Source of the DNA: Armatimonadota bacterium
GTDB lineage: Bacteria; Armatimonadota; Chthonomonadetes; Chthonomonadales; CAJBBX01
Assembly (NCBI GenBank): GCA_026392115.1
Contig: JAPLCQ010000062.1
Location: 1 to 64,000, forward strand
Direction: 5' to 3'
DNA: 64,000 bases
Shown piece by piece: positions 1 through 64,000 of the stretch (its first letter is position 1; each line of letters starts with the position of its first letter). The notes under the pieces are model-generated. The model saw nothing but the letters and a program-made list of their open reading frames with translations. It was not told the DNA's origin and did not search any database. The translations under genes were made by a program, and so were the position numbers.

Positions 1-231
1 CCCGGCCGCCAGGAAGACCGTCCCGCCGCCTGCCTCCGCCGCGCGGTCGATGGCCGCCTGGATGGCCGGCGCCGCATCCTCGCCGGCCGCAGTCGGGGGC
101 TTCAGCGTCTCCAGCGCGATGACGGCGTCGGGCGTGGGGAAGGTGGTCTTCACCAGCCGCGGCGCCGCGAACGCGGGAAGGGCGGCTGCGGCAAGGCCGG
201 CGGCGAGCAGGAGTCGGCGGAACGGGGTCAT
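1..231 (-). CDS. Secreted beta-helix protein, N-terminal fragment (cut by window edge)
   Basis: Reading leftward from an ATG at 231, the frame stays open to the window edge. It encodes a signal peptide (MTPFRRLLLAAGL, then an Ala-rich stretch ending AFA). After it comes a segment with AIQAAIDRAAEAGGGTVFL, which resembles the opening strand of pectate-lyase-3 or polygalacturonase-type right-handed beta-helix proteins. A GGAG ribosome site lies just upstream of the start. The catalytic part is outside the window, so the substrate is unknown. It lies on the same strand as, and downstream of, the nth gene. Confidence 0.6.
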   Translation of the reverse strand, partial: MTPFRRLLLAAGLAAAALPAFAAPRLVKTTFPTPDAVIALETLKPPTAAGEDAAPAIQAAIDRAAEAGGGTVFLAAG

Positions 232-260
232 GGCGTCTTTCTCCAGAGGGTCGAGCGGCT

Positions 261-1034
261 TCAGGCGTCCTGTGTGCGGGCGGCGCCGGCGGGGCAGAGG
301 TCCAGCACCGGGCACTCCGCGCAGCGCGGCTTGCGCGCCGGGCAGAGGTTGCGGCCATGGTGAATGAGTACATGGCCCAGGTGGGTCCAGCGCTCCGGCG
401 GATGGAGGGCCATCAGGTCGCGCTCGATCTTCTCCGGGTCCTGCTCGCCAGTCCAGCCCAGCAGGTTGCTCAGGCGGCGGACATGGGTGTCGACCACCAT
501 GCCCGCGCCTCCGAAGGCCACGCCGATGATGACGTTGGCGGTCTTGCGCCCCACGCCTCGGAGGGTGGTCAGCTCCTCCATGGCGCCGGGGACCTCGCCG
601 CCGAAGCGCCGGGCGATGTCGTCGCTCATCCCGATGAGGCTCTTCGCCTTCTCGCGGAAGAACCCGGCGCTCTTGATGACCTCCTCCACCTCTTCTTGCG
701 CGGCGGCGGCCAACTCGGCGGGGCCGGGCCAGCGGGCGAACAGCTGCGGCGTCACCTGGTTCACGCGCACGTCGGTACACTGGGCGCTCAGGATGGTGGC
801 GCAGAGCAGCTGCCACGGCCCCTGGTGATCCAACGCGCAGCGGGCGTCCGGGTAGAGCGCGCAGAGGCGGTCGTACACCTCCGCGGCGGCCTCACGCCGT
901 GAGGAGGTGTGGAGGCGGGGAGGTGAGGAGGCGGCGGCGCTGCCTGCCCTGGTAGCGCGTGCCCTGCTTGCCCTGGTGGCTCGGGCCTCCGTGCCCGAGT
1001 CCGGCGCCGCCGCCTTTACGCTGGTTCGGGCCAT
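261..1034 (-). CDS. nth: Endonuclease III (DNA glycosylase/AP lyase)
   Basis: This 257-residue protein is a base-excision repair enzyme that removes oxidised pyrimidines and nicks abasic sites. The helix-hairpin-helix segment LRGVGRKTANV holds the catalytic lysine K164, and the catalytic aspartate is D182 in VVDTHV. The [4Fe-4S] ligands C231, C238, C241 and C247 have the family spacing C-X6-C-X2-C-X5-C. The catalytic domain starts near residue 47. Before it is an Ala/Arg/Ser-rich extension of about 45 residues that E. coli Nth lacks, encoded by sequence containing a hairpin (980-999). The ATG overlaps the stop of the upstream oxidoreductase gene by one base (ATGA), which suggests translational coupling and supports this long start. 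Confidence 0.93.
   Translation of the reverse strand: MARTSVKAAAPDSGTEARATRASRARATRAGSAAASSPPRLHTSSRREAAAEVYDRLCALYPDARCALDHQGPWQLLCATILSAQCTDVRVNQVTPQLFARWPGPAELAAAAQEEVEEVIKSAGFFREKAKSLIGMSDDIARRFGGEVPGAMEELTTLRGVGRKTANVIIGVAFGGAGMVVDTHVRRLSNLLGWTGEQDPEKIERDLMALHPPERWTHLGHVLIHHGRNLCPARKPRCAECPVLDLCPAGAARTQDA
980..999. repeat. 7-bp perfect inverted repeat inside the nth 5' extension
   Basis: CTCGGGC (980-986) and GCCCGAG (993-999) pair around a 6-base loop. The element is in-frame within the codons for the low-complexity N-terminal extension of Nth and is flanked by repeated GCCCTG words (960-975). It may be a small mobile palindromic repeat inserted without breaking the frame. Only one copy is seen in this window. 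Confidence 0.4.
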
Positions 1035-2359
1035 CAGGCGCCCTTCAGGTAGGGCAGGCGCCAGGGACGCCGGTACTGGCAGGTGATCAGCGCATTGGCC
1101 GCCGGGTCGCCCACGGCGCGCTCCTTGGCCGCGTCCCAGGTAATGGTCCGCCCGGTCCGGTAGGCCACGTTGCCCAGGTGCGCCACGCCGGACATGAAGT
1201 GGCCGAACTCCACATCCTCCACGGGCTTCTGCCGCGACTTCACGCAGTCGAGGAAGTTCCGCACGTGCGCCGGCCTCGCGTCGACGCTGCCGGGGAACTT
1301 GGCCGCCTCCCAGCGCTTCTTCTTCGGCTCGGGGATAGTCTCCCAGCCCGCGTCGTCCACGATGAGCGCTCCGTCGGATCCGGTGAACCAGATGCCCCAC
1401 GTGCGCCCGTTCATGCCCAGCCCGCTCCCCACGCGGTGCTCCCAGGTGAGGGTGTAGGTGGGGAACTCGTAGATGGCTGTCTGCGTGTCGGGCGTCTCGG
1501 AGTTGTCGTCCAGCGCGAACTTGCCGCCGATGCTGCTGACGCGCTTGGGCGGGTCCGTGCCCATGGCCCACATGGCGATGTTCAGCAGGTGGACGCCCCA
1601 GTCGGTCATGAGCCCGCCGGCGTAGTCCCAAAACCAGCGGAAGTTGAAGTGGAACCGGTTGGGGTTGAAGACGTGCTTGGGCGCCGGCCCGAGCCACATA
1701 TCGTAGTCGACCCCCGCAGGCGGCGTGCCGTCTTTGGGGTGGCCGACGTCGCCCAGCCAGTCGTGGAAAGCCCAGCAGCGCACCTGCCGCACCTTGCCGA
1801 TGCGCCCGCTTCGCACGGCCTCCACGGCCGCGCCGAAGTGGATGCCGCTCCGCCACTGGGTGCCCATCTGAACCACGCGGTTGTGCCGCCGCGCGGCCTC
1901 CACCATGGCGCGCCCTTCGGCGATGGTCTTGGCCAGCGGCTTCTCGCAGTAGACGTCCTTGCCCGCCTGGCAGGCGTAGACGGTGGGTAGCGCGTGCCAG
2001 TGGTCGGGCGTGGCGACGAGGACCACGTCCACGTCCTTGCGGTCGATGACGCGCCGGAAGTCCTTCACGGTGGCGGGTGTGTTGCCACGCTGCTGCTTGA
2101 CGAGGGCCACGCCCTGGGCGAGCATGGCGTCGTCCACGTCGCAGATGATGGGGCAGTCGACCTCCGGGTTCAGGAAGAAGGTGGCCAGGTCGCCGCGGCC
2201 CATGCCGCCGCAGCCGATGAGGCCCACCCGTAACCGATTGGAGGGCGCGACCTGGCGCCCGGAGGCGAACGAGGCGGCTTCGTTGGCGGAGAGCATGGCT
2301 GCACCGGCTGCCGCCGCCGCGGGCGCGCCCATGAGCTCTCGACGAGTTAGGGTATCCAT
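1034..2359 (-). CDS. Gfo/Idh/MocA family oxidoreductase, Tat-exported
   Basis: This 441-residue NAD(P)-dependent sugar or inositol dehydrogenase-like protein begins with a twin-arginine leader (RR at residues 6-7 followed by an Ala-rich hydrophobic stretch), so export by the Tat pathway after folding with cofactor is likely. The Rossmann motif GLIGCGGMG spans 46-54, the family EKP motif is at 139-141, and a DWGVH segment lies near residue 256. Members with this leader are common in Planctomycetota and Armatimonadota and usually act on unknown sugar derivatives. The gene is followed by nth with a one-base overlap and is divergent from the SDR gene at 2477. The substrate cannot be told from sequence. 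Confidence 0.88.
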   Translation of the reverse strand: MDTLTRRELMGAPAAAAAGAAMLSANEAASFASGRQVAPSNRLRVGLIGCGGMGRGDLATFFLNPEVDCPIICDVDDAMLAQGVALVKQQRGNTPATVKDFRRVIDRKDVDVVLVATPDHWHALPTVYACQAGKDVYCEKPLAKTIAEGRAMVEAARRHNRVVQMGTQWRSGIHFGAAVEAVRSGRIGKVRQVRCWAFHDWLGDVGHPKDGTPPAGVDYDMWLGPAPKHVFNPNRFHFNFRWFWDYAGGLMTDWGVHLLNIAMWAMGTDPPKRVSSIGGKFALDDNSETPDTQTAIYEFPTYTLTWEHRVGSGLGMNGRTWGIWFTGSDGALIVDDAGWETIPEPKKKRWEAAKFPGSVDARPAHVRNFLDCVKSRQKPVEDVEFGHFMSGVAHLGNVAYRTGRTITWDAAKERAVGDPAANALITCQYRRPWRLPYLKGA

Positions 2360-2476
2360 GCCCGCCTATTCGCCGCCGAGGCGCCGCGCTCCTTCCTGAG
2401 GCGGGATGCGTTCGATCGGCGGCGGCCCATGGCCCGGCAGGTATGATCAAGCATTCCAACGGCGGGGGCTACGAGC

Positions 2477-3391
2477 ATGGGGCGGTTGGCCGGCAAGGTT
2501 GCGATCATCACGGGGGCGAGCCGGGGCATCGGCGCGGGCATCGCGCGGGCCTTCGCGCGGGAGGGTGCGCGGGTCACGCTGGCCGCGCGCTCGGTGGACA
2601 AGCTGGAGGCGGTGGCGGCGGGCATCCGCTCGGCGGGCGGCGAGGCGCTGGTCCAGCCGACGGATATCGCGGTGACGGAGGAGCTCCGGCGCATGGTGGA
2701 CGCCACCGTCGAGGCCTTCGGCGGCCTGGACATCCTCGTGAACAACGGGGCCATCGCCTCGTTCAGCCGCATGCTCGACGCCGAGGACCTGGAGGTCGAG
2801 TATGACCGGCTCATGGACACCAACCTGAAGAGCCTCTTCATGGGCATCCACTGGGCCTTGCCGCACTGGCGGGCCCGGGGCGGCGGCTCGGTGGTGAACA
2901 TCTCCTCGGTCCACGGCACGGCCAGCGGCTCGCGCATGTCGGCCTACGCCGCCGGCAAGGGCGCCATGAACGCGGGCACCAAGGCCATCGCCATCGAACT
3001 GGCTCCGGACCTGGTCCGCGTGAACTGCATCTCGCCGGGAACGATCTGGAACGACGAGCCCGGCGACTGGCTGCAGCGCCGCCTCGGGCCGGAGCTGTGG
3101 GCCGAGTTCGTCGAGAAGTTCGGTGACTGGCCCGTGCGGGTGCGCACCATGAAGCAGCCCCTGCCCGTGGCCGGCACGCCGGAAGACGTGGCCTATTGCG
3201 CCATCTACCTGGCCTCCGACGAGAGCCGCTTCGTTACCGGCGCGAACTTCCACGTGGATGGCGGCATGACCTGCGTGCTTGGCGACCCGAGCTATTGGCA
3301 CGCGCCCGGACTGCAGTCCATCGAGCAGGGCCGCGCCGTCCGCGACTGGGTGCAGGCCGCCATGGCCCGCAAGGAGCAGGCGGCTTCCTGA
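2477..3391 (+). CDS. SDR family oxidoreductase
   Basis: This 304-residue classical short-chain dehydrogenase has the cofactor motif TGASRGIG at 12-19, the NNGA motif at 89-92, the catalytic serine region at 143-144 (NISS), and the catalytic pair Y157/K161 (YAAGK). A C-terminal segment with VTGANFHVDGG is typical of the family. It is cytoplasmic, with no leader. It ends 71 bases before a beta-galactosidase gene on the same strand, so the two may be cotranscribed and act on the same sugar or glycoside, but the substrate is not predictable. A TATGAT hexamer at 2442-2447 could be the -10 element. Confidence 0.88.
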   Translation: MGRLAGKVAIITGASRGIGAGIARAFAREGARVTLAARSVDKLEAVAAGIRSAGGEALVQPTDIAVTEELRRMVDATVEAFGGLDILVNNGAIASFSRMLDAEDLEVEYDRLMDTNLKSLFMGIHWALPHWRARGGGSVVNISSVHGTASGSRMSAYAAGKGAMNAGTKAIAIELAPDLVRVNCISPGTIWNDEPGDWLQRRLGPELWAEFVEKFGDWPVRVRTMKQPLPVAGTPEDVAYCAIYLASDESRFVTGANFHVDGGMTCVLGDPSYWHAPGLQSIEQGRAVRDWVQAAMARKEQAAS

Positions 3392-3447
3392 GAGCAGACC
3401 CACAGAACAGGCGGCAAGGCATCGGCGCCGGTCGCCCCAACGCATAG

Positions 3448-6576
<3,129 letters not shown>

Positions 6577-6652
6577 CGCTGTTTGGGCCGGCGGGCGGAC
6601 ATTCCGGGGCATCTCGCGCAGAACGCGGGAACCGGATTGTTCGCCCGCCGTA

Positions 6653-6681
6653 TTGACTCTTTGGACAGGCTGGGATATCAT
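6653..6681 (+). promoter_or_regulatory. Sigma-70-type promoter for the SLH porin gene
   Basis: A -35 hexamer TTGACT (6653-6658) and a -10 hexamer TATCAT (6676-6681) are separated by exactly 17 bases. It lies in the 327-base gap after lacZ and is the best promoter-like element there, consistent with strong expression of an abundant envelope protein. Confidence 0.7.
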
Positions 6682-6903
6682 GCCTGTTGAGGTTCGTGGG
6701 ATTGCTGACCGTCTCCACGGGCGGATGGTGCGTTTGCGGCATGGGGCGACGAAGCTCCGACGGGGTGCGCGGCTACTTAGGATACGCCACTCGGTCGGGT
6801 CGAGGTCCAACCTGCGGCTCACTCTCCCTCCGTTGCGTGGATGCGGCAGTCGCCGCGAACCATCACGATCGTTCGCACCAGTGTGTGCGAGAGGAGGAAC
6901 GAG
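6682..6903 (+). other. Long 5' leader of the SLH porin mRNA
   Basis: From the predicted promoter to the porin ATG there are roughly 215 untranslated bases. No convincing conserved riboswitch core, leader peptide or attenuator was recognised. The leader ends with a strong ribosome site (GAGGAGG, about 6892-6898). Long leaders on outer-membrane protein messages often carry stability or small-RNA control. Confidence 0.4.
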
Positions 6904-8865
6904 ATGAGGAAGGCACTTACCATCCTCGGCGCTTCCGTGGCCCTCTCCCTGGTGACCTCGGCCTTCGCGCAGTTGCCGCCGGACTCCTTCAAGGATGTCC
7001 CGAGCGAGCACTGGGCGTACCAGGCTGTGGATGCTCTTCGCGCGAAGGGCGTCCTCGTGGGTTACCCGGATGGGCTGTTGCGCGGCAAGCGCACCCTGAC
7101 CCGCTACGAGTTCGCCGTTGCCCTGAAGCGCGCCCTGGACCAGGTCCAGACGCTCAAGGGTGACAAGGGCGACACCGGCGCTCCCGGCGCCACCGGCGCC
7201 GCCGGCGCACCGGGCGAGGCCGGCCCCGCCGGTCCCAAGGGCGACTCGGGCATGGCTCCCGAGGAAGTCGCTGCCCTGAAGAAGCTGGCCGACGAGTTCA
7301 AGGCCGAGCTGTCGAACCTGGGCGTCAACGTGAACGCGCTGAACGCCAAGCTCGACAAGATCGCAAAGGACCTCGCGGCCCTCAAGACCGAAGTCGCCGG
7401 CATGCCGAAGATCACCGGCGGCATGTTCGTCGGCGTCCGCGCCGATCGCGCCAACGGCCCGTACGTTGACCGCGACGGCACCGCTCTCACCAACACCGAT
7501 GTCGCCACCGGCGGCGGCGTTTGGAAGAGCCTTGTCAACACCCCCGCGGTGCTGCATCAGTTCAACCTGAACATCACCAAGAGCTGGGGCGACGCTGGTT
7601 CCGTCAGCGCGACCATCGTCAACTCGAACTACAAGGGCTATGTGAACAACTGGACCGGCATCGCGACCGGCGCCCCCGTCAACACCAGCCCCGTGCAGGA
7701 CACCTACCTGGACCAGTTGGTCCTCTCCGCCCCGTTTGCGGGCATCGGCCAGAACGGCAACCTCACGGTTGGCCGCTTCGGCTTCGCGCTGACCCCGCTG
7801 ACCCTTTCCAAGGTCTCCGTGGACAGCTACCTGACCAACCCGCTGGTTGACGACGGCCAGCTTCGGCTGGACGGCTTCAACCTCAAGACCGGTATGGGCA
7901 GCGTCGGCGTCAACTTCTTCGCCGGCCAGACCAGCCGCGCCACCGGCACCGACGGCATGCCGTACGCCGTTCCCGCCGCCGGCGCTTCCACCGCGGCCAT
8001 CTTCGATGCGGACGGCGGCAAGCTCGCCAAGCCGCTGGCGATGGTGTATGTCGGCCAGACGATCGTCGACCAGGTCGGCGGCCTCGAGGCCAAGCTGCCG
8101 CTGAACGTTGCAGGCGGCGCTCATGTCGGCGTCCGCGCCACCCTGGCGACGGGCACCGGCGGCGAGGGCTTCACCAACGTCCAGACCATCGGCGCCGACG
8201 CCGGCGTGAAGCTGAGCGACAGCGTCAACTTCACCGGCGAGTGGGCCAAGACCAACACGGGTACCGGCCGCTTGGGCTCCGTGAACGTGCATGAGAACAA
8301 TGCCTTCAACGGCAACCTCACGCTCGGCACCGTCCTCGGCGTCGGCCTGTCCGCGGGCTACAAGTACATCGATCCCCTGTTCTACGCTCCCGGCTACTGG
8401 GGCAAGATCGGTAACTGGTACAACCCGACCAACGTTCAGGGCCCGTCCGTCCGCCTGAACAAGGACCTCACCTCCAAGATGGGCCTGACCCTGGGTGGCG
8501 ACTATGTCTTCGCCGCTCGCGATCGCGCCGCCACCTACAGCCTCGGCAAGGACGACGAGATTTATCGCGCCCTGGCCGGCCTGAAGTGGGATGTGAGCGA
8601 GAGCCTGACCGCCTCCGTCGACTGGGAAGGCGTCTACTGGAAGCTCCAGGGTGCGCACGGCACTGTCGGCACCGCCACCACCAAGGTTCATCCGACCGAG
8701 CAGTACGTCACCTTCGGCGCCGGCTACAAGTGGAACCAGGCCGCGAACATCAAGCTGGGCTACCAGCTGGGTTCGTTCGACGGCCATGGCTTCCTCACCG
8801 CCGGCGGCGGCCTGGGCGGCTACAACTACAACGCGTTCACCTCGACCGTGAACGTCAAGTTCTAG
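6904..8865 (+). CDS. SLH-domain outer-membrane porin with collagen-like linker
   Basis: This 653-residue envelope protein has four visible parts. Residues 1-22 are a signal peptide (ends SAFA). Residues 27-80 form one S-layer homology domain (FKDVPSEHWAYQAV, LVGYPDG, LTRYEFA). Residues 86-116 are ten uninterrupted Gly-X-Y triplets, a collagen-like segment. Residues 118-166 are a charged heptad-like coiled coil. The rest (about 172-653) is a Gly/aromatic-rich beta-barrel ending in VNVKF with a C-terminal Phe, as expected for BAM-inserted porins. The plan resembles OmpM or Slp porins that tether the outer membrane to peptidoglycan polymers in diderms lacking Pal-type tethers. The start at 6904 is chosen over the upstream in-frame ATG at 6841 because of the ribosome site and leader. 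A strong terminator follows, so the gene is probably monocistronic. Confidence 0.85.
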   Translation: MRKALTILGASVALSLVTSAFAQLPPDSFKDVPSEHWAYQAVDALRAKGVLVGYPDGLLRGKRTLTRYEFAVALKRALDQVQTLKGDKGDTGAPGATGAAGAPGEAGPAGPKGDSGMAPEEVAALKKLADEFKAELSNLGVNVNALNAKLDKIAKDLAALKTEVAGMPKITGGMFVGVRADRANGPYVDRDGTALTNTDVATGGGVWKSLVNTPAVLHQFNLNITKSWGDAGSVSATIVNSNYKGYVNNWTGIATGAPVNTSPVQDTYLDQLVLSAPFAGIGQNGNLTVGRFGFALTPLTLSKVSVDSYLTNPLVDDGQLRLDGFNLKTGMGSVGVNFFAGQTSRATGTDGMPYAVPAAGASTAAIFDADGGKLAKPLAMVYVGQTIVDQVGGLEAKLPLNVAGGAHVGVRATLATGTGGEGFTNVQTIGADAGVKLSDSVNFTGEWAKTNTGTGRLGSVNVHENNAFNGNLTLGTVLGVGLSAGYKYIDPLFYAPGYWGKIGNWYNPTNVQGPSVRLNKDLTSKMGLTLGGDYVFAARDRAATYSLGKDDEIYRALAGLKWDVSESLTASVDWEGVYWKLQGAHGTVGTATTKVHPTEQYVTFGAGYKWNQAANIKLGYQLGSFDGHGFLTAGGGLGGYNYNAFTSTVNVKF

Positions 8866-8892
8866 GCCCCAAGCCGTTCAGTCGTAAGAGAG

Positions 8893-8923
8893 ACCCCCGC
8901 CCGAGTGTTCGGGCGGGGGTTTT
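8893..8923 (+). terminator. Rho-independent terminator after the SLH porin
   Basis: A 12-bp perfect stem (8893-8904 with 8909-8920) closes on a GTGT loop and runs into TTTT. It is 27 bases after the porin stop. Confidence 0.9.
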
Positions 8924-9015
8924 CCGCGTATGCCGGATGCGTGTTATCATAGTCGTGGAGGTCCGGCTGAAGCCGCACATCGGATCGGGGAGCCGGACGC
9001 CGCAGGAGGCGTGCG

Positions 9016-12000
9016 ATGATTCAGTCAGCCGTTGTCGCGCTGGCATTTCTTGCGCCGTGGCTCGGCCACGGTGACAGGTTCCCAGCCATGGGCTTGCCCG
9101 ACGGGCCGTCGGCGGCGCCGCCGCCCAGGGCAACCAATCCGTACAAGGCCATGCAGTGGCGGCGTCTCACCTGGCAGGACGAGAACGGCCGCGTCGAGCC
9201 CGGCGTGCTGAAGAAGGCCCTGGACCAGCGCCGGGCGAGCATTGGTCAGAACGTCCACATGCTCTCGGCCGTGCCCGGAATGTTCTGGACCGAGCGCGGT
9301 CCGCAGAACGTGGCCGGCCGCTCCCGATCGGTCCTCATACACCCGTCGCAGACCAACAAGCTCTGGGTGGGTTCCGTCAGCGGCGGCATCTGGTCCAGCG
9401 TCGACACCGGCGCCACGTGGACCAAGGCGAACGACTGGATCAGCACGTTGGCGATCGGCTGCATGGCGATCGATCCCACCAACCCCAACATCCTCTACGC
9501 GGGCACCGGCGAGGGCCAGTTCAACATCGACGCCATCGGCGGCGGCGGCATCCTCAAGTCCACCGACGGCGGCGCGACATGGGCGATCCTCTCCTCCACG
9601 TCATCCTGGACCGACTGCGTCTGCAGCATCTCCATCTCGCCCACCGACCACAACGTGCTCCTCATCGGCATGCGTTACGGCGGCATCTTCCGCTCCAGCG
9701 ACGGCGGAACCACGTGGACCAACCCGCAGTGGACCCAAGGCTCCTTCTGCGTGGCGTTCCACCCGACCGACGGCGCGAAGGCGGTGGCCTCGGTCATCGA
9801 CTACGATTGGTCGGCCAACGACTGGTTCCACCGGGCCTACTACAGCACCGATGCGGGTCTCACCTGGAAGAGCGCCACGGGGCTTGACCAGATCTGGGGC
9901 TTCGGCAGCCGGATCACGTTGGCCTATGCGCCCAGCAGTCCGACCACCGTATATGCCTCCTGCGCCGCCGACGGCGGGCTGATTTGGAAATCCACCAACG
10001 GCGGCCAGAGCTACACGCAGGTCACCACATCGGGGACCAGCGGCGCCAACTGGTACGCCAACCCGCTCTGGGTTGACCCGACCAACGCCAACCACCTGCT
10101 CACGGGCGGCGTCGACATCTACCGCAGCACCAACGGAGGCGTCACGCTGACGCAGGCTACCGGCGGCTACATGCTCACCGAGCAGCCCCACTCCGATGTC
10201 CACACCATCGTCAGCGCGCCCGGCTTCAACGGCTCCACGGTTAAGCGCGTCTACGCCTGCACCGACGGCAGCCTCTACAGCGCGCCGGACATCTACGCAG
10301 CCACGACCTCGACCGGGTGGTCGCGGCTCGACGTGGGCTGCCGGACCACCCAGTTCTACGGCGCTGCCGGCAACGGCACGACCGGGAAGATCGTGGGCGG
10401 CCTGCAGGACAACGGCACGCTGATGCTGAACCCCGCCGACAACGTGGCCACCCTCACCTTCGGCGGCGACGGCGGCTTCTGCGCGGTGGACCCGACCGAC
10501 TCCAACTACACCTACGGCGAGTACATCGCCCTGATGATGCACCGCTCCACCAACGGCGGCGCCTCGGCCTCGTGGATCTACAGCGGCATATCGGACGCCG
10601 GCGGCTCTGCCAACTTCATCGCGCCGTTCATCCTGGACCCCAACAACGTCAACCGCCTCCTCGCCGGCGGCGCCAGCCTCTGGCGCAGCGACAACGCCAA
10701 GGCCGCCACCCCCGCCTGGAGCGCCATTCGATCGGCGGGGTCCGATGTGATCAGCGCCATCGCCGTGGCGCCGGGCAACTCCAGCATCGTCTGGGTCGGC
10801 CAGAACGACGGCGTGATCCAGAAGACGACCAACGGCACCGTGGCGTCGCCCACCTGGGTGGACATCGACAACAACGGCGCCACCAACCCGCTGCCCAACC
10901 GCTACGTCACCCGCATCGTCGTGGACCCCGCCAACAGCCAGGTGGTCTACGCCTGCTTCGGCGGCTTCGCCCCGGACAATATCTACGTCACGCGCAACGG
11001 CGGCACGACCTGGACCGTCTGCACCGGGACCGGTGCGGGCAAGCTGCCCGAGTGCCCGGTGCGCGGCCTGGCGCGGGACCCGCGGAACGCGTCGATCCTC
11101 TATGCCGGCACCGAGGTGGGCGTCTTCGCCACCTCCGACGGCGGCGCCAACTGGACCACCAACGAGGCCGGCCCGGCAGCCGTCTCCGTCGATGAGCTCA
11201 CCTTCATGAGCAACTCGCTGACGCTGCTGGCGGCCACCCACGGCCGCGGCCTCTGGACCGCCGACCTCTCCGTGCCGGCGGTGGCGTCGGTGGCGGTGGC
11301 GCCAAACACGCTGGCGGGCGGCGCATCGGCCGTCGGCACGGTGACCCTGAACCGGGCCGCGCCGTTCGGCGGCTGCGTCGTGACCCTGAGCAGCAACAGC
11401 GCCAAGGCGACCGTGCCGGCCTCCGTAACGGTACTCGCCGGGCAGACCCAGGCCACCTTCCCGGTGACCACGACCTCCGTGGCCGCGCAGGTGGTCGCCA
11501 CGCTGACGGCCACGCTGGGCGGTTCGTCGCAGCAGTGTACGCTGACCATCAACGTGCTGGGCATACCCACCACGTTGACCGTGGCGCCGGCCTCCGGGGC
11601 GGCCGGAGGCACCGTGAACATCTCGGCCGCGCTCTTCCGCACCGAGACATCGGCGGCCATCGCCGGGGCAACGGTGGCCTTCACCGTGGCCGGCACGGCC
11701 GCGGGATCGGCCCCGACCAACGCCTCCGGCGGGGTGAGCCTGCCCTACATCATCCCCGAAGGCGCCGGGCCGGGCAGCAGGACCATCGCCGCCAACTATG
11801 CGGGCGACGCCGTCTACCAGGCCGCGAACGGATCGGCCGCGCTCACGGTCAATAAGGCCAACACCAGCGTCTACCTGCCCGACCGGAGCCAGACCTACAC
11901 CGAGAGCATCCGCCTGAAGGCCTACTGGCGCCGCCTGACCGACAACGCGGGCAAGGCGGGCCTGACCATCACCTTCAAGGTCGCCGGCACCAGCGTGGGC

Positions 12001-12735
12001 ACGGGCGCCACCGACGCCACGGGGTACGCCTACCTCGACTGGACGGTCACGGCCGGGGCCGCCTCGCGCGCGCTGACGGGCGAGTTCGCCGGGGATACCA
12101 TGTACAACGGGTCCTCCGGCAGCGCCGTCCTAACGTCGACCACCGTGGCCACCAAGGTCTACGTGGTCGACCGGACCAACGTGAAGATCAAGACCTACAC
12201 GGTCCTGAAGGCGTACCTCTACACCACGGCCAACGTCATCCTGCCCGGCAAGACCCTCACGATGACGGTCGACGGCACGTCGCTGGGCTCGCAGGCCACC
12301 AACTCCAGCGGCTACATCTCGTTCGGCTATACGGTTCCCGAGGGGACGGGCGCGGGCAACCGCGTGGTCGGCTCGAGCTGGGCTGGCAACGCGGGCTACC
12401 CGGCCTCGTCCAACACCGGCAAGCTGGGCGTGGTTCAGGGCAACCTTTACATATGGCCCTACGTTCGCTCCGGCAAGCGGGGCACGGTCCACCCGCTGAA
12501 GGCCTACGTGCGAAGCCTGCCGGACTACGTGATCCAGCCCGGCAAATCGATCACGTTCAAGGTGGGCGGCTCCACCATCGGCTCGGCCAACGTAGCGGCC
12601 GACGGCTGGGCCACGGTCAACTGGTCCATCCCGGCGGGCGAGGCCACCGGCGCCCACACAGCCAACGCCGCCTTCGCAGGCGACGCGTGGTACGCGGCCA
12701 CATCGGCCAACACGACCTTCAACGTGGTGCCGTAG
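9016..12735 (+). CDS. Secreted BNR/Asp-box beta-propeller protein with Ig-like repeats
   Basis: This 1239-residue protein is probably exported, with a hydrophobic N-terminus after the start. Residues of about 90-750 hold many Asp-box motifs (STDGGATW, SSDGGTTW, TSDGGANW and variants), the signature of sortilin/VPS10 or sialidase-like propellers. No catalytic sialidase residues were recognised. The C-terminal part (about 755-1239) is a string of Ig-like modules. The last three are clearly repeats of one another (VYLPDR/VYVVDR/LYIWPY openings, LKAY, TITFKVAGTSVG-like, then AGDA-Y near the end). A GGAGG ribosome site precedes the ATG. It probably acts in adhesion or polymer binding at the cell surface. 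No SLH or sorting domain is seen. A TATCAT at 8945-8950 may be the -10 element. Confidence 0.8.
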   Translation: MIQSAVVALAFLAPWLGHGDRFPAMGLPDGPSAAPPPRATNPYKAMQWRRLTWQDENGRVEPGVLKKALDQRRASIGQNVHMLSAVPGMFWTERGPQNVAGRSRSVLIHPSQTNKLWVGSVSGGIWSSVDTGATWTKANDWISTLAIGCMAIDPTNPNILYAGTGEGQFNIDAIGGGGILKSTDGGATWAILSSTSSWTDCVCSISISPTDHNVLLIGMRYGGIFRSSDGGTTWTNPQWTQGSFCVAFHPTDGAKAVASVIDYDWSANDWFHRAYYSTDAGLTWKSATGLDQIWGFGSRITLAYAPSSPTTVYASCAADGGLIWKSTNGGQSYTQVTTSGTSGANWYANPLWVDPTNANHLLTGGVDIYRSTNGGVTLTQATGGYMLTEQPHSDVHTIVSAPGFNGSTVKRVYACTDGSLYSAPDIYAATTSTGWSRLDVGCRTTQFYGAAGNGTTGKIVGGLQDNGTLMLNPADNVATLTFGGDGGFCAVDPTDSNYTYGEYIALMMHRSTNGGASASWIYSGISDAGGSANFIAPFILDPNNVNRLLAGGASLWRSDNAKAATPAWSAIRSAGSDVISAIAVAPGNSSIVWVGQNDGVIQKTTNGTVASPTWVDIDNNGATNPLPNRYVTRIVVDPANSQVVYACFGGFAPDNIYVTRNGGTTWTVCTGTGAGKLPECPVRGLARDPRNASILYAGTEVGVFATSDGGANWTTNEAGPAAVSVDELTFMSNSLTLLAATHGRGLWTADLSVPAVASVAVAPNTLAGGASAVGTVTLNRAAPFGGCVVTLSSNSAKATVPASVTVLAGQTQATFPVTTTSVAAQVVATLTATLGGSSQQCTLTINVLGIPTTLTVAPASGAAGGTVNISAALFRTETSAAIAGATVAFTVAGTAAGSAPTNASGGVSLPYIIPEGAGPGSRTIAANYAGDAVYQAANGSAALTVNKANTSVYLPDRSQTYTESIRLKAYWRRLTDNAGKAGLTITFKVAGTSVGTGATDATGYAYLDWTVTAGAASRALTGEFAGDTMYNGSSGSAVLTSTTVATKVYVVDRTNVKIKTYTVLKAYLYTTANVILPGKTLTMTVDGTSLGSQATNSSGYISFGYTVPEGTGAGNRVVGSSWAGNAGYPASSNTGKLGVVQGNLYIWPYVRSGKRGTVHPLKAYVRSLPDYVIQPGKSITFKVGGSTIGSANVAADGWATVNWSIPAGEATGAHTANAAFAGDAWYAATSANTTFNVVP

Positions 12736-12756
12736 AGACTTCCGTCTGACGCGAGA

Positions 12757-12791
12757 CAACGGCCCCGGGGCAATCCGCTCCGGGGCCGTTG
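12757..12791 (+). terminator. Hairpin after the beta-propeller gene
   Basis: CAACGGCCCCGG (12757-12768) pairs perfectly with CCGGGGCCGTTG (12780-12791) around an 11-base loop. There is no clear U-run, so it is a terminator-like or processing hairpin rather than a textbook intrinsic terminator. Confidence 0.5.
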
Positions 12792-12959
12792 CCGTCTACC
12801 CCGCGCCGGTCCGCTGCCAGGCGGACAGCCTCCGCGCAAGCCAGCGCAGCGGGGGAATCGGGGTCCTTCACTGCGTTCAGGACGACCGTCAAAGGCGGCG
12901 GCGGCTGGGGCCACCTCAACCAGCGGCTGTGGGCGTGCCGCGCGGCGCGGGTCAGGCCG

Positions 12960-12965
12960 TATACT
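12960..12965 (+). promoter_or_regulatory. TATACT -10-like hexamer upstream of the lipoprotein gene
   Basis: TATACT sits 18 bases before the GTG start at 12984. No good -35 match was found 16-18 bases upstream. Confidence 0.35.
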
Positions 12966-12983
12966 ACGGGTGGAGGTGAGCCA

Positions 12984-14738
12984 GTGACACTTCGGAACTT
13001 GGCCGCGCTTGCGGGCGTGGCCCTGGCGTCGGCCTGCGCCGCGTCCGGTAGCCTGACCTCTCGGCCCCAGCCGCCCTCCTATGCCGCGCTTGCCGCCGGG
13101 CCGGGGCGGGTGCGGGCGCTCCAGGGGCGGACCTTCCGCTTCACCCTGGGCGACGGCGACAGCGCGCCGAACCGCCTGCCGACCATCACGAAGCTCCAGA
13201 TGGCCGACCCGAGCCCCGTCTCCTATGCCATCGGCGAGTGGGGCTACTCCTTCCACCAGCTCAAGAACGGCCAGCTCGACGGCGCCGGGCAGCCCCACTA
13301 CGGCGGCTACCCCACGCCCCCGCGCACCCGCGCCGAGGCCATGGAGGTGGTGCGCCGCTACTACCTGCGCCTGCGCGAGATGGCCATGGCGAAGGCCACG
13401 CCCGAGCAGCGCCGCTGCTTCATCGCCATCAACGGCCACTACTGCTACCTGCACCACGCCTGCGAGTGGGGATGCGACGTGGTGGGCAGCGAGGTGGGCG
13501 AGAACATCAACAGCATCCAGGCGCACATCGCCTTCACCCGCGGCGCGGCGCGGCAGTACGGCAAGCCGTGGCTCATCGACTTCTCGCCCTGGTATGGGCC
13601 CTCCATCTTCGACGAAGACCCGCGCATGACCTGGGGCGAGAACTCCGGCCCCACGCACGGGCACTCCATGAGCCTCATCCTCCGCACGTTCTACGCCGCC
13701 TATATGGCCGGCGCCAACATCGTCGTGGCCGAGGGCGGGGCCATCAACGCCTTCCGCAGCCAGACGCCCGGTCCCGACGGCCTGCTGCCGCTCTCCACGC
13801 TGGGCGTCGAGGCGACGCGCTTCAACCGCTTCGCCCGCCGCCACCCGGACCGCGGCATCGCCTACGCGCCCGTGGCCCTGGTGCTGCCCGTCGATCACGG
13901 GATATTCCCCGGCTTCCTGCCCAAGACCACGTGGAACGCCTTCCCGTACCAGCCGGGCGACCAGTTTATTCTCGACGCGCTCAACGCCTTCTTCCCCGGC
14001 AGCCTGGGCGACCCCGACCAGCCCGAGCGACCCGACCGCCAGCCGGGCGACCCGACCTGGAAGGACCCGAACTACATGCGCACGGAGGCCCTGCGGCTGG
14101 TGGCCTCGCCGCATGGCGACATCGTGGACGTGCTGCTGGCCAACGCGCCCGAGGCCGTCCTGCGCTCCTACCCGGTGGCGGCGCTGGCCGGCGAGTTCGT
14201 CCCGGACGCGGCGCTGGCGCGCAAGCTCGCAGGCTACGTGCGGCAGGGCGGCACGCTGGTCGTCGATCCCGTGGCCCGGCGGTCGGGCCTGCTCGCATCG
14301 GTGGCGGCTATCCGCGAGCCCGCCGCAGGCAAGCCCTACAGCCGATTGGCCCTGGGCAAGGGCGCGGTGATCTCCCTGGCCGCCTCGCGGCCTGACGAGC
14401 CCACCGCACAGCGGCCACTCTCCCGCGTGCTGGCGCAAATGCGGCGCGAGCTTGTGCCGGTCGAGGTGACGGGCCGGGTGGAGACGCTCCTTAGCCGCAC
14501 GCGCGACGGCTGGATCGTCACCATCATCAACAACGAGGGCGTCCGCAAGGAGTTCCGCAAGCCGGCCGAAGTCAACCCCGCCGCGGCCCAGACCGTGGCG
14601 CTGCGCTGGACCGGCCAGGGCCGGGTGTCGGCCGCGACCCTCTGGGGCCACGAGCGCGACATGCCGCTGGCCGTGGGCCGCCTGCGCGTCGCCGTGCCGC
14701 CGGGCGAGGTGCGGATCGTCCGCCTGACGGTGCGGTAG
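12984..14738 (+). CDS. Putative lipoprotein, glycosidase-like, unknown function
   Basis: This is a 584-residue protein of a family I do not recognise. The chosen start is GTG at 12984, because GGAGGTGA lies just before it. The resulting N-terminus (MTLRNLAALAGVALASAC) is a lipoprotein leader with C18 as the probable lipidated cysteine. An ATG 65 codons upstream would bury this leader. The body contains aromatic, acidic stretches (GEWGYSFHQL, GSEVGENINS, DFSPWYGPSIF) of the kind seen in TIM-barrel glycosidases, then a beta-rich C-terminal third. A periplasmic or outer-membrane polysaccharide role is an inference from this and from the neighbouring carbohydrate genes. Confidence 0.65.
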   Translation: MTLRNLAALAGVALASACAASGSLTSRPQPPSYAALAAGPGRVRALQGRTFRFTLGDGDSAPNRLPTITKLQMADPSPVSYAIGEWGYSFHQLKNGQLDGAGQPHYGGYPTPPRTRAEAMEVVRRYYLRLREMAMAKATPEQRRCFIAINGHYCYLHHACEWGCDVVGSEVGENINSIQAHIAFTRGAARQYGKPWLIDFSPWYGPSIFDEDPRMTWGENSGPTHGHSMSLILRTFYAAYMAGANIVVAEGGAINAFRSQTPGPDGLLPLSTLGVEATRFNRFARRHPDRGIAYAPVALVLPVDHGIFPGFLPKTTWNAFPYQPGDQFILDALNAFFPGSLGDPDQPERPDRQPGDPTWKDPNYMRTEALRLVASPHGDIVDVLLANAPEAVLRSYPVAALAGEFVPDAALARKLAGYVRQGGTLVVDPVARRSGLLASVAAIREPAAGKPYSRLALGKGAVISLAASRPDEPTAQRPLSRVLAQMRRELVPVEVTGRVETLLSRTRDGWIVTIINNEGVRKEFRKPAEVNPAAAQTVALRWTGQGRVSAATLWGHERDMPLAVGRLRVAVPPGEVRIVRLTVR

Positions 14739-14758
14739 ACCGTGCGGCCTGGGCGGCG

Positions 14759-14764
14759 TATACT
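14759..14764 (+). promoter_or_regulatory. TATACT -10-like hexamer upstream of the MDR gene
   Basis: TATACT lies 36 bases before the ATG at 14801, between the lipoprotein stop and this gene. The -35 region is not recognisable. Confidence 0.35.
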
Positions 14765-14800
14765 CACACCGGCGGCTCACCCGCCCACGGAGGATGAACC

Positions 14801-15805
14801 ATGCGCGCTGATGCTCTGATCTGCTCCGAGGAGCAGGCCTTCTCGCTGCAAGCCGTCGAGCTGGACGATCCGGGCCTCGGCGACCTGCTGGTGCGGACGA
14901 TCGCCACCGGCGTCTCCATTGGGACCGAGTTCGCCCTGGTGCGCAACAAGATATCCTGGGGCCCCTATCCGATCTGCACCGGCTATCAGGGCGTGGGCGT
15001 CGTGGAGCAGGCCGGGGCCGACGTGCAGGGCTTCTCGGTGGGTGATACGGTCTACTACCGCGACAACCGCGCCATGCGGCTGGCCGGCGGCGAGCGCGTC
15101 TCGTGCGTCTCCGGCACGCACTGCAGCCACGCGGTGATCGACCCGGTGCGCACCCACGGCGTGGCCCTTCTCCCGCCCGGAGTGGACGTGGATGCGGCCT
15201 CCCTCTTCGTCCTTCCCGCCGTGGGGCTCTACGGCGTCGACATGGCCAACCCGCGCATGGGGCAGTCCGTGGTGGTCTACGGGGTGGGCATGGTCGGCCT
15301 GGGAGTGGTTGCGGCCTGCGCGCACCGGGGTTGCGTGGTGATCGCCGTGGACACCGATGCCGCGCGGCTGGAGGTGGCCCGCAAGATGGGCGCCGACCAC
15401 CTGATCGACGCCTCGACGCAGGATGTGCCGCAGGCAGTCTTCGCGCTCTGCCCCGGCGGCGCCGACGTCGTCTTCGAGAGCACGGGCATCCCGGCGCTGC
15501 TGGACCGGGCCATCGAGCTATGCCGCGCCTTCGGCTCGTTCGTCTGGCAGGGGAACTACGGCGAGGCGCCGGTGAGCCTCCGCTTCCTGCCGCCCCACGG
15601 CCGCAAGCTGACGATGCACTTCCCCTGCGATGACGGCCAGGCCCCGTGCCGGCGCGCCGTCCTCAAGAACATGGCCATGGGCACGTTGCCCTGGGAGCGC
15701 GTCATCAGCCACCGCACGCCCGCCGCCGAGGCCCCCGCCCTCTTCGACCGCATCAACCGCGGAGCCGCCCCGGACGTGCTGGGCGCGGTGGTCCGCTGGT
15801 CCTGA
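14801..15805 (+). CDS. Medium-chain dehydrogenase/reductase (alcohol dehydrogenase-like)
   Basis: This 334-residue cytoplasmic oxidoreductase is of the MDR superfamily. The N-terminal GroES-like half has SIGTEFA and GYQGVGVVEQAG, and the Rossmann half has VYGVGMVGLGVV and VFESTG. The catalytic-zinc cysteine/histidine pattern of classical alcohol dehydrogenases is not evident, so it may be a zinc-free or atypical member, like sorbitol dehydrogenase- or BchC-like proteins. A GGAGG ribosome site precedes the start. It appears to be a single transcription unit ahead of the ArsR-regulated cluster. The substrate is unknown. Confidence 0.82.
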   Translation: MRADALICSEEQAFSLQAVELDDPGLGDLLVRTIATGVSIGTEFALVRNKISWGPYPICTGYQGVGVVEQAGADVQGFSVGDTVYYRDNRAMRLAGGERVSCVSGTHCSHAVIDPVRTHGVALLPPGVDVDAASLFVLPAVGLYGVDMANPRMGQSVVVYGVGMVGLGVVAACAHRGCVVIAVDTDAARLEVARKMGADHLIDASTQDVPQAVFALCPGGADVVFESTGIPALLDRAIELCRAFGSFVWQGNYGEAPVSLRFLPPHGRKLTMHFPCDDGQAPCRRAVLKNMAMGTLPWERVISHRTPAAEAPALFDRINRGAAPDVLGAVVRWS

Positions 15806-15874
15806 CCCCGACGCCTCAGGCGCCCCCGTCCCCGCGAATCCCTGAACCCAGGGGGTCTGCGGGGCCCGAGGCTA

Positions 15875-15908
15875 CTTGGCTACATGGTAAACTACGCACA
15901 TAGTCAAG
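15875..15908 (+). promoter_or_regulatory. Imperfect inverted repeat, candidate ArsR operator
   Basis: CTTGGCTACATG (15875-15886) and CACATAGTCAAG (15897-15908) match as inverted 12-base half-sites at 9 of 12 positions, centred on a 10-base spacer. The site ends 10 bases before the arsR ATG, the usual place for an ArsR/SmtB autoregulatory operator. Confidence 0.4.
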
Positions 15909-15918
15909 GGGGCAGTGC

Positions 15919-16233
15919 ATGAGTATGGACCGGTACCAGGTGCGGGCGGACATCATCAAGGCCATGGCGCATCCGAGCCGCCTGATGATCATCGATGCCC
16001 TCGCCTCAGGCGAGCGGTGCGTCTGCGACCTGCAGCAACTGGTCGGCGCCGATATGTCGACCGTCTCCAAGCACCTCACCGTGCTGCGCCACGCAGGCAT
16101 CGTCGAGTCGCGTAAGGAGGGCCTCTGGGTCCACTACCGGCTTCGGGTGCCCTGCATCACGCAGTTCTTCGGTTGCGTGGAGGCGGTGCTGGCCGCCCGC
16201 GCCGACGGGGTCGCAGAGGCCTGCGCACGATGA
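15919..16233 (+). CDS. ArsR/SmtB family metalloregulator (first)
   Basis: This 104-residue winged-helix repressor contains the HTH segment MSTVSKHLTVLRHAGIV. The ERCVCDLQ stretch carries the two-cysteine CVC metalloid-sensing site of ArsR proteins. It probably represses its own operon and releases DNA when As(III), Sb(III) or a related thiol-binding metalloid is present. It leads an operon of eight genes running to 20329. Its TGA overlaps the ATG of the permease (ATGA). The ribosome site is AAGGGGG. An inverted repeat just upstream is the likely operator. Confidence 0.9.
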   Translation: MSMDRYQVRADIIKAMAHPSRLMIIDALASGERCVCDLQQLVGADMSTVSKHLTVLRHAGIVESRKEGLWVHYRLRVPCITQFFGCVEAVLAARADGVAEACAR

Positions 16234-17309
16234 GCGTCCCCGACGAGGTGGCGGTCCCGGCGCCGGAGTGCTCACCGGCCTCCGGCCTGCGCCTCTGGCA
16301 GGCGGCCGTCCTGGCGCTACTCGCCGGCGTTGCCTGGTGGGCCGTCTACGCCAACCTGGCCCCCGCCGCGCGGTGGCTCACCTACGGGGCGCTGCATCTA
16401 CCGAAGGGCGCCCACCTCTCGTCGGCCCTGGAGTTCTTCCTCTTCGAAGTGCCCAAGGTCCTGATGCTCCTGGTGGTGGTCGTCTTCGGCGTCGGGATCG
16501 TGCGGACCTTCTTCACCCCTGAGCGCACCCGGGCGATCCTGGCGGGCAAGCGCGAGTCGGTGGGCAATGTGCTGGCCGCCATGCTGGGGATCGTCACGCC
16601 CTTCTGCTCCTGTTCGGCGGTGCCGCTCTTCCTGGGCTTCGTGCAGAGCGGAGTGCCCCTGGGCGTCACCTTCTCGTTCCTCATCGCCGCGCCCATGATC
16701 AACGAGATCGCGCTGGTCCTCCTCTTCGGCCTGTTCGGGCTGAAGGTGGCCGCGATCTATGTGGTCACGGGCCTCAGCGTCGCCATCCTGGCGGGCTGGA
16801 CCATCGGCCGGCTGCGCATGGAGCAGCACCTTGAGCCGTGGGTCCTGGAGCTGCGCGGCAGCGGCGAAGCCACGCTCGACGAAGACCGGCTGGACTGGGG
16901 CGCCCGTGTGCAGGCGGGCCTGACGGCGGTGCGCGAGATCGTGGGCAAGGTCTGGATCTACGTGGTGCTGGGCATCGCCGTGGGCGCCGGCATCCATGGC
17001 TACGTGCCTACGAACGCTCTGGCCGGCCTCATGGGGAAGCAGGCATGGTGGTCGGTGCCGCTGGCGGTGGTGCTGGGTGTGCCGATGTACTCCAATGCGG
17101 CCGGGATCGTACCGGTGGTGCAGGCGCTGCTGGGCAAGGGCGCCGCCCTGGGCACCTCGCTGGCGTTCATGATGGCCGTCATCGGCCTCTCGCTACCCGA
17201 GACCATCATCCTGCGCAAGGTCCTCCGCCCGCGCCTCATCGCCGTATTCGTGGGCGTCGTGGCCACGGGCATCACCATGGTGGGATATCTCTTCAACGCC
17301 CTGTTCTAG
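16230..17309 (+). CDS. ArsP/SO_0444-type permease (DUF318)
   Basis: This 359-residue polytopic membrane protein has about eight hydrophobic segments. The family hallmark TPFCSCSAVPLFLGF (C126, C128) lies in a membrane helix, and a second half-repeat contains VPMYSNAAGIVP. Characterised ArsP members export trivalent organoarsenicals, and others are annotated as Cu/Zn efflux permeases. Placement directly after an ArsR gene with a 4-base overlap supports metalloid or organometalloid efflux. The start at 16230 is preferred over an upstream in-frame ATG at 16173 because of the ATGA overlap. Confidence 0.85.
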   Translation: MSVPDEVAVPAPECSPASGLRLWQAAVLALLAGVAWWAVYANLAPAARWLTYGALHLPKGAHLSSALEFFLFEVPKVLMLLVVVVFGVGIVRTFFTPERTRAILAGKRESVGNVLAAMLGIVTPFCSCSAVPLFLGFVQSGVPLGVTFSFLIAAPMINEIALVLLFGLFGLKVAAIYVVTGLSVAILAGWTIGRLRMEQHLEPWVLELRGSGEATLDEDRLDWGARVQAGLTAVREIVGKVWIYVVLGIAVGAGIHGYVPTNALAGLMGKQAWWSVPLAVVLGVPMYSNAAGIVPVVQALLGKGAALGTSLAFMMAVIGLSLPETIILRKVLRPRLIAVFVGVVATGITMVGYLFNALF

Positions 17310-17321
17310 AAAGGAGACGCT

Positions 17322-17552
17322 ATGGACATCCAAATTCTGGGAACCGGCTGCGCCAAGTGCAAGACGCTCTACGCCAACGCCGAAGCCGCCGTGAAGGAAC
17401 TGGGGCTCGACGCCACGCTGACCAAGGTCGAGGACCTGCGGGAGATCATCAAGCTCGGGGTCATGACCACCCCTGCGCTGGCGGTTGACGGCAAGGTAAA
17501 GGTGGCCGGCAAGGTCGCCACGGTGGCCGACATAAAGAAGCTGCTGGCCTGA
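17322..17552 (+). CDS. Small thioredoxin-fold redox protein
   Basis: This 76-residue thioredoxin-like protein (redox-active disulfide protein 2 or Thioredoxin_3 type) has a CAKC active site at 10-13 and the cis-proline motif MTTPALAVDG. It is soluble and cytoplasmic. It starts 12 bases after the permease. Proteins of this type very often neighbour ArsP-type permeases and may supply or relay electrons to a thiol-bound metalloid. An AGGAG ribosome site lies upstream. Confidence 0.88.
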   Translation: MDIQILGTGCAKCKTLYANAEAAVKELGLDATLTKVEDLREIIKLGVMTTPALAVDGKVKVAGKVATVADIKKLLA

Positions 17553-17581
17553 CGCCGGCGCAAGTACGCTAGGAGACCGAC

Positions 17582-17980
17582 ATGGCCGATTGCTGCGCAT
17601 CGAACGACAACATCCTGCTCTTCTCCTGCTCCGGCGGCTCCAACGTCGCCCAGATCGCCAACGACGCCGCGAAGGCGCTGGACCAGCTCGGCCAGGGCCG
17701 CATGTACTGCGCGGTCGGCGTGGCAAGCCGCTTGCCGAGCTTCATCGAGACGGCTAACGCCGCCGGTAAGCGCGTCGCCATCGACGGCTGCGAGGTGCAC
17801 TGCCTGAAGAAGGGCTTCGAAGCCGCAGGCGTGCCTGTGGATGTCCACGTGGTGGTGACCGACCTGGGGATTGCCAAGGGCCACCACTTCAACTATGGAC
17901 CGGACGACGTTGCGCTCGTGGCCGGTGCTGTGGGCGACAAGCTGGGCGCCCGTCCATGCTGCTCGGGCGGCGGCCAGTGA
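17582..17980 (+). CDS. DGC-domain putative zinc-binding protein
   Basis: This 132-residue soluble protein matches the DGC family by its Asp-Gly-Cys motif (IDGCEVHC). It also has an N-terminal cysteine cluster (CCAS), FSCSGGSN, and a C-terminal CCSGGG. The family is named from this motif and is predicted to bind zinc, but its biochemical role is unknown. Its presence inside an ArsR-controlled operon with thioredoxins suggests metal or metalloid binding or transfer. Its stop overlaps the next gene's GTG. Confidence 0.8.
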   Translation: MADCCASNDNILLFSCSGGSNVAQIANDAAKALDQLGQGRMYCAVGVASRLPSFIETANAAGKRVAIDGCEVHCLKKGFEAAGVPVDVHVVVTDLGIAKGHHFNYGPDDVALVAGAVGDKLGARPCCSGGGQ

Positions 17981-18315
17981 GCGCCGTCGAGACCACGATT
18001 GACGCAGGGGTCTGCGGCTTCGTGACGCGCGTTCGGGCCACGGCCGACTCCGACGCCATGGTCCGCTTCGAGATCGACAGCCCCTGCGCCAACATCCAGG
18101 GGCTTGCCGTGCGCCTACCGGCCGTGGACGCTTACGCCGAGATCGGCGCCGGCTTCGAGGGAGAGGTCTTGCGCACGGCGCGCGCGTCGCTCAAGGCCTG
18201 CTGCAGCGGCTGTGTGGTACCCAACGGCATCTTCAAGGGCATGCAGATCGCCGCCGGGCTGGCCCTTCCCCGCGACATCAGCATGGGCTTCGAACGGGTG
18301 GAGGAGAAGACATGA
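17977..18315 (+). CDS. DUF6951-like cysteine-containing protein
   Basis: This 112-residue soluble protein resembles the DUF6951 family. It opens with an ICGF-type segment (VCGFVTRV), has a central cysteine group (KACCSGCVVP), and ends with LPRDISMGFE. The chosen start is GTG at 17977, whose GTGA overlaps the DGC stop; an ATG at 17956 is the alternative. The function of the family is unknown. The cysteines and the operon context point to a metal- or metalloid-binding partner of the DGC protein and thioredoxins. It overlaps the next gene by ATGA. Confidence 0.7.
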   Translation: MSAVETTIDAGVCGFVTRVRATADSDAMVRFEIDSPCANIQGLAVRLPAVDAYAEIGAGFEGEVLRTARASLKACCSGCVVPNGIFKGMQIAAGLALPRDISMGFERVEEKT

Positions 18316-18713
18316 CTTCAACGGCCCTCGGCAAGGTGGTGGTCGTGTTGGTCCTGCTGGCCGCAATCATCGGCGTGACGCAGCTCAAGCGGCCGCCGGC
18401 GCCCCGCCCTGCCGATGCACCGGCGGCCGCGAAGGCTCTGCCGCGCCTGCTGGAGCTCGGTTCCACCACCTGCATCCCCTGCAAGATGATGGCCCCGATC
18501 CTGGATGAGGTGCGCCGAACCTACGCGGGCAAGCTCACGGTGGAGGCCATCGACGTCCGCAAGGAGCCGGGCATGGCCGAGATGTACGGCATCGAGTCCA
18601 TTCCCACGCAGGTCATCCTCGGTCCTGGCGGCAACGAGCTGTTCCGCCACGTCGGCTTCTTTGCCAAGGAGGACCTGGTGGCCAAGCTGACGGAGCTCGG
18701 CATCGCGCCGTAG
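18312..18713 (+). CDS. Membrane-anchored thioredoxin
   Basis: This 133-residue protein has one N-terminal transmembrane helix (about residues 7-23) and an Ala/Pro linker. Its thioredoxin domain has a CIPC active site at 54-57 and the cis-proline segment ESIPTQV. The topology predicts a periplasm-facing reductase. The thioredoxin domain is close in sequence to that of the next gene (shared APILDE, YAGK, GNE-RHVGF), so the two probably arose by tandem duplication. Its ATG overlaps the stop of the DUF6951 gene. Confidence 0.85.
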   Translation: MTSTALGKVVVVLVLLAAIIGVTQLKRPPAPRPADAPAAAKALPRLLELGSTTCIPCKMMAPILDEVRRTYAGKLTVEAIDVRKEPGMAEMYGIESIPTQVILGPGGNELFRHVGFFAKEDLVAKLTELGIAP

Positions 18714-18724
18714 GGAGGAAACCC

Positions 18725-19630
18725 ATGCGACACCTCAGTCCAGGGCTGGTGACCCTCGTACTGCTTCACGGCATGGCTGCTGCCGGACAGACGGTGGAGA
18801 GTACCTACAAGGGCCTGAGTTCAGGCCCCTTGCGGCATGCGCGACTGGCTAGCCTGAGCGACGGAACGGTCGTACGCGCAGGCGCCCTCCGGGTAACCAA
18901 CGCGCAACTCGCCGCGGAGATCAGCAAGGCGGCGGCCAAACTGCAGCCGCAGCTCCGGAGGAATGCATTCCTCCTGGCGGAGCAGCGCGTTACGCGACTC
19001 CTACTGGCCGCAGAGGCTACGGACTGGGCGGCCCGGACAAAGCAGGTTGCCGCAGCGGCCGACGATGCCGCGCGCACTGGCGCATACCTGCAGGACATCG
19101 CAGGCAAGGCCGTCGTGAGTGACGCCGAGGCCCGGGAGTTCTATGCGTCCAACAGGGATACAGTCGGCGGCGCAGCCTACGATGCCGTCGCCTCAGACCT
19201 GAAGCAGTATCTGCTCCAGCAAAAGCGGCAGGCGGTGCTAGACGAGCACATCAATGGGCTGAGCAATCGGAAGCCCATCGAAGTGGACGCAGCCTGGTGC
19301 AAGGTCCAGGCGGAGACAGCACTTGACAACCCGGTTGACCGGGCGCGCCGATCCGGTAAGCCGGCTCTGGTGGACTTCGGCTCCAAGGGCTGTCGCCCCT
19401 GCGACATGCTTGCCCCCATCCTAGATGAACTCCGAAAGGCGTACGCGGGCAAGTGCGCGGTGCTGTTCGTGCAGGTTACGGAGAACCAGATGCTTGCCGC
19501 GCGCTATGGTGTCAGCAGCATCCCGGTCCAGATCTTCTTCGACAAGGACGGCAACGAAGTCTCCCGGCATGTGGGGTTCATCCCCAAGGACCTGATCATC
19601 AAGCAACTGGCAGCCATCGGAGTGAAGTAG
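18725..19630 (+). CDS. Exported SurA-like/thioredoxin fusion protein
   Basis: This 301-residue protein starts with a signal peptide (residues 1-21). Residues of about 45-195 form a helical, Ala/Gln-rich region that resembles the SurA_N or PpiC-associated chaperone domain (VTNAQLAAEI near the start and KRQAVLDEHINGL near the end). No parvulin isomerase domain was recognised. Residues of about 205-301 are a thioredoxin domain with CRPC at 223-226 and cis-proline SSIPVQIFF. Base composition looks slightly less GC-rich than its neighbours. It starts 11 bases after the anchored thioredoxin and ends 3 bases before the CcdA gene, so it probably takes electrons from CcdA in the periplasm. The chaperone call is an inference. 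Confidence 0.7.
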   Translation: MRHLSPGLVTLVLLHGMAAAGQTVESTYKGLSSGPLRHARLASLSDGTVVRAGALRVTNAQLAAEISKAAAKLQPQLRRNAFLLAEQRVTRLLLAAEATDWAARTKQVAAAADDAARTGAYLQDIAGKAVVSDAEAREFYASNRDTVGGAAYDAVASDLKQYLLQQKRQAVLDEHINGLSNRKPIEVDAAWCKVQAETALDNPVDRARRSGKPALVDFGSKGCRPCDMLAPILDELRKAYAGKCAVLFVQVTENQMLAARYGVSSIPVQIFFDKDGNEVSRHVGFIPKDLIIKQLAAIGVK

Positions 19631-19633
19631 CCC

Positions 19634-20329
19634 ATGCAGGCCCTGTTCGCATCGCTGACCCATGCCGTCGAGGGCGCTCCGGGCGTGGCCCTGGCGGCCG
19701 CCCTCGCCTGGGGCGTGCTCAGCGTCCTGCTGAGCCCGTGCCACCTGGCAGGCATCCCCCTGATCGTGGGCTTTATCGCAGGCCAGGGCGAGATGACCAC
19801 CAGGCGCGCCTTCTGGACTGCCTCAAGCTTCGCGTTCGGGATCCTCGTGACCATCGCCGCCATCGGCGCGCTCACTGCCGCGCTCGGCCGCATGGCGGGC
19901 GACCTGGGCGGCTGGGTCAACTACGCGGTGGCGGCGATCTTCTTCCTGGTGGGCCTGCACCTGGTCGGCGTGATCCCGCTGAACTTTGCGGGCGCCGGGC
20001 AGGTGAACATGCGGCGGCGCGGCCTGCTCGCGGCGCTCATCCTGGGCCTGGTCTTCGGCATTGCCCTCGGACCATGTACCTTCGCCTACATGGCCCCGGT
20101 GCTGGCTGCGGCCTTCAGAGTGGCGCCGGCCTCGCCGATCACCGCCGCCGGCCTCCTGCTGGCCTACGGCATCGGCCACTGCGCGGTCATCGTCGCCGCG
20201 GGCACATCGGCTGAAGCCGTGCAGCGCTACCTCAAGTGGAACGAGGGTTCCAGGGGCATGGCCGCGCTCAAGGCCGCCTGCGGCGTGCTGGTGATGCTGG
20301 GCGGCCTCTACATGCTCTACACGGCATAG
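19634..20329 (+). CDS. CcdA/DsbD-type transmembrane electron transporter
   Basis: This 231-residue membrane protein has about six hydrophobic helices. The two intramembrane cysteines characteristic of CcdA are present, one in LLSPCHLAGIP and one in LGPCTFAYMAP, related by the internal repeat of the family. CcdA moves reducing equivalents from cytoplasmic thioredoxin to extracytoplasmic thioredoxin-like proteins. As the last gene of an operon with cytoplasmic and exported thioredoxins, it would complete a thiol relay across the membrane. Confidence 0.88.
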   Translation: MQALFASLTHAVEGAPGVALAAALAWGVLSVLLSPCHLAGIPLIVGFIAGQGEMTTRRAFWTASSFAFGILVTIAAIGALTAALGRMAGDLGGWVNYAVAAIFFLVGLHLVGVIPLNFAGAGQVNMRRRGLLAALILGLVFGIALGPCTFAYMAPVLAAAFRVAPASPITAAGLLLAYGIGHCAVIVAAGTSAEAVQRYLKWNEGSRGMAALKAACGVLVMLGGLYMLYTA

Positions 20330-20342
20330 CGCCCCAGGGGGA

Positions 20343-20372
20343 TTGACAACGGGCCCGGCGTACGCCTACAAT
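20343..20372 (+). promoter_or_regulatory. Promoter of the arsenic operon
   Basis: A consensus -35 TTGACA (20343-20348) and -10 TACAAT (20367-20372) are separated by 18 bases. They lie immediately upstream of the second arsR gene, so the ars operon does not depend on read-through from the ccdA operon. Confidence 0.75.
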
Positions 20373-20392
20373 AGTTCGACACTTCTCGAACT
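20373..20392 (+). promoter_or_regulatory. Perfect inverted repeat, probable ArsR operator
   Basis: AGTTCGA (20373-20379) and TCGAACT (20386-20392) form a perfect 7-bp inverted repeat with a 6-base spacer. It abuts the -10 element and covers the expected transcription start, a classic position for autorepression. Confidence 0.65.
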
Positions 20393-20403
20393 CTGGAGGC
20401 ATG

Positions 20404-20763
20404 ATGACGGAGACATCCGACCGCGACTGCCGCATCGCCGCCATGTTCCGCGCGCTGGGCGACCCCACGCGGCTGCGCATCTTCTCCTTCCTCCGCTCCT
20501 GCTGCTGCCCCGTGGCCGTGGACGAGAGCGGCGACGTGCGCACCGTGCAGGGCCCCACGGCGGGCGAGGTCTGCTGCAGCATCACGGGCTCCGACAAGGT
20601 GAGCTCCACCCTCTCCTTCCACCTGAAGGAGCTGCGCGTGGCGGGGCTCATCACCATGGAGCGGCGCGGCAAGACCCGGGTCTGCGGGATCAACACCGAG
20701 GCGGCCGACGAACTGGCCGCATTCCTGTCCGGGGGCGCGACGCCGCCCGGCTGTGACGATTGA
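20404..20763 (+). CDS. arsR: ArsR family arsenical-responsive repressor (second)
   Basis: This 119-residue winged-helix repressor contains ALGDPTRLRIFSFL and the recognition region SSTLSFHLKELRVAGL. It is unusually cysteine-rich: CCCP follows the first helix, a CC pair lies in GEVCCSITG, and more cysteines are near the C-terminus. It probably senses As(III) or methylarsenite, given that arsM, arsC and acr3 follow. ATG codons at 20401 and 20404 are both possible; the second is chosen because GGAGG ends 4 bases before it. An operator-like palindrome and a consensus promoter lie directly upstream. Confidence 0.92.
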   Translation: MTETSDRDCRIAAMFRALGDPTRLRIFSFLRSCCCPVAVDESGDVRTVQGPTAGEVCCSITGSDKVSSTLSFHLKELRVAGLITMERRGKTRVCGINTEAADELAAFLSGGATPPGCDD

Positions 20764-20775
20764 GGAGGACAAACC

Positions 20776-21651
20776 ATGCCCGATAGCCCACTCACATCGC
20801 GCGAGGACGTGCGCGAGATCGTGCGGCAGAAGTACGGCGAGGCTGCGCTGACAGTGCTGAGCGGCGCCGGTGAGGCCTGCTGCAGCACCGGCAACACGGC
20901 GAAAGCTGACGAGAGATGCTGCAGCAGCCTGAGCAAGGACGCTATCACCGGTAGCCTCTACTCCGACGCCGAGGCCGCCGAGATCCCTGAGGACGCCTTG
21001 CTGGCATCGCTGGGTTGCGGCAACCCCACGGCCCTGGCGGAGCTCCATCCCGGCGAGGTGGTGCTCGACCTGGGCAGCGGCGGGGGCATCGACGTCCTCC
21101 TCTCGGCCCGGCGCGTGGGCCCCACGGGCTTCGCCTATGGGCTGGATATGACCGACGAGATGCTTGCCCTGGCCGAGCGCAACCGGGCACAGGCCGGCGC
21201 CGAGAACGTCCGCTTCCTGAAGGGGCATATTGAGGCGGTGCCGTTGCCCGACGCGACCGTCGACGTGCTCATCTCCAACTGCGTCATCAACCTCTCGGCC
21301 GACAAGGACGCCGTCCTGCGCGAGGCCTACCGGGTTCTGAAGCCGGGCGGGCGCTTCGCCGTGTCGGACGTAGTGGTCGACGGCCGCCTGCCCGAGGCCA
21401 TCCGCCGCGATATGGAGGCCTACGTGGGCTGCGTGGCCGGCGCCATGGAGCGGCAGGAGTACCTGGACCGCCTCGCCGCCGCCGGGTTCGTGGGGGCGAC
21501 CATCGAGCCCACGCGCCGCTACACCTTCGCCGACCTCGAGGCGTCGGCCTGTTGCGCCAGGGAGGTGGCCCTCCTGGATCCGGAGGAGCGCCTAGCCCTC
21601 GACGGCATGGTGATGGGCGCATTCATCCGGGCAAGGAAGCCCGAGGCATGA
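20776..21651 (+). CDS. arsM: Arsenite S-adenosylmethionine methyltransferase
   Basis: This 291-residue class I methyltransferase converts As(III) to methylated, partly volatile arsenicals. The SAM motif is [12 protein letters not shown] (97-107). The three cysteines that bind As(III) in characterised ArsM enzymes are matched by C81 (LGCGNP), C169 (ISNCVINLS) and C219 (YVGCVAG). An extra cysteine-rich N-terminal stretch (CCS, CCSS) is also present. It follows arsR by 12 bases and overlaps arsC by ATGA. Its methylated products would be substrates for an ArsP-type permease such as the one at 16230. Confidence 0.95.
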
Positions 21652-22088
21652 CGCACATCCTCTACGTCTGCGTCCACAACGCCGGTCGGAGCCAGATGGC
21701 CGAGGCGCTGACCAACCATCTGGCCGCCGAGCGCGGGCTGGCCGTCCGCGCCGAGTCGGCCGGCACCGTGGCGGGCGAGCGGATCAACCCCGTAGCGGCT
21801 GATGTAATGGCCGAGATCGGCGTGCCCATAGATGGCCACCATCCTAAGCAGATCACGCAGGAGATGGTCGCCCGCGCCGCCCGCATCATCACCATGGCCT
21901 GCGGCGTCGATGCCGAAGCCTGCCCGGCACGGTTCCTAGTCACAGAGGATTGGGGCCTGGACGACCCTGCCGGGCGGCCCGCGGACGAGGTACGCGCCAT
22001 CCGCGACCAGATCGCCCGGCGCGTAGACGAGATGCTGGACCAGATAGAGGCGTCCGGCCGCGCCGGCGCACAGGAGAACCTCCCATGA
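21648..22088 (+). CDS. arsC: Arsenate reductase, thioredoxin-coupled (LMW-PTP type)
   Basis: This 146-residue enzyme reduces As(V) to As(III). The phosphatase-like P-loop CVHNAGRS has nucleophile C8 and R14. A redox pair C85/C92 corresponds to the C82/C89 pair of the thioredoxin-dependent Staphylococcus enzyme, so electrons should come from thioredoxin rather than glutaredoxin. The DP loop is DWGLDDP. The start at 21648 overlaps the arsM stop (ATGA), and the end overlaps the acr3 start in the same way, so arsM, arsC and acr3 form a tightly coupled operon. Confidence 0.95.
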
Positions 22089-23161
22089 CCACCAGCGGCA
22101 CAGCGTGCGCGGCCCAAGAGCCGCGGCTCTCGTTCCTCGACCGGTTCCTCACCCTCTGGATCTTCCTCGCCATGCTGGTGGGCGTGGGTCTCGGGGCCTT
22201 CGCGCCGTCGGTGGTGAAGGGCATCACCGGCCTCTCGGTGGGGACCACGTCGATCCCCATCGCCGTGGGCCTCATCATCATGATGTATCCGCCGCTAGCC
22301 AAGGTGAAGTACGAGGAGCTGGGCGAGGTCTTCCGCAACACGCGGGTGCTGCTCCTCTCGCTGGTGCAAAACTGGGTGGTCGGGCCCATCCTCATGTTCG
22401 CGCTGGCCCTGGCCTTCCTCGGCGACAAGCCGGAGTACGCCATCGGGCTCATCATGATCGGCCTGGCGCGCTGCATCGCCATGGTGATCGTTTGGAACGA
22501 CCTGGCCAAGGGTGACACCGAGTACGCGGCTGGCCTGGTGGCCTTCAATTCGGTCTTCCAAGTGCTCTTCTACTCGGTCTACGCATGGCTCTTCGTCAAG
22601 GTCCTGCCGCCGATGCTGGGCGTGAGCTTCGGCGACGTCGACCTCTCAAAGATCACCATGGCCGCCATCGCCCAGAGCGTCTTCATCTACCTGGGCATCC
22701 CCTTCATCGCGGGGATGCTGACACGGTTCACGCTGGTGCGGGCCCGGGGCCGCGAGTGGTATGAGACGCGTTTCATCCCGCGCATCAGCCCCCTGACGCT
22801 GGTGGCGCTCCTCTTCACCATCGTGGTGATGTTCTCGCTCAAGGGCGAGACGATCGTCCGCATCCCCATGGACGTGCTGCGCATCGCCGTCCCGCTGCTG
22901 ATCTACTTCGTGGCCATGTTCCTCGTCTCGTTCGCCATGGGCCGCAAGCTGGGCGCCGACTACTCCAAGACGGCGACGCTCTCATTCACGGCGGCCAGCA
23001 ACAACTTCGAGCTGGCCATCGCGGTGGCGGTAGCGGTCTTTGGCATCCACTCCGGCGCGGCCTTCGCGGCCGTCATCGGCCCGCTGGTGGAGGTTCCGGC
23101 GCTCATCGGCCTGGTGAACGTGGCGCTCTTCTTCCGGCGGAGGGTCTTCGGCGAAGCTTAG
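22085..23161 (+). CDS. acr3: Arsenite efflux transporter, ACR3 family
   Basis: This 358-residue polytopic membrane protein has about ten hydrophobic helices. The ACR3 signature includes [11 protein letters not shown], with conserved cysteine C130, and [18 protein letters not shown] near the end. It exports As(III) made by ArsC. The start at 22085 is chosen from the ATGA overlap with arsC. It is the last gene of the operon and converges on the GNAT gene. Confidence 0.95.
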
Positions 23162-23182
23162 CCCCGACAGCAACGCCGGCAC

Positions 23183-23228
23183 GGTCAGTAGGGTCGGGCC
23201 CGAGCATCCAGGCATGACCCTGCTGACC
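23183..23228. terminator. Hairpin between convergent acr3 and GNAT genes
   Basis: GGTCAGTAGGGTC (23183-23195) pairs with GACCCTGCTGACC (23216-23228) with one G-U-type mismatch around a 20-base loop. A second small stem, CCCGGC/GCCGGG, follows. No U-run is seen on either strand, but the place between two 3' ends fits a bidirectional transcription stop. Confidence 0.4.
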
Positions 23229-23249
23229 CGGCTTTGGCGCCGGGCGCCC

Positions 23250-24254
23250 TCAGATGTGGTCGAGGGCGGGGACCCAGAGGTTGGCGAGGCCCGGCTGTAG
23301 GGCTCCAAAGAGGCGGCGCACCGTCTCGCCGGTGGCGAGGTCGTCGAACGTGCGTCGATGCTCCCGCAGCCCCAACGCGCAAAGGGCCGCGTCAAGGTCG
23401 AGCACGGCCACCATGCCTGCCGCGCCGGTGTGGAGGCCGTCGGCGGCGTCCCAGAGTGGGGCGGGCGGCTCGACGTCGGCGGGGAAGCCGAAGTTGAACC
23501 TGGCGCCCTCAACCGTCCGCGCTATGCCGGCCGCCAGACGCAGGCAGGTGCCGGCATCGCCCGCGGCCTCGGCCAGGTCGACGCGGCCGTCGTCGTGACG
23601 GTGGAGCGTGAGGTAACCAAAGCGGCCCGAGGGGTCCGCCCAGAGCGTCTCCAGGTCCTTGCGGCCATAGAGTGTGCGCCACTCGGATGCGCGCCGAGCC
23701 CGGTGGTAAGGCATCGCGGAGTAGACCTCCGCCATACGAGCCGGCAGGTCGTCGCCGCCGCCCGCCAGCATGACCGACGACGGGATGGTGACACCCTCCA
23801 GCGGCTCGACGCCCGCCCGGCGCAGGCCTCGCTCCGCCACCTGCAACCAGGCGCTGCGGCCGGCCGCCCAGTAGCCGAAGGGCCGGTAACGATGTGCGTT
23901 TCCCCAGAGGATCGAGACCGGCATGCCCTCGGTGAGCATGCGTTCGCGGGCGTGCCGCATGAGCCGCGTCATATAGCCCCGCCCTCGGGCGCGGGGAGCC
24001 GTGGCTACGCTGCCGATGCCGCCGACCGACAGCATCCGCCCATCCGCCACCATCTCCATCCGCCAAACGCGGACCAGCGAGGCGATGCCCTCGTCATCAT
24101 CAATGACGTAGCAATGCTCCCAGTCCGTGGTCTCGGGTAGCCAGTCATTGGGGCAGAAGGTGGCGAACCAGCCCGGCGGGTCGTTGTAGGCGGCGTCGAG
24201 GAAGAGCATCAGCGGCTCGTATTCGCTCGGGTTGGCGCAGCGGATCGTGGGCAA
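23250..24254 (-). CDS. GNAT family N-acetyltransferase, Eis-like
   Basis: This 334-residue acetyltransferase has the acetyl-CoA motif VATAPRARGRGYMTRLM in its N-terminal GNAT domain. A second GNAT-like region and a C-terminal beta-rich part resemble Eis proteins, which acetylate amines on antibiotics or proteins. The start is TTG at 24254, because GGAGG lies six bases upstream and the protein domain begins right after (TIRCANPSEYEP). A longer ATG start would add an unconserved Arg/Pro-rich tail. The acceptor substrate is unknown. The EamA transporter gene lies 56 bases upstream on the same strand and also starts with TTG. Confidence 0.78.
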   Translation of the reverse strand: MPTIRCANPSEYEPLMLFLDAAYNDPPGWFATFCPNDWLPETTDWEHCYVIDDDEGIASLVRVWRMEMVADGRMLSVGGIGSVATAPRARGRGYMTRLMRHARERMLTEGMPVSILWGNAHRYRPFGYWAAGRSAWLQVAERGLRRAGVEPLEGVTIPSSVMLAGGGDDLPARMAEVYSAMPYHRARRASEWRTLYGRKDLETLWADPSGRFGYLTLHRHDDGRVDLAEAAGDAGTCLRLAAGIARTVEGARFNFGFPADVEPPAPLWDAADGLHTGAAGMVAVLDLDAALCALGLREHRRTFDDLATGETVRRLFGALQPGLANLWVPALDHI

Positions 24255-24310
24255 GGGGGTCCTCCGTGGAGTGGTGACATACGGTACCCCAGACGCGGGG
24301 CGCGGCGGCT

Positions 24311-25162
24311 TCAGCCTCCGGCAGGCTTTGGCGGCGCCATGAGGCAACGGACCGTTACCGCGGTCAGGACGACGGCGCCGCCCACCAGCGACCAGGGCCC
24401 GGGCGCCTCGTGGAGGACGATCAGAACCCAGAGCGGGTTGAGGAGGGGTTCGACGATGGGCACCAACACCGACTCGACCGCGCTGATGTGCTTGACGGCC
24501 TCGGCGAAGAGCACGTAGGAGATTCCGAGCTGGAAGACGCCCAGGATGATCAGGCCGACCCAGGTATGGCCGCCCGGGCTGCCCTGGAACATGAACGGCA
24601 GGCCGATGAGGAACGTCAGCACGTTGCCCAGCAGCACGGACTCGATGTTGGAGCCGGAGCGTTGCTTGCGCAGGAGCGTCACGAGCAGGGCGAAGCAGAC
24701 GCCGCTGGTGAGGGCGAGCAGGTTGCCCAGCATGCCGCCGGGGCTCAGCTTGCCCATGAAGAAGAGCGTCATGGCGGCCATGACGACGGCAAGGGTCACC
24801 CAGTCGCGCCGCCGCGCGCGCTCACCCAGCAGCCACCAGCCGAAGAACGCGGCGAAGACCGGCGCGGTGTACTGCAGCACGATGGCGTTGGCGGCGGTGG
24901 TGAGCTTGTTGGCCGCCACGAAGAGGGTGACGACGGCCGCGTAGGTCACCGCCGCGGTGAGTTGCACGGGCGACCAGGTGAAGCGCGGCTTCCGGACGTA
25001 GGCCCAGATGACCAGCGCGGCGATGAGGCTCCGGGCGCCGGCGATGGCGAAGGCGTTCCACTCCACCCACTTGATGAGGAGCCCGCCCAGGCTCCAGAGC
25101 ACGCCCGCCACAAGCGCCAGGGCAATGCCCCGCGCCCGATGTCCGGTACCGCCAGCCGCCAA
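24311..25162 (-). CDS. EamA/DMT-superfamily transporter
   Basis: This 283-residue inner-membrane protein has about ten transmembrane helices in two EamA half-repeats (LVAGVLWSLGGLLIKW in the first; AVESVLVPIVEPLLNPLW in the second). The family exports or exchanges small metabolites such as amino acids or nucleosides. The start is a TTG at 25162, chosen because GGGAGGTGA lies just upstream and the length then matches the family. No ATG in frame gives a sensible N-terminus. It probably shares a transcript with the GNAT gene. Confidence 0.85.
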   Translation of the reverse strand: MAAGGTGHRARGIALALVAGVLWSLGGLLIKWVEWNAFAIAGARSLIAALVIWAYVRKPRFTWSPVQLTAAVTYAAVVTLFVAANKLTTAANAIVLQYTAPVFAAFFGWWLLGERARRRDWVTLAVVMAAMTLFFMGKLSPGGMLGNLLALTSGVCFALLVTLLRKQRSGSNIESVLLGNVLTFLIGLPFMFQGSPGGHTWVGLIILGVFQLGISYVLFAEAVKHISAVESVLVPIVEPLLNPLWVLIVLHEAPGPWSLVGGAVVLTAVTVRCLMAPPKPAGG

Positions 25163-25216
25163 TCGATCACCTCCCAGCGCCACCGGCGCAGGCACACAGC
25201 ATACCTGTGAGGAGGA

Positions 25217-25320
25217 GCGGCGGACGGCGAGTGGTGGTTGGCGAGTGGCGATGGGGCGGATGGAGCGCCGCCGTGGCCTTTCGGCTTTCCCCTTTCGACT
25301 TCCGACTGTTCCCCCTGCCG
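25217..25320. repeat. Low-complexity intergenic stretch
   Basis: Short words recur here: GGCGAGTGG occurs in two near-copies (about 25228-25250), and CTTTCGRCTT-like pyrimidine words recur at about 25278-25310. The stretch lies between divergent EamA and GH32 genes. No coding potential was recognised; it may be a degenerate microsatellite. Confidence 0.35.
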
Positions 25321-25351
25321 GGTAGGGTAATGCCGGCGGTAAGGAGGAGGC

Positions 25352-26796
25352 ATGGCACAGATGGGTCGACGCGAGTTGCTGGCAGGGGTGGCGGGGATGT
25401 CGCTGGCGGTCGCCGGTGATGGCGACGAGGCGCTCTGGCCGGCTGATCCCGAGCACGAGGCGTTGGTCGCGCGGGCGCAGGCGCTGGTCAACGACGCCGC
25501 CGCGCGGGTGGCCGCGGATCCATTGCGTCCCGCGTTCCACTTCGCGCCGCCTTCGCGGTTCATGAACGATCCCAACGGCCCCGTGCTGGTCGACGGCGTC
25601 TACCACATCTTCTACCAGCACCTGCCGACCTGGGGGACCGAGCCCTTCAGCGGCGCGCCGGGGTGGGGGCATGCCTCCAGCCGCGACCTGGTCCGGTGGC
25701 GCCACTGGCCCATCGCTCTTATGCCGAAGCTCGGAGGCTATGACGCCGCCGCTGTGGCCTCGGGCGCCTGCGTGGTCGCCGACGGGCGCCCCACCATCGT
25801 CTACACCAGCGTGCCGCCCCAGGCGCAGTCGCTGGCCCGCCGCCGATAGCCGGGCTGGAGGACGGCTTCCGCGATCCGTTCGTCTGGCGCGAGGGGCGGC
25901 AGTGGCGGATGCTGGTGGGATCGGGCATCCGGGGCGTGGGCGGCGCGGCGCTGCTCTACGGCTCGCCCGACCTGCTGCAGTGGGAGTACCTGGGCGTGCT
26001 CTGCCGGGGAATGGGGCCGGACTGCTTCCAGTGGGAATGCCCCAACTTCTTCCCTCTGGGCGACAAGTGGGCGCTTGTGGTCTCGCCGCTGCTCCACTCC
26101 GAGCCGGCCCTGCGCGGCCCGGTGCAGGTGGCGGTGGGCGACTACGACGGACGCCGCTTCACGCCCGGCGAGTGGCGGCCCATGGACCTGGGAGGACCAA
26201 GCATCTACTACGCCCCCAACAGCCTCCGTGATGCCCGCGGGCGGCGGGTTGTTTTTGGCTGGATCATGGGCGGGGGCTCGCCGGGAGTGCCGTGGGACGG
26301 CCTCCTTACCGTCCCTCGAGAGGTCACGCTGGGCCCGGACGGCCGCCTGCGCGTGCGGCCCGTGCGGGAGGTTGAGACGCTGCGCGGCGCCAGGATGGCA
26401 GACTGGCGCAACCGCGCGCTGGAGCCCGGCAGGACGGTCGAGGCGGCGCGGGGCGTACAGCTCGACGTGGCGCTGGAAGTTGAGGCCGGGGGCGGCGCGC
26501 TGGAGATCCGGCTCTTCGCCTCGGTCGACGGCGCCCGAGGCCATGCGCTACGGTTCGAGCCGTCCACAGGCGCCCTGCGGTTCGGCGACCAGCGCGTCAC
26601 AGCCGGACCCGGCGGCCCGCGGCGTTCGCTGCGCCTGCTGCTGGACCGGTCCGTCATCGAGCTGTACGTCGACGGCCGCGAAGCCATGGCCCTGCGGGCG
26701 CATCCGGTTGCGGGCGACGACCGGTTGCTCCTCGCGGCCGAAGGAGCGCCTGTGCGCCTGCGCCGCTTGCAGGCCTGGCCCATGGCCCCGGCCTGA
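25352..26796 (+). pseudogene. GH32 beta-fructosidase, frameshifted
   Basis: This Tat-exported family 32 hydrolase (levanase or invertase type) is split between two frames. Frame one (25352-25849) has a twin-arginine leader (GRRELLAG) and the nucleophile motif FMNDPNG, and stops at a TAG after SLARRR. The second frame continues with GLEDGFRDPFVW (transition-state aspartate), then WECPNFF (acid/base glutamate), and a C-terminal beta-sandwich to 26796. All three catalytic motifs survive. About 20 residues normally found between the YTSV segment and FRDP are missing near 25830-25850, so a small deletion combined with a frameshift is likely. The ribosome site GGAGGAGG is intact. A sequencing or assembly error is possible. 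Confidence 0.75.
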
Positions 26797-26848
26797 GGGC
26801 CTCCGGCGCCGGAGGGATCGAGCGTTCCCCGGCGCCGGGAAACAGGCC

Positions 26849-27766
26849 TCAGCGCAGGCGGATCTCCAGGGCGGTGACGACCTGGGTGATCGCGTCATAG
26901 GCGCCGACGACTGCGAGCTTCGCCCCGACCTTGATGTCGGAGAAGCTGCCCCTGTCGCCGCGCGGCCTCAGGATTGCGGTCTTGTCGGTGGTGGCCACCA
27001 GCACGCTCGTTCCGTCCGGGAAGAACCCGGGGCCGGCCGAGGTGAGGACGAACGTGGCCGAAGCGGCCGTCACCGAGGCGACGGCGCCCTGGGTGCGGAC
27101 CACGTCGTCGACACGGATACCGAGGGCGGTGATCGTCGGAGATCCTGCCGTCTGGGTGCCGATGACAACGACGCGCTGGCCGTCGGCCAGGGCCGCGGGT
27201 GCGCCGTCGCTGACGCGGATGATCCTGGTGTCGACCGTCACGACCACGGGCAGCGACGGCGGAGGACCATTCGGGCCGCCCTGCGCATCCGGGGGCGGGA
27301 GCAACGTGAACGACCCGCCGTCGGCTGCCAGGGCTGAGACGACTCCGGGCCTCTCGCATCGCCGCGGCAGATCGTCTACGGTGATGACCCTGGCCGTGAG
27401 CGTCTTGGTCGACCTGTTGAGGAGGCCCTCGACGCGCACGAGCTGCCCATCGGCCAGTGTCGTCGCCGAGCGGTCACTGCGCAAGAGGATGCGCGTGGCG
27501 CTCGTCACGGCCACCGACAGCGTCTGCGTACTGGGCGTGATCAGCGTGAAGGTTGCGCCGCTCGCGACCGTCTGCAGGTTCGACACGATCCCGTCAGCCA
27601 CGCCGATGCTTGGAGGTCCGCCGCCCGGTCCACCCGGTCCGCCCAGCCCGCCGGGGCTGACCGAACCGAGTTGCGCTTGTGCCGTGACCGAGCAGCCAAG
27701 CGCAACACACGTGGCCGCGAAGGCGACCAGCAGGGCGCTCACGCGCCTTGCGCCGGCAAAGTCCAT
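26849..27766 (-). CDS. Exported protein with three DUF5666-like repeats
   Basis: This 305-residue protein has a signal peptide with a lipobox-like cysteine (VALGC, C25) and a Gly/Pro-rich linker. It then has three repeats of about 80 residues, each containing a T/SFTL segment, VTVDT-type strands, LADGQ-V-V-G and an IRVDD-like end. The repeats match the DUF5666 domain, a small beta-barrel of unknown function seen in secreted proteins. It is convergent with the GH32 gene. An AAGGAGGG ribosome site precedes the ATG. No enzymatic residues can be named. Confidence 0.75.
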   Translation of the reverse strand: MDFAGARRVSALLVAFAATCVALGCSVTAQAQLGSVSPGGLGGPGGPGGGPPSIGVADGIVSNLQTVASGATFTLITPSTQTLSVAVTSATRILLRSDRSATTLADGQLVRVEGLLNRSTKTLTARVITVDDLPRRCERPGVVSALAADGGSFTLLPPPDAQGGPNGPPPSLPVVVTVDTRIIRVSDGAPAALADGQRVVVIGTQTAGSPTITALGIRVDDVVRTQGAVASVTAASATFVLTSAGPGFFPDGTSVLVATTDKTAILRPRGDRGSFSDIKVGAKLAVVGAYDAITQVVTALEIRLR

Positions 27767-27874
27767 TTGACCCTCCTTGTACCTTGGGATAGGCCGGTCC
27801 CACCGGCCCTCAGAGAGCTTTACGCGTCGTCGACGGGTGCGAAAGAAGAATCTGCGTCCCAGGCCACCCGGTCG

Positions 27875-30800
27875 CTACGGCGCCAGGACCACCTCCACGT
27901 TGCGCGCCGTGTGGGGCGCCGAGAGGTAGGTGCGGCCTGTGGCAGCGTCGTACCAGAAGCCGGGCTCGGTGCGCGGCGGCCTGGCGAGTGCGGCGAGCGG
28001 CACGCCGTCGGCCGTCACGACCGCCGGTCGGAAGCCGGTGATGAAGCCGTGGCTCACCTGGCCGATGTAGAAGCGGAGCTTCGCGCGGAGCAGCCGGCCG
28101 TCCGCCCGCAGGTCGACGATGTCGGCGCTGGAGCTGAGCACGATCGTGCGTCCGGCGTCGCGAAGCGTGGCCGTCTTCACGTCGAGGGTGTGGCCGGCCT
28201 GACGCAGCGTGTTGGCCAGGATGTCCTCGCAGTTGAGGAAGGGCGGGTTCGGCGTCGATAGCTCGCCGATGCTGTCCGGGTAGGTTCCCGCGCGGGGTCC
28301 GTCGGCGAACTCCTGCCACTGGCCGCTGACGGTGATTAGCTGTGCGAGCCGTCGCCACTCGACCGGGCCGAAGCCCGTGACCGGCTGGAGCGGCGTGGCG
28401 GGCGCCGTGGGCGCGGGCGCGGCCTGCTCCTGGGCGTCGGCCAGGGCGCGGAGGTAGTACGCGTAGACGAGTCCGACCCACTGCACGGGCATACCGATCC
28501 ACGAGTGGAGGTAGAAGGTGCTGCCGATGTTGGAAGTGGTGGCCCCCAGCGACGCGGGCTTGCCCGGCGCGGCCCAGAGGTAGATGAAGGGGAGGCCGCT
28601 CTCGGCCCAGTAGAGGGCGTCGGTGAGCCAGCGGGGGTTGCCCGTGGCCCGGTACCCCTCGGTGCAGGCGCCCACCGCGTAGGCCGCGGCGAGCAGGTCG
28701 GGCTCGTACATGGGGCACTCCCAGGTGCCCGCGCCGCGCGGCACGCGGAATCGCTCCATGGCCGCCAGCGACCGCTCGCCCGCCGACGTCGCGGCGGCGT
28801 TGCCCGTGATGCGGGCGTAGCGCAGGATGCTGTAGGCGTGGACCGCGCTGGTCCCCAGCACGGAGTCGCCCTTGCGGCCCAGGGCGGCGGTGGGACCCGT
28901 GCCGCCGTCGAAGCGCCAGAGGCCGTCGGCCGGTACGGCATCCGCGGCGGCCTTTACCTGGAGGTCCAGCGTGGCCATGGCCTCGGCCAGGTAGCCGGTG
29001 AGAAAGGGGAACTCCCACCGGGCGATGTGGCAGTTCGCGCCGGAGAGGAGGCCCGCGGCGCCCTCATCGCGGAGGATGGCCGAACGGACATCGGCCACGC
29101 GGCGGTCGGCTTCCGCCGTCCGGGCGCGATCCGCCGAGGCTCGGGCGTTCAGCCATAGCAGCGAGGCGAGGCCGGGCGCGTGGCGCGGCTCCCAGTCGAT
29201 GCAGGCGCGCCACTTCCCGGTGGCGGCGTCCCACGCGGTGCGGAGGAGACCTTCGCGGTTGAGGCGCCACTCCTGCTCCAGCGTGCGCGGCGGCTTGGCC
29301 GCGGTGGGGAGGCCGCCCCGGCTGCGGGTCCAGAGGGCCATGGCGGACAGGGCGGGGCCGGGCATGGCGCAGATCGTGGCTCGGAGAATGAGCGGCTGCC
29401 GGGCGCGCAGGGCGACGGGCCGGTAGGCGGTGTCGGCGTTCTCCCTGGCATAGTCGGCGCCGGTGGGGATCATGAGGCCCAAGCGGTGGTTGGCCATGCC
29501 CTCCTCGGCGTTGGGCACGGAGAAGCGCGCGCCCAGGGGCCGCTCCTCGCCGTCCCACGCCTGCAGCGGCTCCCACCAGAGCGCGGTGGTCATCTGGTTG
29601 GGGCCATCGGGACGCGGAGGCAGCGCCGACCCGGTGTCGCGGAGGGAGTCGGGCGTCCACATCGCCTCGGCGCCCGCGGGCGCGGCGCGGCCCTCTCGAC
29701 CGGTGGAGACGGCCATGAATGGCGAGCTGACCTTCAGGGGCGACGGCGCGTTGCGGAGGTTCAGCGGCGGGGCCAGGTCGCGGGGGTTGGAGCTCGGCTC
29801 GCCGCCGAAGAGGAGCTCCACGCCGGGCAGAATGCCCCACGTCTTGGCCTCGCCGGATTCGCCGTCGCCGACGTAGAGGTTGGGGCAGAGAAGCTGGCGC
29901 ACGCTGGAGGGCCGGTCCGCGGCGACGGACGCGGTGACCCGCGCCAGGGGGCGCGAGGCATCCAGGCGTACGTCGAGCCGGACGTCCCACCGGGCGCCGG
30001 TGGCATCGCGCAGGCTTCCGGTGAGCAGAGCGCCCGCGTGTGCGCCCTTCACCGCGATGGCGGAGGGGCGAACCTCGACGGGGGCGCCGTCGCCGGGCGC
30101 CAGGCGGAGCAGCGGGCGCCAGACGGCCGTGCGCACCCAGGCGCCCGACCGGCGACCGCTGACGACGGCGTAGGCCACGCCCTGACCGGCGCGGACGAAC
30201 TGGAGCCGGAGCTTGCCGTTGTCGATGACGGTGGCTGCGGCGGGTCCTGCTGCGGCGAAGACCTCGGCGGATGCGGCGCGGACCGCGGGCGGGGCTCCGG
30301 CGACCCGAAGCTCGGCGCGGAGACCCGTGACGCCCGTCGCCCCGGGGCGCCAGGGCCATTGCGCGATCCAGCTCTCGCCGGGCGAGAGGGCGGGGACGGG
30401 GAGCGCGACCAATCTTGCGCCTCCCGCCGAACCGGTGAGGGTGGCCGCGCCTGCGGGCAGTGCGCCCAGGCCCCGGTTGCGCACGACGGCGCGGACGCAA
30501 CCGGCCACTCCCGCGACCGGAACGGCCGAGGCCGGGCATACGCGTTCGATGGCCGGGTCGGGTGCATAACCGCCGATCCAGACCATGCCCGACGCCGCCG
30601 CCTGGCTGGGCGTGATCTCAAGCCGCGCGCCGGTGGCGCCGGGGAAGGAGTACTCGGCGGCAAGCCAGGGCGAGCCGGCAGCCGTGGTGCCGGGCGCCTC
30701 GTTCAGCAGGATGGGCGGCGCCGACCCGCCGATGGGCGAGAGCAGGGCGCGGACGCCCGTACCCGCCACGTAAGCGACGGCCACCACTCCGGCGGCGGCT

Positions 30801-31399
30801 CCCGTCCGCACGGCGGCCAGAGCGGGCGTCAGGTGCATGGACCGGGGCGGCCCCTCCACCGCCACGACCCGCGGCAGGCCGAAGAGGGCCCAGTCGTAGG
30901 AGAGGTTCGTCTTGGCATCGACCGTGAGGGCCACACGTACGGTCTTGCCGGCCCAGCCCGTCAGGTCGACGCAGGCGGGCTGCCACTTCGAGGTCACGCA
31001 GTCGCGGCGGAAGATGGCGTCGCCCTCCACCTCGACGCCGAACTGCACGCCGTCGGGCTTCAGGTCCGGGTCGGCCATCTTCACGCCGTCGGAGAGCGTG
31101 GTCTCGAAGACGAGCAGGAGGCGGCCCTCGTTGGCCGCCGGCGGCAGCGGCAGCGTGTACTCGGCGCGGGCGGGCTGCCCGATCACGGCAGGATGGAGGA
31201 AGAGGCCGTCACGCAAGACGCCGTCGGCGGGGGACGGTCTCCGCACGGTGGGGAACGAAGCCCGGCTGGTGCGCGCCTTGGGATAGAGGGCCAGCAGGTC
31301 GTAGAGCCTCCGGGCCGCGGGCTCGGCGGCGGCGGGATGCGGCGCCAGTGCCGCCGCCGCCGCGGCGAAGGCAACCCATCCGGATCGTAGCTGCGGCAT
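27875..31399 (-). CDS. Large exported protein of unknown function
   Basis: This 1174-residue protein has a signal peptide (residues 1-25, ends AAA-EP). The N-terminal half is beta-rich, with a carbohydrate-binding-like opening (YTLPLPP, LLLVFETTL, WALFGLP). A middle super-sandwich-like region follows, and from about residue 700 an alpha-helical part with repeated Trp/Tyr-rich helices (ILRYARITGN, YEPDLLAAAY, GYRATGNPRWLTDALYWAESG) suggests an alpha/alpha toroid like those of GH or PL families. I do not recognise the family. The start at 31399 is chosen for its GGGAGGAG ribosome site; the longer frame would run through the upstream gene. It lies 26 bases after a GyrI-like gene on the same strand. 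Confidence 0.7.
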   Translation of the reverse strand: MPQLRSGWVAFAAAAAALAPHPAAAEPAARRLYDLLALYPKARTSRASFPTVRRPSPADGVLRDGLFLHPAVIGQPARAEYTLPLPPAANEGRLLLVFETTLSDGVKMADPDLKPDGVQFGVEVEGDAIFRRDCVTSKWQPACVDLTGWAGKTVRVALTVDAKTNLSYDWALFGLPRVVAVEGPPRSMHLTPALAAVRTGAAAGVVAVAYVAGTGVRALLSPIGGSAPPILLNEAPGTTAAGSPWLAAEYSFPGATGARLEITPSQAAASGMVWIGGYAPDPAIERVCPASAVPVAGVAGCVRAVVRNRGLGALPAGAATLTGSAGGARLVALPVPALSPGESWIAQWPWRPGATGVTGLRAELRVAGAPPAVRAASAEVFAAAGPAAATVIDNGKLRLQFVRAGQGVAYAVVSGRRSGAWVRTAVWRPLLRLAPGDGAPVEVRPSAIAVKGAHAGALLTGSLRDATGARWDVRLDVRLDASRPLARVTASVAADRPSSVRQLLCPNLYVGDGESGEAKTWGILPGVELLFGGEPSSNPRDLAPPLNLRNAPSPLKVSSPFMAVSTGREGRAAPAGAEAMWTPDSLRDTGSALPPRPDGPNQMTTALWWEPLQAWDGEERPLGARFSVPNAEEGMANHRLGLMIPTGADYARENADTAYRPVALRARQPLILRATICAMPGPALSAMALWTRSRGGLPTAAKPPRTLEQEWRLNREGLLRTAWDAATGKWRACIDWEPRHAPGLASLLWLNARASADRARTAEADRRVADVRSAILRDEGAAGLLSGANCHIARWEFPFLTGYLAEAMATLDLQVKAAADAVPADGLWRFDGGTGPTAALGRKGDSVLGTSAVHAYSILRYARITGNAAATSAGERSLAAMERFRVPRGAGTWECPMYEPDLLAAAYAVGACTEGYRATGNPRWLTDALYWAESGLPFIYLWAAPGKPASLGATTSNIGSTFYLHSWIGMPVQWVGLVYAYYLRALADAQEQAAPAPTAPATPLQPVTGFGPVEWRRLAQLITVSGQWQEFADGPRAGTYPDSIGELSTPNPPFLNCEDILANTLRQAGHTLDVKTATLRDAGRTIVLSSSADIVDLRADGRLLRAKLRFYIGQVSHGFITGFRPAVVTADGVPLAALARPPRTEPGFWYDAATGRTYLSAPHTARNVEVVLAP

Positions 31400-31425
31400 G
31401 GCGGGCTCCTCCCTGGTGCGGCGGG

Positions 31426-31878
31426 CTATGGGACGGGCTCGTGCACCAGTACGCGGATGTTCGGACCCAGCGGCTGTGTGGTGTCGTACACCTCGAACGT
31501 GGGCCGCCAAATCTCGGGGGTCTCGGTTTCGGGCATCACGCACCGGAGGGCCTGATAGGCCTCGGCGATGCGGCCCATGTCGCCGGTGTGGGCGAGGCGT
31601 GCGTAGCGGCCGGCGGGGATCGTGACGAGGTGCATGCCCTCGGGGGCGATGGAGCCCTCGTTGACCTCCAGGCCCACCACGTAGCGTGCGGTCCGGGTGG
31701 CGGAATCCTTCTGCCAGACGCCGTAGAGGAGCTTCTGGTCGAGGCAACCTGCCACATCGCAGCGGCGTGCGGCCAACGAGACCCAGGCATAGAGGATCAG
31801 CCCCGGCTGCTCCCACGCATTCTCCAGCGCGACGCCGAGAATGGTCTTCGCCCGTACCCGAACGATGGCGGGACTCAT
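31426..31878 (-). CDS. GyrI-like/effector-binding domain protein
   Basis: This 150-residue soluble protein resembles the stand-alone GyrI-like or AraC effector-binding fold: MSPAIVRVRAKTILGVAL at the start, IPAGRYARLAHTGDM in the middle (the typical Y-A/V-F/L-H-G segment), and FEVYDTTQPLGPNI near the end. Such domains bind small hydrophobic or cationic molecules. No DNA-binding domain is present. The ATG at 31878 has a GGGAGGAA ribosome site. It is 26 bases upstream of the large exported protein gene, and the two are probably cotranscribed. Confidence 0.75.
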   Translation of the reverse strand: MSPAIVRVRAKTILGVALENAWEQPGLILYAWVSLAARRCDVAGCLDQKLLYGVWQKDSATRTARYVVGLEVNEGSIAPEGMHLVTIPAGRYARLAHTGDMGRIAEAYQALRCVMPETETPEIWRPTFEVYDTTQPLGPNIRVLVHEPVP

Positions 31879-32106
31879 GCTGGTTCCTCCCGATGCCGGC
31901 AAAGGCCGGGCCGCCGCATCCGATGGGTCCACGCGCAGGGCGTCCGCACAAACCGCCGATACCACTTACATTCTACGCCCTGCGGCCGTCCAACGAACAG
32001 TAGACGTGCGTACCCGAGGCAAGTCGGCCGCACGCAGGAACCGACCGCGCCCGTGTCGAACATCCCTTCGGCGTCGCCATCGTCTCTGCGGCGCAACGGG
32101 AGACCC

Positions 32107-33984
32107 ATGACACGGCGTGCGTTCTGGATAGGCCTTCTGCTCGTCCCGCTCAACGTCTACTGGGTCATCGTGGCCGAGCTTCGCTGGTACATCGTCCTTA
32201 CGCTGAACCCGCTATTCGTTACGCCGGTCTTCTACCTCTTCGTGCTGGCGGGCCTCAACTCCGCCCTGCTCCGGTTCCGTCCGCGGTGGGCCTTCACCAA
32301 GCCTGAGCTGGTCTCCATCTACATCATGCTGGTGCTCTCGTGTACCGTGGCCACGCACGACTTCATCATCAACCTCATGTCCAGCATGACATGGCCGCGC
32401 TGGCAGGCGTCGCCGTCGAACAACTGGGAGGCGACCCTCTTCCCGCACCTGCCGAAGTGGCTCTACGTCTGGGACAAGGAGTTGCTGGGCGGCGCGCTGA
32501 AGGGGAGCTCGAGCCTCTACACATGGCCGATCCTGCGGATGTGGGCCGCGCCGCTGGCCTTCTGGTCGATCTTCATCTTCTCGATCGGCTGGACGATGCT
32601 CTGCTTCGCCGTGATCCTGCGGAAGGCGTGGGTCGACCAGACGCGCCTGGCCTTTCCCATTGTGCGCCTGCCCATCGTGCTGACAGACGGGGCGACCGAG
32701 TCCTCGCCGCTCCGACACTGGCCGCTCTGGGCCGGCTTTGCGGTGGCGGCGGCGTTGGACATCCTGAACGGCCTGCACGAGTGGTACCCGAGCATGCCGC
32801 TGCTCCAGACCCGGGCGAATCCGCTCATCTTCCCCACGCCGCCCTGGCACACCACGGCGCCGCTCTTCACGACCTGGTACCCCTTCGCCATCGGGTTGGC
32901 CTACCTGGTGCCGCTGGATGTCTCTTTCTCTTGCTGGTTCTTCTACCTCTTCATGAAGGCGCAGTCCGTTATCGGCTACCAGCTCGGCTACGGCGACGTT
33001 CCGGACTTCCCGTATGTCAGCGAGCAAGGCATGGGCGCCTGGTACGCGTTCAGCTTCTTCATCCTCTACTCGTCGCGGAGCTACCTTGCCGGCGTGCTCA
33101 AGGCGGCGTGGCGCAACGACCGGACGCAGGACGTGGGCGAGGCCATGAGCTATCGCGGCGCCGTGGCGGGCATGGCCGCGGGCATGGCGGTCTTCGGCGG
33201 CTTCTGGTACGCGGCGGGCATGAGCCCGGTCTGGGTCGTTGTCGTCCTGGCCACCTACCTCCTGCTCTCCATGGCGATCACGCGGGCCAGGGCCGAGGCC
33301 GGAGGCCAGCACACGGTGTGGGACCTGGAGCCCATGCGGATGTTCCGCCTGTTCGACTCGCGCTCCATCGGCCCCGGAACCCTGGCCACGGGTTTCATGA
33401 GCCACTGGTACTGGCGGCTGAACCGGAGCCACCCCATGCCGAGCCAACTCGAGGCGATGAAGTTGGCGCAGGACCAGGGGCTGAGCCTGCGCGGGCTCGC
33501 AGGGCCCATGATGGCCGCCTTCGCGCTGGCCTCGGTCTCCGGGATGTGGGCCTGCCTGCATGTCTTCTACCAGCACGGCGCGCTGGCCAAGTGCCAGGGC
33601 TTCGCCAACTGGACCAACATCGAGATGTGGGATGGCCTCGCCAACGCGCTGGGGGCCGGCTTCAAGTCGGAGGCGGGACGGTGGGGCGCCATCGGGGCCT
33701 CGTCGGCGCTGGTGGTGGTCCTTTCGTGGCTGCGGACCCGCTACGCCGGCTTCCCGTTCCACCCGCTGGGCTACTGCATCGGACCGGGGCTCATCTGGCT
33801 CTGGTGCCCGTTCTTCGTGGCGTGGCTCGTGAAGCTGCTCGTGCTGCGCTACGGCGGGCTGAAGAGCTATCGCCGCTCGCTGCCCTTCTTCCTGGGGCTG
33901 GTGCTGGGCGATTACGTCACCGGCGCGGTCTGGGCGCTCATCGGCGTCTACGGCAACGTGCCGGCCTACGGCATCTTCCACTAG
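32107..33984 (+). CDS. Polytopic membrane protein, DUF6785/DUF6784 family (first copy)
   Basis: This 625-residue protein has roughly twelve to fourteen hydrophobic helices and no signal peptide beyond the first helix. Characteristic segments shared with the next gene are SRSYL/TGRR-like loops after a GYGD-PxFP motif, HPMPSQLEAMKLA, and the C-terminal FPFHPLGYCIGPG, GGLKSYRRSLPFFLGLVLGDY. This matches the DUF6785/DUF6784 membrane family abundant in Armatimonadota and Planctomycetota. The function is unknown; the polytopic form suggests a transporter or membrane enzyme. It is followed 55 bases later by a paralogue and then by putative glycosidases. Confidence 0.8.
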   Translation: MTRRAFWIGLLLVPLNVYWVIVAELRWYIVLTLNPLFVTPVFYLFVLAGLNSALLRFRPRWAFTKPELVSIYIMLVLSCTVATHDFIINLMSSMTWPRWQASPSNNWEATLFPHLPKWLYVWDKELLGGALKGSSSLYTWPILRMWAAPLAFWSIFIFSIGWTMLCFAVILRKAWVDQTRLAFPIVRLPIVLTDGATESSPLRHWPLWAGFAVAAALDILNGLHEWYPSMPLLQTRANPLIFPTPPWHTTAPLFTTWYPFAIGLAYLVPLDVSFSCWFFYLFMKAQSVIGYQLGYGDVPDFPYVSEQGMGAWYAFSFFILYSSRSYLAGVLKAAWRNDRTQDVGEAMSYRGAVAGMAAGMAVFGGFWYAAGMSPVWVVVVLATYLLLSMAITRARAEAGGQHTVWDLEPMRMFRLFDSRSIGPGTLATGFMSHWYWRLNRSHPMPSQLEAMKLAQDQGLSLRGLAGPMMAAFALASVSGMWACLHVFYQHGALAKCQGFANWTNIEMWDGLANALGAGFKSEAGRWGAIGASSALVVVLSWLRTRYAGFPFHPLGYCIGPGLIWLWCPFFVAWLVKLLVLRYGGLKSYRRSLPFFLGLVLGDYVTGAVWALIGVYGNVPAYGIFH

Positions 33985-34039
33985 CGGAGTACACTCAAGG
34001 CTCAGGGTTGCGCGGTTCGCCCCTGCCTGGAGAGGCTTC

Positions 34040-36001
34040 ATGACCCACCCTACGCCGGAACCCACGACCCCGCCGCGCCGCCGCTCGTCCGGCCTCACGC
34101 TCCGGGCCGTGCTGCTGGGAGCCCTGCTTGGGCCCGTGATGGGGTGGTGGAACATCTCGGTGGAGACGATCCGGTACGCCGGCCAGCCCTCCACGGTATC
34201 GCTCTACCCGCACGTCCTCTTCGTGCTGCTCTGCCTGGTGGGCCTCAACGCTCTGGTGGCCCGGCGCTTCCCCGGCAAGCAGATGAGCCCCTCCGAGTTG
34301 CTGCTGGTCTACTTTATGGCGCTCATGGCCGCCGTGGTCTCCTCGCACGATATCGTAGAGGTCATGGTCCCCATCTGGTCGTACCCGGCGCGCTTCGCCA
34401 ATGCGGCCAACCGGTGGGACACCCAGATCGTGGCCAAGCTGCCCGGCTGGCTCTTCGTTACCGATGCGGACGCGGTGAGCAGCTACTACGTCGGCAATGC
34501 GAGCCTATGGAACCAACGCGCCCTGAGCGTCTGGGTTCGGCCCGTAGCGATCTGGACATGCTTCCTGACCGTGCTTTCCTACGGCATGTTCTGCCTGAAC
34601 GTCCTCTTCCGCAAGACCTGGATGGAGAACGAGCGGCTGGCGTTCCCGCTGGCCCAACTGCCCATGGACCTGGTGCAGCCCCGCGTGCCGCTCTTCACCA
34701 GCCGCATCTTCTGGCTCGGCTTCGGCATCACCGCGGCGCTGGACATGTGGTATGGCGCCCACAGCCTCTGGCCGGCCATCCCGGAGCCCTTCCCGCGCTT
34801 CCAGACGCTGGACCCGTACCTGACGCAGCCGCCCTGGAACTCCATCGGATGGCTGCCGCTGGCCTTCTATCCGTGGATCATCGGCCTGGGTGTGATGCTT
34901 CCGATGGACCTGCTCCTCTCGTGCACGGTCTTCTTCTGGGTCTGGAAGCTGCAGCCGGTGGTGGCGGCCGCCTACGGCTACACCGATATCCCGCGTTTCC
35001 CGTTCGTGCTCGAGCAGACGGCGGGAGGCTTCGCTGCCATCGCGCTGACCACGCTCTACACAGGCCGCCGGGCGCTGGCGGAGAGCCTGCGCGCCGTGGT
35101 GACCGGCACTCCGCCGGATTGGCGGGAGGCGCTCTCGCCGCGCATGGCCTGGGGCGGATTCCTGCTCTCCGGCGCCGCGGTGTTCGCTTTCTTCCATGCC
35201 ATAGGCATGGCCTGGTGGGTGAACCTCTTCGTGCTCGCGGGCTACCTGCTGATCGCGGTGGCGGCCGCGCGCATCCGCGCCGAGGTGGGTTCGCCGGCAC
35301 ACGACCCCGGCGGCGATGCGCCCATGCGGGTGCTGACCCTCTTCTTCGGCACCGACGCCCTGCGCCAGACCGACATGGCCGCCTTCGTGCCGCTGCACAG
35401 CTTCAACCGGGGATACCGGGCGCACCCGATGCCGACGCAGATGGAGGGCCTCTTCGCCGGCGAGCGGTCCCGCGTCGGGATGCGCGGCATGTTCTGGGCG
35501 CTGGTGGCGGCCGTCTTCATCGGTGCGCTGAGCGGGTTCCTGACCAACATCAGCCTCCACTACGCCTGGGGCGCCGCGTCCAAGGCAGACCCACCGTTCG
35601 TCAGCACCATCTTCGGCCGGGAGCCGTACGAGATCGTGTCCAACATGATGACGGCGGGCGTCACCCCGTCCGAGCGCTCCACGGGCGCGGCGGCGGTGGG
35701 CGTCGGCTTCCTGGTGACCGCCGTGCTGGGCGCGCTACGGCTCTCCATGGCGCGTTTCCCGCTCCACCCGGTGGGCTACGCCATCTCCAGCGGCTGGAGC
35801 ATGTCGCTCATGTGGTTCTCGCTGCTGATCGCGCTGATCTGCAAGGCGAGCCTGCTCAAGGCCGGCGGCCTGCGGGCCTACCGTAGCGCCCTGCCGGTCT
35901 TCATGGGCATCGTGCTGGGCGACTGCGCCGTGGGGAGCCTCTGGATGCTGGTGAGCATCTTCACAGGGGCCAAGAGCTTCATCTTCTGGCCCTACGGGTA
36001 G
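34040..36001 (+). CDS. Polytopic membrane protein, DUF6785/DUF6784 family (second copy)
   Basis: This 653-residue paralogue of the preceding gene has the same order of conserved blocks: YGYTDIPRFPF, AHPMPTQMEGLFA, FPLHPVGYAISSG, GGLRAYRSALPVFMGIVLGDC. An extra Pro/Arg-rich cytoplasmic start of about 20 residues precedes the first helix. The overall sequence has diverged widely, so the duplication is old and the two may form a heteromer or act on different substrates. TACACT at 33990-33995 could be a -10 element for it. Confidence 0.8.
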   Translation: MTHPTPEPTTPPRRRSSGLTLRAVLLGALLGPVMGWWNISVETIRYAGQPSTVSLYPHVLFVLLCLVGLNALVARRFPGKQMSPSELLLVYFMALMAAVVSSHDIVEVMVPIWSYPARFANAANRWDTQIVAKLPGWLFVTDADAVSSYYVGNASLWNQRALSVWVRPVAIWTCFLTVLSYGMFCLNVLFRKTWMENERLAFPLAQLPMDLVQPRVPLFTSRIFWLGFGITAALDMWYGAHSLWPAIPEPFPRFQTLDPYLTQPPWNSIGWLPLAFYPWIIGLGVMLPMDLLLSCTVFFWVWKLQPVVAAAYGYTDIPRFPFVLEQTAGGFAAIALTTLYTGRRALAESLRAVVTGTPPDWREALSPRMAWGGFLLSGAAVFAFFHAIGMAWWVNLFVLAGYLLIAVAAARIRAEVGSPAHDPGGDAPMRVLTLFFGTDALRQTDMAAFVPLHSFNRGYRAHPMPTQMEGLFAGERSRVGMRGMFWALVAAVFIGALSGFLTNISLHYAWGAASKADPPFVSTIFGREPYEIVSNMMTAGVTPSERSTGAAAVGVGFLVTAVLGALRLSMARFPLHPVGYAISSGWSMSLMWFSLLIALICKASLLKAGGLRAYRSALPVFMGIVLGDCAVGSLWMLVSIFTGAKSFIFWPYG

Positions 36002-36107
36002 GAGAAGAGGGGGCGGCGACTGGGGCCGGCGCGGTCGACGCCATGGGCTGCGTGCCCGGCGTGGCGTAAACTGACGGGCAGACCGTCGCCGGCCAGGAGA
36101 TCGCGCC

Positions 36108-37580
36108 ATGTCACAGCCCATCCGCATCCATCCAGAGAACCCCCGGTTGTTCGAGTACCGAGGCAAGCCGCTCGTGCTGCTCACGGCAACGGAGCACTAC
36201 GGCGCCGTGATGAACCGGCCGTTCCGGTATGAGCGCTACCTGGAGGACGCGGTCGGCAAGGGCATGACCCTGACCCGCCTCTTCGTGCTATTCCGCGAAC
36301 TACAGAACCACTGCAATCCCTACTCGACGTGCAAGCCCGAGTCGCCGGACTACATCGCCCCGTATGAGCGGACCGGGCCGGGCAGGGCCCAGGACGGCGA
36401 GCCGAAGTTCGACCTGGATAGGCCGAACCCCGAGTTCTACCAGCGGCTGCACGCCTTCATGGCCAGGGCCTCCGAGCTGGGGATCATCGTGGAACTGGTG
36501 CTGCTGAGCAACACCTACGAAGACCGGATCTGGGCGCTCAACCCGCTCAACAGCGCCAACAACGTGAACGGCCTGCAGCCGATCTCCTGGCCCACCTACA
36601 TGACGCTGCGGCATCCGGAGCTGGTCGCGCGGCAGATGGAGCACGTGAGGCGGATCGTCCGCGAGGTGAACGCCTACGACAACCTCTTCTTCGAGATCTG
36701 CAACGAGCCCGGCGGCTGCCATCCCGGCGAGGGCAATCCCGGCGTCGACGAGGTGAACGAGTGGGAGCGGGCCATCGCCGCCGAGATCCGGCAGACCGAG
36801 GCGTCGCTGCCCAAGAGGCACCTCATCGCCGGACAGGAGGCGTTCCAGTGGCACCCCTTCGTGCAGGGCTCCACGCTCTCGTTCCGGGACTTCCCGCTGG
36901 ACATCGTGAACATGCACCCGCTGCCGGGCACCACGCTGGACGGCGTGGAGTACGACATGGGCCAGTTCATGTCCAAGCAGCTCAAGCTCCGGGCGGTCCG
37001 CGACTACTGCCTGGCGGCGGCGGTCGAGGGCAAGCCGCTGAACCTGGACGAAGACAACGTGGCCAGCCAGTACAAGGACTATGACGGTTGGACCATCCAT
37101 CGCAAGCGGGCCTGGATGGCGCTCATGTGCGGCGCGCACTATGACTACATCGACTTCTCGATCATCAACCACTGCGAGACCGGCACGGAGGCGTCGCAGC
37201 GCTGCATCCGAACCTGGTTCCGGCATCTGTCCCGGTTCATCCACGGGCTTGACCTCGTGGCGGCGCGGCCCCTGCGAGGCATAGTCACATCGGCTCCTGA
37301 GCAGACCGTGGAGGCGGCCTTCGGCGTGGCGGGCAGCGACATCTCGGTCTACGTCGCCGACGAGCGCGAACTCGGGGAGCCCGGCGCCGGAGAGCCGATC
37401 CGCGGCGCCCTGACGCTGAGCCTGCCCGACGGATCGTACAGCGCCTCCTGCTTGTCGCCCGAGGCGGGCCAGTGGTCGCCGGCCGTCACCGTCGCGGGAG
37501 GCAACGCAACAACCGTGGCCCTGCCGGAGTTCCGACACGACATCCTGGTGCGCGTGCGGGCAACGATCGCCGGCGGCTGA
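36108..37580 (+). CDS. Putative glycoside hydrolase (clan GH-A TIM barrel), cytoplasmic
   Basis: This 490-residue protein has a (beta/alpha)8-type layout. The segment NLFFEICNEP carries a candidate acid/base E200 at the end of strand 4, as in GH5-like clan-A enzymes. A later LNLDEDNVA segment (about 325) could hold the nucleophile. A C-terminal beta-sandwich follows (about 400-490). No signal peptide is seen, so the substrate is likely an imported oligosaccharide. It is downstream of the two DUF6785 membrane proteins, which might import that substrate; this is inference. A TAAACT at 36067-36072 may be a -10 element. Confidence 0.7.
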   Translation: MSQPIRIHPENPRLFEYRGKPLVLLTATEHYGAVMNRPFRYERYLEDAVGKGMTLTRLFVLFRELQNHCNPYSTCKPESPDYIAPYERTGPGRAQDGEPKFDLDRPNPEFYQRLHAFMARASELGIIVELVLLSNTYEDRIWALNPLNSANNVNGLQPISWPTYMTLRHPELVARQMEHVRRIVREVNAYDNLFFEICNEPGGCHPGEGNPGVDEVNEWERAIAAEIRQTEASLPKRHLIAGQEAFQWHPFVQGSTLSFRDFPLDIVNMHPLPGTTLDGVEYDMGQFMSKQLKLRAVRDYCLAAAVEGKPLNLDEDNVASQYKDYDGWTIHRKRAWMALMCGAHYDYIDFSIINHCETGTEASQRCIRTWFRHLSRFIHGLDLVAARPLRGIVTSAPEQTVEAAFGVAGSDISVYVADERELGEPGAGEPIRGALTLSLPDGSYSASCLSPEAGQWSPAVTVAGGNATTVALPEFRHDILVRVRATIAGG

Positions 37581-37607
37581 GGCGCCGGTACGCCAAGGAG
37601 GGACCTC

Positions 37608-38168
37608 ATGCCGAAGGACAGCCGGTACTACAGCGACTACATCTGCGCCGACACCATGGTTCGCCTCGTGCGCCGGCCGAAGTCGGCGGACCTGCTCGAC
37701 GGCTTCCTCGTCGGCGCCGGTTCTGAGCTGGCGATGCTCCATGTCCTTGACGATCACGCCATGACGCTGAATGGCTATTCGGTCGTCCGTTGCCGCGACA
37801 TCCGCTGGTGGCGGCCGGACACCAGCTTCATGAGCCGCGCGCTCCGGCTTCTGGGCCAGGCCCCGGTTGCGCCGGAGGGCGTCGAACTGGACGACTGGCC
37901 GTCGCTCCTGCGATGGGCGGCCGCGCGATACCCCCTCCTCGGCATCGAGGACGAGTTCAAGGCGCCTGGCTGCCTGCGGATCGGCACGATCCGAAAGCTC
38001 GGGAAGCGTGCGCTGAGGCTGGACACGGTCGGGCCGGACGCGAGGCCGGGCCGAACGCTGCGGTACCCCTACTCGGACGTCACCTGCGTCTCATTCGGGG
38101 ACGGATACAGCGCGGCGCTGGCCAAGCTCGTGGCGCATGAGGCGGCTGACCCGGCGCCGGCGCCGTGA
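37608..38168 (+). CDS. Hypothetical protein with two SH3-like beta modules
   Basis: This 186-residue soluble protein belongs to no family I can name. Residues of about 17-68 (LVRRPKSADLLDGFLVG to RDIRWWR) and 126-178 (GCLRIGTIRKLGKRALRL to VSFGDGYSAALAKL) look like two related small beta-barrels joined by a helical linker. The pattern I-G-x-I-x-K-x-G then Y-x-Y-S-D-V-T-x-V-x-F-G-x-x-Y is found in widely scattered uncharacterised proteins. It starts 27 bases after the putative glycosidase with a GGAGG ribosome site and is probably cotranscribed. Confidence 0.65.
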   Translation: MPKDSRYYSDYICADTMVRLVRRPKSADLLDGFLVGAGSELAMLHVLDDHAMTLNGYSVVRCRDIRWWRPDTSFMSRALRLLGQAPVAPEGVELDDWPSLLRWAAARYPLLGIEDEFKAPGCLRIGTIRKLGKRALRLDTVGPDARPGRTLRYPYSDVTCVSFGDGYSAALAKLVAHEAADPAPAP

Positions 38169-38252
38169 AGCGGGTGGCGCCGCGCGAAGCCGGCCCCGCC
38201 CGCGGTGTATGCTGATCGAGTGACGTGTCGCACCGAATCCAGGAGGCCTGGG

Positions 38253-39446
38253 ATGACCGCTCTGCTTCTCATCTGCGCCAGCGCCGCGGTGGCGCTCGCC
38301 GCACCCGCCCGTGACTACCGCTTCGACGGCAAGATCAGCCGCAAGGCGCTCGAGAACTACCTCTCCCGCTCGGTGACCGCCATGTCGCTCTGCATGGGCC
38401 AGGGCAACGTCGGCGACAACCTGCGGATGCTGCGGAACATGGGGGTGAAGTACGCGGGCCGCGTCCTCTTCCTCTGGGGCGGCGAGGGCGGCTTCGAGGC
38501 GAGCCTGCCTCGAGCCAGGGCCATCGCCGAGCGCATCCACCGCGACGACCCCGACGTGATCCTCCAGGGCTGCGTCTTCGAGATCGTCACCAAGCAGGTG
38601 GAGCAGGTGCAGGTGCCGGCGCGCGTCTTCGCCGAGTTCGGGCTGCCGGTCGAGCGGCGCTCCTACCGCTACGCCGACATGCTCTTCCCGGACGGCAAGT
38701 TCCGGAACCACTGGGCGCCCGATCAGTCGGTGCCCGACATCACGCGCACCGAGACCCGGATGTGGTTCTACCACCAGGCTACGGCCTACATCGAGGCCGG
38801 GATGGAGGGCATGCACTTCGGCCAGGTCGCCCTGATCGGGGCCGAGGACAAGGAGTGGGCCGGCTGGCGCGACGTCCTGACCCGGGTGCGGCGCTACGCC
38901 CGGTTACGCGCTCGCCGGCGCCTCGTCCTCTGCGATGCCCACACGCCCGACGGCGGCCCGATCTACCAGGGCAAGCTGCTCTTCGACGTGCATGCCTTCC
39001 CGCTGCGGATCAAGGAGACAGCCGGACAGCCGCAGAAGGGCGAACTCGAGATGGGCTACCTGGACACGCTCTATGGCCGGAGCCGCGGCGGCATCACGCC
39101 CAGCGGATGGTCCTGCGAGCATCTGCCCTACCTTGTGGAGTTCGACAACTGGGGCTCCAGCGGCAAGGCGGGGCAGGGCGGCATGCCCTACTGGACCTGG
39201 GGCTACGACGAGATCTGCTGGCTGGCCCACCAACCCGAGGCCTACCGCAATGAATGGCTCCGCTACGCCTGGAAGTGGGTCCGGGAGCACGACGCCAACG
39301 GCTTCCTCCAGATGCCCATGAGCCGCTGCCTGGCCGACCCCGTGGATGGCAAGGCGTGGTACTACGGCAACACAAAGTCGGCGGCCTGCCCCGACGGCAT
39401 GGGCGTGGAGGAGACGATCAAGGCCATATGGAGGGCGGATCGGTAG
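38253..39446 (+). CDS. Exported TIM-barrel-like hydrolase of unknown specificity
   Basis: This 397-residue protein has a signal peptide (MTALLLICASAAVALAAPA). The body has alternating strands and helices with VILQGCVFEIV, MEGMHFGQVALIG, VLCDAHTPDGG, LLFDVHAFPL and a Trp-rich end (GMPYWTWGYDEICW). This looks like a TIM-barrel glycosidase or related hydrolase, but I cannot assign a family or catalytic residues. The start at 38253 is set by AGGAGG seven bases upstream. A TATGCT lies about 45 bases upstream of the start. Confidence 0.65.
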   Translation: MTALLLICASAAVALAAPARDYRFDGKISRKALENYLSRSVTAMSLCMGQGNVGDNLRMLRNMGVKYAGRVLFLWGGEGGFEASLPRARAIAERIHRDDPDVILQGCVFEIVTKQVEQVQVPARVFAEFGLPVERRSYRYADMLFPDGKFRNHWAPDQSVPDITRTETRMWFYHQATAYIEAGMEGMHFGQVALIGAEDKEWAGWRDVLTRVRRYARLRARRRLVLCDAHTPDGGPIYQGKLLFDVHAFPLRIKETAGQPQKGELEMGYLDTLYGRSRGGITPSGWSCEHLPYLVEFDNWGSSGKAGQGGMPYWTWGYDEICWLAHQPEAYRNEWLRYAWKWVREHDANGFLQMPMSRCLADPVDGKAWYYGNTKSAACPDGMGVEETIKAIWRADR

Positions 39447-39574
39447 CCGGCGCCGAAGCTGCGGGCAGCGCTGTTCCACATGCGCTCTGACTGGCCGGGC
39501 ATCATTGCAGCGATCATCATCTCCACCGACTATTGCGCTGGCATGCTCGGGCCGGTGGTGTTCGGAGGCGCCCC

Positions 39575-39754
39575 ATGGCATCAGCGATGACTACGACGGC
39601 AGCACCCAAGCCGCTCAGCGAGCGGCGGGCCGATGCGGCACGCCAGATCGCGACCGAGATTGAGGCCCTGGCCGTGGGGATAACACCCAAGCGCGACCAG
39701 GCGATCAAGGCGTTTCTCTCCAGAACAGATGACGGCAAGGCCAGGCCCAAGTAG
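39575..39754 (+). CDS. Small protein, possible antitoxin partner of the broken GNAT toxin
   Basis: This 59-residue basic protein begins MASAMTTTAAPKPLSERRAD, continues with a helix (AARQIATEIEALAVG) and ends in a Lys/Arg-rich tail. GGAGG lies 6 bases before the ATG. It ends 6 bases before a truncated GNAT toxin gene, the arrangement of small antitoxin-GNAT pairs. It is not a clear RHH or AbrB protein. With its partner broken it may be an orphan. Confidence 0.45.
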   Translation: MASAMTTTAAPKPLSERRADAARQIATEIEALAVGITPKRDQAIKAFLSRTDDGKARPK

Positions 39755-39760
39755 CAGCTG

Positions 39761-39985
39761 ATGGACCGGCCTCGTCACGTCTTCGATCCGCTCAATGCCC
39801 GGCGCCTGGTGCATGGCTTCGACTGCGGAGACGAGGAACTCAACGAATACCTGCAGGCGTCCGCACTCAGATGACATGAGTCGGGACCTCGCCCGCACCC
39901 ACATAGCACGGGATGTCTCAGAGCCTGCGAGCCGCAAGGTCGCAGGCTTTTTCACGCTTCGAGCCCACGCGTTGGCACAGAGGGC
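39761..39985 (+). pseudogene. TacT-like GNAT toxin remnant
   Basis: The first frame encodes the family opening (FDPLNARRLVHGFDCGDEELNEYL) and stops after 37 residues (TGA 39872-39874). The continuation appears in another frame from about 39885 (MSRDLARTHIARD, then RKVAGFFTLRAHAL), matching the next strands of GNAT toxins. The acetyl-CoA loop and the rest are absent. Homology ends at about 39985, where a MazF tail is joined in yet another frame. So the gene is both frameshifted and truncated. Confidence 0.65.
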
Positions 39986-40053
39986 ATCGGGGAGCTGGAG
40001 CCGGAGGCCATGGCCCGCGTCGGCGTCGCGCTGCGGCAGATGCTCAGCCTGTA
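39985..40053 (+). repeat. Direct repeat R1a (partner 41320-41388)
   Basis: About 69 bases starting CATCGGGGAGCTGG are identical to 41320-41388. This is one of two blocks of a segmental duplication; the other is 40395-40615 versus 41448-41668. Confidence 0.85.
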
Positions 40054-40054
40054 A
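39986..40054 (+). pseudogene. MazF C-terminal remnant (duplicate of 41321-41389)
   Basis: This fragment encodes IGELEPEAMARVGVALRQML-SL and a stop. It is the same as the last 22 residues of the intact MazF gene ending at 41389, and the DNA is essentially identical through 40053. It is fused out of frame to the GNAT remnant. Confidence 0.8.
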
Positions 40055-40061
40055 CCCGGCG

Positions 40062-40090
40062 TTGGCGCGGTCGCGGCCATGATGTATCAT
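40062..40090 (+). promoter_or_regulatory. Promoter for the AbrB-like gene, possibly leaderless
   Basis: TTGGCG (40062-40067) and TATCAT (40085-40090) are separated by 17 bases. The ATG at 40097 begins 7 bases after the -10 element, where transcription would start, so the message may be leaderless. Confidence 0.5.
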
Positions 40091-40096
40091 CATTCC

Positions 40097-40369
40097 ATGA
40101 TCACCACGGTTATCACGAGGGACATGGTCTCCATACCCGCCGCTATCGCAAGGGAGCACGGGATACGGCCGGGCTACAAACTCGACTGGTCGTCCATCGT
40201 CGGCTCGGACGACCTGCGGGGTCGGGTGATACCGGACCGGTCAGCCCTGGCGCAGATGCTCTACGGGATCGGCAGGGATGTGGCGCCGGGCCGGGACCTG
40301 ATCGCCGAGCTCGATGATGCTCGCGAAGCCGAGGATGTGGAAGGACTGCCGCTCCCGAAGCTCGCATAG
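40097..40369 (+). CDS. AbrB/MazE-type antitoxin-like protein
   Basis: This protein of about 90 residues opens with the SpoVT/AbrB swapped-hairpin pattern (MITTVITRDMVSIPAAIAREHGIRPGYKLDW). Its C-terminal tail is acidic (LIAELDDAREAEDVEG), as in antitoxins that bind a PIN or MazF toxin. No toxin gene follows; the next sequence is a duplicated gene start. The ATG at 40097 begins the conserved domain; ATGs at 40079 and 40082 would add six or five residues that overlap the -10 element. It sits between the two blocks of the duplication and could have arrived by insertion. Confidence 0.7.
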   Translation: MITTVITRDMVSIPAAIAREHGIRPGYKLDWSSIVGSDDLRGRVIPDRSALAQMLYGIGRDVAPGRDLIAELDDAREAEDVEGLPLPKLA

Positions 40370-40394
40370 GGCGTCGCCCGCTCCGGCCCATTCG

Positions 40395-40615
40395 CCCCTC
40401 CCATCCGCATCGGCTACACTCTCCCATCTTCGCTCTGTGGAGGTGATGCCCATGTGGACCGCTCTTCCCAACGGCTCGCTCGTACTCGCCGCGCTGGCTG
40501 CTGCCGCGCTGCTGGTCGCCGCGCCCGCTCCTGCCCGGGCCGGGGCTACGCTCTATGTCTCCAAGCTGGGGAGCGGGGAGGGCGGGCGCTCTTGGGCCGA
40601 TGCCTTCACCACCAT
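40395..40615 (+). repeat. Direct repeat R2a (partner 41448-41668)
   Basis: About 221 bases align with 41448-41668 without gaps, with roughly 17 differences counted by eye. The block covers the upstream region with TACACT, the ribosome site, and the first 50 or so codons of a secreted beta-helix gene. Confidence 0.88.
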
Positions 40616-40685
40616 GGGCGGGTTGCATGGCGGCCCATGGAGCACACGGCTAAGCTGCACCGCTGGCTGGTATCGTTGTCTCTGA
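40452..40685 (+). pseudogene. Truncated duplicate of the secreted beta-helix gene
   Basis: This reading frame encodes the same signal peptide (MWTALPNGSLVLAALAAAAL) and first mature residues (TLYVSKLGSG, GGRSWADAF) as the 681-residue protein at 41505. It loses similarity at about 40615 and stops 23 codons later. The upstream region and ribosome site are preserved, so a 77-residue exported peptide could still be made, but it is most simply a duplication remnant. Confidence 0.75.
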
Positions 40686-40719
40686 CGCCTTGATGGTATC
40701 ATGGTCCGGTATCAGGTCC
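40676..40719 (+). promoter_or_regulatory. Promoter with tandem direct repeats upstream of RHH-MazF
   Basis: GGTATCATGGTCC (40695-40707) and GGTATCAGGTCC (40708-40719) are back-to-back imperfect direct repeats. The first contains TATCAT (40697-40702), with TTGTCT (40676-40681) 15 bases upstream. Overlapping direct repeats and -10 element fit autorepression by the ribbon-helix-helix antitoxin. Confidence 0.45.
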
Positions 40720-40788
40720 GGTGTCCCGCCGCCGATCGGCCTGGCCGCCACGCGCCGCGCCAGAGCCTCGCGCGGCGGAGGAGACAAC

Positions 40789-41040
40789 ATGCCACAACAC
40801 GCGCTCTCGATTCGGCTGCCGGAAGCGCTCTTCGAGCAGGCGTCGAATCTCGCCCGCCAGCGCAGGCTCAGCCTGAACTCGCTCGTTCAGGAGCAGCTTC
40901 AGCAGGCGATCAACGCCGACCTGGAGATGCGGCTCTACGCGGCGGCTGAACTGCTGGGCGAGCATGCGGAGGAGGCGGACGTCTCGTTCGCGGAGGATGC
41001 CCAGGCCGAGCTCGCGCTGGCGGTTCGCTTCGATGCCTGA
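40789..41040 (+). CDS. Ribbon-helix-helix antitoxin
   Basis: This 83-residue protein has an RHH fold: the strand ALSIRLPEALFEQA is followed by the helices ARQRRLSLNSLVQEQLQQAI, and it has an acidic C-terminal tail (EEADVSFAEDAQAELAL) that would wrap the toxin. The ribosome site GGAGGAGA precedes the ATG at 40789. It overlaps the downstream MazF gene by 8 bases, a typical toxin-antitoxin layout. It probably represses its own promoter. Confidence 0.82.
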   Translation: MPQHALSIRLPEALFEQASNLARQRRLSLNSLVQEQLQQAINADLEMRLYAAAELLGEHAEEADVSFAEDAQAELALAVRFDA

Positions 41041-41389
41041 GGCGCCGCCGCTGAAGCGGGGCCAGATCCACTGGCTGGCATGGGAGCCGTCGCGCGGATC
41101 GGAGCAGCGCGGCCGCCGTCCGGGCCTGGTGGTACAGACCGATGCGTTCAACCGCAGCGGCAAGTACACCAACACGATCGTGGTGGCGCTCTCAACGGCC
41201 GCGCACGACGTACCCGTGCACGTGGCTATCGAGCCAACTGCGGCCAATGGGCTGACGCGGACGACCTACGCGCTCTGCGAGCAGGTCATGACCGTTAGCC
41301 GCGCCCGTCTGGATGGTTACATCGGGGAGCTGGAGCCGGAGGCCATGGCCCGCGTCGGCGTCGCGCTGCGGCAGATGCTCAGCCTGTAG
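41033..41389 (+). CDS. mazF: MazF/PemK family endoribonuclease toxin
   Basis: This 118-residue protein opens with the MazF pattern KRGQIHWLAW, followed by RPGLVVQTDAFN and NTIVVALST. The C-terminal LCEQVMTVSRARL and GELEPEAMARVGVALRQM match the toxin's final helix. MazF toxins cut mRNA at short motifs when free of antitoxin. It overlaps the RHH antitoxin gene. A copy of its last 22 codons lies at 39986. Confidence 0.88.
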   Translation: MPEAPPLKRGQIHWLAWEPSRGSEQRGRRPGLVVQTDAFNRSGKYTNTIVVALSTAAHDVPVHVAIEPTAANGLTRTTYALCEQVMTVSRARLDGYIGELEPEAMARVGVALRQMLSL

Positions 41390-41447
41390 CCGGGCGTCGG
41401 CGCCGCGGGAAGCCGGTCTGTACCCGGCCCATCCTGCAACCCCACAA

Positions 41448-41668
41448 CCCCTCCCCTCCGCATCGGCTACACTCTCCCATCTTCGCTCCGTGGAGGTGAT
41501 GCCCATGTGGACCGCTCTTCCTAACGGCTCGCTCGTCCTTGCCGCGCTGGCTGCTGCCGCGCTTTTGGTCGCCGCGCCCGCTCCTGCCCGCGCACGGACG
41601 ACGCTCTATGTCTCCAAGCTGGGGAGCGGGAAGGGCGGGCGCTCCTGGGCCGCGGCCTTCACCACCGT
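41448..41668 (+). repeat. Direct repeat R2b (partner 40395-40615)
   Basis: This is the intact-gene copy of the duplicated block: the upstream region with TACACT at 41468-41473, the GGAGG ribosome site, and the start of the beta-helix gene. Confidence 0.88.
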
Positions 41669-43550
41669 GCAGGCCGCGCTCTCGGCCGTGCAGGAGGGCG
41701 GCGGCTGCCGGATCATCGTGCGACCGGATGTCTACTTCGAGGCCAACCTCTACACCGGCGCACGGGGCGCGGCGGGCGCATACAACGAGCTGATCGGAGA
41801 CACCGACGGCAAGCTGGGCGGCGGGACCGCGGGCCGCGTGGTGATCGACTCCAGCGACCCCGACCAGAAGGGCCTCAAGAGCTACGACTGGTGGGGCCCC
41901 ATCCGCGCCACCAGCAAAGGCTGGTCGCCGGAGCATACGGAGGAGACCTTCTCGGCCATCGGCTGGGATCGGTGGCGGCTGAAGGGCCTCTACGTCACCG
42001 GCGGCGACGGCGGCATCTTCTTCGATACCACGGACCACAAGGAGCCCTTCACCGTGGTGGTGGAGGATTGCGTGGGGATCGGTCGGGCCTTCGGCGGCGG
42101 GTGCGGCGGGAGCCTTTCGAGGCCCGACGAGCCGATCACGTTCCGGCGCTGCCAGTTCTACGCGCTGGACTGGTGGGGCGACACCGCGGCGGCGTACATC
42201 CGGATCGAGAACGACGCCATGCCGGAGCGGCCCGACGCGCTCATCGAAGACTGCACGCTGGTGAGCCCGCAGTGCGCCCTGAAGAGCAGCAACTACGGCT
42301 TCCACACCTTCTCGCGCATCGCCGTGCGCCGGAGCCGGCTCATCGTCCTCAACTTCTCGCAGCCGGTAGGCACGCCGTCGGACGGCATCATCGTCAGCAT
42401 GCAGGAGGGCAAGCTGCTCCACATCGAGCTGGAGGACAGCCTCTTGGCGGGCTACAAGGTCTTCGGCTGCAAGGTGAACCCCAAGACCGTCGGCGACATC
42501 GGCTGCACGATCCGCGGCGACGTGAAGGCCTACGTGCAGTACCAGCAGGAGCTGCCGAAGGGCATCTACCGGCTGGCGGGATGGCCGGAGGATCTGCTCG
42601 ACTGCCTCGCGCCGCCGAAGAGCCCGCGCGTCTCGCCGCTGGGCGCGCCGGAGATGGTGCGCAAGGAGATGTGCGAGATGTCGCCCTTCGTCTGGAAGGG
42701 CCGCCTCTGCCACATGGACTGCGTCCGGCCCGCCACGGGCGGCACGGCGACCGACTACAAGCTCGTCTTCACCGACGCCGCTACCGGCGCCAAGCTGGGG
42801 GAGTGCGGGCAGGGCTACGGGCTTGCCTCCGTGATCGTGCACAAAAGCAAGGCGTACGTCTATGCGTCGCGCATGGAGAATGGCGGCTGGCGCGACGTGA
42901 CGCTCTTCAGCTCGGCGGACCTGGTCCACTGGGACAAGCGGCTTGCCCTCGCCGGCGAGAACGAGGAGCTATTCAACAGCAGCGTCTGCCAGGGGCCCGA
43001 CGGCTTCGTGATGACCTACGAGAGCAACGACCCGCGCTGGCCCGCGTTCACCGTGAAGCTGGCCAAGTCGAAGGACCTGATCCACTGGGAGAAGCTGCCC
43101 GCGGCGACCTTCGGCACGAACCGCTACACGGCTTGCCCCTGCATCCGGTACTCCGACGGCTGGTACTACGTGCTCTACCTGGAGCGCCGGGCGCCGCGCT
43201 GGTGGTTTGAGACCTACATCACGCGCTCACGGGACCTGAAGCACTGGGAGCTGAGCGCGGCCAACCCGGTGCTGCGGCCGGAGGGGCTGGACGAGAGCAT
43301 CAACGCCTCGGACCCCGAACTGGCGGAGTGGCGCGGCAAGACCTACGTCTACTACTGCGTGGGCGACCAGCTGAGCTGGGCCAATGTGAAGCGCGCGGCC
43401 TACCCCGGCAAGCTGGCCGACTTCCTGGAGAGCTGGTACGCGCAGCCGGGTATCCCGGACATCGGAGCCATCAGCTACGGCGCGCCCCAGGCGAAGGCGA
43501 AGCAGAAGCGCTCGGCGGTGTCCGTGAGTGTCCGGGCCGGCCGCCGGTAG
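41505..43550 (+). CDS. Secreted beta-helix plus five-blade beta-propeller protein
   Basis: This 681-residue protein has a signal peptide (ends ARA). The first half (about 35-375) looks like a right-handed parallel beta-helix: GGRSWAAAFTTVQAALSAV is the usual opening, then repeated short strands such as IIVRPDVYFEANL, VVVEDCVGIG and ALIEDCTLVS. The second half (about 415-650) resembles the GH43/GH32/GH117-type furanosidase propeller, with repeated SADLVHWDKRL, SKDLIHWEKLP and SRDLKHWELS blades. Both modules act on polysaccharides in known families, so a bifunctional glycan-degrading enzyme is plausible, but no catalytic residues are assigned. The start at 41505 is favoured by its GGAGG spacing over ATG 41499. 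Confidence 0.72.
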   Translation: MWTALPNGSLVLAALAAAALLVAAPAPARARTTLYVSKLGSGKGGRSWAAAFTTVQAALSAVQEGGGCRIIVRPDVYFEANLYTGARGAAGAYNELIGDTDGKLGGGTAGRVVIDSSDPDQKGLKSYDWWGPIRATSKGWSPEHTEETFSAIGWDRWRLKGLYVTGGDGGIFFDTTDHKEPFTVVVEDCVGIGRAFGGGCGGSLSRPDEPITFRRCQFYALDWWGDTAAAYIRIENDAMPERPDALIEDCTLVSPQCALKSSNYGFHTFSRIAVRRSRLIVLNFSQPVGTPSDGIIVSMQEGKLLHIELEDSLLAGYKVFGCKVNPKTVGDIGCTIRGDVKAYVQYQQELPKGIYRLAGWPEDLLDCLAPPKSPRVSPLGAPEMVRKEMCEMSPFVWKGRLCHMDCVRPATGGTATDYKLVFTDAATGAKLGECGQGYGLASVIVHKSKAYVYASRMENGGWRDVTLFSSADLVHWDKRLALAGENEELFNSSVCQGPDGFVMTYESNDPRWPAFTVKLAKSKDLIHWEKLPAATFGTNRYTACPCIRYSDGWYYVLYLERRAPRWWFETYITRSRDLKHWELSAANPVLRPEGLDESINASDPELAEWRGKTYVYYCVGDQLSWANVKRAAYPGKLADFLESWYAQPGIPDIGAISYGAPQAKAKQKRSAVSVSVRAGRR

Positions 43551-43579
43551 GGATCGAGCCTCCGCCTGTGCGCGTACGA

Positions 43580-43585
43580 TATACT
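43580..43585 (+). promoter_or_regulatory. TATACT -10-like hexamer upstream of the Uma2 gene
   Basis: TATACT lies 69 bases before the ATG at 43655. No clear -35 partner was found. Confidence 0.35.
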
Positions 43586-43654
43586 GCAAGTGTCCTCCCC
43601 AGCACCTTCGCCGACTGTCGGCAGGTTGCGGGGTAGAGGCCCGGGAGTCCGGCC

Positions 43655-44380
43655 ATGGCTGTCACGCTACCCAAACCTATCGCCGCACCGCTCCCCGCTC
43701 CCGCGGGCCGGGCCTGGCCTCAGACGCCTCCGCTGGAGAGCGGCGACCGCCTGACGCGCGCCGAGTTCGAGCGGCGTTACGAGCAGCACCCGGAGATCAA
43801 GACGGCTGAGCTGATAGAAGGGAGTGTACGCGTGGCTTCACCGGTGAGACTTGAGCTGCATGCCAGGCCGCACAGTATCCTGAACTGGTGGGTGACTACG
43901 TACTGGATGGCCACACCCGGCGTTGAAGCAGGCGACAACGCGACCGTGCGTTTGGACCGTGAGAACGAGTTCCAGCCCGATATCCTGCTGCGCATCGATC
44001 ACTCCAAGGGTGGAACCTCACGTATCACGGCTGACGGCTACCTTGAGGGCCCTCCCGAGCTGGTGATCGAGGTCGCGGCCAGCACGGCCTCATACGACCT
44101 GCACCAGAAGCTGCGGGTCTACCAGCGGTGCGGCGTGCAGGAGTACCTCGTGGCGACCGCCTACGAGCCCAGCGTGACCTGGTTCGCGCTTCGTGAGGGC
44201 GGTTTCGAGCCGATGGCGCCAGACGATCAGGGAGTTCTCCGCAGCGAAGCGTTCCCAGGGCTCTGGCTGAAGGCGTCGGCGCTGTGGGAGAGGGACCCGG
44301 CCGCCATGCTCGCCGCCCTACAGGAAGGTCTTGCCTCGCCGGAACACACCGCCTTCGTGGACCAGCTCAACGCCGTATGA
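43655..44380 (+). CDS. Uma2 family (DUF820) PD-(D/E)XK nuclease-like protein
   Basis: This 241-residue protein contains the restriction-endonuclease-fold core of the Uma2 family: D109 in EFQPDILL, E139 in PPELVIEVAA, and K152 in YDLHQKLRVYQ, which form the PD...ExK-type metal site. The following GVQEYLVATAYEPSVTWFAL completes the fold. Many bacteria carry dozens of copies, and their DNA target and role are unknown. It is cytoplasmic and starts about 105 bases after the beta-helix gene. A second ORF begins 36 bases downstream and may be cotranscribed. Confidence 0.85.
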   Translation: MAVTLPKPIAAPLPAPAGRAWPQTPPLESGDRLTRAEFERRYEQHPEIKTAELIEGSVRVASPVRLELHARPHSILNWWVTTYWMATPGVEAGDNATVRLDRENEFQPDILLRIDHSKGGTSRITADGYLEGPPELVIEVAASTASYDLHQKLRVYQRCGVQEYLVATAYEPSVTWFALREGGFEPMAPDDQGVLRSEAFPGLWLKASALWERDPAAMLAALQEGLASPEHTAFVDQLNAV

Positions 44381-44416
44381 GGCGGGGTCGACAGGCACGC
44401 TTCGAGGAGCGACGCC

Positions 44417-45361
44417 ATGGGTGACGCCAGTCTGGCCGTCGTCACGGGCGCATTCGGCTATTCGGGCCGGTACATTGCGGAGCGCCTGCTGGCGGGCGGC
44501 GTTCGGGTGCGAACCATCACCGGCTCGCCCAACCGCCCGCACGGGTTCGGCGAGCGCATCGAGGTGGCGCCGCTTGCGTTCGACGACCCTGCGGCGCTCA
44601 CCGAGAGCCTGCGCGGCGCTTCGGTCCTGATCAACACCTACTGGGTCCGGTTCAATCACGAGCTGTTCCAGCACTTGACGGCCGTAGGCAACACGCTGCG
44701 CCTGCTGGAGTGCGCGCAGGCCGCCGGGGTGGGGCGCATTGTGCATGTGAGCATCACGAACCCCTCGGCCGACTCGCCCTTCGAGTACTTCCGCGGCAAG
44801 GCGAGGCTGGAGGAGGCGGTGCGCGGGACCGGCATCCCGTACACCATCCTGCGGCCCGCTGTGCTCTTCGGCTGCGACGATATCCTCGTGAACAACATCG
44901 CCTGGATGCTGCGGCGCCTGCCGGTGTTCGGGGTCTTCGGCGACGGCGAGTATGGGTTGCAGCCGATCCACGTGGAAGACTTCGCCGACCTGGCGGTTCG
45001 AGCCGCGTCGGCGGGAGGCTCGGAGGTCATCGACGCCATTGGCCCCGAGACCTTCACCTACAAGGGGCTCGCCCAGGCCATCGCCCGGGAGATCGGCGTA
45101 TGGCGGCCCATGCTGCCCGTGCCGCCGCGTGCGGGCTACGCCGTGGCCACGCTGCTCGGCCGCGTCCTGAGCGACCAGGTGCTCACGTGGGAGGAGATCG
45201 GCGGTCTCATGGCGGGCCTGCTCCGCACGGACTCGCCGCCCGCCGGGCAACGCAAGCTCACCGAGTGGGCGCGAGCCAACCGCGACACGCTGGGACGCTT
45301 CTACGCCAGCGAACTGCGGCGCAGGAAGGACCGGCAGGCGGCCTACGGCGGCCCCGGTTAG
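44417..45361 (+). CDS. NAD(P)-binding epimerase/NmrA-like protein
   Basis: This 314-residue extended SDR-like protein has GAFGYSGRYIAERLL at residues 11-25 (GxxGxxG Rossmann), SITNPSADSPFEYFRGKARLE (YxxxK replaced by a YFRGK arrangement) and ILRPAVLFG. It resembles complex I NDUFA9-type or atypical SDR proteins that bind NAD(P) and often have regulatory or quinone-related roles. It is cytoplasmic. It follows the Uma2 gene by 36 bases. The substrate is unknown. Confidence 0.82.
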   Translation: MGDASLAVVTGAFGYSGRYIAERLLAGGVRVRTITGSPNRPHGFGERIEVAPLAFDDPAALTESLRGASVLINTYWVRFNHELFQHLTAVGNTLRLLECAQAAGVGRIVHVSITNPSADSPFEYFRGKARLEEAVRGTGIPYTILRPAVLFGCDDILVNNIAWMLRRLPVFGVFGDGEYGLQPIHVEDFADLAVRAASAGGSEVIDAIGPETFTYKGLAQAIAREIGVWRPMLPVPPRAGYAVATLLGRVLSDQVLTWEEIGGLMAGLLRTDSPPAGQRKLTEWARANRDTLGRFYASELRRRKDRQAAYGGPG

Positions 45362-45375
45362 GTGGGGCGGGCACG

Positions 45376-45777
45376 CTACCGCAGGAAGACCACCTTGGCC
45401 ACACCAGACGCCACGATCATGTCGAACTCGTGGTGGTCGCTCGTCAGCACCGGAAGAGCCAGTCGCCGTGATAGGCTCAGGCAGAGCGAGTCCGCCAATG
45501 ACACCCTGTTGGCCACCTTGATCATGCCGGCGTCCTTCCAGAGCGCTTCGTCCATATCCATTCGGATATGAATACCGGCTGCGGCCAGATCATGCACCGC
45601 CGAATCGGCGTCGAATGGCGAGCCGACGCGGACGAAGTCGTAGTAGACCTCCATCATGTTAACGGCATGTGCATAGCACCGACCGGTCACAGATCGTAGC
45701 GCGGCGTCAACCACGTGTGAGCCGGGTTCGCCGCGCAGGTAGGCGATCATGGCACACGCATCAAGCACGTAGCTCAC
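45376..45777 (-). CDS. vapC: PIN-domain toxin, VapC type
   Basis: This 133-residue ribonuclease toxin carries the PIN metal-binding acids D6 (VLDACA), E43 (NMMEVYYD), D96 (SLADSL) and D114 (TSDHHEF). VapC toxins cut tRNA or rRNA. The ATG at 45777 overlaps the antitoxin stop (ATGA), so the pair is translationally coupled. Confidence 0.9.
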   Translation of the reverse strand: MSYVLDACAMIAYLRGEPGSHVVDAALRSVTGRCYAHAVNMMEVYYDFVRVGSPFDADSAVHDLAAAGIHIRMDMDEALWKDAGMIKVANRVSLADSLCLSLSRRLALPVLTSDHHEFDMIVASGVAKVVFLR

Positions 45778-46022
45778 GCGGTTTCGCCCTTCCTGCGTTC
45801 CTCGTGGCGCCGCTCGTTCAGCTTCCGGTCGGCGAACTCCTCACTGCTCGTCCCAACGTGCGCGTACTTGCCCAAAGCCGATAGGCGAACCGACGGCAGC
45901 GTGGTCGCGGCCGCACCGAACAACCGGTGCAGGCTGTACTCCTCGATCGTCAGATGCAGCCGAGCCGCCTCATCGGTCAGCCGCTGCTCCTGCTCGCCGG
46001 TCAGCGGTAGCGTTAGGGTCAT
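45774..46022 (-). CDS. vapB: VapB-type antitoxin
   Basis: This 82-residue protein starts MTLTLPLTGEQEQRLTDEA, an RHH-like or DUF6364-type beta-strand plus helix. It ends in a strongly charged tail (DRKLNERRHEERRKGE) expected to bind the PIN toxin. The start at 46022 is chosen over an upstream in-frame ATG at 46046, which would add eight residues, because GGGAGGTGG precedes it. It overlaps vapC by four bases and probably autoregulates the pair. Confidence 0.78.
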   Translation of the reverse strand: MTLTLPLTGEQEQRLTDEAARLHLTIEEYSLHRLFGAAATTLPSVRLSALGKYAHVGTSSEEFADRKLNERRHEERRKGETA

Positions 46023-46071
46023 GGTGTCCACCTCCCAGACCATCATTCTACACTGAGGCCGCGTGTTGGGG

Positions 46072-46129
46072 CAGGTCAGGCAGGTCGGACGAGTCCGACG
46101 AGTCCGACCAGTCCGACGTTTCTGACCTG
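46072..46129. repeat. 9-bp tandem repeats inside a nested palindrome
   Basis: GAGTCCGAC-type words repeat with a 9-base period (about 46091-46117, three near-copies). A perfect inverted pair GTCGGAC/GTCCGAC (46084-46090, 46093-46099) lies at the left end, and an outer inverted repeat CAGGTCAG (46072-46079)/CTGACCTG (46122-46129) encloses all of it. It sits between the GH2 stop and the vapB start. Confidence 0.7.
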
Positions 46130-46154
46130 AGCCCCCCAGGCCGCTCGCCTGCCG

Positions 46155-49100
46155 CTACCGTACCCCCAGTTCGAGCCGGACCTCGCCGCTGATGGTGTCA
46201 CCCGGGCGCAGGGGCTTGCGCTCGGCGGCATAGTGGCCGGCGAAGAAGCCGTCGGCGCCGCCGGTGTTGTAGTCTGCCACCAGCAATCCGATGCGCTGGC
46301 CGTCCACGAAGGCTCGGACCGCCTGCGAGCCGTCCGATGCCACCGCGAAGCCGATCCCATCCCGGTCGCGCAGCGACGCCTGCAGGAAGCCCGCCTTGGT
46401 CCCGCGGAAGTCGGCCGAGCCCAGCGGCGTGCGGTCCGCCGCCCACGTCCAACGGGGCGCGGCTGCCGCGTCCTGCGGGCCTGGGTCGGCGCGTGCCGTG
46501 CCGGCCAGGCGCGCGATATGGTCGGCCGGGTAGGTGGTCCAGAGCCCACGCCGCCGCCAGTCCAGCTGGTCAAGTCCCGCGGGCGCGTAGAAGACCAGGC
46601 CCCACTGGCGCGGGCTAACCTCGCGGCTGACCTGGTAACGGTATCCCACCCTCAGGCCTCCTTCGCGCGGGAAGCGGAACATCATCGCGCCGGAAGCCTC
46701 GGCATAGGCGCCGCGCACGGTGACCGTCACGCCGCCGTCGGCCTCCGTACGCGCATCGGCCGAGGTCGCGGTCCATCTCTCGCAGGCCGGGTTGTAGGGC
46801 GGGATGCCCGCACGGAAGTCGTTGCCGGCCACGCCGCCGTCGCCGCCCGAGGCGTTGCTGAGCGGCAGGAGCATGAGCGTTGGGCCACCGCACAACACGG
46901 TACGGCCGCCCGCCGTAGCCTGCGTGATCCGGCCCGTGGCGCGGTCGATGGTCACCACGGCGCCGCCGGAATGGACGGTGAAGGCGCCCGGCGTCTCGTC
47001 CAGACGTACCGCGACCGTCCTCCGAGCAGCCCGCGCGGCCGGCGCAACGCCGATGCGAAGCTCTTCGGTGTCGCAGACGAAGCCCCTGGGATCTGTGAAG
47101 GTGAGGCGCAGCGTCTGCCCCGCCTTCGCTGCGACCGGCGCGACGATCCGCAGACGTCCCACGCCGCCGGGCGGCGCGGTGCAGCGAGCCGTTCCGGCCT
47201 GGGAGCTCAGCATCCAGTCGATGCGCACCTCGCCCAGGTCGGCGAAGTCGTACCGGTTCCGCACGGCAAGGGTCCAGTCGCGGCCCACCGGCAACGGCTT
47301 CACCGGGTCGACCACGCGCACGGGAGAGTAGGCCTTCTGCACGTGCCGGTACTCGGGCTTCGTGCGCCGCCAGCCGTCGATGATGCCCCAGGGCCCATAG
47401 CCCGCCATGCGGCCGCCGGGCAGGTGGAAGGTGTCATCGATACCCGACCAGATCGCCCCGCCCAGGCAGCCCGGGTGAGCGAACATGAGGTCCACCATGC
47501 GGGCGAAGGGGCCGCCCCAGTGGTCGCGGATGCCCGGGTCGGTCAGCACTTCGCGCCGGTTATAGGTCTCGATGTGCGCGTACTCGCCGAAGAGCACCGG
47601 GCGCTTCTCGGCGTCGCACGCCGCCGGGCCGCTCTCGCCGGGGTAGTGGTAGACGGCGATATCGGCGGTGCTGGCGGCGTTGTTATAGCCGCCCCAGCAC
47701 TGGTCGTGGAACGACGTGGGGCGCGTGGGATCGGCCGCTTTCACCTCGCGCAGCGTCCGGGCCCAGAGCGGCGTCCAGAGCGACTCGTTGGCCAGCGACC
47801 AGATGATGATGCTGGGGTGCCGGCGGTTGGCGGCCACGTTCTCCAGGTTGGCTCGGAGCAGGTAGGGCAGCAGGCCCGGATCGCGGTGGTCCCACTTCGC
47901 CCAGACGGGATTGGCGCCGTGCTGGACCCAGCAGAGGGGCGCTTCGCACTCGACCATCAGGCCCAGCTCGTCGCAGGCGTCCAGGAAGGCCTCGGAGGGC
48001 GGGTAGTGGCTGGTGCGGATGTAGTTGCAGTTGGCCTGGCGGAAGAGGCGGGCGTCCTCGCGGCAGAGCGCAGGCGTGAGGCTGCGCCCCAGGAGCGGAT
48101 GGACCTCGTGGCGGTTCACTCCGTGCAGCTTGACCGGGCGGCCGTTCACCAGCAGGCGGTTGCCCCGCACATCGATCCGGCGCAGGCCCACGCGCTCGGT
48201 GAGCTCCTGCACGGCGTGGCCGCCCTGCAGCAGGCTGGTCGTCAGCCGATAGAGGTGCGGATGCTCGGGGTCCCACTTGAGCGGAGCCCTGAGGCGCAGG
48301 CGGACCGTTGTTGCCGCCTCTCCCCTGCCCGTCCGTGCGAGCGAGGCGGTGGCGAGGGCCGCCTGCCGTGCGTTCGGCGCCACCAGGCGCAACCGCACGC
48401 GCAACGGACCCTCGGGAGCCGCCGCCCGGACGCGCACCAGCAGGTCGGCATCGCGGTAACGGCGGTCGAAGCGCGTCTCGGTGGTCTGCTCGGCGATGGC
48501 GGCCTGGGGCAGCGCAAAGAGGGCGACCGATCGGCTGATGCCTCCCAGCGCGTGGGCGGCGTACTGCGATGCGCTGGCCAGGCCGTCGGCGGTCGACTCG
48601 CTGGTGACCGCAAGCGCCAGCGTGTTGACGCCAGGCCGCACCGCGCGGGTCACCTCCAGGTTGAAGGGGACGAAGCCGCCCTCGTGGCCACCCACCTCCC
48701 GACCGTTGACGAAGACGCGGCAGAGGCTCTGGACCGAATCGAAGCGGAGGAAGACGCGCTTGCCCGCCCAGTCGCGCGGCAGGTCGAAGCGGCGCAGATA
48801 GGCCGCGGCCTTGCCGGCCGGGACGCTGAAGCCCTGCATGGTCCACTCGCCCGGCACGGCTACGGCAGGCCAGCGGCCCCACGCGGAGGCTCGCAGCGAC
48901 CAGAAGCGCACCGGCGGCCGGGGATGGAAGCGCCACGGGCCGTCCAACGAGATCACCGGACGCCGCACGCCGGCCACTCGGCTGGGGCGGGGCCAGAGGC
49001 GCACCACCGGCGTGGGCACGCGCTCCAGTCGGCTCGCCAGGCCCACCGGGGTCGTCGGCACGGCCGGGTCGGTGGACCAGAGCTCGAGCCTGCAGACCAC

Positions 49101-49565
49101 GGCGTTGGGCCCCGCCAGCGCCTGGAGGCGCATATCGAGCGTGCCGGAGCGGTAGGCTTCGGCGGGAACCTGCCACTCGCGGTTAACGACCTGCGCGAAG
49201 GGGAGCGCAAGGTTCGCCTCCAGTTCCGACCGGCCGGCCGTCACGCGCATCCGGCGGAGGGCGCTGTCCGAGAGGAAGGCCGCCTGCACGCGATAGGACG
49301 CGCCCGGCTTCAGACCGCCGAACGAGAACTCCACCAGACTGCCGAACAGCACGGTCCGCTCCGGCGCACCTGGCGCCACCGCCGATGTCGGTATCTCGCC
49401 CGGTGAGTAGGTGTAACGGTCGCCCGTGAGCACATGCCGCGACCCCGCGCCCGTCGCCCCGTCGATCCGCAGCACACGGCGGAACGCGCCGTCCTGCGCC
49501 CCGATGGCGGGCACGGCCGCCACGGCGAACCAGGCAGTCAGCAACGCGGCTCTCCCGATCCTCAC
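46155..49565 (-). CDS. Secreted GH2 family glycoside hydrolase
   Basis: This 1136-residue protein has a signal peptide (ends AIGA). An N-terminal extra beta-domain (about 25-190) comes first. The GH2 sugar-binding domain follows (ISLDGPWRFHP, LRFDSVQSLCRVFVNGREVGGHEGGF), then an Ig-like domain and a TIM barrel with RHEVHPLLGRSL, acid/base E594 in SLANES and nucleophile E661 in LFGEYAH. A LacZ-like C-terminal domain ends the protein. It is a periplasmic or extracellular exo-beta-glycosidase of unknown specificity. Its start overlaps the stop of the heparinase-like gene by ATGA, so both enzymes are made together and probably attack the same polymer. Confidence 0.9.
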   Translation of the reverse strand: MRIGRAALLTAWFAVAAVPAIGAQDGAFRRVLRIDGATGAGSRHVLTGDRYTYSPGEIPTSAVAPGAPERTVLFGSLVEFSFGGLKPGASYRVQAAFLSDSALRRMRVTAGRSELEANLALPFAQVVNREWQVPAEAYRSGTLDMRLQALAGPNAVVCRLELWSTDPAVPTTPVGLASRLERVPTPVVRLWPRPSRVAGVRRPVISLDGPWRFHPRPPVRFWSLRASAWGRWPAVAVPGEWTMQGFSVPAGKAAAYLRRFDLPRDWAGKRVFLRFDSVQSLCRVFVNGREVGGHEGGFVPFNLEVTRAVRPGVNTLALAVTSESTADGLASASQYAAHALGGISRSVALFALPQAAIAEQTTETRFDRRYRDADLLVRVRAAAPEGPLRVRLRLVAPNARQAALATASLARTGRGEAATTVRLRLRAPLKWDPEHPHLYRLTTSLLQGGHAVQELTERVGLRRIDVRGNRLLVNGRPVKLHGVNRHEVHPLLGRSLTPALCREDARLFRQANCNYIRTSHYPPSEAFLDACDELGLMVECEAPLCWVQHGANPVWAKWDHRDPGLLPYLLRANLENVAANRRHPSIIIWSLANESLWTPLWARTLREVKAADPTRPTSFHDQCWGGYNNAASTADIAVYHYPGESGPAACDAEKRPVLFGEYAHIETYNRREVLTDPGIRDHWGGPFARMVDLMFAHPGCLGGAIWSGIDDTFHLPGGRMAGYGPWGIIDGWRRTKPEYRHVQKAYSPVRVVDPVKPLPVGRDWTLAVRNRYDFADLGEVRIDWMLSSQAGTARCTAPPGGVGRLRIVAPVAAKAGQTLRLTFTDPRGFVCDTEELRIGVAPAARAARRTVAVRLDETPGAFTVHSGGAVVTIDRATGRITQATAGGRTVLCGGPTLMLLPLSNASGGDGGVAGNDFRAGIPPYNPACERWTATSADARTEADGGVTVTVRGAYAEASGAMMFRFPREGGLRVGYRYQVSREVSPRQWGLVFYAPAGLDQLDWRRRGLWTTYPADHIARLAGTARADPGPQDAAAAPRWTWAADRTPLGSADFRGTKAGFLQASLRDRDGIGFAVASDGSQAVRAFVDGQRIGLLVADYNTGGADGFFAGHYAAERKPLRPGDTISGEVRLELGVR

Positions 49566-51463
49566 TGCTTGACCTCCCCGCCCGGCGTGATGACCACCGC
49601 CAGGTTGCCCTGCTTCACGTCGCCGACGAGGCGTACGGCGATGCGCGTGGCCTTGCGTCGGGCGGTCAGGTCCTCCTCCACGGGCGCGGCGGAGAAGGCC
49701 AATCGCACGCCCTCGGGGGCATGGATGCGGATGATGACGGATTGGCCGCCGTCCGTCACCCGCAGCTCGGCGGGGCCGGTCTGCTCCCAGGTTCCGAACG
49801 TGAGGAGGGCCGTCTCGTAGCTCGTGGGCTCGGCGAAGTCGAACCGGTCGGTCACGGTGAAGCGCTCCGCCTTGCGCTCGAAGCGGAAGGTGCGTTGCAG
49901 GATGGCCGGATCGGGCAGTTCGTAGGCCGGGCGAATGTCCAGCGACAGCTCATCCGCGTCGTCGGTGAAGCGGCAGCCGAGCAGGCCCGCCTCGGCCGCG
50001 CGGCCCGTCTTCTGCATCTTTCCACCGATAAGCGGCACCGCGTGGCCCCAGGAGTTGAGCGCCGCGCTCTCGTACCGCTGGGCGCTGAAGGTGCGTCGCG
50101 TGTAGACCTCGGCGCCGATGTCGGGCAGGACCGACACGCCGTTCACCACCACCATGAAGACGCCCACGTCGTTGTGGTTGTGGTTCTGGGCGTTGTGGCC
50201 GCCCTGCATGGCCACGCCCATACGGCCTCCGCGCAGGGGGCGGCTCACCAGCACGGTCTCTTCGGGGAACCAGGCGCGGCGGCTGTCGGCGGCGGGCCAC
50301 TTGACGCCGGTGACGGCTCGGGGCGCGTCATCGGGGAAGAGGGCCAGTGCCTGGTCGCAGAGGCCCGCGCCGAGGGCAGTCCGGCGCGGCAGCGTTCCCT
50401 TGCGTGCGAACCGGCGGCTCAGCAGGTCGACGAGGCCGGCCGACGGGCGTGCGCCGACGGGGCAATCGGCGAACGGCGGGCAGATGCCGCCCATGATCTC
50501 GACACGGGTCCCGTAGGCGGCGGGCATCACGGCCTTGTCGCGGCTGAGGAGGTCCACGCTGCCGCGGGTAGTGCGCCGCAAGACCTCGGAGAGCGCCACG
50601 TAGTGCCCGAAGCCATAGTTCCAGTAGCTGACGCCCTCGTCGCAGTAGCCGTCCGGCGTGAAGCCCTCCAGCGCGTTGTTGGAGTAGCGCTTGGCCACGG
50701 CGGCGAACCAGGCGCGTCCCTGCCGGTCCGGCAGGACGGCCAACGCGGCGGTGGTCACGCCATCGAGGCAGACGGAGTTCCAGTTCATCTTGTAGTCGAG
50801 CCAGTAGCCGGGCTGTTTGCCTGCCACCATCTGACGCACCGGCTCGAAGACGCGCCGATCCAGGTCGGAGGCGATGAGAGCGCGGAGGTCGGGCGGGAGC
50901 CGGTCGCCGAGTAGCGCGGCGGTCGTGGCGAGGTCGGCGGCGTACATGGCCGCGCCCAGGTCCACGGTGATGAGCTTGCCGTTGAAGGTCTGCAGGTTGC
51001 CGTCGTGGGCGGGCAGCACCCACGAGCTCTCGGCGGAGATGGAGCGGATCGCCTCCTGTAGCGGCCCCAGGAAGCGGCCGCGACCCTCGGCGCACTCGGC
51101 CAGGGCGTAGGCGGATACACGGCTGCGCCGATCGAAGAACGGCCCCTGTGCCCGGTCGCGGTTGCCCGTGCGTGAGTAGTCGAGGTAGAGCTCGTCGGTC
51201 ATCGCAGGAAGGGGCGACTTCAGGTAGCCCTCGGCGCGCGCCACCACGGCCAGCAATTCGGTGCGCCTCGCCGCGCGGGACCAGGCCCGGCGGTCGGAGG
51301 CCGGCGGAACCGGCAGGCCGGGCGCCTCGGGCAGCATGGCGGCGATCCGCGCGATGTCGGCCTCGGTTGGCGCGTAACGTGGGGCCGCCTCAGCGGCCTC
51401 GGCGGCTACGAGCCAGGCGAGGGCCAGCGCAAACGGCAGGGCATAGACCAGGGTTGGCATCAT
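49562..51463 (-). CDS. Heparinase II/III-like polysaccharide lyase, secreted
   Basis: This 633-residue protein has a signal peptide (about residues 1-27). The N-terminal part (about 60-350) is an alpha/alpha toroid with NWNSVCLDGV and DGYCDEGVSYWNYGFGHY, which include the conserved Asn and Tyr residues near a lyase active site. The C-terminal beta-sandwich has GGHNAQNHNHNDVGVFMV, the histidine-rich motif of heparinase II/III-family proteins. The likely reaction is beta-elimination on an acidic polysaccharide. It is the first gene of a pair with the overlapping GH2 enzyme. An AGGAG ribosome site precedes the ATG at 51463. Confidence 0.85.
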   Translation of the reverse strand: MMPTLVYALPFALALAWLVAAEAAEAAPRYAPTEADIARIAAMLPEAPGLPVPPASDRRAWSRAARRTELLAVVARAEGYLKSPLPAMTDELYLDYSRTGNRDRAQGPFFDRRSRVSAYALAECAEGRGRFLGPLQEAIRSISAESSWVLPAHDGNLQTFNGKLITVDLGAAMYAADLATTAALLGDRLPPDLRALIASDLDRRVFEPVRQMVAGKQPGYWLDYKMNWNSVCLDGVTTAALAVLPDRQGRAWFAAVAKRYSNNALEGFTPDGYCDEGVSYWNYGFGHYVALSEVLRRTTRGSVDLLSRDKAVMPAAYGTRVEIMGGICPPFADCPVGARPSAGLVDLLSRRFARKGTLPRRTALGAGLCDQALALFPDDAPRAVTGVKWPAADSRRAWFPEETVLVSRPLRGGRMGVAMQGGHNAQNHNHNDVGVFMVVVNGVSVLPDIGAEVYTRRTFSAQRYESAALNSWGHAVPLIGGKMQKTGRAAEAGLLGCRFTDDADELSLDIRPAYELPDPAILQRTFRFERKAERFTVTDRFDFAEPTSYETALLTFGTWEQTGPAELRVTDGGQSVIIRIHAPEGVRLAFSAAPVEEDLTARRKATRIAVRLVGDVKQGNLAVVITPGGEVKQ

Positions 51464-51563
51464 GGCGCTCCTGCGGGCGAGTGTGCCGACCGCGGGGCCG
51501 GCGGGTTCACATCCTCAGGTTACCTTCGTCGCGCCTTGCGGCCTCCGGCAGAGCGCACCCCGG

Positions 51564-51854
51564 CTACGGGTCTACCAGCGGCTTCTCGCCGGGCTTGACC
51601 TTGCCGTTCTCTCGCGCGAGCCACTCCAGCCCGGCGCTGGTGCGCAGGTACTCGGTCTGGCGCTCGGCGTCGTTGGCCTTCTTATCCTCGGCCAGGGCCT
51701 GCACCTCGAGCTTGCGGTTCTGCTCGGCCAGAATGGCGGCCTCATGGTAGGGCGCAGCGAGGAGCCGATACGTGAAGGCGACGCCGACCATGGCGACGGC
51801 GACGCCCGCGGTCACGAGGAGGGAGGTCATTCCATTGGACGTTCGATAGGCCAT
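51564..51854 (-). CDS. DivIC/FtsB-like septum formation initiator
   Basis: This 96-residue membrane protein has a short cytoplasmic start, one transmembrane helix (about 8-27), a charged coiled coil (AAILAEQNRKLEVQALAEDKKANDAE) and the typical end TSAGLEWLARENGKVKPGEK. This is the layout of FtsB/DivIC proteins in the divisome. An ATG two codons upstream (51860) is an alternative start. It lies about 20 bases after the pyruvate kinase stop on the same strand. In many bacteria a DivIC gene lies near enolase, as it does here. Confidence 0.8.
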   Translation of the reverse strand: MAYRTSNGMTSLLVTAGVAVAMVGVAFTYRLLAAPYHEAAILAEQNRKLEVQALAEDKKANDAERQTEYLRTSAGLEWLARENGKVKPGEKPLVDP

Positions 51855-51874
51855 CGTCATGCCCTGCGGCCGCC

Positions 51875-53293
51875 CTAGAGCGGAGCCCCCACACGATGCA
51901 CGCGGATCAGGTTCGTCGACCCGGTGCGGTTGACTGGAACGCCTGCTGTGATTACCAAACCATCCCCTTGCTTGACGAGGCCGGCCTTCTCGGCCGCGCT
52001 CGCCGCGCCCGCCAGGGCTTCGTCCACGCTCCCCCACGCCGGGGTCTGCAGCGGCGTCACACCCCACGTCAGCGCCAGGCGGCGGAACGTCTCCTCGCTG
52101 GGCGTGGCGGCAAGGATGCGCGTGGTCGGCCGGTACTTGGCCACCAGCCGCGCCGTGAACCCGCACATCGTGATACAAAGTATAGCGCGTGCGCTTAGCG
52201 TCTGCGCCATGGCGACGGCCGCCTGGGCCACGGACTCGGCCACATCGGCGCCGCGGCAGGCCACCTCGTCGGGGCCGCGCAGGCGAATCTCGGGCTCCAC
52301 CTCGGTAGCCACCGTGGCCATCATGCGAACGGCATCCACCGGGAAGTCGCCGGCCGCCGTCTCGCCCGACAGCATCACAGCGTCGGTGCCGTCGAGGATG
52401 GCATTGGCCACATCGGTCACCTCGGCTCGGGTGGGCCGGCGGTTGTGGATCATGGAGTCGAGCATCTGCGTGGCGGTGATGACGGGCTTCCCCGCGCGGT
52501 TGCACTGGCGGATGATGCGTTTCTGAAGCATGGGCACTTCGTCGATGGGCAGCTCGACGCCCAGGTCGCCGCGGGCGATCATGACTCCATCGGCCTCTTC
52601 GATGATGGCAGCCAGATTGGCCACCGCCTCGCGTTTTTCGATCTTGGCGATGATCGGAGCCACGCGGCCCGCTTGCCGCATGATCTCGCGGACGCGCCGG
52701 ATGTCCTCGGGTCCGCTGACGAAGGAGGCCGCCACCACGTCCACGCCCGCGGCCATGCCGAAGCGAAGGTCGTCGGCGTCCTTCTCGGTCACGGCGGGGA
52801 TGTCGGCATGGACGCCGGGCGCCGCGATGCCCTTCTTGCCCGAGATGTCGCCGGGAAGCATGGCGCGGAGGGTGACGTCGACGCCGTCGCTTCGGACCAC
52901 CCGAGCCTCCAGCTTCCCGTCGTCGATGTAGACCGTGTCGCCCTTCCGGAGCGCGGCGGCCAGCTCGGGCACGGGTAGGTGGACCTCATGCTCGTCGCCG
53001 GGCACGGGACGCGTGGTGAGGACGAACTCCTGGCCGGTGCGCAGGTGGATGACGCCGGCGGCGACGTCGCCCAACCGGATCTTCGGCCCGCAGAGGTCCT
53101 GCAGGAGGGCAATGGGCCTGGACGCGCCCTCCGAGACGGCACGTAGCGCATGGATCGATTCCAGATGCGACGCGTGGCTCCCGTGGGAGAAGTTCAGGCG
53201 TGCCACGTCCATGCCGGCGCGCACCATGGATCGCAGCACGGTGCGGCGGGAGCAGGCTGGGCCAATGGTGCAGACGATACGCGTTCGGCGCAT
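51875..53293 (-). CDS. pyk: Pyruvate kinase
   Basis: This 472-residue glycolytic enzyme converts phosphoenolpyruvate and ADP to pyruvate and ATP. It has RTRIVCTIGPA at the start, MDVARLNFSHG (residues that bind substrate and Mg), the signature PIIAKIEKREAV with the catalytic lysine, MIARGDLGVELP, and a C-terminal regulatory domain. The start at 53293 is chosen because the conserved protein begins there and an AGGTGG ribosome site lies upstream; an in-frame upstream ATG adds 13 unconserved residues. It lies 64 bases downstream of enolase, so consecutive glycolytic steps are encoded together. Confidence 0.96.
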   Translation of the reverse strand: MRRTRIVCTIGPACSRRTVLRSMVRAGMDVARLNFSHGSHASHLESIHALRAVSEGASRPIALLQDLCGPKIRLGDVAAGVIHLRTGQEFVLTTRPVPGDEHEVHLPVPELAAALRKGDTVYIDDGKLEARVVRSDGVDVTLRAMLPGDISGKKGIAAPGVHADIPAVTEKDADDLRFGMAAGVDVVAASFVSGPEDIRRVREIMRQAGRVAPIIAKIEKREAVANLAAIIEEADGVMIARGDLGVELPIDEVPMLQKRIIRQCNRAGKPVITATQMLDSMIHNRRPTRAEVTDVANAILDGTDAVMLSGETAAGDFPVDAVRMMATVATEVEPEIRLRGPDEVACRGADVAESVAQAAVAMAQTLSARAILCITMCGFTARLVAKYRPTTRILAATPSEETFRRLALTWGVTPLQTPAWGSVDEALAGAASAAEKAGLVKQGDGLVITAGVPVNRTGSTNLIRVHRVGAPL

Positions 53294-53357
53294 GGGCCAC
53301 CTGTGGCGACGGGGCGAACGGCGCCAGGCCATCCGCCCCGTCGTGAAGAGCTACGGG

Positions 53358-54830
<1,473 letters not shown>

Positions 54831-54865
54831 CCGCCGCACGGGTGCGCGACGGTGGCCGTTGCGCG

Positions 54866-54871
54866 TATCAT
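54866..54871 (+). promoter_or_regulatory. TATCAT -10 hexamer, possible leaderless start
   Basis: TATCAT ends 6 bases before the ATG at 54878. The GGAGG nearby is only one base from the ATG, too close to act normally, so a leaderless transcript is possible. A -35 match is not evident. Confidence 0.35.
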
Positions 54872-54877
54872 GGAGGC

Positions 54878-56206
54878 ATGAACGCCCTTGTCGCCCTCCT
54901 TACCGCGGCCGCCCTGGCCGTCCCGCCCCCTCCCGCGCCTCCGGTCGGCGCCTCCCTCGTGGCGTCGCCCGAGAAGGGCTGGCCGCAGTGGCGGGGTCCT
55001 CGCCGCGACGGCGTCAGCGACGAGAAGGGCCTCCTGCAGTCCTGGCCCGCCGAGGGACCCAAGCAGGTTTGGTCGGTCGGCGGGCTTGGCAGGGGCTACA
55101 GCTCGCCCATCATCGCCGGGGGACGCGTCTTCATTACCGGCGACGTGGGGCCGGATCTCCGCATCTTCGCCTTCGACCTGCAGGGCAAGCCCCTCTGGCA
55201 GGCGTCCAACGGCAAGGCGTGGACGGGCTCGTACCCCGGTTCGCGCTCCAGCTGCGCCTACCGCTCCGGGCGGCTCTACCACAAGAACAGCCACGGCCGC
55301 GTGGCCTGCCTGGATGCCGCCACCGGGCGCGAGGTCTGGTCCGTGGAGACGGCGGAGCGGTTCGGCGTTGAGCAGATCACCTGGGGCCTCTCCGAATGCC
55401 TGGTGGTGGACGAAGGTCGCGTCTACGTCACCGCGGGCGGCGCAAAGGCCATGATGGCCGCCCTGGATGCCCGCACGGGCGCCACGCTCTGGGCGTCGGA
55501 ACCCATCCTCTGCGGCGCCTCGAACCCACCCCGGCACGTGCGCGTGGCGGAGCCGGCGGGCAAGGCGGACAGCTCCAGCTACGCCTCGCCGATCCTCCTC
55601 ACGCTGGGCGGGCGGCGCCTGCTGGTGCAGTGCTCGCTGCGCCACGCCTTCTGCGTCGATGCCGCCGACGGCAAGCTGCTCTGGACCCGGCCGCTGAAGA
55701 CGCAGTTCGACGTCATCGGCATCACGCCCGCGTTGGCGGGCGGCGGCGTCTTCGTCACGGGGCCTGATTCCGAGGGCGGCAAGCTCTACCGACTGGCCGA
55801 GGACGGAGGGACGGTGACGGCCGAGGAGGCATGGTCGACCACGCTGGACACCTGCCACGGCGGCGTGGTGGCCGTGGGCGGGCGCCTCTACGGCTCCTGG
55901 TACCGGAAGCCGGCCTGGGGTTGCCTGGACGCCGCCACAGGGCGCGAGGTGGCCCACGCCTCCGAGAGGGACATGGGCTCTCTCACCTACGCTGACGGGC
56001 GGCTCTACATGCTCAGCCAGTCGGGCGCGATGATGCTGGCCCGGCCAACGGCCGCGGGCTTCGAGGTCGTTAGCCGCTTCGCGTCGGCGCCGGAGCGGCG
56101 CGACGACGTCTGGGCGCACCCGGTGGTCTGCGGAGGCAGGCTCTACCTCCGCAGTCACGAGACGCTCCGATGCTACGACGTGCGGGCGAAGCAGCCGGCC
56201 CGATAG
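54878..56206 (+). CDS. Exported PQQ-like beta-propeller protein
   Basis: This 442-residue protein has a signal peptide (about residues 1-24) and the family opening GWPQWRGPRRDGVS. Then come six to eight blades with PQQ-repeat motifs (IFAFDLQGKPLWQA, VACLDAATGREVWSV, MAALDARTGATLWAS, FCVDAADGKLLWT). Proteins of this type are abundant secreted beta-propellers in Planctomycetota and Armatimonadota. Most lack the residues needed to bind PQQ and have unknown roles. It is divergent from eno and convergent with the cytochrome c-like gene. Confidence 0.85.
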   Translation: MNALVALLTAAALAVPPPPAPPVGASLVASPEKGWPQWRGPRRDGVSDEKGLLQSWPAEGPKQVWSVGGLGRGYSSPIIAGGRVFITGDVGPDLRIFAFDLQGKPLWQASNGKAWTGSYPGSRSSCAYRSGRLYHKNSHGRVACLDAATGREVWSVETAERFGVEQITWGLSECLVVDEGRVYVTAGGAKAMMAALDARTGATLWASEPILCGASNPPRHVRVAEPAGKADSSSYASPILLTLGGRRLLVQCSLRHAFCVDAADGKLLWTRPLKTQFDVIGITPALAGGGVFVTGPDSEGGKLYRLAEDGGTVTAEEAWSTTLDTCHGGVVAVGGRLYGSWYRKPAWGCLDAATGREVAHASERDMGSLTYADGRLYMLSQSGAMMLARPTAAGFEVVSRFASAPERRDDVWAHPVVCGGRLYLRSHETLRCYDVRAKQPAR

Positions 56207-56218
56207 CGCCGGACGAGG

Positions 56219-56578
56219 CTACTTCATCCGCGAGAGCATGGACGAGAGGGCGTCCACGTCCGCGTCGGGGATCTGGTCGCCGTAGGACGGCATGGCGCTG
56301 CCCGGCTTGTGCGTCTGCGGCGTGCGAATCTGATCTGCGAGCCAGGTGACGGTATGCTGCGGATCGGCGCCCACCTTGCTCAGATTCGGCGCCCGCCCGC
56401 CGCCGCCCTTCAGCGACCCGTGGCACTGGCCGCAACCGATGCGCTCGTAGGCGGCCTGCCCCGCGGCATCCTTCTTGGCGTCGGCGGCGCTGGTATCCGG
56501 CGCCTGGCAAGCTCCGGCAGGGCGGCCGGCGATGTTGCGGCAGAGTAGATGTTTGTCTACATCTGTCGAGACCTCCAC
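56219..56578 (-). CDS. Class I cytochrome c-like protein, start uncertain
   Basis: The last 80 or so residues are a clear monohaem cytochrome c: AAYERIGCGQCHGSL binds haem covalently (CxxCH), and SAMPSYG supplies the distal methionine. The C-terminal helix ends DALSSMLSRMK. The N-terminus is a problem. The only in-frame start before the dnaA region is a GTG at 56578, and no signal peptide follows it, although c-type cytochromes need export. The region between this GTG and the haem domain includes a palindrome at 56547-56564. The gene may have lost its leader, or the true start is non-standard. Confidence 0.55.
   Translation of the reverse strand: MEVSTDVDKHLLCRNIAGRPAGACQAPDTSAADAKKDAAGQAAYERIGCGQCHGSLKGGGGRAPNLSKVGADPQHTVTWLADQIRTPQTHKPGSAMPSYGDQIPDADVDALSSMLSRMK
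56547..56564. promoter_or_regulatory. Perfect 6-bp inverted repeat upstream of dnaA
   Basis: AGATGT (56547-56552) and ACATCT (56559-56564) flank a 6-base spacer. The nested half-sites GTAGA/TCTAC also match. The shape resembles a dimeric repressor site. It lies about 100 bases upstream of the dnaA -35 hexamer and inside the doubtful 5' part of the cytochrome gene. Confidence 0.35.
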
Positions 56579-56663
56579 GAGGACAACCGACCACTGCGCG
56601 GCGGGGTCAAGACACGGGCGTACCCGCTCTGTACACCGCCTGTCTACCGCCGCATGTTCGGCA

Positions 56664-56692
56664 TTGCCTGCGCGTCGGCGGTCTGCTATAAT
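56664..56692 (+). promoter_or_regulatory. dnaA promoter
   Basis: TTGCCT (56664-56669) and a consensus TATAAT (56687-56692) are separated by exactly 17 bases. The -10 element ends 23 bases before the dnaA ATG. Confidence 0.78.
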
Positions 56693-56715
56693 CAGCACCT
56701 CAGCGGGGGCGGCAC

Positions 56716-58155
56716 ATGGCAGATGATCAACTGAGCTTTGGAGACGACGAGCGCTCTGTGGCGCTGCGCAGGGCTTGGGACCGCACCCTTCAGAACCTCT
56801 CCGCACGGGTTAGCAAGGGGACTTTCGAGAGCTTCATCGCCCCCATCCGGCCTCTCTCATGGGCCGGGCACGATGTGATCCTGGGTGTTACCAGCCCCTT
56901 CGCCCGCGAATGGCTGGACAAGCGCCACCGCAACCTGGTGCGCTCCACGCTTGAAGTCCACCTCGGAATCACGATCAATCTCGAGTTCCGCGTGCTCACG
57001 CCGGCCGAGAGGGCCCCTGTCGCGACGCTGGAGCAGCCCGCCCCGGTCCCGGCCACGCCGGCCCTGGGCCAGGCCCCACCCAAACGGCGCAACGGCGAGG
57101 GGTTCCGCGCGGACTTCTGCCTGCCGCCCGTCGAGCGCTTTACCTTCGACCAGTTCGTGGTGGGCCGTACCAACCGCCTGGCGCAGGCCGCCGCCGCCGC
57201 CGTAGCCGAGAAGCCCGGCAAATCGTACAATCCGCTCTTCCTCTACGGCAACTGCGGACTGGGCAAGACGCACCTCCTGCACGCTATCGCCAACACCATA
57301 CGGGCCCGCAACGACGGCACCTTCGTAGCCCTGGTGGACGGCGATACGTTTACCCAACAGTACGTTGCGGCGGTACGCGAACACCGAATGGAAGCCTTTC
57401 GGAGGCACTACAGAAATGTAGACGTTTGGCTTGTGGACGATACGCAGATGGTTGCCGGCAAACACGCCACCTGCGAGGAGTTTTTCCACACCTACAACGC
57501 GCTTTTCCAGACCGGTCGCCAGATAGTGCTGGCCGCCGACAAGAGCCCGCGCGAGCTGGGCGCCATGGACGAGCGCCTCCGCACCCGGTTCGAGGGCGGA
57601 CTGGTGGCCGACGTAACGCCCCCGCAGTACGAGACCCGCCTGGCGATCCTGCAGCACCGATGCCATACCGAGGGCTGGGAAGTGCCGGAGCCGGTACTGG
57701 AGTATGTCGCCGACGCGATCCAGTCCAACTGCCGCGCGCTGGAGGGCGCCGTCACCAAGCTGGTCGCCTACTCCTCGGTCATGGGCGCGCCCATCTGCCT
57801 GGAGCTGGCCCGCGACGTGCTGGCCGAGTTCTTCATCTCCAAGCCGCTCCCCGGCGAACGCGCCAAGGGCGTGAGCATGGCCGCCATCCTCCGGGCGGTC
57901 TCGCAGCGCACCGGCGTTTCCGAAGAGGCCATGCGGGGCCTGAAGCGCGACGCCAAGATCGCCGCCGCCCGGCAAGTGGCCATGTACCTGGCCCGCGACC
58001 TGGACAACCTGACGCTGGCGCAGATCGGCGAGGTCTTCTCGGGCCGCGAGCACACCACGGTGCAGCGCTCCATCGCACGGGTGGAGGCGCTCTTGACGAC
58101 CTGCCCGGAGACCCAGGGCCTGCTGCTGGAACTGAAGTCCAAGCTATCGAGATAG
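56716..58155 (+). CDS. dnaA: Chromosomal replication initiator DnaA (or paralogue)
   Basis: This 479-residue AAA+ protein has the DnaA domain order. Domain I comes first (WDRTLQNLSARVSKGTFESFI), then a Pro-rich linker. The ATPase has Walker A GNCGLGKT at 178-185, Walker B VWLVDDTQMVAGK around 237-249, and RLRTRFEGGL. The C-terminal DNA-binding domain carries the signature GREHTTVQ. Several normally constant positions differ: DDTQM for DDIQF, RFEGGL for RFEWGL, GREHTTV for GRDHTTV. No dnaN, recF or DnaA boxes (TTATCCACA-like) were found nearby; a sugar kinase follows. It could be the sole DnaA displaced from oriC or a second, divergent copy. Confidence 0.88.
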   Translation: MADDQLSFGDDERSVALRRAWDRTLQNLSARVSKGTFESFIAPIRPLSWAGHDVILGVTSPFAREWLDKRHRNLVRSTLEVHLGITINLEFRVLTPAERAPVATLEQPAPVPATPALGQAPPKRRNGEGFRADFCLPPVERFTFDQFVVGRTNRLAQAAAAAVAEKPGKSYNPLFLYGNCGLGKTHLLHAIANTIRARNDGTFVALVDGDTFTQQYVAAVREHRMEAFRRHYRNVDVWLVDDTQMVAGKHATCEEFFHTYNALFQTGRQIVLAADKSPRELGAMDERLRTRFEGGLVADVTPPQYETRLAILQHRCHTEGWEVPEPVLEYVADAIQSNCRALEGAVTKLVAYSSVMGAPICLELARDVLAEFFISKPLPGERAKGVSMAAILRAVSQRTGVSEEAMRGLKRDAKIAAARQVAMYLARDLDNLTLAQIGEVFSGREHTTVQRSIARVEALLTTCPETQGLLLELKSKLSR

Positions 58156-58183
58156 GCCGGCGCGCCTCGGAAGGACTACCGCA

Positions 58184-59116
58184 ATGATTCTCGGCATCGA
58201 CATCGGCGGCACCAAGTGCGCCGCGGTTCTCGGGACCCCGGAGGGCGAGGTTCTGGCGCGCGAGGCCATGCCCACGGATGCCGACGCCGGCTGGCGCGAC
58301 ATCGTGGCCCGGTTGCTGCGGCTGGCCCGCGGCGTGGCGGACGGCCGCGAGCTGACGGGCGTGGGCATCTCCTGCGGCGGGCCGCTCGATACCGCCAAGG
58401 GCATCGTGATGAGCCCGCCCAACCTGCCGGGCTGGGACGCCGTGCCGATCCGCGCCGAGTTCGAGCAGGCCTTCCCCGGCGTGAGGGTGGAGCTGGAGAA
58501 CGACGCCAACGCCACCGCGCTGGCCGAATGGCGCTGGGGCGCCGGACGCGGGACCCTGCACATGGCGTTCCTCACCATGGGCACGGGCATCGGCGGCGGG
58601 CTGATCCTCGACGGCCGCCTCTACCGCGGCGTCAACGATCTGGCGGGCGAGGTCGGGCACCAGACCATCCTGCCCGAGGGGCCCCTCTGCGGCTGCGGCA
58701 AGCGCGGTTGCCTGGAGGCTCTCGCCAGCGGACCGGCCATCGGCCGGCTGGCCCGCGACAGCGTGATGTATGGACGCGGACGCCGCGTGCTCGAACTGGC
58801 GGGCGGCAAGGTGGCCGACATCACGGCGCGGCAGGTGATCGAGGCCGCACGCGAAGGCGATGCTTTCGGCCGCGGCATCCTGGAGGAGGCCGGCTCCTAC
58901 ATGGGCATCGGGCTGGCGAACCTCATCCAGATCATCAACCCGGAGCGTATCGTCCTGGGCACCATCGCGGTCCACGCCGGCGACCTGATCATGGAGCCGA
59001 TCCGCCGGACCGTGGCCGAGCGCGCCTGGGCAAGGTCGGTGGAACGCTGCTCCATCGTGCCCGCTGAACTCGGAGACCGGGCACAGGACCTGGCCGCGCT
59101 TGCCCTGATGGCCTAG
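58184..59116 (+). CDS. ROK family sugar kinase (glucokinase-like)
   Basis: This 310-residue cytoplasmic kinase begins with the phosphate-binding motif MILGIDIGGTKCAAVLG. It carries a second motif MGTGIGGGLIL and the ROK zinc-binding motif CGCGKRGCLEA after the catalytic GEVGHQ. It probably phosphorylates glucose, N-acetylmannosamine or a related sugar at C6, feeding glycolysis. It starts 28 bases after dnaA and may be cotranscribed with it. The identity of the hexose cannot be settled from sequence. Confidence 0.9.
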   Translation: MILGIDIGGTKCAAVLGTPEGEVLAREAMPTDADAGWRDIVARLLRLARGVADGRELTGVGISCGGPLDTAKGIVMSPPNLPGWDAVPIRAEFEQAFPGVRVELENDANATALAEWRWGAGRGTLHMAFLTMGTGIGGGLILDGRLYRGVNDLAGEVGHQTILPEGPLCGCGKRGCLEALASGPAIGRLARDSVMYGRGRRVLELAGGKVADITARQVIEAAREGDAFGRGILEEAGSYMGIGLANLIQIINPERIVLGTIAVHAGDLIMEPIRRTVAERAWARSVERCSIVPAELGDRAQDLAALALMA

Positions 59117-59272
59117 AGGCGCCGCCCGGGTCTATGCAAGAGCGCCAATCGGCCGTACAATAAGGGCGGGCGCCGCATACCCGGAGCCTCTGATCGGTGG
59201 TATCTTGCAGACGAAGAACGGTCCTCCCCGCCGACGGCGCCGCGGGGAGCGTGTGCACGTGAGTGGGTTGGG

Positions 59273-61318
59273 ATGATAAGGCTCCGAATGGAACACCAAG
59301 AGGCCGAGCAACTCGATCGGATATCAACCGCGATTCAGTCGCTGCTTGCAGGTGGCAGGCCCGAGGTCATCGAAGCCGATGACCTGCCGGACGGCCCCGT
59401 GCGCCGGCTCTCCGAGCAGACCAACCGCCTCCTCGCCGAGATGGACCTCGCCGGCCGCGCCGCCGCCGACCTCTCCGAGGGCCGGATCGATACGGCGATC
59501 GAGGGGCGGTTGCCCACGTCGCAGTGGCTCAAGAACCTCCAGGCCACTCTCTGGCATCTCACGTGGCAGACCCAGCGCGTGGCCCAGGGCGACTTCTCCC
59601 AGCGCGTCAGCTACCTTGTAGGGTTCTCCGCCGCGTTCAACTCCGTGGTGCAGCAGCTCGGCTCCATGCACACGGGCCTCCGCGCCGCCAATGCAGCGCT
59701 GCAGCAGGAGAAGGAGCGCGCCGAGGGCTGGATTCGCGAGGCCGAGAAGGCCAACGCCGCCAAGAGCGAGTTCCTGGCCACCATGAGCCAGGAGATCCGG
59801 ACGCCCATGAACGGCGTCCTCGGCATGCTGGGAATTCTGCTGGAGACGCATCTGGACCCGGTGCAGCGCGAGTACGCCACACTGGCCCGCGTCTCCGCTG
59901 AATCGCTCATGCGGATCGTGAACGATATCCTCGACCTGTCGCGGATCGAAGCCGGGCACCTCGAACTCGACGAGATCGACTTCCACCTCTCCGCCGTGCT
60001 CGAAGAGCTGATCGACATCTTTACGGTGCGTGCTTGGGGCAAGGGTCTGGAGTTCGGCTGTGTGGTGGAGCGCGGCACCCCGCCCATGCTGCACGGCGAC
60101 CCGGTCCGCATCCGGCAGATTCTGGTCAACCTGGTCGGAAACTCGGTGAAGTTCACCGAGAGCGGCGAGGTCGGCGTGCGCATCGCCGTGGAGCAGACCA
60201 CGGTCGACGACATCACCCTCCGTTTCACCGTGCGCGATACCGGCCCCGGCATCGCGCCGGAGAGGCTCAGCCGCATCTTCGCCGCAGCCGACGCGCCCAG
60301 TCCGAGCCCCCGCCGCTTGGCCGCCACCGGCCTGGGACTGGCTATCTGCCAGCGCCTGGTCAACCTCATGGGCGGCGAGATCGGCTGCGAGAGCGACCTG
60401 GGGCGGGGCTCCACCTTCTGGTTCACCCTCCGGATACCCCGCGTGGTTCGGCTGCAGGATTCGCAGATTCCCGTCGCGCTCCCGGGTAAGCGCGCCCTCG
60501 TGGTGGACGACAGCGCCCTGGGCCGAGACGTCGTGGTGGAGTTGCTGGCAAGCTGGGGATGCCGCAGCGATGTGGCCGCCGGCGCCGATGAAGCCATGCA
60601 GCGGCTTCTCAGCGGCCGGCAGACCGGCCAGGCGTACGACCTCGTCGTGGTGGACCACCAGATGCCGGGCAAGGACGGCGCCTCGCTGGCCCGGAGCATC
60701 GCGGCGGACGCCGGCATTCGCGAGACCCCGGTGATCCTCCTGTCGCCGCTGGGTTCGCGCGAGCCCATCTCCGTGCCCGAGTGCCCGCACATCGCCTACA
60801 CGACCAAGCCTGTGAAGCCCACGCAGCTCCTGCAGGCCACGGCTACCGCGCTGACGTCGCAGGCGCCCGCCGCGCCCACCGCCGTGGAGCCGCCCGTGAA
60901 GGAGGCCCCGCGCGACCTTCGCTCCCTGGGCCGCCAGCTCCACGTCCTGCTGGCCGAGGACAACGTGGTCAACCAGAAGGTGGCCTGCATGGCCCTCGAG
61001 CGCATGGGCGTCAAGGTGGATGTGGCCGCCAACGGCGTGGACGCTCGAAACGCGGCGCAGCGGACCGACTACGACCTGATCCTCATGGACATCCAGATGC
61101 CCGAGATGGACGGCCTCGACGCCACGCGGGCCATCCGGGAGCGCGAGGAGGGCACCGACCGCCACACGCCCATCATCGCCATGACGGCCCGGGCCATGAC
61201 GGAAGACCGGCAGATTTGCATCGACGCCGGGATGGACGACTACATCGCCAAGCCCGTGAAGTCCGAGCAGCTCCTGGCGGCCGTCCTCCGCAATGTCAGA
61301 TCGCTTCCGGTGACTTAG
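59273..61318 (+). CDS. Hybrid sensor kinase with phosphoacceptor His replaced by Gln
   Basis: This 681-residue soluble protein has no transmembrane helix. Residues of about 50-140 form a HAMP-like signalling region ([21 protein letters not shown]). The dimerisation helix should contain the histidine of MSHEIRTP but reads [11 protein letters not shown], with Gln at 173 (CAG codon 59789-59791). The ATPase domain is intact: N box [15 protein letters not shown]1 [10 protein letters not shown]2 [12 protein letters not shown]. Two receiver domains follow, each with its phosphoacceptor Asp ([12 protein letters not shown] and [13 protein letters not shown]) and the TKPVK/AKPVK lysine. It is therefore unlikely to autophosphorylate in the usual way. 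An in-frame ATG at 59288 is an alternative start. A TACAAT at 59156-59161 could be the -10 element. The 156-base gap before it shows nothing else. Confidence 0.9.
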
Positions 61319-62429
61319 TCGCCTCCTCCGCGGCCTGCCGGGATTCGTACTCGTCCCGCAGGTCGCTCAGGCGGCGCACGTTCCCGAAGCGGTCGCGGTA
61401 CCGCCAGTGGTCCCAACCGTTGCACGGGGCGCCGGTGATGGCGGCGCCCGCCCCATGGATGCTCAGGATCGCCCCGTCCAGGTCCAGCATCCCATTCTCC
61501 GCCACCACGGCCTCGCGGCGGCCGTCGGCGCCGAACGAGAGCTTCGCGCCGGGCCGGAGCATCCCCGTTTCCACGACCTCGCGGAAGCTCACGCGCCGCC
61601 GCCGCCGATCGAGGTCGCGCTTGTCCACCTCGCCGGCGACCGGGTCCGGCGCCGCGGCGTCCACGCGCGCCCGCGCGGCCCCGAGGTACTGCTCCTCACG
61701 CTCGATGCCGATGTACCGCCTGCCCATGCGCCGCGCCACGGTCGGAGTGGTGCCGCTCCCCGCGAAGGGGTCCAGCACCAGGTCGCCGGGTCGGGTGCAG
61801 ATGGCGATGGTGCGCTCCACCAGCGCCTCGGGCTTCTGAGTGGAGTGGAGCTTTCCGTCCTCATCGGCCAGCCGCTCCGCACCCGTACACAACGGCAGGC
61901 GCCAGTCGCTGCGGAGCTGCTTGCCTTCGCCATAACGCTTCGCCGTGTGGTGGTTGAAGGTGTAGCCGGACTTCTCGCCCATCGCCGCCCAGATGAGCGT
62001 CTCCTGCGCGTTGCACATGCGGACGCCGGCGAAGTTCGGCATGGGGTTGCTCTTCACCCACGTCACGTCGTTCAGGAGCCAGAAGCCGAGATCCTGCACG
62101 GCGACGCCCACGCGGTGGATGTTGTGGTAGGTCCCGATGACCCAGAGCGTGCCCGTGGGCTTCAGGACGCGGCGCACCGCGGCGAGCCAGGCCCGGGTGA
62201 AGGTATCGTAGGCCGCGAAGCTCTCGAACTGGTCCCAATCGTCGTCCACGGCGTCGACCTTGGACATATTGGGCCGGTAAAGCGGCTGCTTCAGCTGCAG
62301 GTTGTAGGGCGGGTCGGCGAAGACCATGTCGACGCAGGCGGGCGGCATCCCGGCCATCACCTCCATGCAGTCGCCCTGGACGATGGAATCGATGATCTCG
62401 GGGACGGCGGATTCCTGTTGGCGTCTCAT
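61296..62429 (-). CDS. CcrM/HinfI-type DNA adenine methyltransferase
   Basis: This 377-residue beta-class N6-adenine methyltransferase has the catalytic DPPY motif at 39-42 before the SAM-binding motif DPFAGSGTT at 220-228. The C-terminal domain (about 275-350; [34 protein letters not shown]) is the extra domain that separates CcrM-type cell-cycle methylases from shorter enzymes. CcrM methylates GANTC. No restriction endonuclease gene is adjacent, so it looks like a solitary regulatory methylase. It is divergent from the pabB gene, with 152 bases between starts, and its 3' end overlaps the kinase gene's 3' end by 23 bases. Confidence 0.87.
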
Positions 62430-62581
62430 GGGGCATGCCTCTCCTTCGGTGACGCGGGCGGCAGGATTGTACCGCCGGGCCATGGAAGCGGGCCACCCGC
62501 ACGTAAGGACCGATGGAGCCGCGACGGCGCGAGACCGTGACGGCGGAGCGGAGCGATGGCGACAAGCGATGGACCAACCCG

Positions 62582-64000
62582 ATGAGTGACCGCCTGGAGG
62601 GCGCCCCCGAGGAGCCCTGGGCCCTGTTGCGCGCCCCGGAGGGTTGGCTTCGCTTCCAGGCGCCTGTGCGGATTCTCGCCGCCCAGGCGCCCGATAAGGC
62701 CGCCGACGCGGTGCGCGAGGCCGCGGCGGCCACGCGGCGGGGCCTCTGGGCCGTGGGATGGGTCTCCTACGAGGCCGCCCCGGCCTTCGACGCCGCGCTG
62801 CCCGCGCATATCGATCTTGGCTTCCCGGCCGCGTGGTTCGGTCTCTTCGGGCCGCCGGAGCCGCTGGCGGAGCCGCCGGACGCGGCGCCCGCCCCGGAAC
62901 TGGCATGGGCCGCCGAGACCACCCCCGAGGCGCACCGGTCGGCCGTGCGGCGCGTGGCCGAGTACCTGGCGTCCGGCGACACCTACCAGGTGAACCTCAC
63001 CTACCGGATGCGAGCCGGCGGCGCCCGCTCGCCCTACGCGCTCTTCCGGGCCATGGCGGCCACGGAGCCGCCCCACTCGGCCTATATCGACACGGGACGA
63101 TGGGCGATCTGCTCGGCGTCGCCGGAGCTCTTCTACCGGCAGGAGGGAGACCTGGTGGTCTCGCGGCCCATGAAGGGAACGGCAGACCGCGGCCTCTGGC
63201 CCGACGACGACGCGCGCCGCGCCCGCGACCTGCGGAACTCGGAGAAGAACCGCGCCGAGAACCTGATGATCGTGGACATGGTGCGCAACGACCTGGGCCG
63301 CATCGCCCGCATGGGCGCCGTGACCGTGCCGCACCTCTTCACCACGGAGCGCCACGCCGGGGTCTGGCAGCTCACCTCCACGGTCACCTGCCGGACCGAT
63401 GCCTCCCTGGAGGACGTCTTCGCCGCCCTCTTCCCGGCGGCCTCCATCACCGGCGCGCCCAAGCGGCGCACCATGCAGATCATTCGGGAGCTGGAGGCGA
63501 CGCCGCGGCGCGTCTACACCGGCGCCGTGGGCTGCTTCGCTCCGGGGCGCCGGGGGCGGTTCGGCGTGGCCATCCGCACGGCGCTGGTCGACCGACGCGA
63601 CGGCGCCGCGGAGTACGGCGTGGGCGGCGGCATCGTGTGGGACTCCGACCCGGCGGACGAGTGGCGCGAAACGCTCTCCAAGGCCCGCGTGCTGCGCCCG
63701 GCGCCGCCCGAGTGCCGCCTGCTGGAGACGCTGCTCTGGGACCCGTGGACTGGTTGGGCGCTTAGGGAGGGCCACCTTCGGCGCATGGGCCGCTCGGCGG
63801 GGCAGTTGGGCTTCCGGTTCCGACCCGGCGAGGCCCTTGCCGCCCTCCAGGGAGCGTGCGCCGCGCTTCCGCCGGTGCCGCACCGCGTTCGCCTCCTCTG
63901 CGACCGCTCGGGCGCCCTGGAGGTGGAGGCCGCCCCGCTGCCGCCGGGCCCGCCCTCAGAGTGGATCGTGCCTGCGGCCGCGCCCATCGACAGCAGCGAC
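62582..64000 (+). CDS. pabB: Aminodeoxychorismate synthase/lyase fusion (PabB-PabC), cut by window edge
   Basis: The frame opens at ATG 62582 and runs off the window after 473 codons. Residues of about 100-380 are a chorismate-binding domain: GDTYQVNLTYR, RPMKGTADRG (the PabB-type PMKGT), NLMIVDMVRNDLGRI, and SITGAPKRRTM. It makes 4-amino-4-deoxychorismate for folate. From about residue 385 (LLETLLWDPWTGWALREGHLRRM) the sequence turns into the start of a class IV aminotransferase-like PabC, which releases 4-aminobenzoate. The fusion joins consecutive steps. The C-terminal catalytic part is outside the window. Confidence 0.9.
   Translation, partial: MSDRLEGAPEEPWALLRAPEGWLRFQAPVRILAAQAPDKAADAVREAAAATRRGLWAVGWVSYEAAPAFDAALPAHIDLGFPAAWFGLFGPPEPLAEPPDAAPAPELAWAAETTPEAHRSAVRRVAEYLASGDTYQVNLTYRMRAGGARSPYALFRAMAATEPPHSAYIDTGRWAICSASPELFYRQEGDLVVSRPMKGTADRGLWPDDDARRARDLRNSEKNRAENLMIVDMVRNDLGRIARMGAVTVPHLFTTERHAGVWQLTSTVTCRTDASLEDVFAALFPAASITGAPKRRTMQIIRELEATPRRVYTGAVGCFAPGRRGRFGVAIRTALVDRRDGAAEYGVGGGIVWDSDPADEWRETLSKARVLRPAPPECRLLETLLWDPWTGWALREGHLRRMGRSAGQLGFRFRPGEALAALQGACAALPPVPHRVRLLCDRSGALEVEAAPLPPGPPSEWIVPAAAPIDSSD

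Follow-up and report, generated by a model that had tools for sequence, protein, structure and literature searches.

Many SLH-porins across the Armatimonadota carry a collagen-like Gly-X-Y segment between the SLH domain and the coiled coil. The segment is conserved, its glycines keep their register, and its composition is of the collagen type. The example described here is P0001, a 653-amino-acid protein recognized from its open reading frame (ORF) translation, Pfam matches, and homology and encoded on the plus strand at positions 6904 to 8865 of the window, which is the whole 64,000-nucleotide stretch of DNA that was analyzed. We consider it likely that P0001 is both a tether of the OmpM/SlpA type and a porin, in which a collagen triple helix acts as a stiff, length-adjustable spacer between the outer membrane and the wall.

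The start of P0001 at 6904 is supported by a ribosome-binding-like stretch, GAGAGGAGGAA, read directly from the plus strand just upstream of the ATG (6890 to 6900), and by a signal peptide recognized by eye (residues 1 to 22, MRKALTILGASVALSLVTSAFA/Q; 6904 to 6969). The SLH domain (residues 28 to 71; 6985 to 7116; PF00395, E value of 2e-9) is followed by the Gly-X-Y segment (residues 86 to 118; 7159 to 7257), identified from the translation, the Pfam Collagen model, and shuffles, and by a conserved helical core (residues 119 to 166; 7258 to 7401), identified from heptad spacing and the phylum alignment. The remainder, assigned from sequence and profile evidence, is a C-terminal outer-membrane barrel-like region (residues 167 to 653; 7402 to 8862) that ends in ...NVKF and thus has Phe as its last residue. 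Leu, Ile, and Val are heptad spaced in the helix after the Gly-X-Y segment, with a hydrophobic spacing of 4-3-4-3-4-3 over residues 146 to 167, and this predicted coiled-coil core is common to the 157 proteins of the phylum that we read. The SLH match, the heptad core, and the barrel-type features at the C terminus agree with the view of the first-pass annotation that the protein joins an SLH domain, a coiled coil, and a predicted barrel, as tethers of the OmpM/SlpA type do. The upstream neighbor (3463 to 6576) encodes a family-2 beta-galactosidase and the downstream neighbor (9016 to 12735) encodes a protein with Sortilin/Vps10 repeats and bacterial Ig-like domains; an envelope operon is not obvious in this neighborhood.

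The ten uninterrupted triplets that the same annotation had placed between the SLH domain and the coiled coil are present in the translation as residues 86 to 115 (7159 to 7248), or eleven to residue 118 if the final GMA is counted: GDK GDT GAP GAT GAA GAP GEA GPA GPK GDS GMA. The Pfam Collagen model (PF01391) matches residues 86 to 116 with an E value of 2e-4; the scores for P0001, 21.4 bits and, in the genome search, 26.1 bits, are both under the Pfam cutoff of 27.2 bits, which SLH-porins with longer rods in other genomes exceed. P0001 is the only match to this model in the 5.7-Mb assembly. The longest run obtained was 8 triplets, both when the spacer residues were shuffled 200,000 times and when the whole protein was shuffled 20,000 times; the segment is not a product of chance. 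A frame or assembly artifact was ruled out because the run lies in one open frame and its register is kept across dozens of independent assemblies.

Homologs of P0001 occur in 283 of the 291 genomes of the phylum. The order to which the window genome belongs comprises 31 genomes, of which 28 were read (G030, G038, and G056 were left out), and 34 of their 35 distinct SLH-core proteins have a run of at least 6 triplets in the same place; the single protein without a run is a separate paralog (L002). G038 has a partial copy that lacks the N terminus (L038), with a Collagen match reported, and G056, which is 64% complete, gave no match. G030, a 94% complete genome from the family of the window genome, has a weak match to P0001 (E value of 2.7e-6) and no Collagen match, a result that reflects either loss or an assembly gap.

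Across the phylum, we read 157 distinct SLH-core proteins from 129 genomes and 32 families. The run was present in 96 of the 157 (78 genomes and 19 of the 32 families), a proportion that comes from a set partly selected for the run, because 40 regions and 30 loci were contributed by the Collagen search. In these 96 carriers, the run always lies between the SLH domain and the coiled coil and consists of 7 to 54 triplets, which form a single uninterrupted run in 88. Homology searches with P0001 alone (L001 to L101) recovered the run in 39 of 99 distinct proteins. An SLH-only profile, which is blind to the Gly-X-Y segment, recovered it in 28 of the 30 best loci from another class (46 genomes); the two exceptions are a locus truncated at a contig end and a locus with five triplets. 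The 13 sampled families without the run have another linker or a coiled coil in its place. The search for Gly-X-Y SLH proteins proposed in the first-pass annotation found carriers of very different triplet number in more than half of the families sampled, and the segment, far from being absent in all relatives, is shared by nearly every SLH-core protein read from the order.

The longest rods, with 44 to 54 triplets and one short break (20+33, 19+35, and 22+22), were found in family f41 (L125, L128, and L143) and are estimated at about 38 to 46 nm; the other SLH proteins examined from this family are not porins. On a tree of the SLH domain and core (160 rows and 104 columns), 9 state changes were counted versus 50.6 in shuffles, and supported branches force only 1 of them, which is compatible with one origin of the run or with several. 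Eight ORFs without a core match were left out of the 157-protein set, among them L135 (a Gly-X-Y carrier split over two frames), L181 (cut by a contig end), and L009 (a divergent paralog without Gly-X-Y), and four proteins without a recognized SLH-end motif were left out of one comparison.

The Collagen family search alone matched 131 of 291 genomes, a figure that we rejected as a measure of prevalence because many of the matches are other proteins or simple-repeat frames. Another collagen-like kind of protein was seen in several families (L110, L115, L121, and L126), with a membrane segment bearing a conserved GYF-W-P-like motif and then a Gly-X-Y tail; three of these are ORFs of 143 to 169 amino acids. 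In family f43, two ORFs of more than 700 amino acids (L112 and L124) have a membrane segment, a helical stretch ending in QALIG, and 19 to 22 Gly-X-Y triplets, and no SLH domain was found in either. SLH-porin genes themselves can be tandem or clustered (L028, L035, L051, L052, L063, L082, and L169), with as many as three consecutive copies (L082).

Pooled over 1,324 triplets from the 96 carriers, a sample in which counts are not independent events because relatives share descent, the X and Y positions differ strongly in composition: Pro makes up 54.7% of X versus 16.2% of Y, Lys 2.6% versus 9.1%, and Gln 1.1% versus 12.2%. Phe, Tyr, Trp, and His do not occur at all. Pairs of Lys at Y followed by Gly and Asp or Glu at X are known to stabilize collagen triple helices. 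Lys occupies Y in 120 cases, and such Lys-Gly-Asp/Glu pairs were counted 99 times, about threefold the 29.6 (standard deviation of 4.1) expected from triplet shuffles, none of which reached that number in 1,000 trials. Between the window genome and two genomes of its genus, none of the Gly codons of the run changed residue. In the comparison of the window genome with one genome (G029), a changed residue was found at 8 of 22 X/Y codons versus 5 of 119 codons in the flanking SLH domain and core (Fisher P value of 8e-5; P value of 0.03 for Gly versus X/Y). In an alignment of 30 N termini, eight glycine columns, spaced three apart, show no variation, and length differences are whole triplets. To judge from these sequence patterns, the conserved glycines and collagen-type composition read as a selected triple helix in a putatively trimeric tether of the OmpM/SlpA type.

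The window genome encodes another SLH-porin (L002/L211; G000:C8:26388-28067), and its counterparts in 11 further genomes from the order were also read, which allows stalk lengths to be compared. Proteins of this type have an SLH domain, a long coiled coil without Gly-X-Y, and a Porin_O_P-type barrel; in the window genome, this stalk has about 124 residues. The rise per residue is 0.286 nm in collagen and 0.148 nm in a helix. In 12 same-genome pairs, three of them from one genus, the stalk is estimated at 18.4 to 20.4 nm for the coiled-coil-only type and 18.2 to 19.9 nm for the collagen type, with a mean difference of 0.27 nm (standard deviation of 0.74); these estimates were computed after the fact and assume full extension and a wholly helical coiled-coil stalk. 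If the Gly-X-Y residues are taken as helix instead, the collagen-type stalk reaches only about 14 nm. The match is consistent with both porin types bridging the same gap. The periplasmic spacing proposed in the first-pass annotation gains indirect support as far as a spacer role is concerned, from this match in length and from the fact that what varies is the number of triplets. The segment may also help trimerization, as that annotation proposed, although homologs trimerize without it (PMC10628300 and PMC9388160). The arithmetic indicates that the segment is probably a spacer. Across families, stalk estimates span about 12 to 57 nm. This means either that the gap is not the same in all lineages or that long rods have a role beyond bridging it, and the 44 to 54 triplets of f41 strain a fixed-ruler reading.

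Several indirect features suggest that the C-terminal region is an outer-membrane barrel. The last residue is Phe or Tyr in 96 of 99 complete ORFs, a profile of the barrel region matches the porin 6ene (E value of 5e-4), and Pfam SlpA_C was found in 3 of 27 relatives. The genome has a gene for an Omp85 protein and a pyruvyl-transferase-type gene, the latter not specific to SLH wall binding; a search of it for OmpA-type wall-binding domains was negative. The assembly holds three SLH ORFs; one, L104 (G000:C153:36924-37040), is a small SLH-domain ORF of 238 amino acids without core or barrel. By analogy with its homologs, we infer that P0001 is exported, sits in the outer membrane as a trimer, and binds the wall. 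It would be very surprising if the protein were not an outer-membrane tether at all, with the barrel being something else or the SLH end facing outward as an S-layer. Such a reading could draw on the barrel region of P0001 itself, which matched no Pfam family, and on an AlphaFold2 model, built from an eight-row alignment, with a mean pLDDT of only 34.4; against it stand the C-terminal aromatic residues, the porin and SlpA_C matches, the Omp85 protein, and the match to the porin family NF033921, which is below the cutoff of that family.

Two further readings accept the tether and differ over what the Gly-X-Y segment does. It could be a flexible or polyproline-like linker, rich in Gly and Pro through GC-rich codons and repeat slippage, that forms no triple helix. 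The DNA is indeed GC rich, with short tandem repeats at 7168 to 7244, and the X and Y positions change fast. A linker, however, would need none of the properties that set this segment apart: a glycine register that stays invariant despite the turnover at X and Y, insertions and deletions of whole triplets, strongly different compositions at X and Y, and an excess of Lys-Gly-Asp/Glu pairs over triplet shuffles. We therefore regard a linker as quite improbable, if less so than the absence of a tether. The more serious rival is a real triple helix that serves assembly or stability, by setting chain register, preventing the mixing of paralogous SLH-porins, or conferring resistance to proteases or heat, with length of minor importance. 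The enrichment of Lys-Gly-Asp/Glu pairs, generally known as stabilizers, fits this role, and several genomes encode two or more such porins, which makes a sorting device plausible. Yet assembly or stability leaves the length match in the 12 pairs unexplained, and Gly-X-Y is lacking in relatives from other phyla, namely, three sequences read here and OmpM and SlpA, which are trimers (PMC10628300 and PMC9388160). We think it rather unlikely as the main function.

We favor the spacer reading, under which P0001 would be exported by its signal peptide and three chains would then assemble. The C-terminal barrels would lie in the outer membrane, with the heptad core forming a trimeric coiled coil below them, and the three Gly-X-Y segments would twist together as a short collagen triple helix, about 9 nm long. 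At the far end, the SLH domains would bind peptidoglycan or a polymer attached to it. The collagen rod would thereby replace additional coiled coil as a stiff spacer that can be lengthened or shortened by whole triplets. More tentatively, we speculate that the collagen triple helix of Armatimonadota is an evolvable tether ruler, in which coiled coil and collagen are interchangeable and give the same reach within a cell, while 7 to 54 triplets set the gap by lineage, from about 16 to nearly 60 nm. A collagen rod in the tether of many families would make collagen triple helices in the periplasm load-bearing parts of the envelope in a diderm phylum. Because the parts keep their order although rod length differs about sevenfold, natural length variants would allow a direct test of what sets the distance between membrane and wall. 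The proteins also provide short bacterial collagens lying between natural trimerizing domains, some possibly from thermophiles.

Known proteins share some of these parts. Scl1 and Scl2 (NF038329 and NF038330) likewise have Gly-X-Y repeats of collagen-type makeup; they are surface adhesins, by their family names, whereas the rod of P0001 is short and lies inside a predicted periplasmic stalk. The cyanobacterial iron uptake or SomA-type porin family NF033921 combines, as P0001 is predicted to do, an SLH domain, a helical core, and a porin, and P0001 matches it with an E value of 3e-18 and a score of 65.7 bits, below the NCBI cutoff of 100 bits. Two plasmid-borne members of this family have a spacer of 22 to 23 residues without Gly-X-Y, in contrast to P0001, and Gly-X-Y was found in none of the three plasmid-borne relatives from other phyla that were read among 69 plasmid records matched. 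Deinobacterium chartae, a control genome that matches both the SLH and the Collagen models, may hold such a protein. In the openly accessible, published full-text literature, we found no description of an SLH-porin with a collagen-like segment.

The best solved relatives, for the SLH part only, are OmpM of Veillonella parvula (PDB 8bys and 8bym, with 8bz2 also matched; E values of 1e-14 to 3.5e-12) and SlpA of Deinococcus radiodurans (PDB 7zgx; E value of 1.4e-12). Both have the arrangement predicted for P0001, with an N-terminal SLH domain, a stalk, and a C-terminal barrel, which in OmpM is an outer-membrane barrel, and both are trimers that form without a collagen segment (PMC10628300 and PMC9388160). 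OmpM has a triple coiled coil as its stalk, and the word "collagen" does not appear in the text on it (PMC10628300); SlpA has a coiled coil of about 28 nm, read as a connector or spacer between outer membrane and wall, and the main text does not use the word "collagen" either (PMC9388160). P0001 differs from both in the Gly-X-Y rod between SLH domain and coiled coil. Armatimonadetes are named among the phyla with SlpA-like or OmpM proteins (PMC9388160), and OmpM-type tethers have been proposed as an ancestral outer-membrane attachment (PMC10628300). What the Armatimonadota probably add, in many of their families, is a form of this tether with a collagen-like rod.
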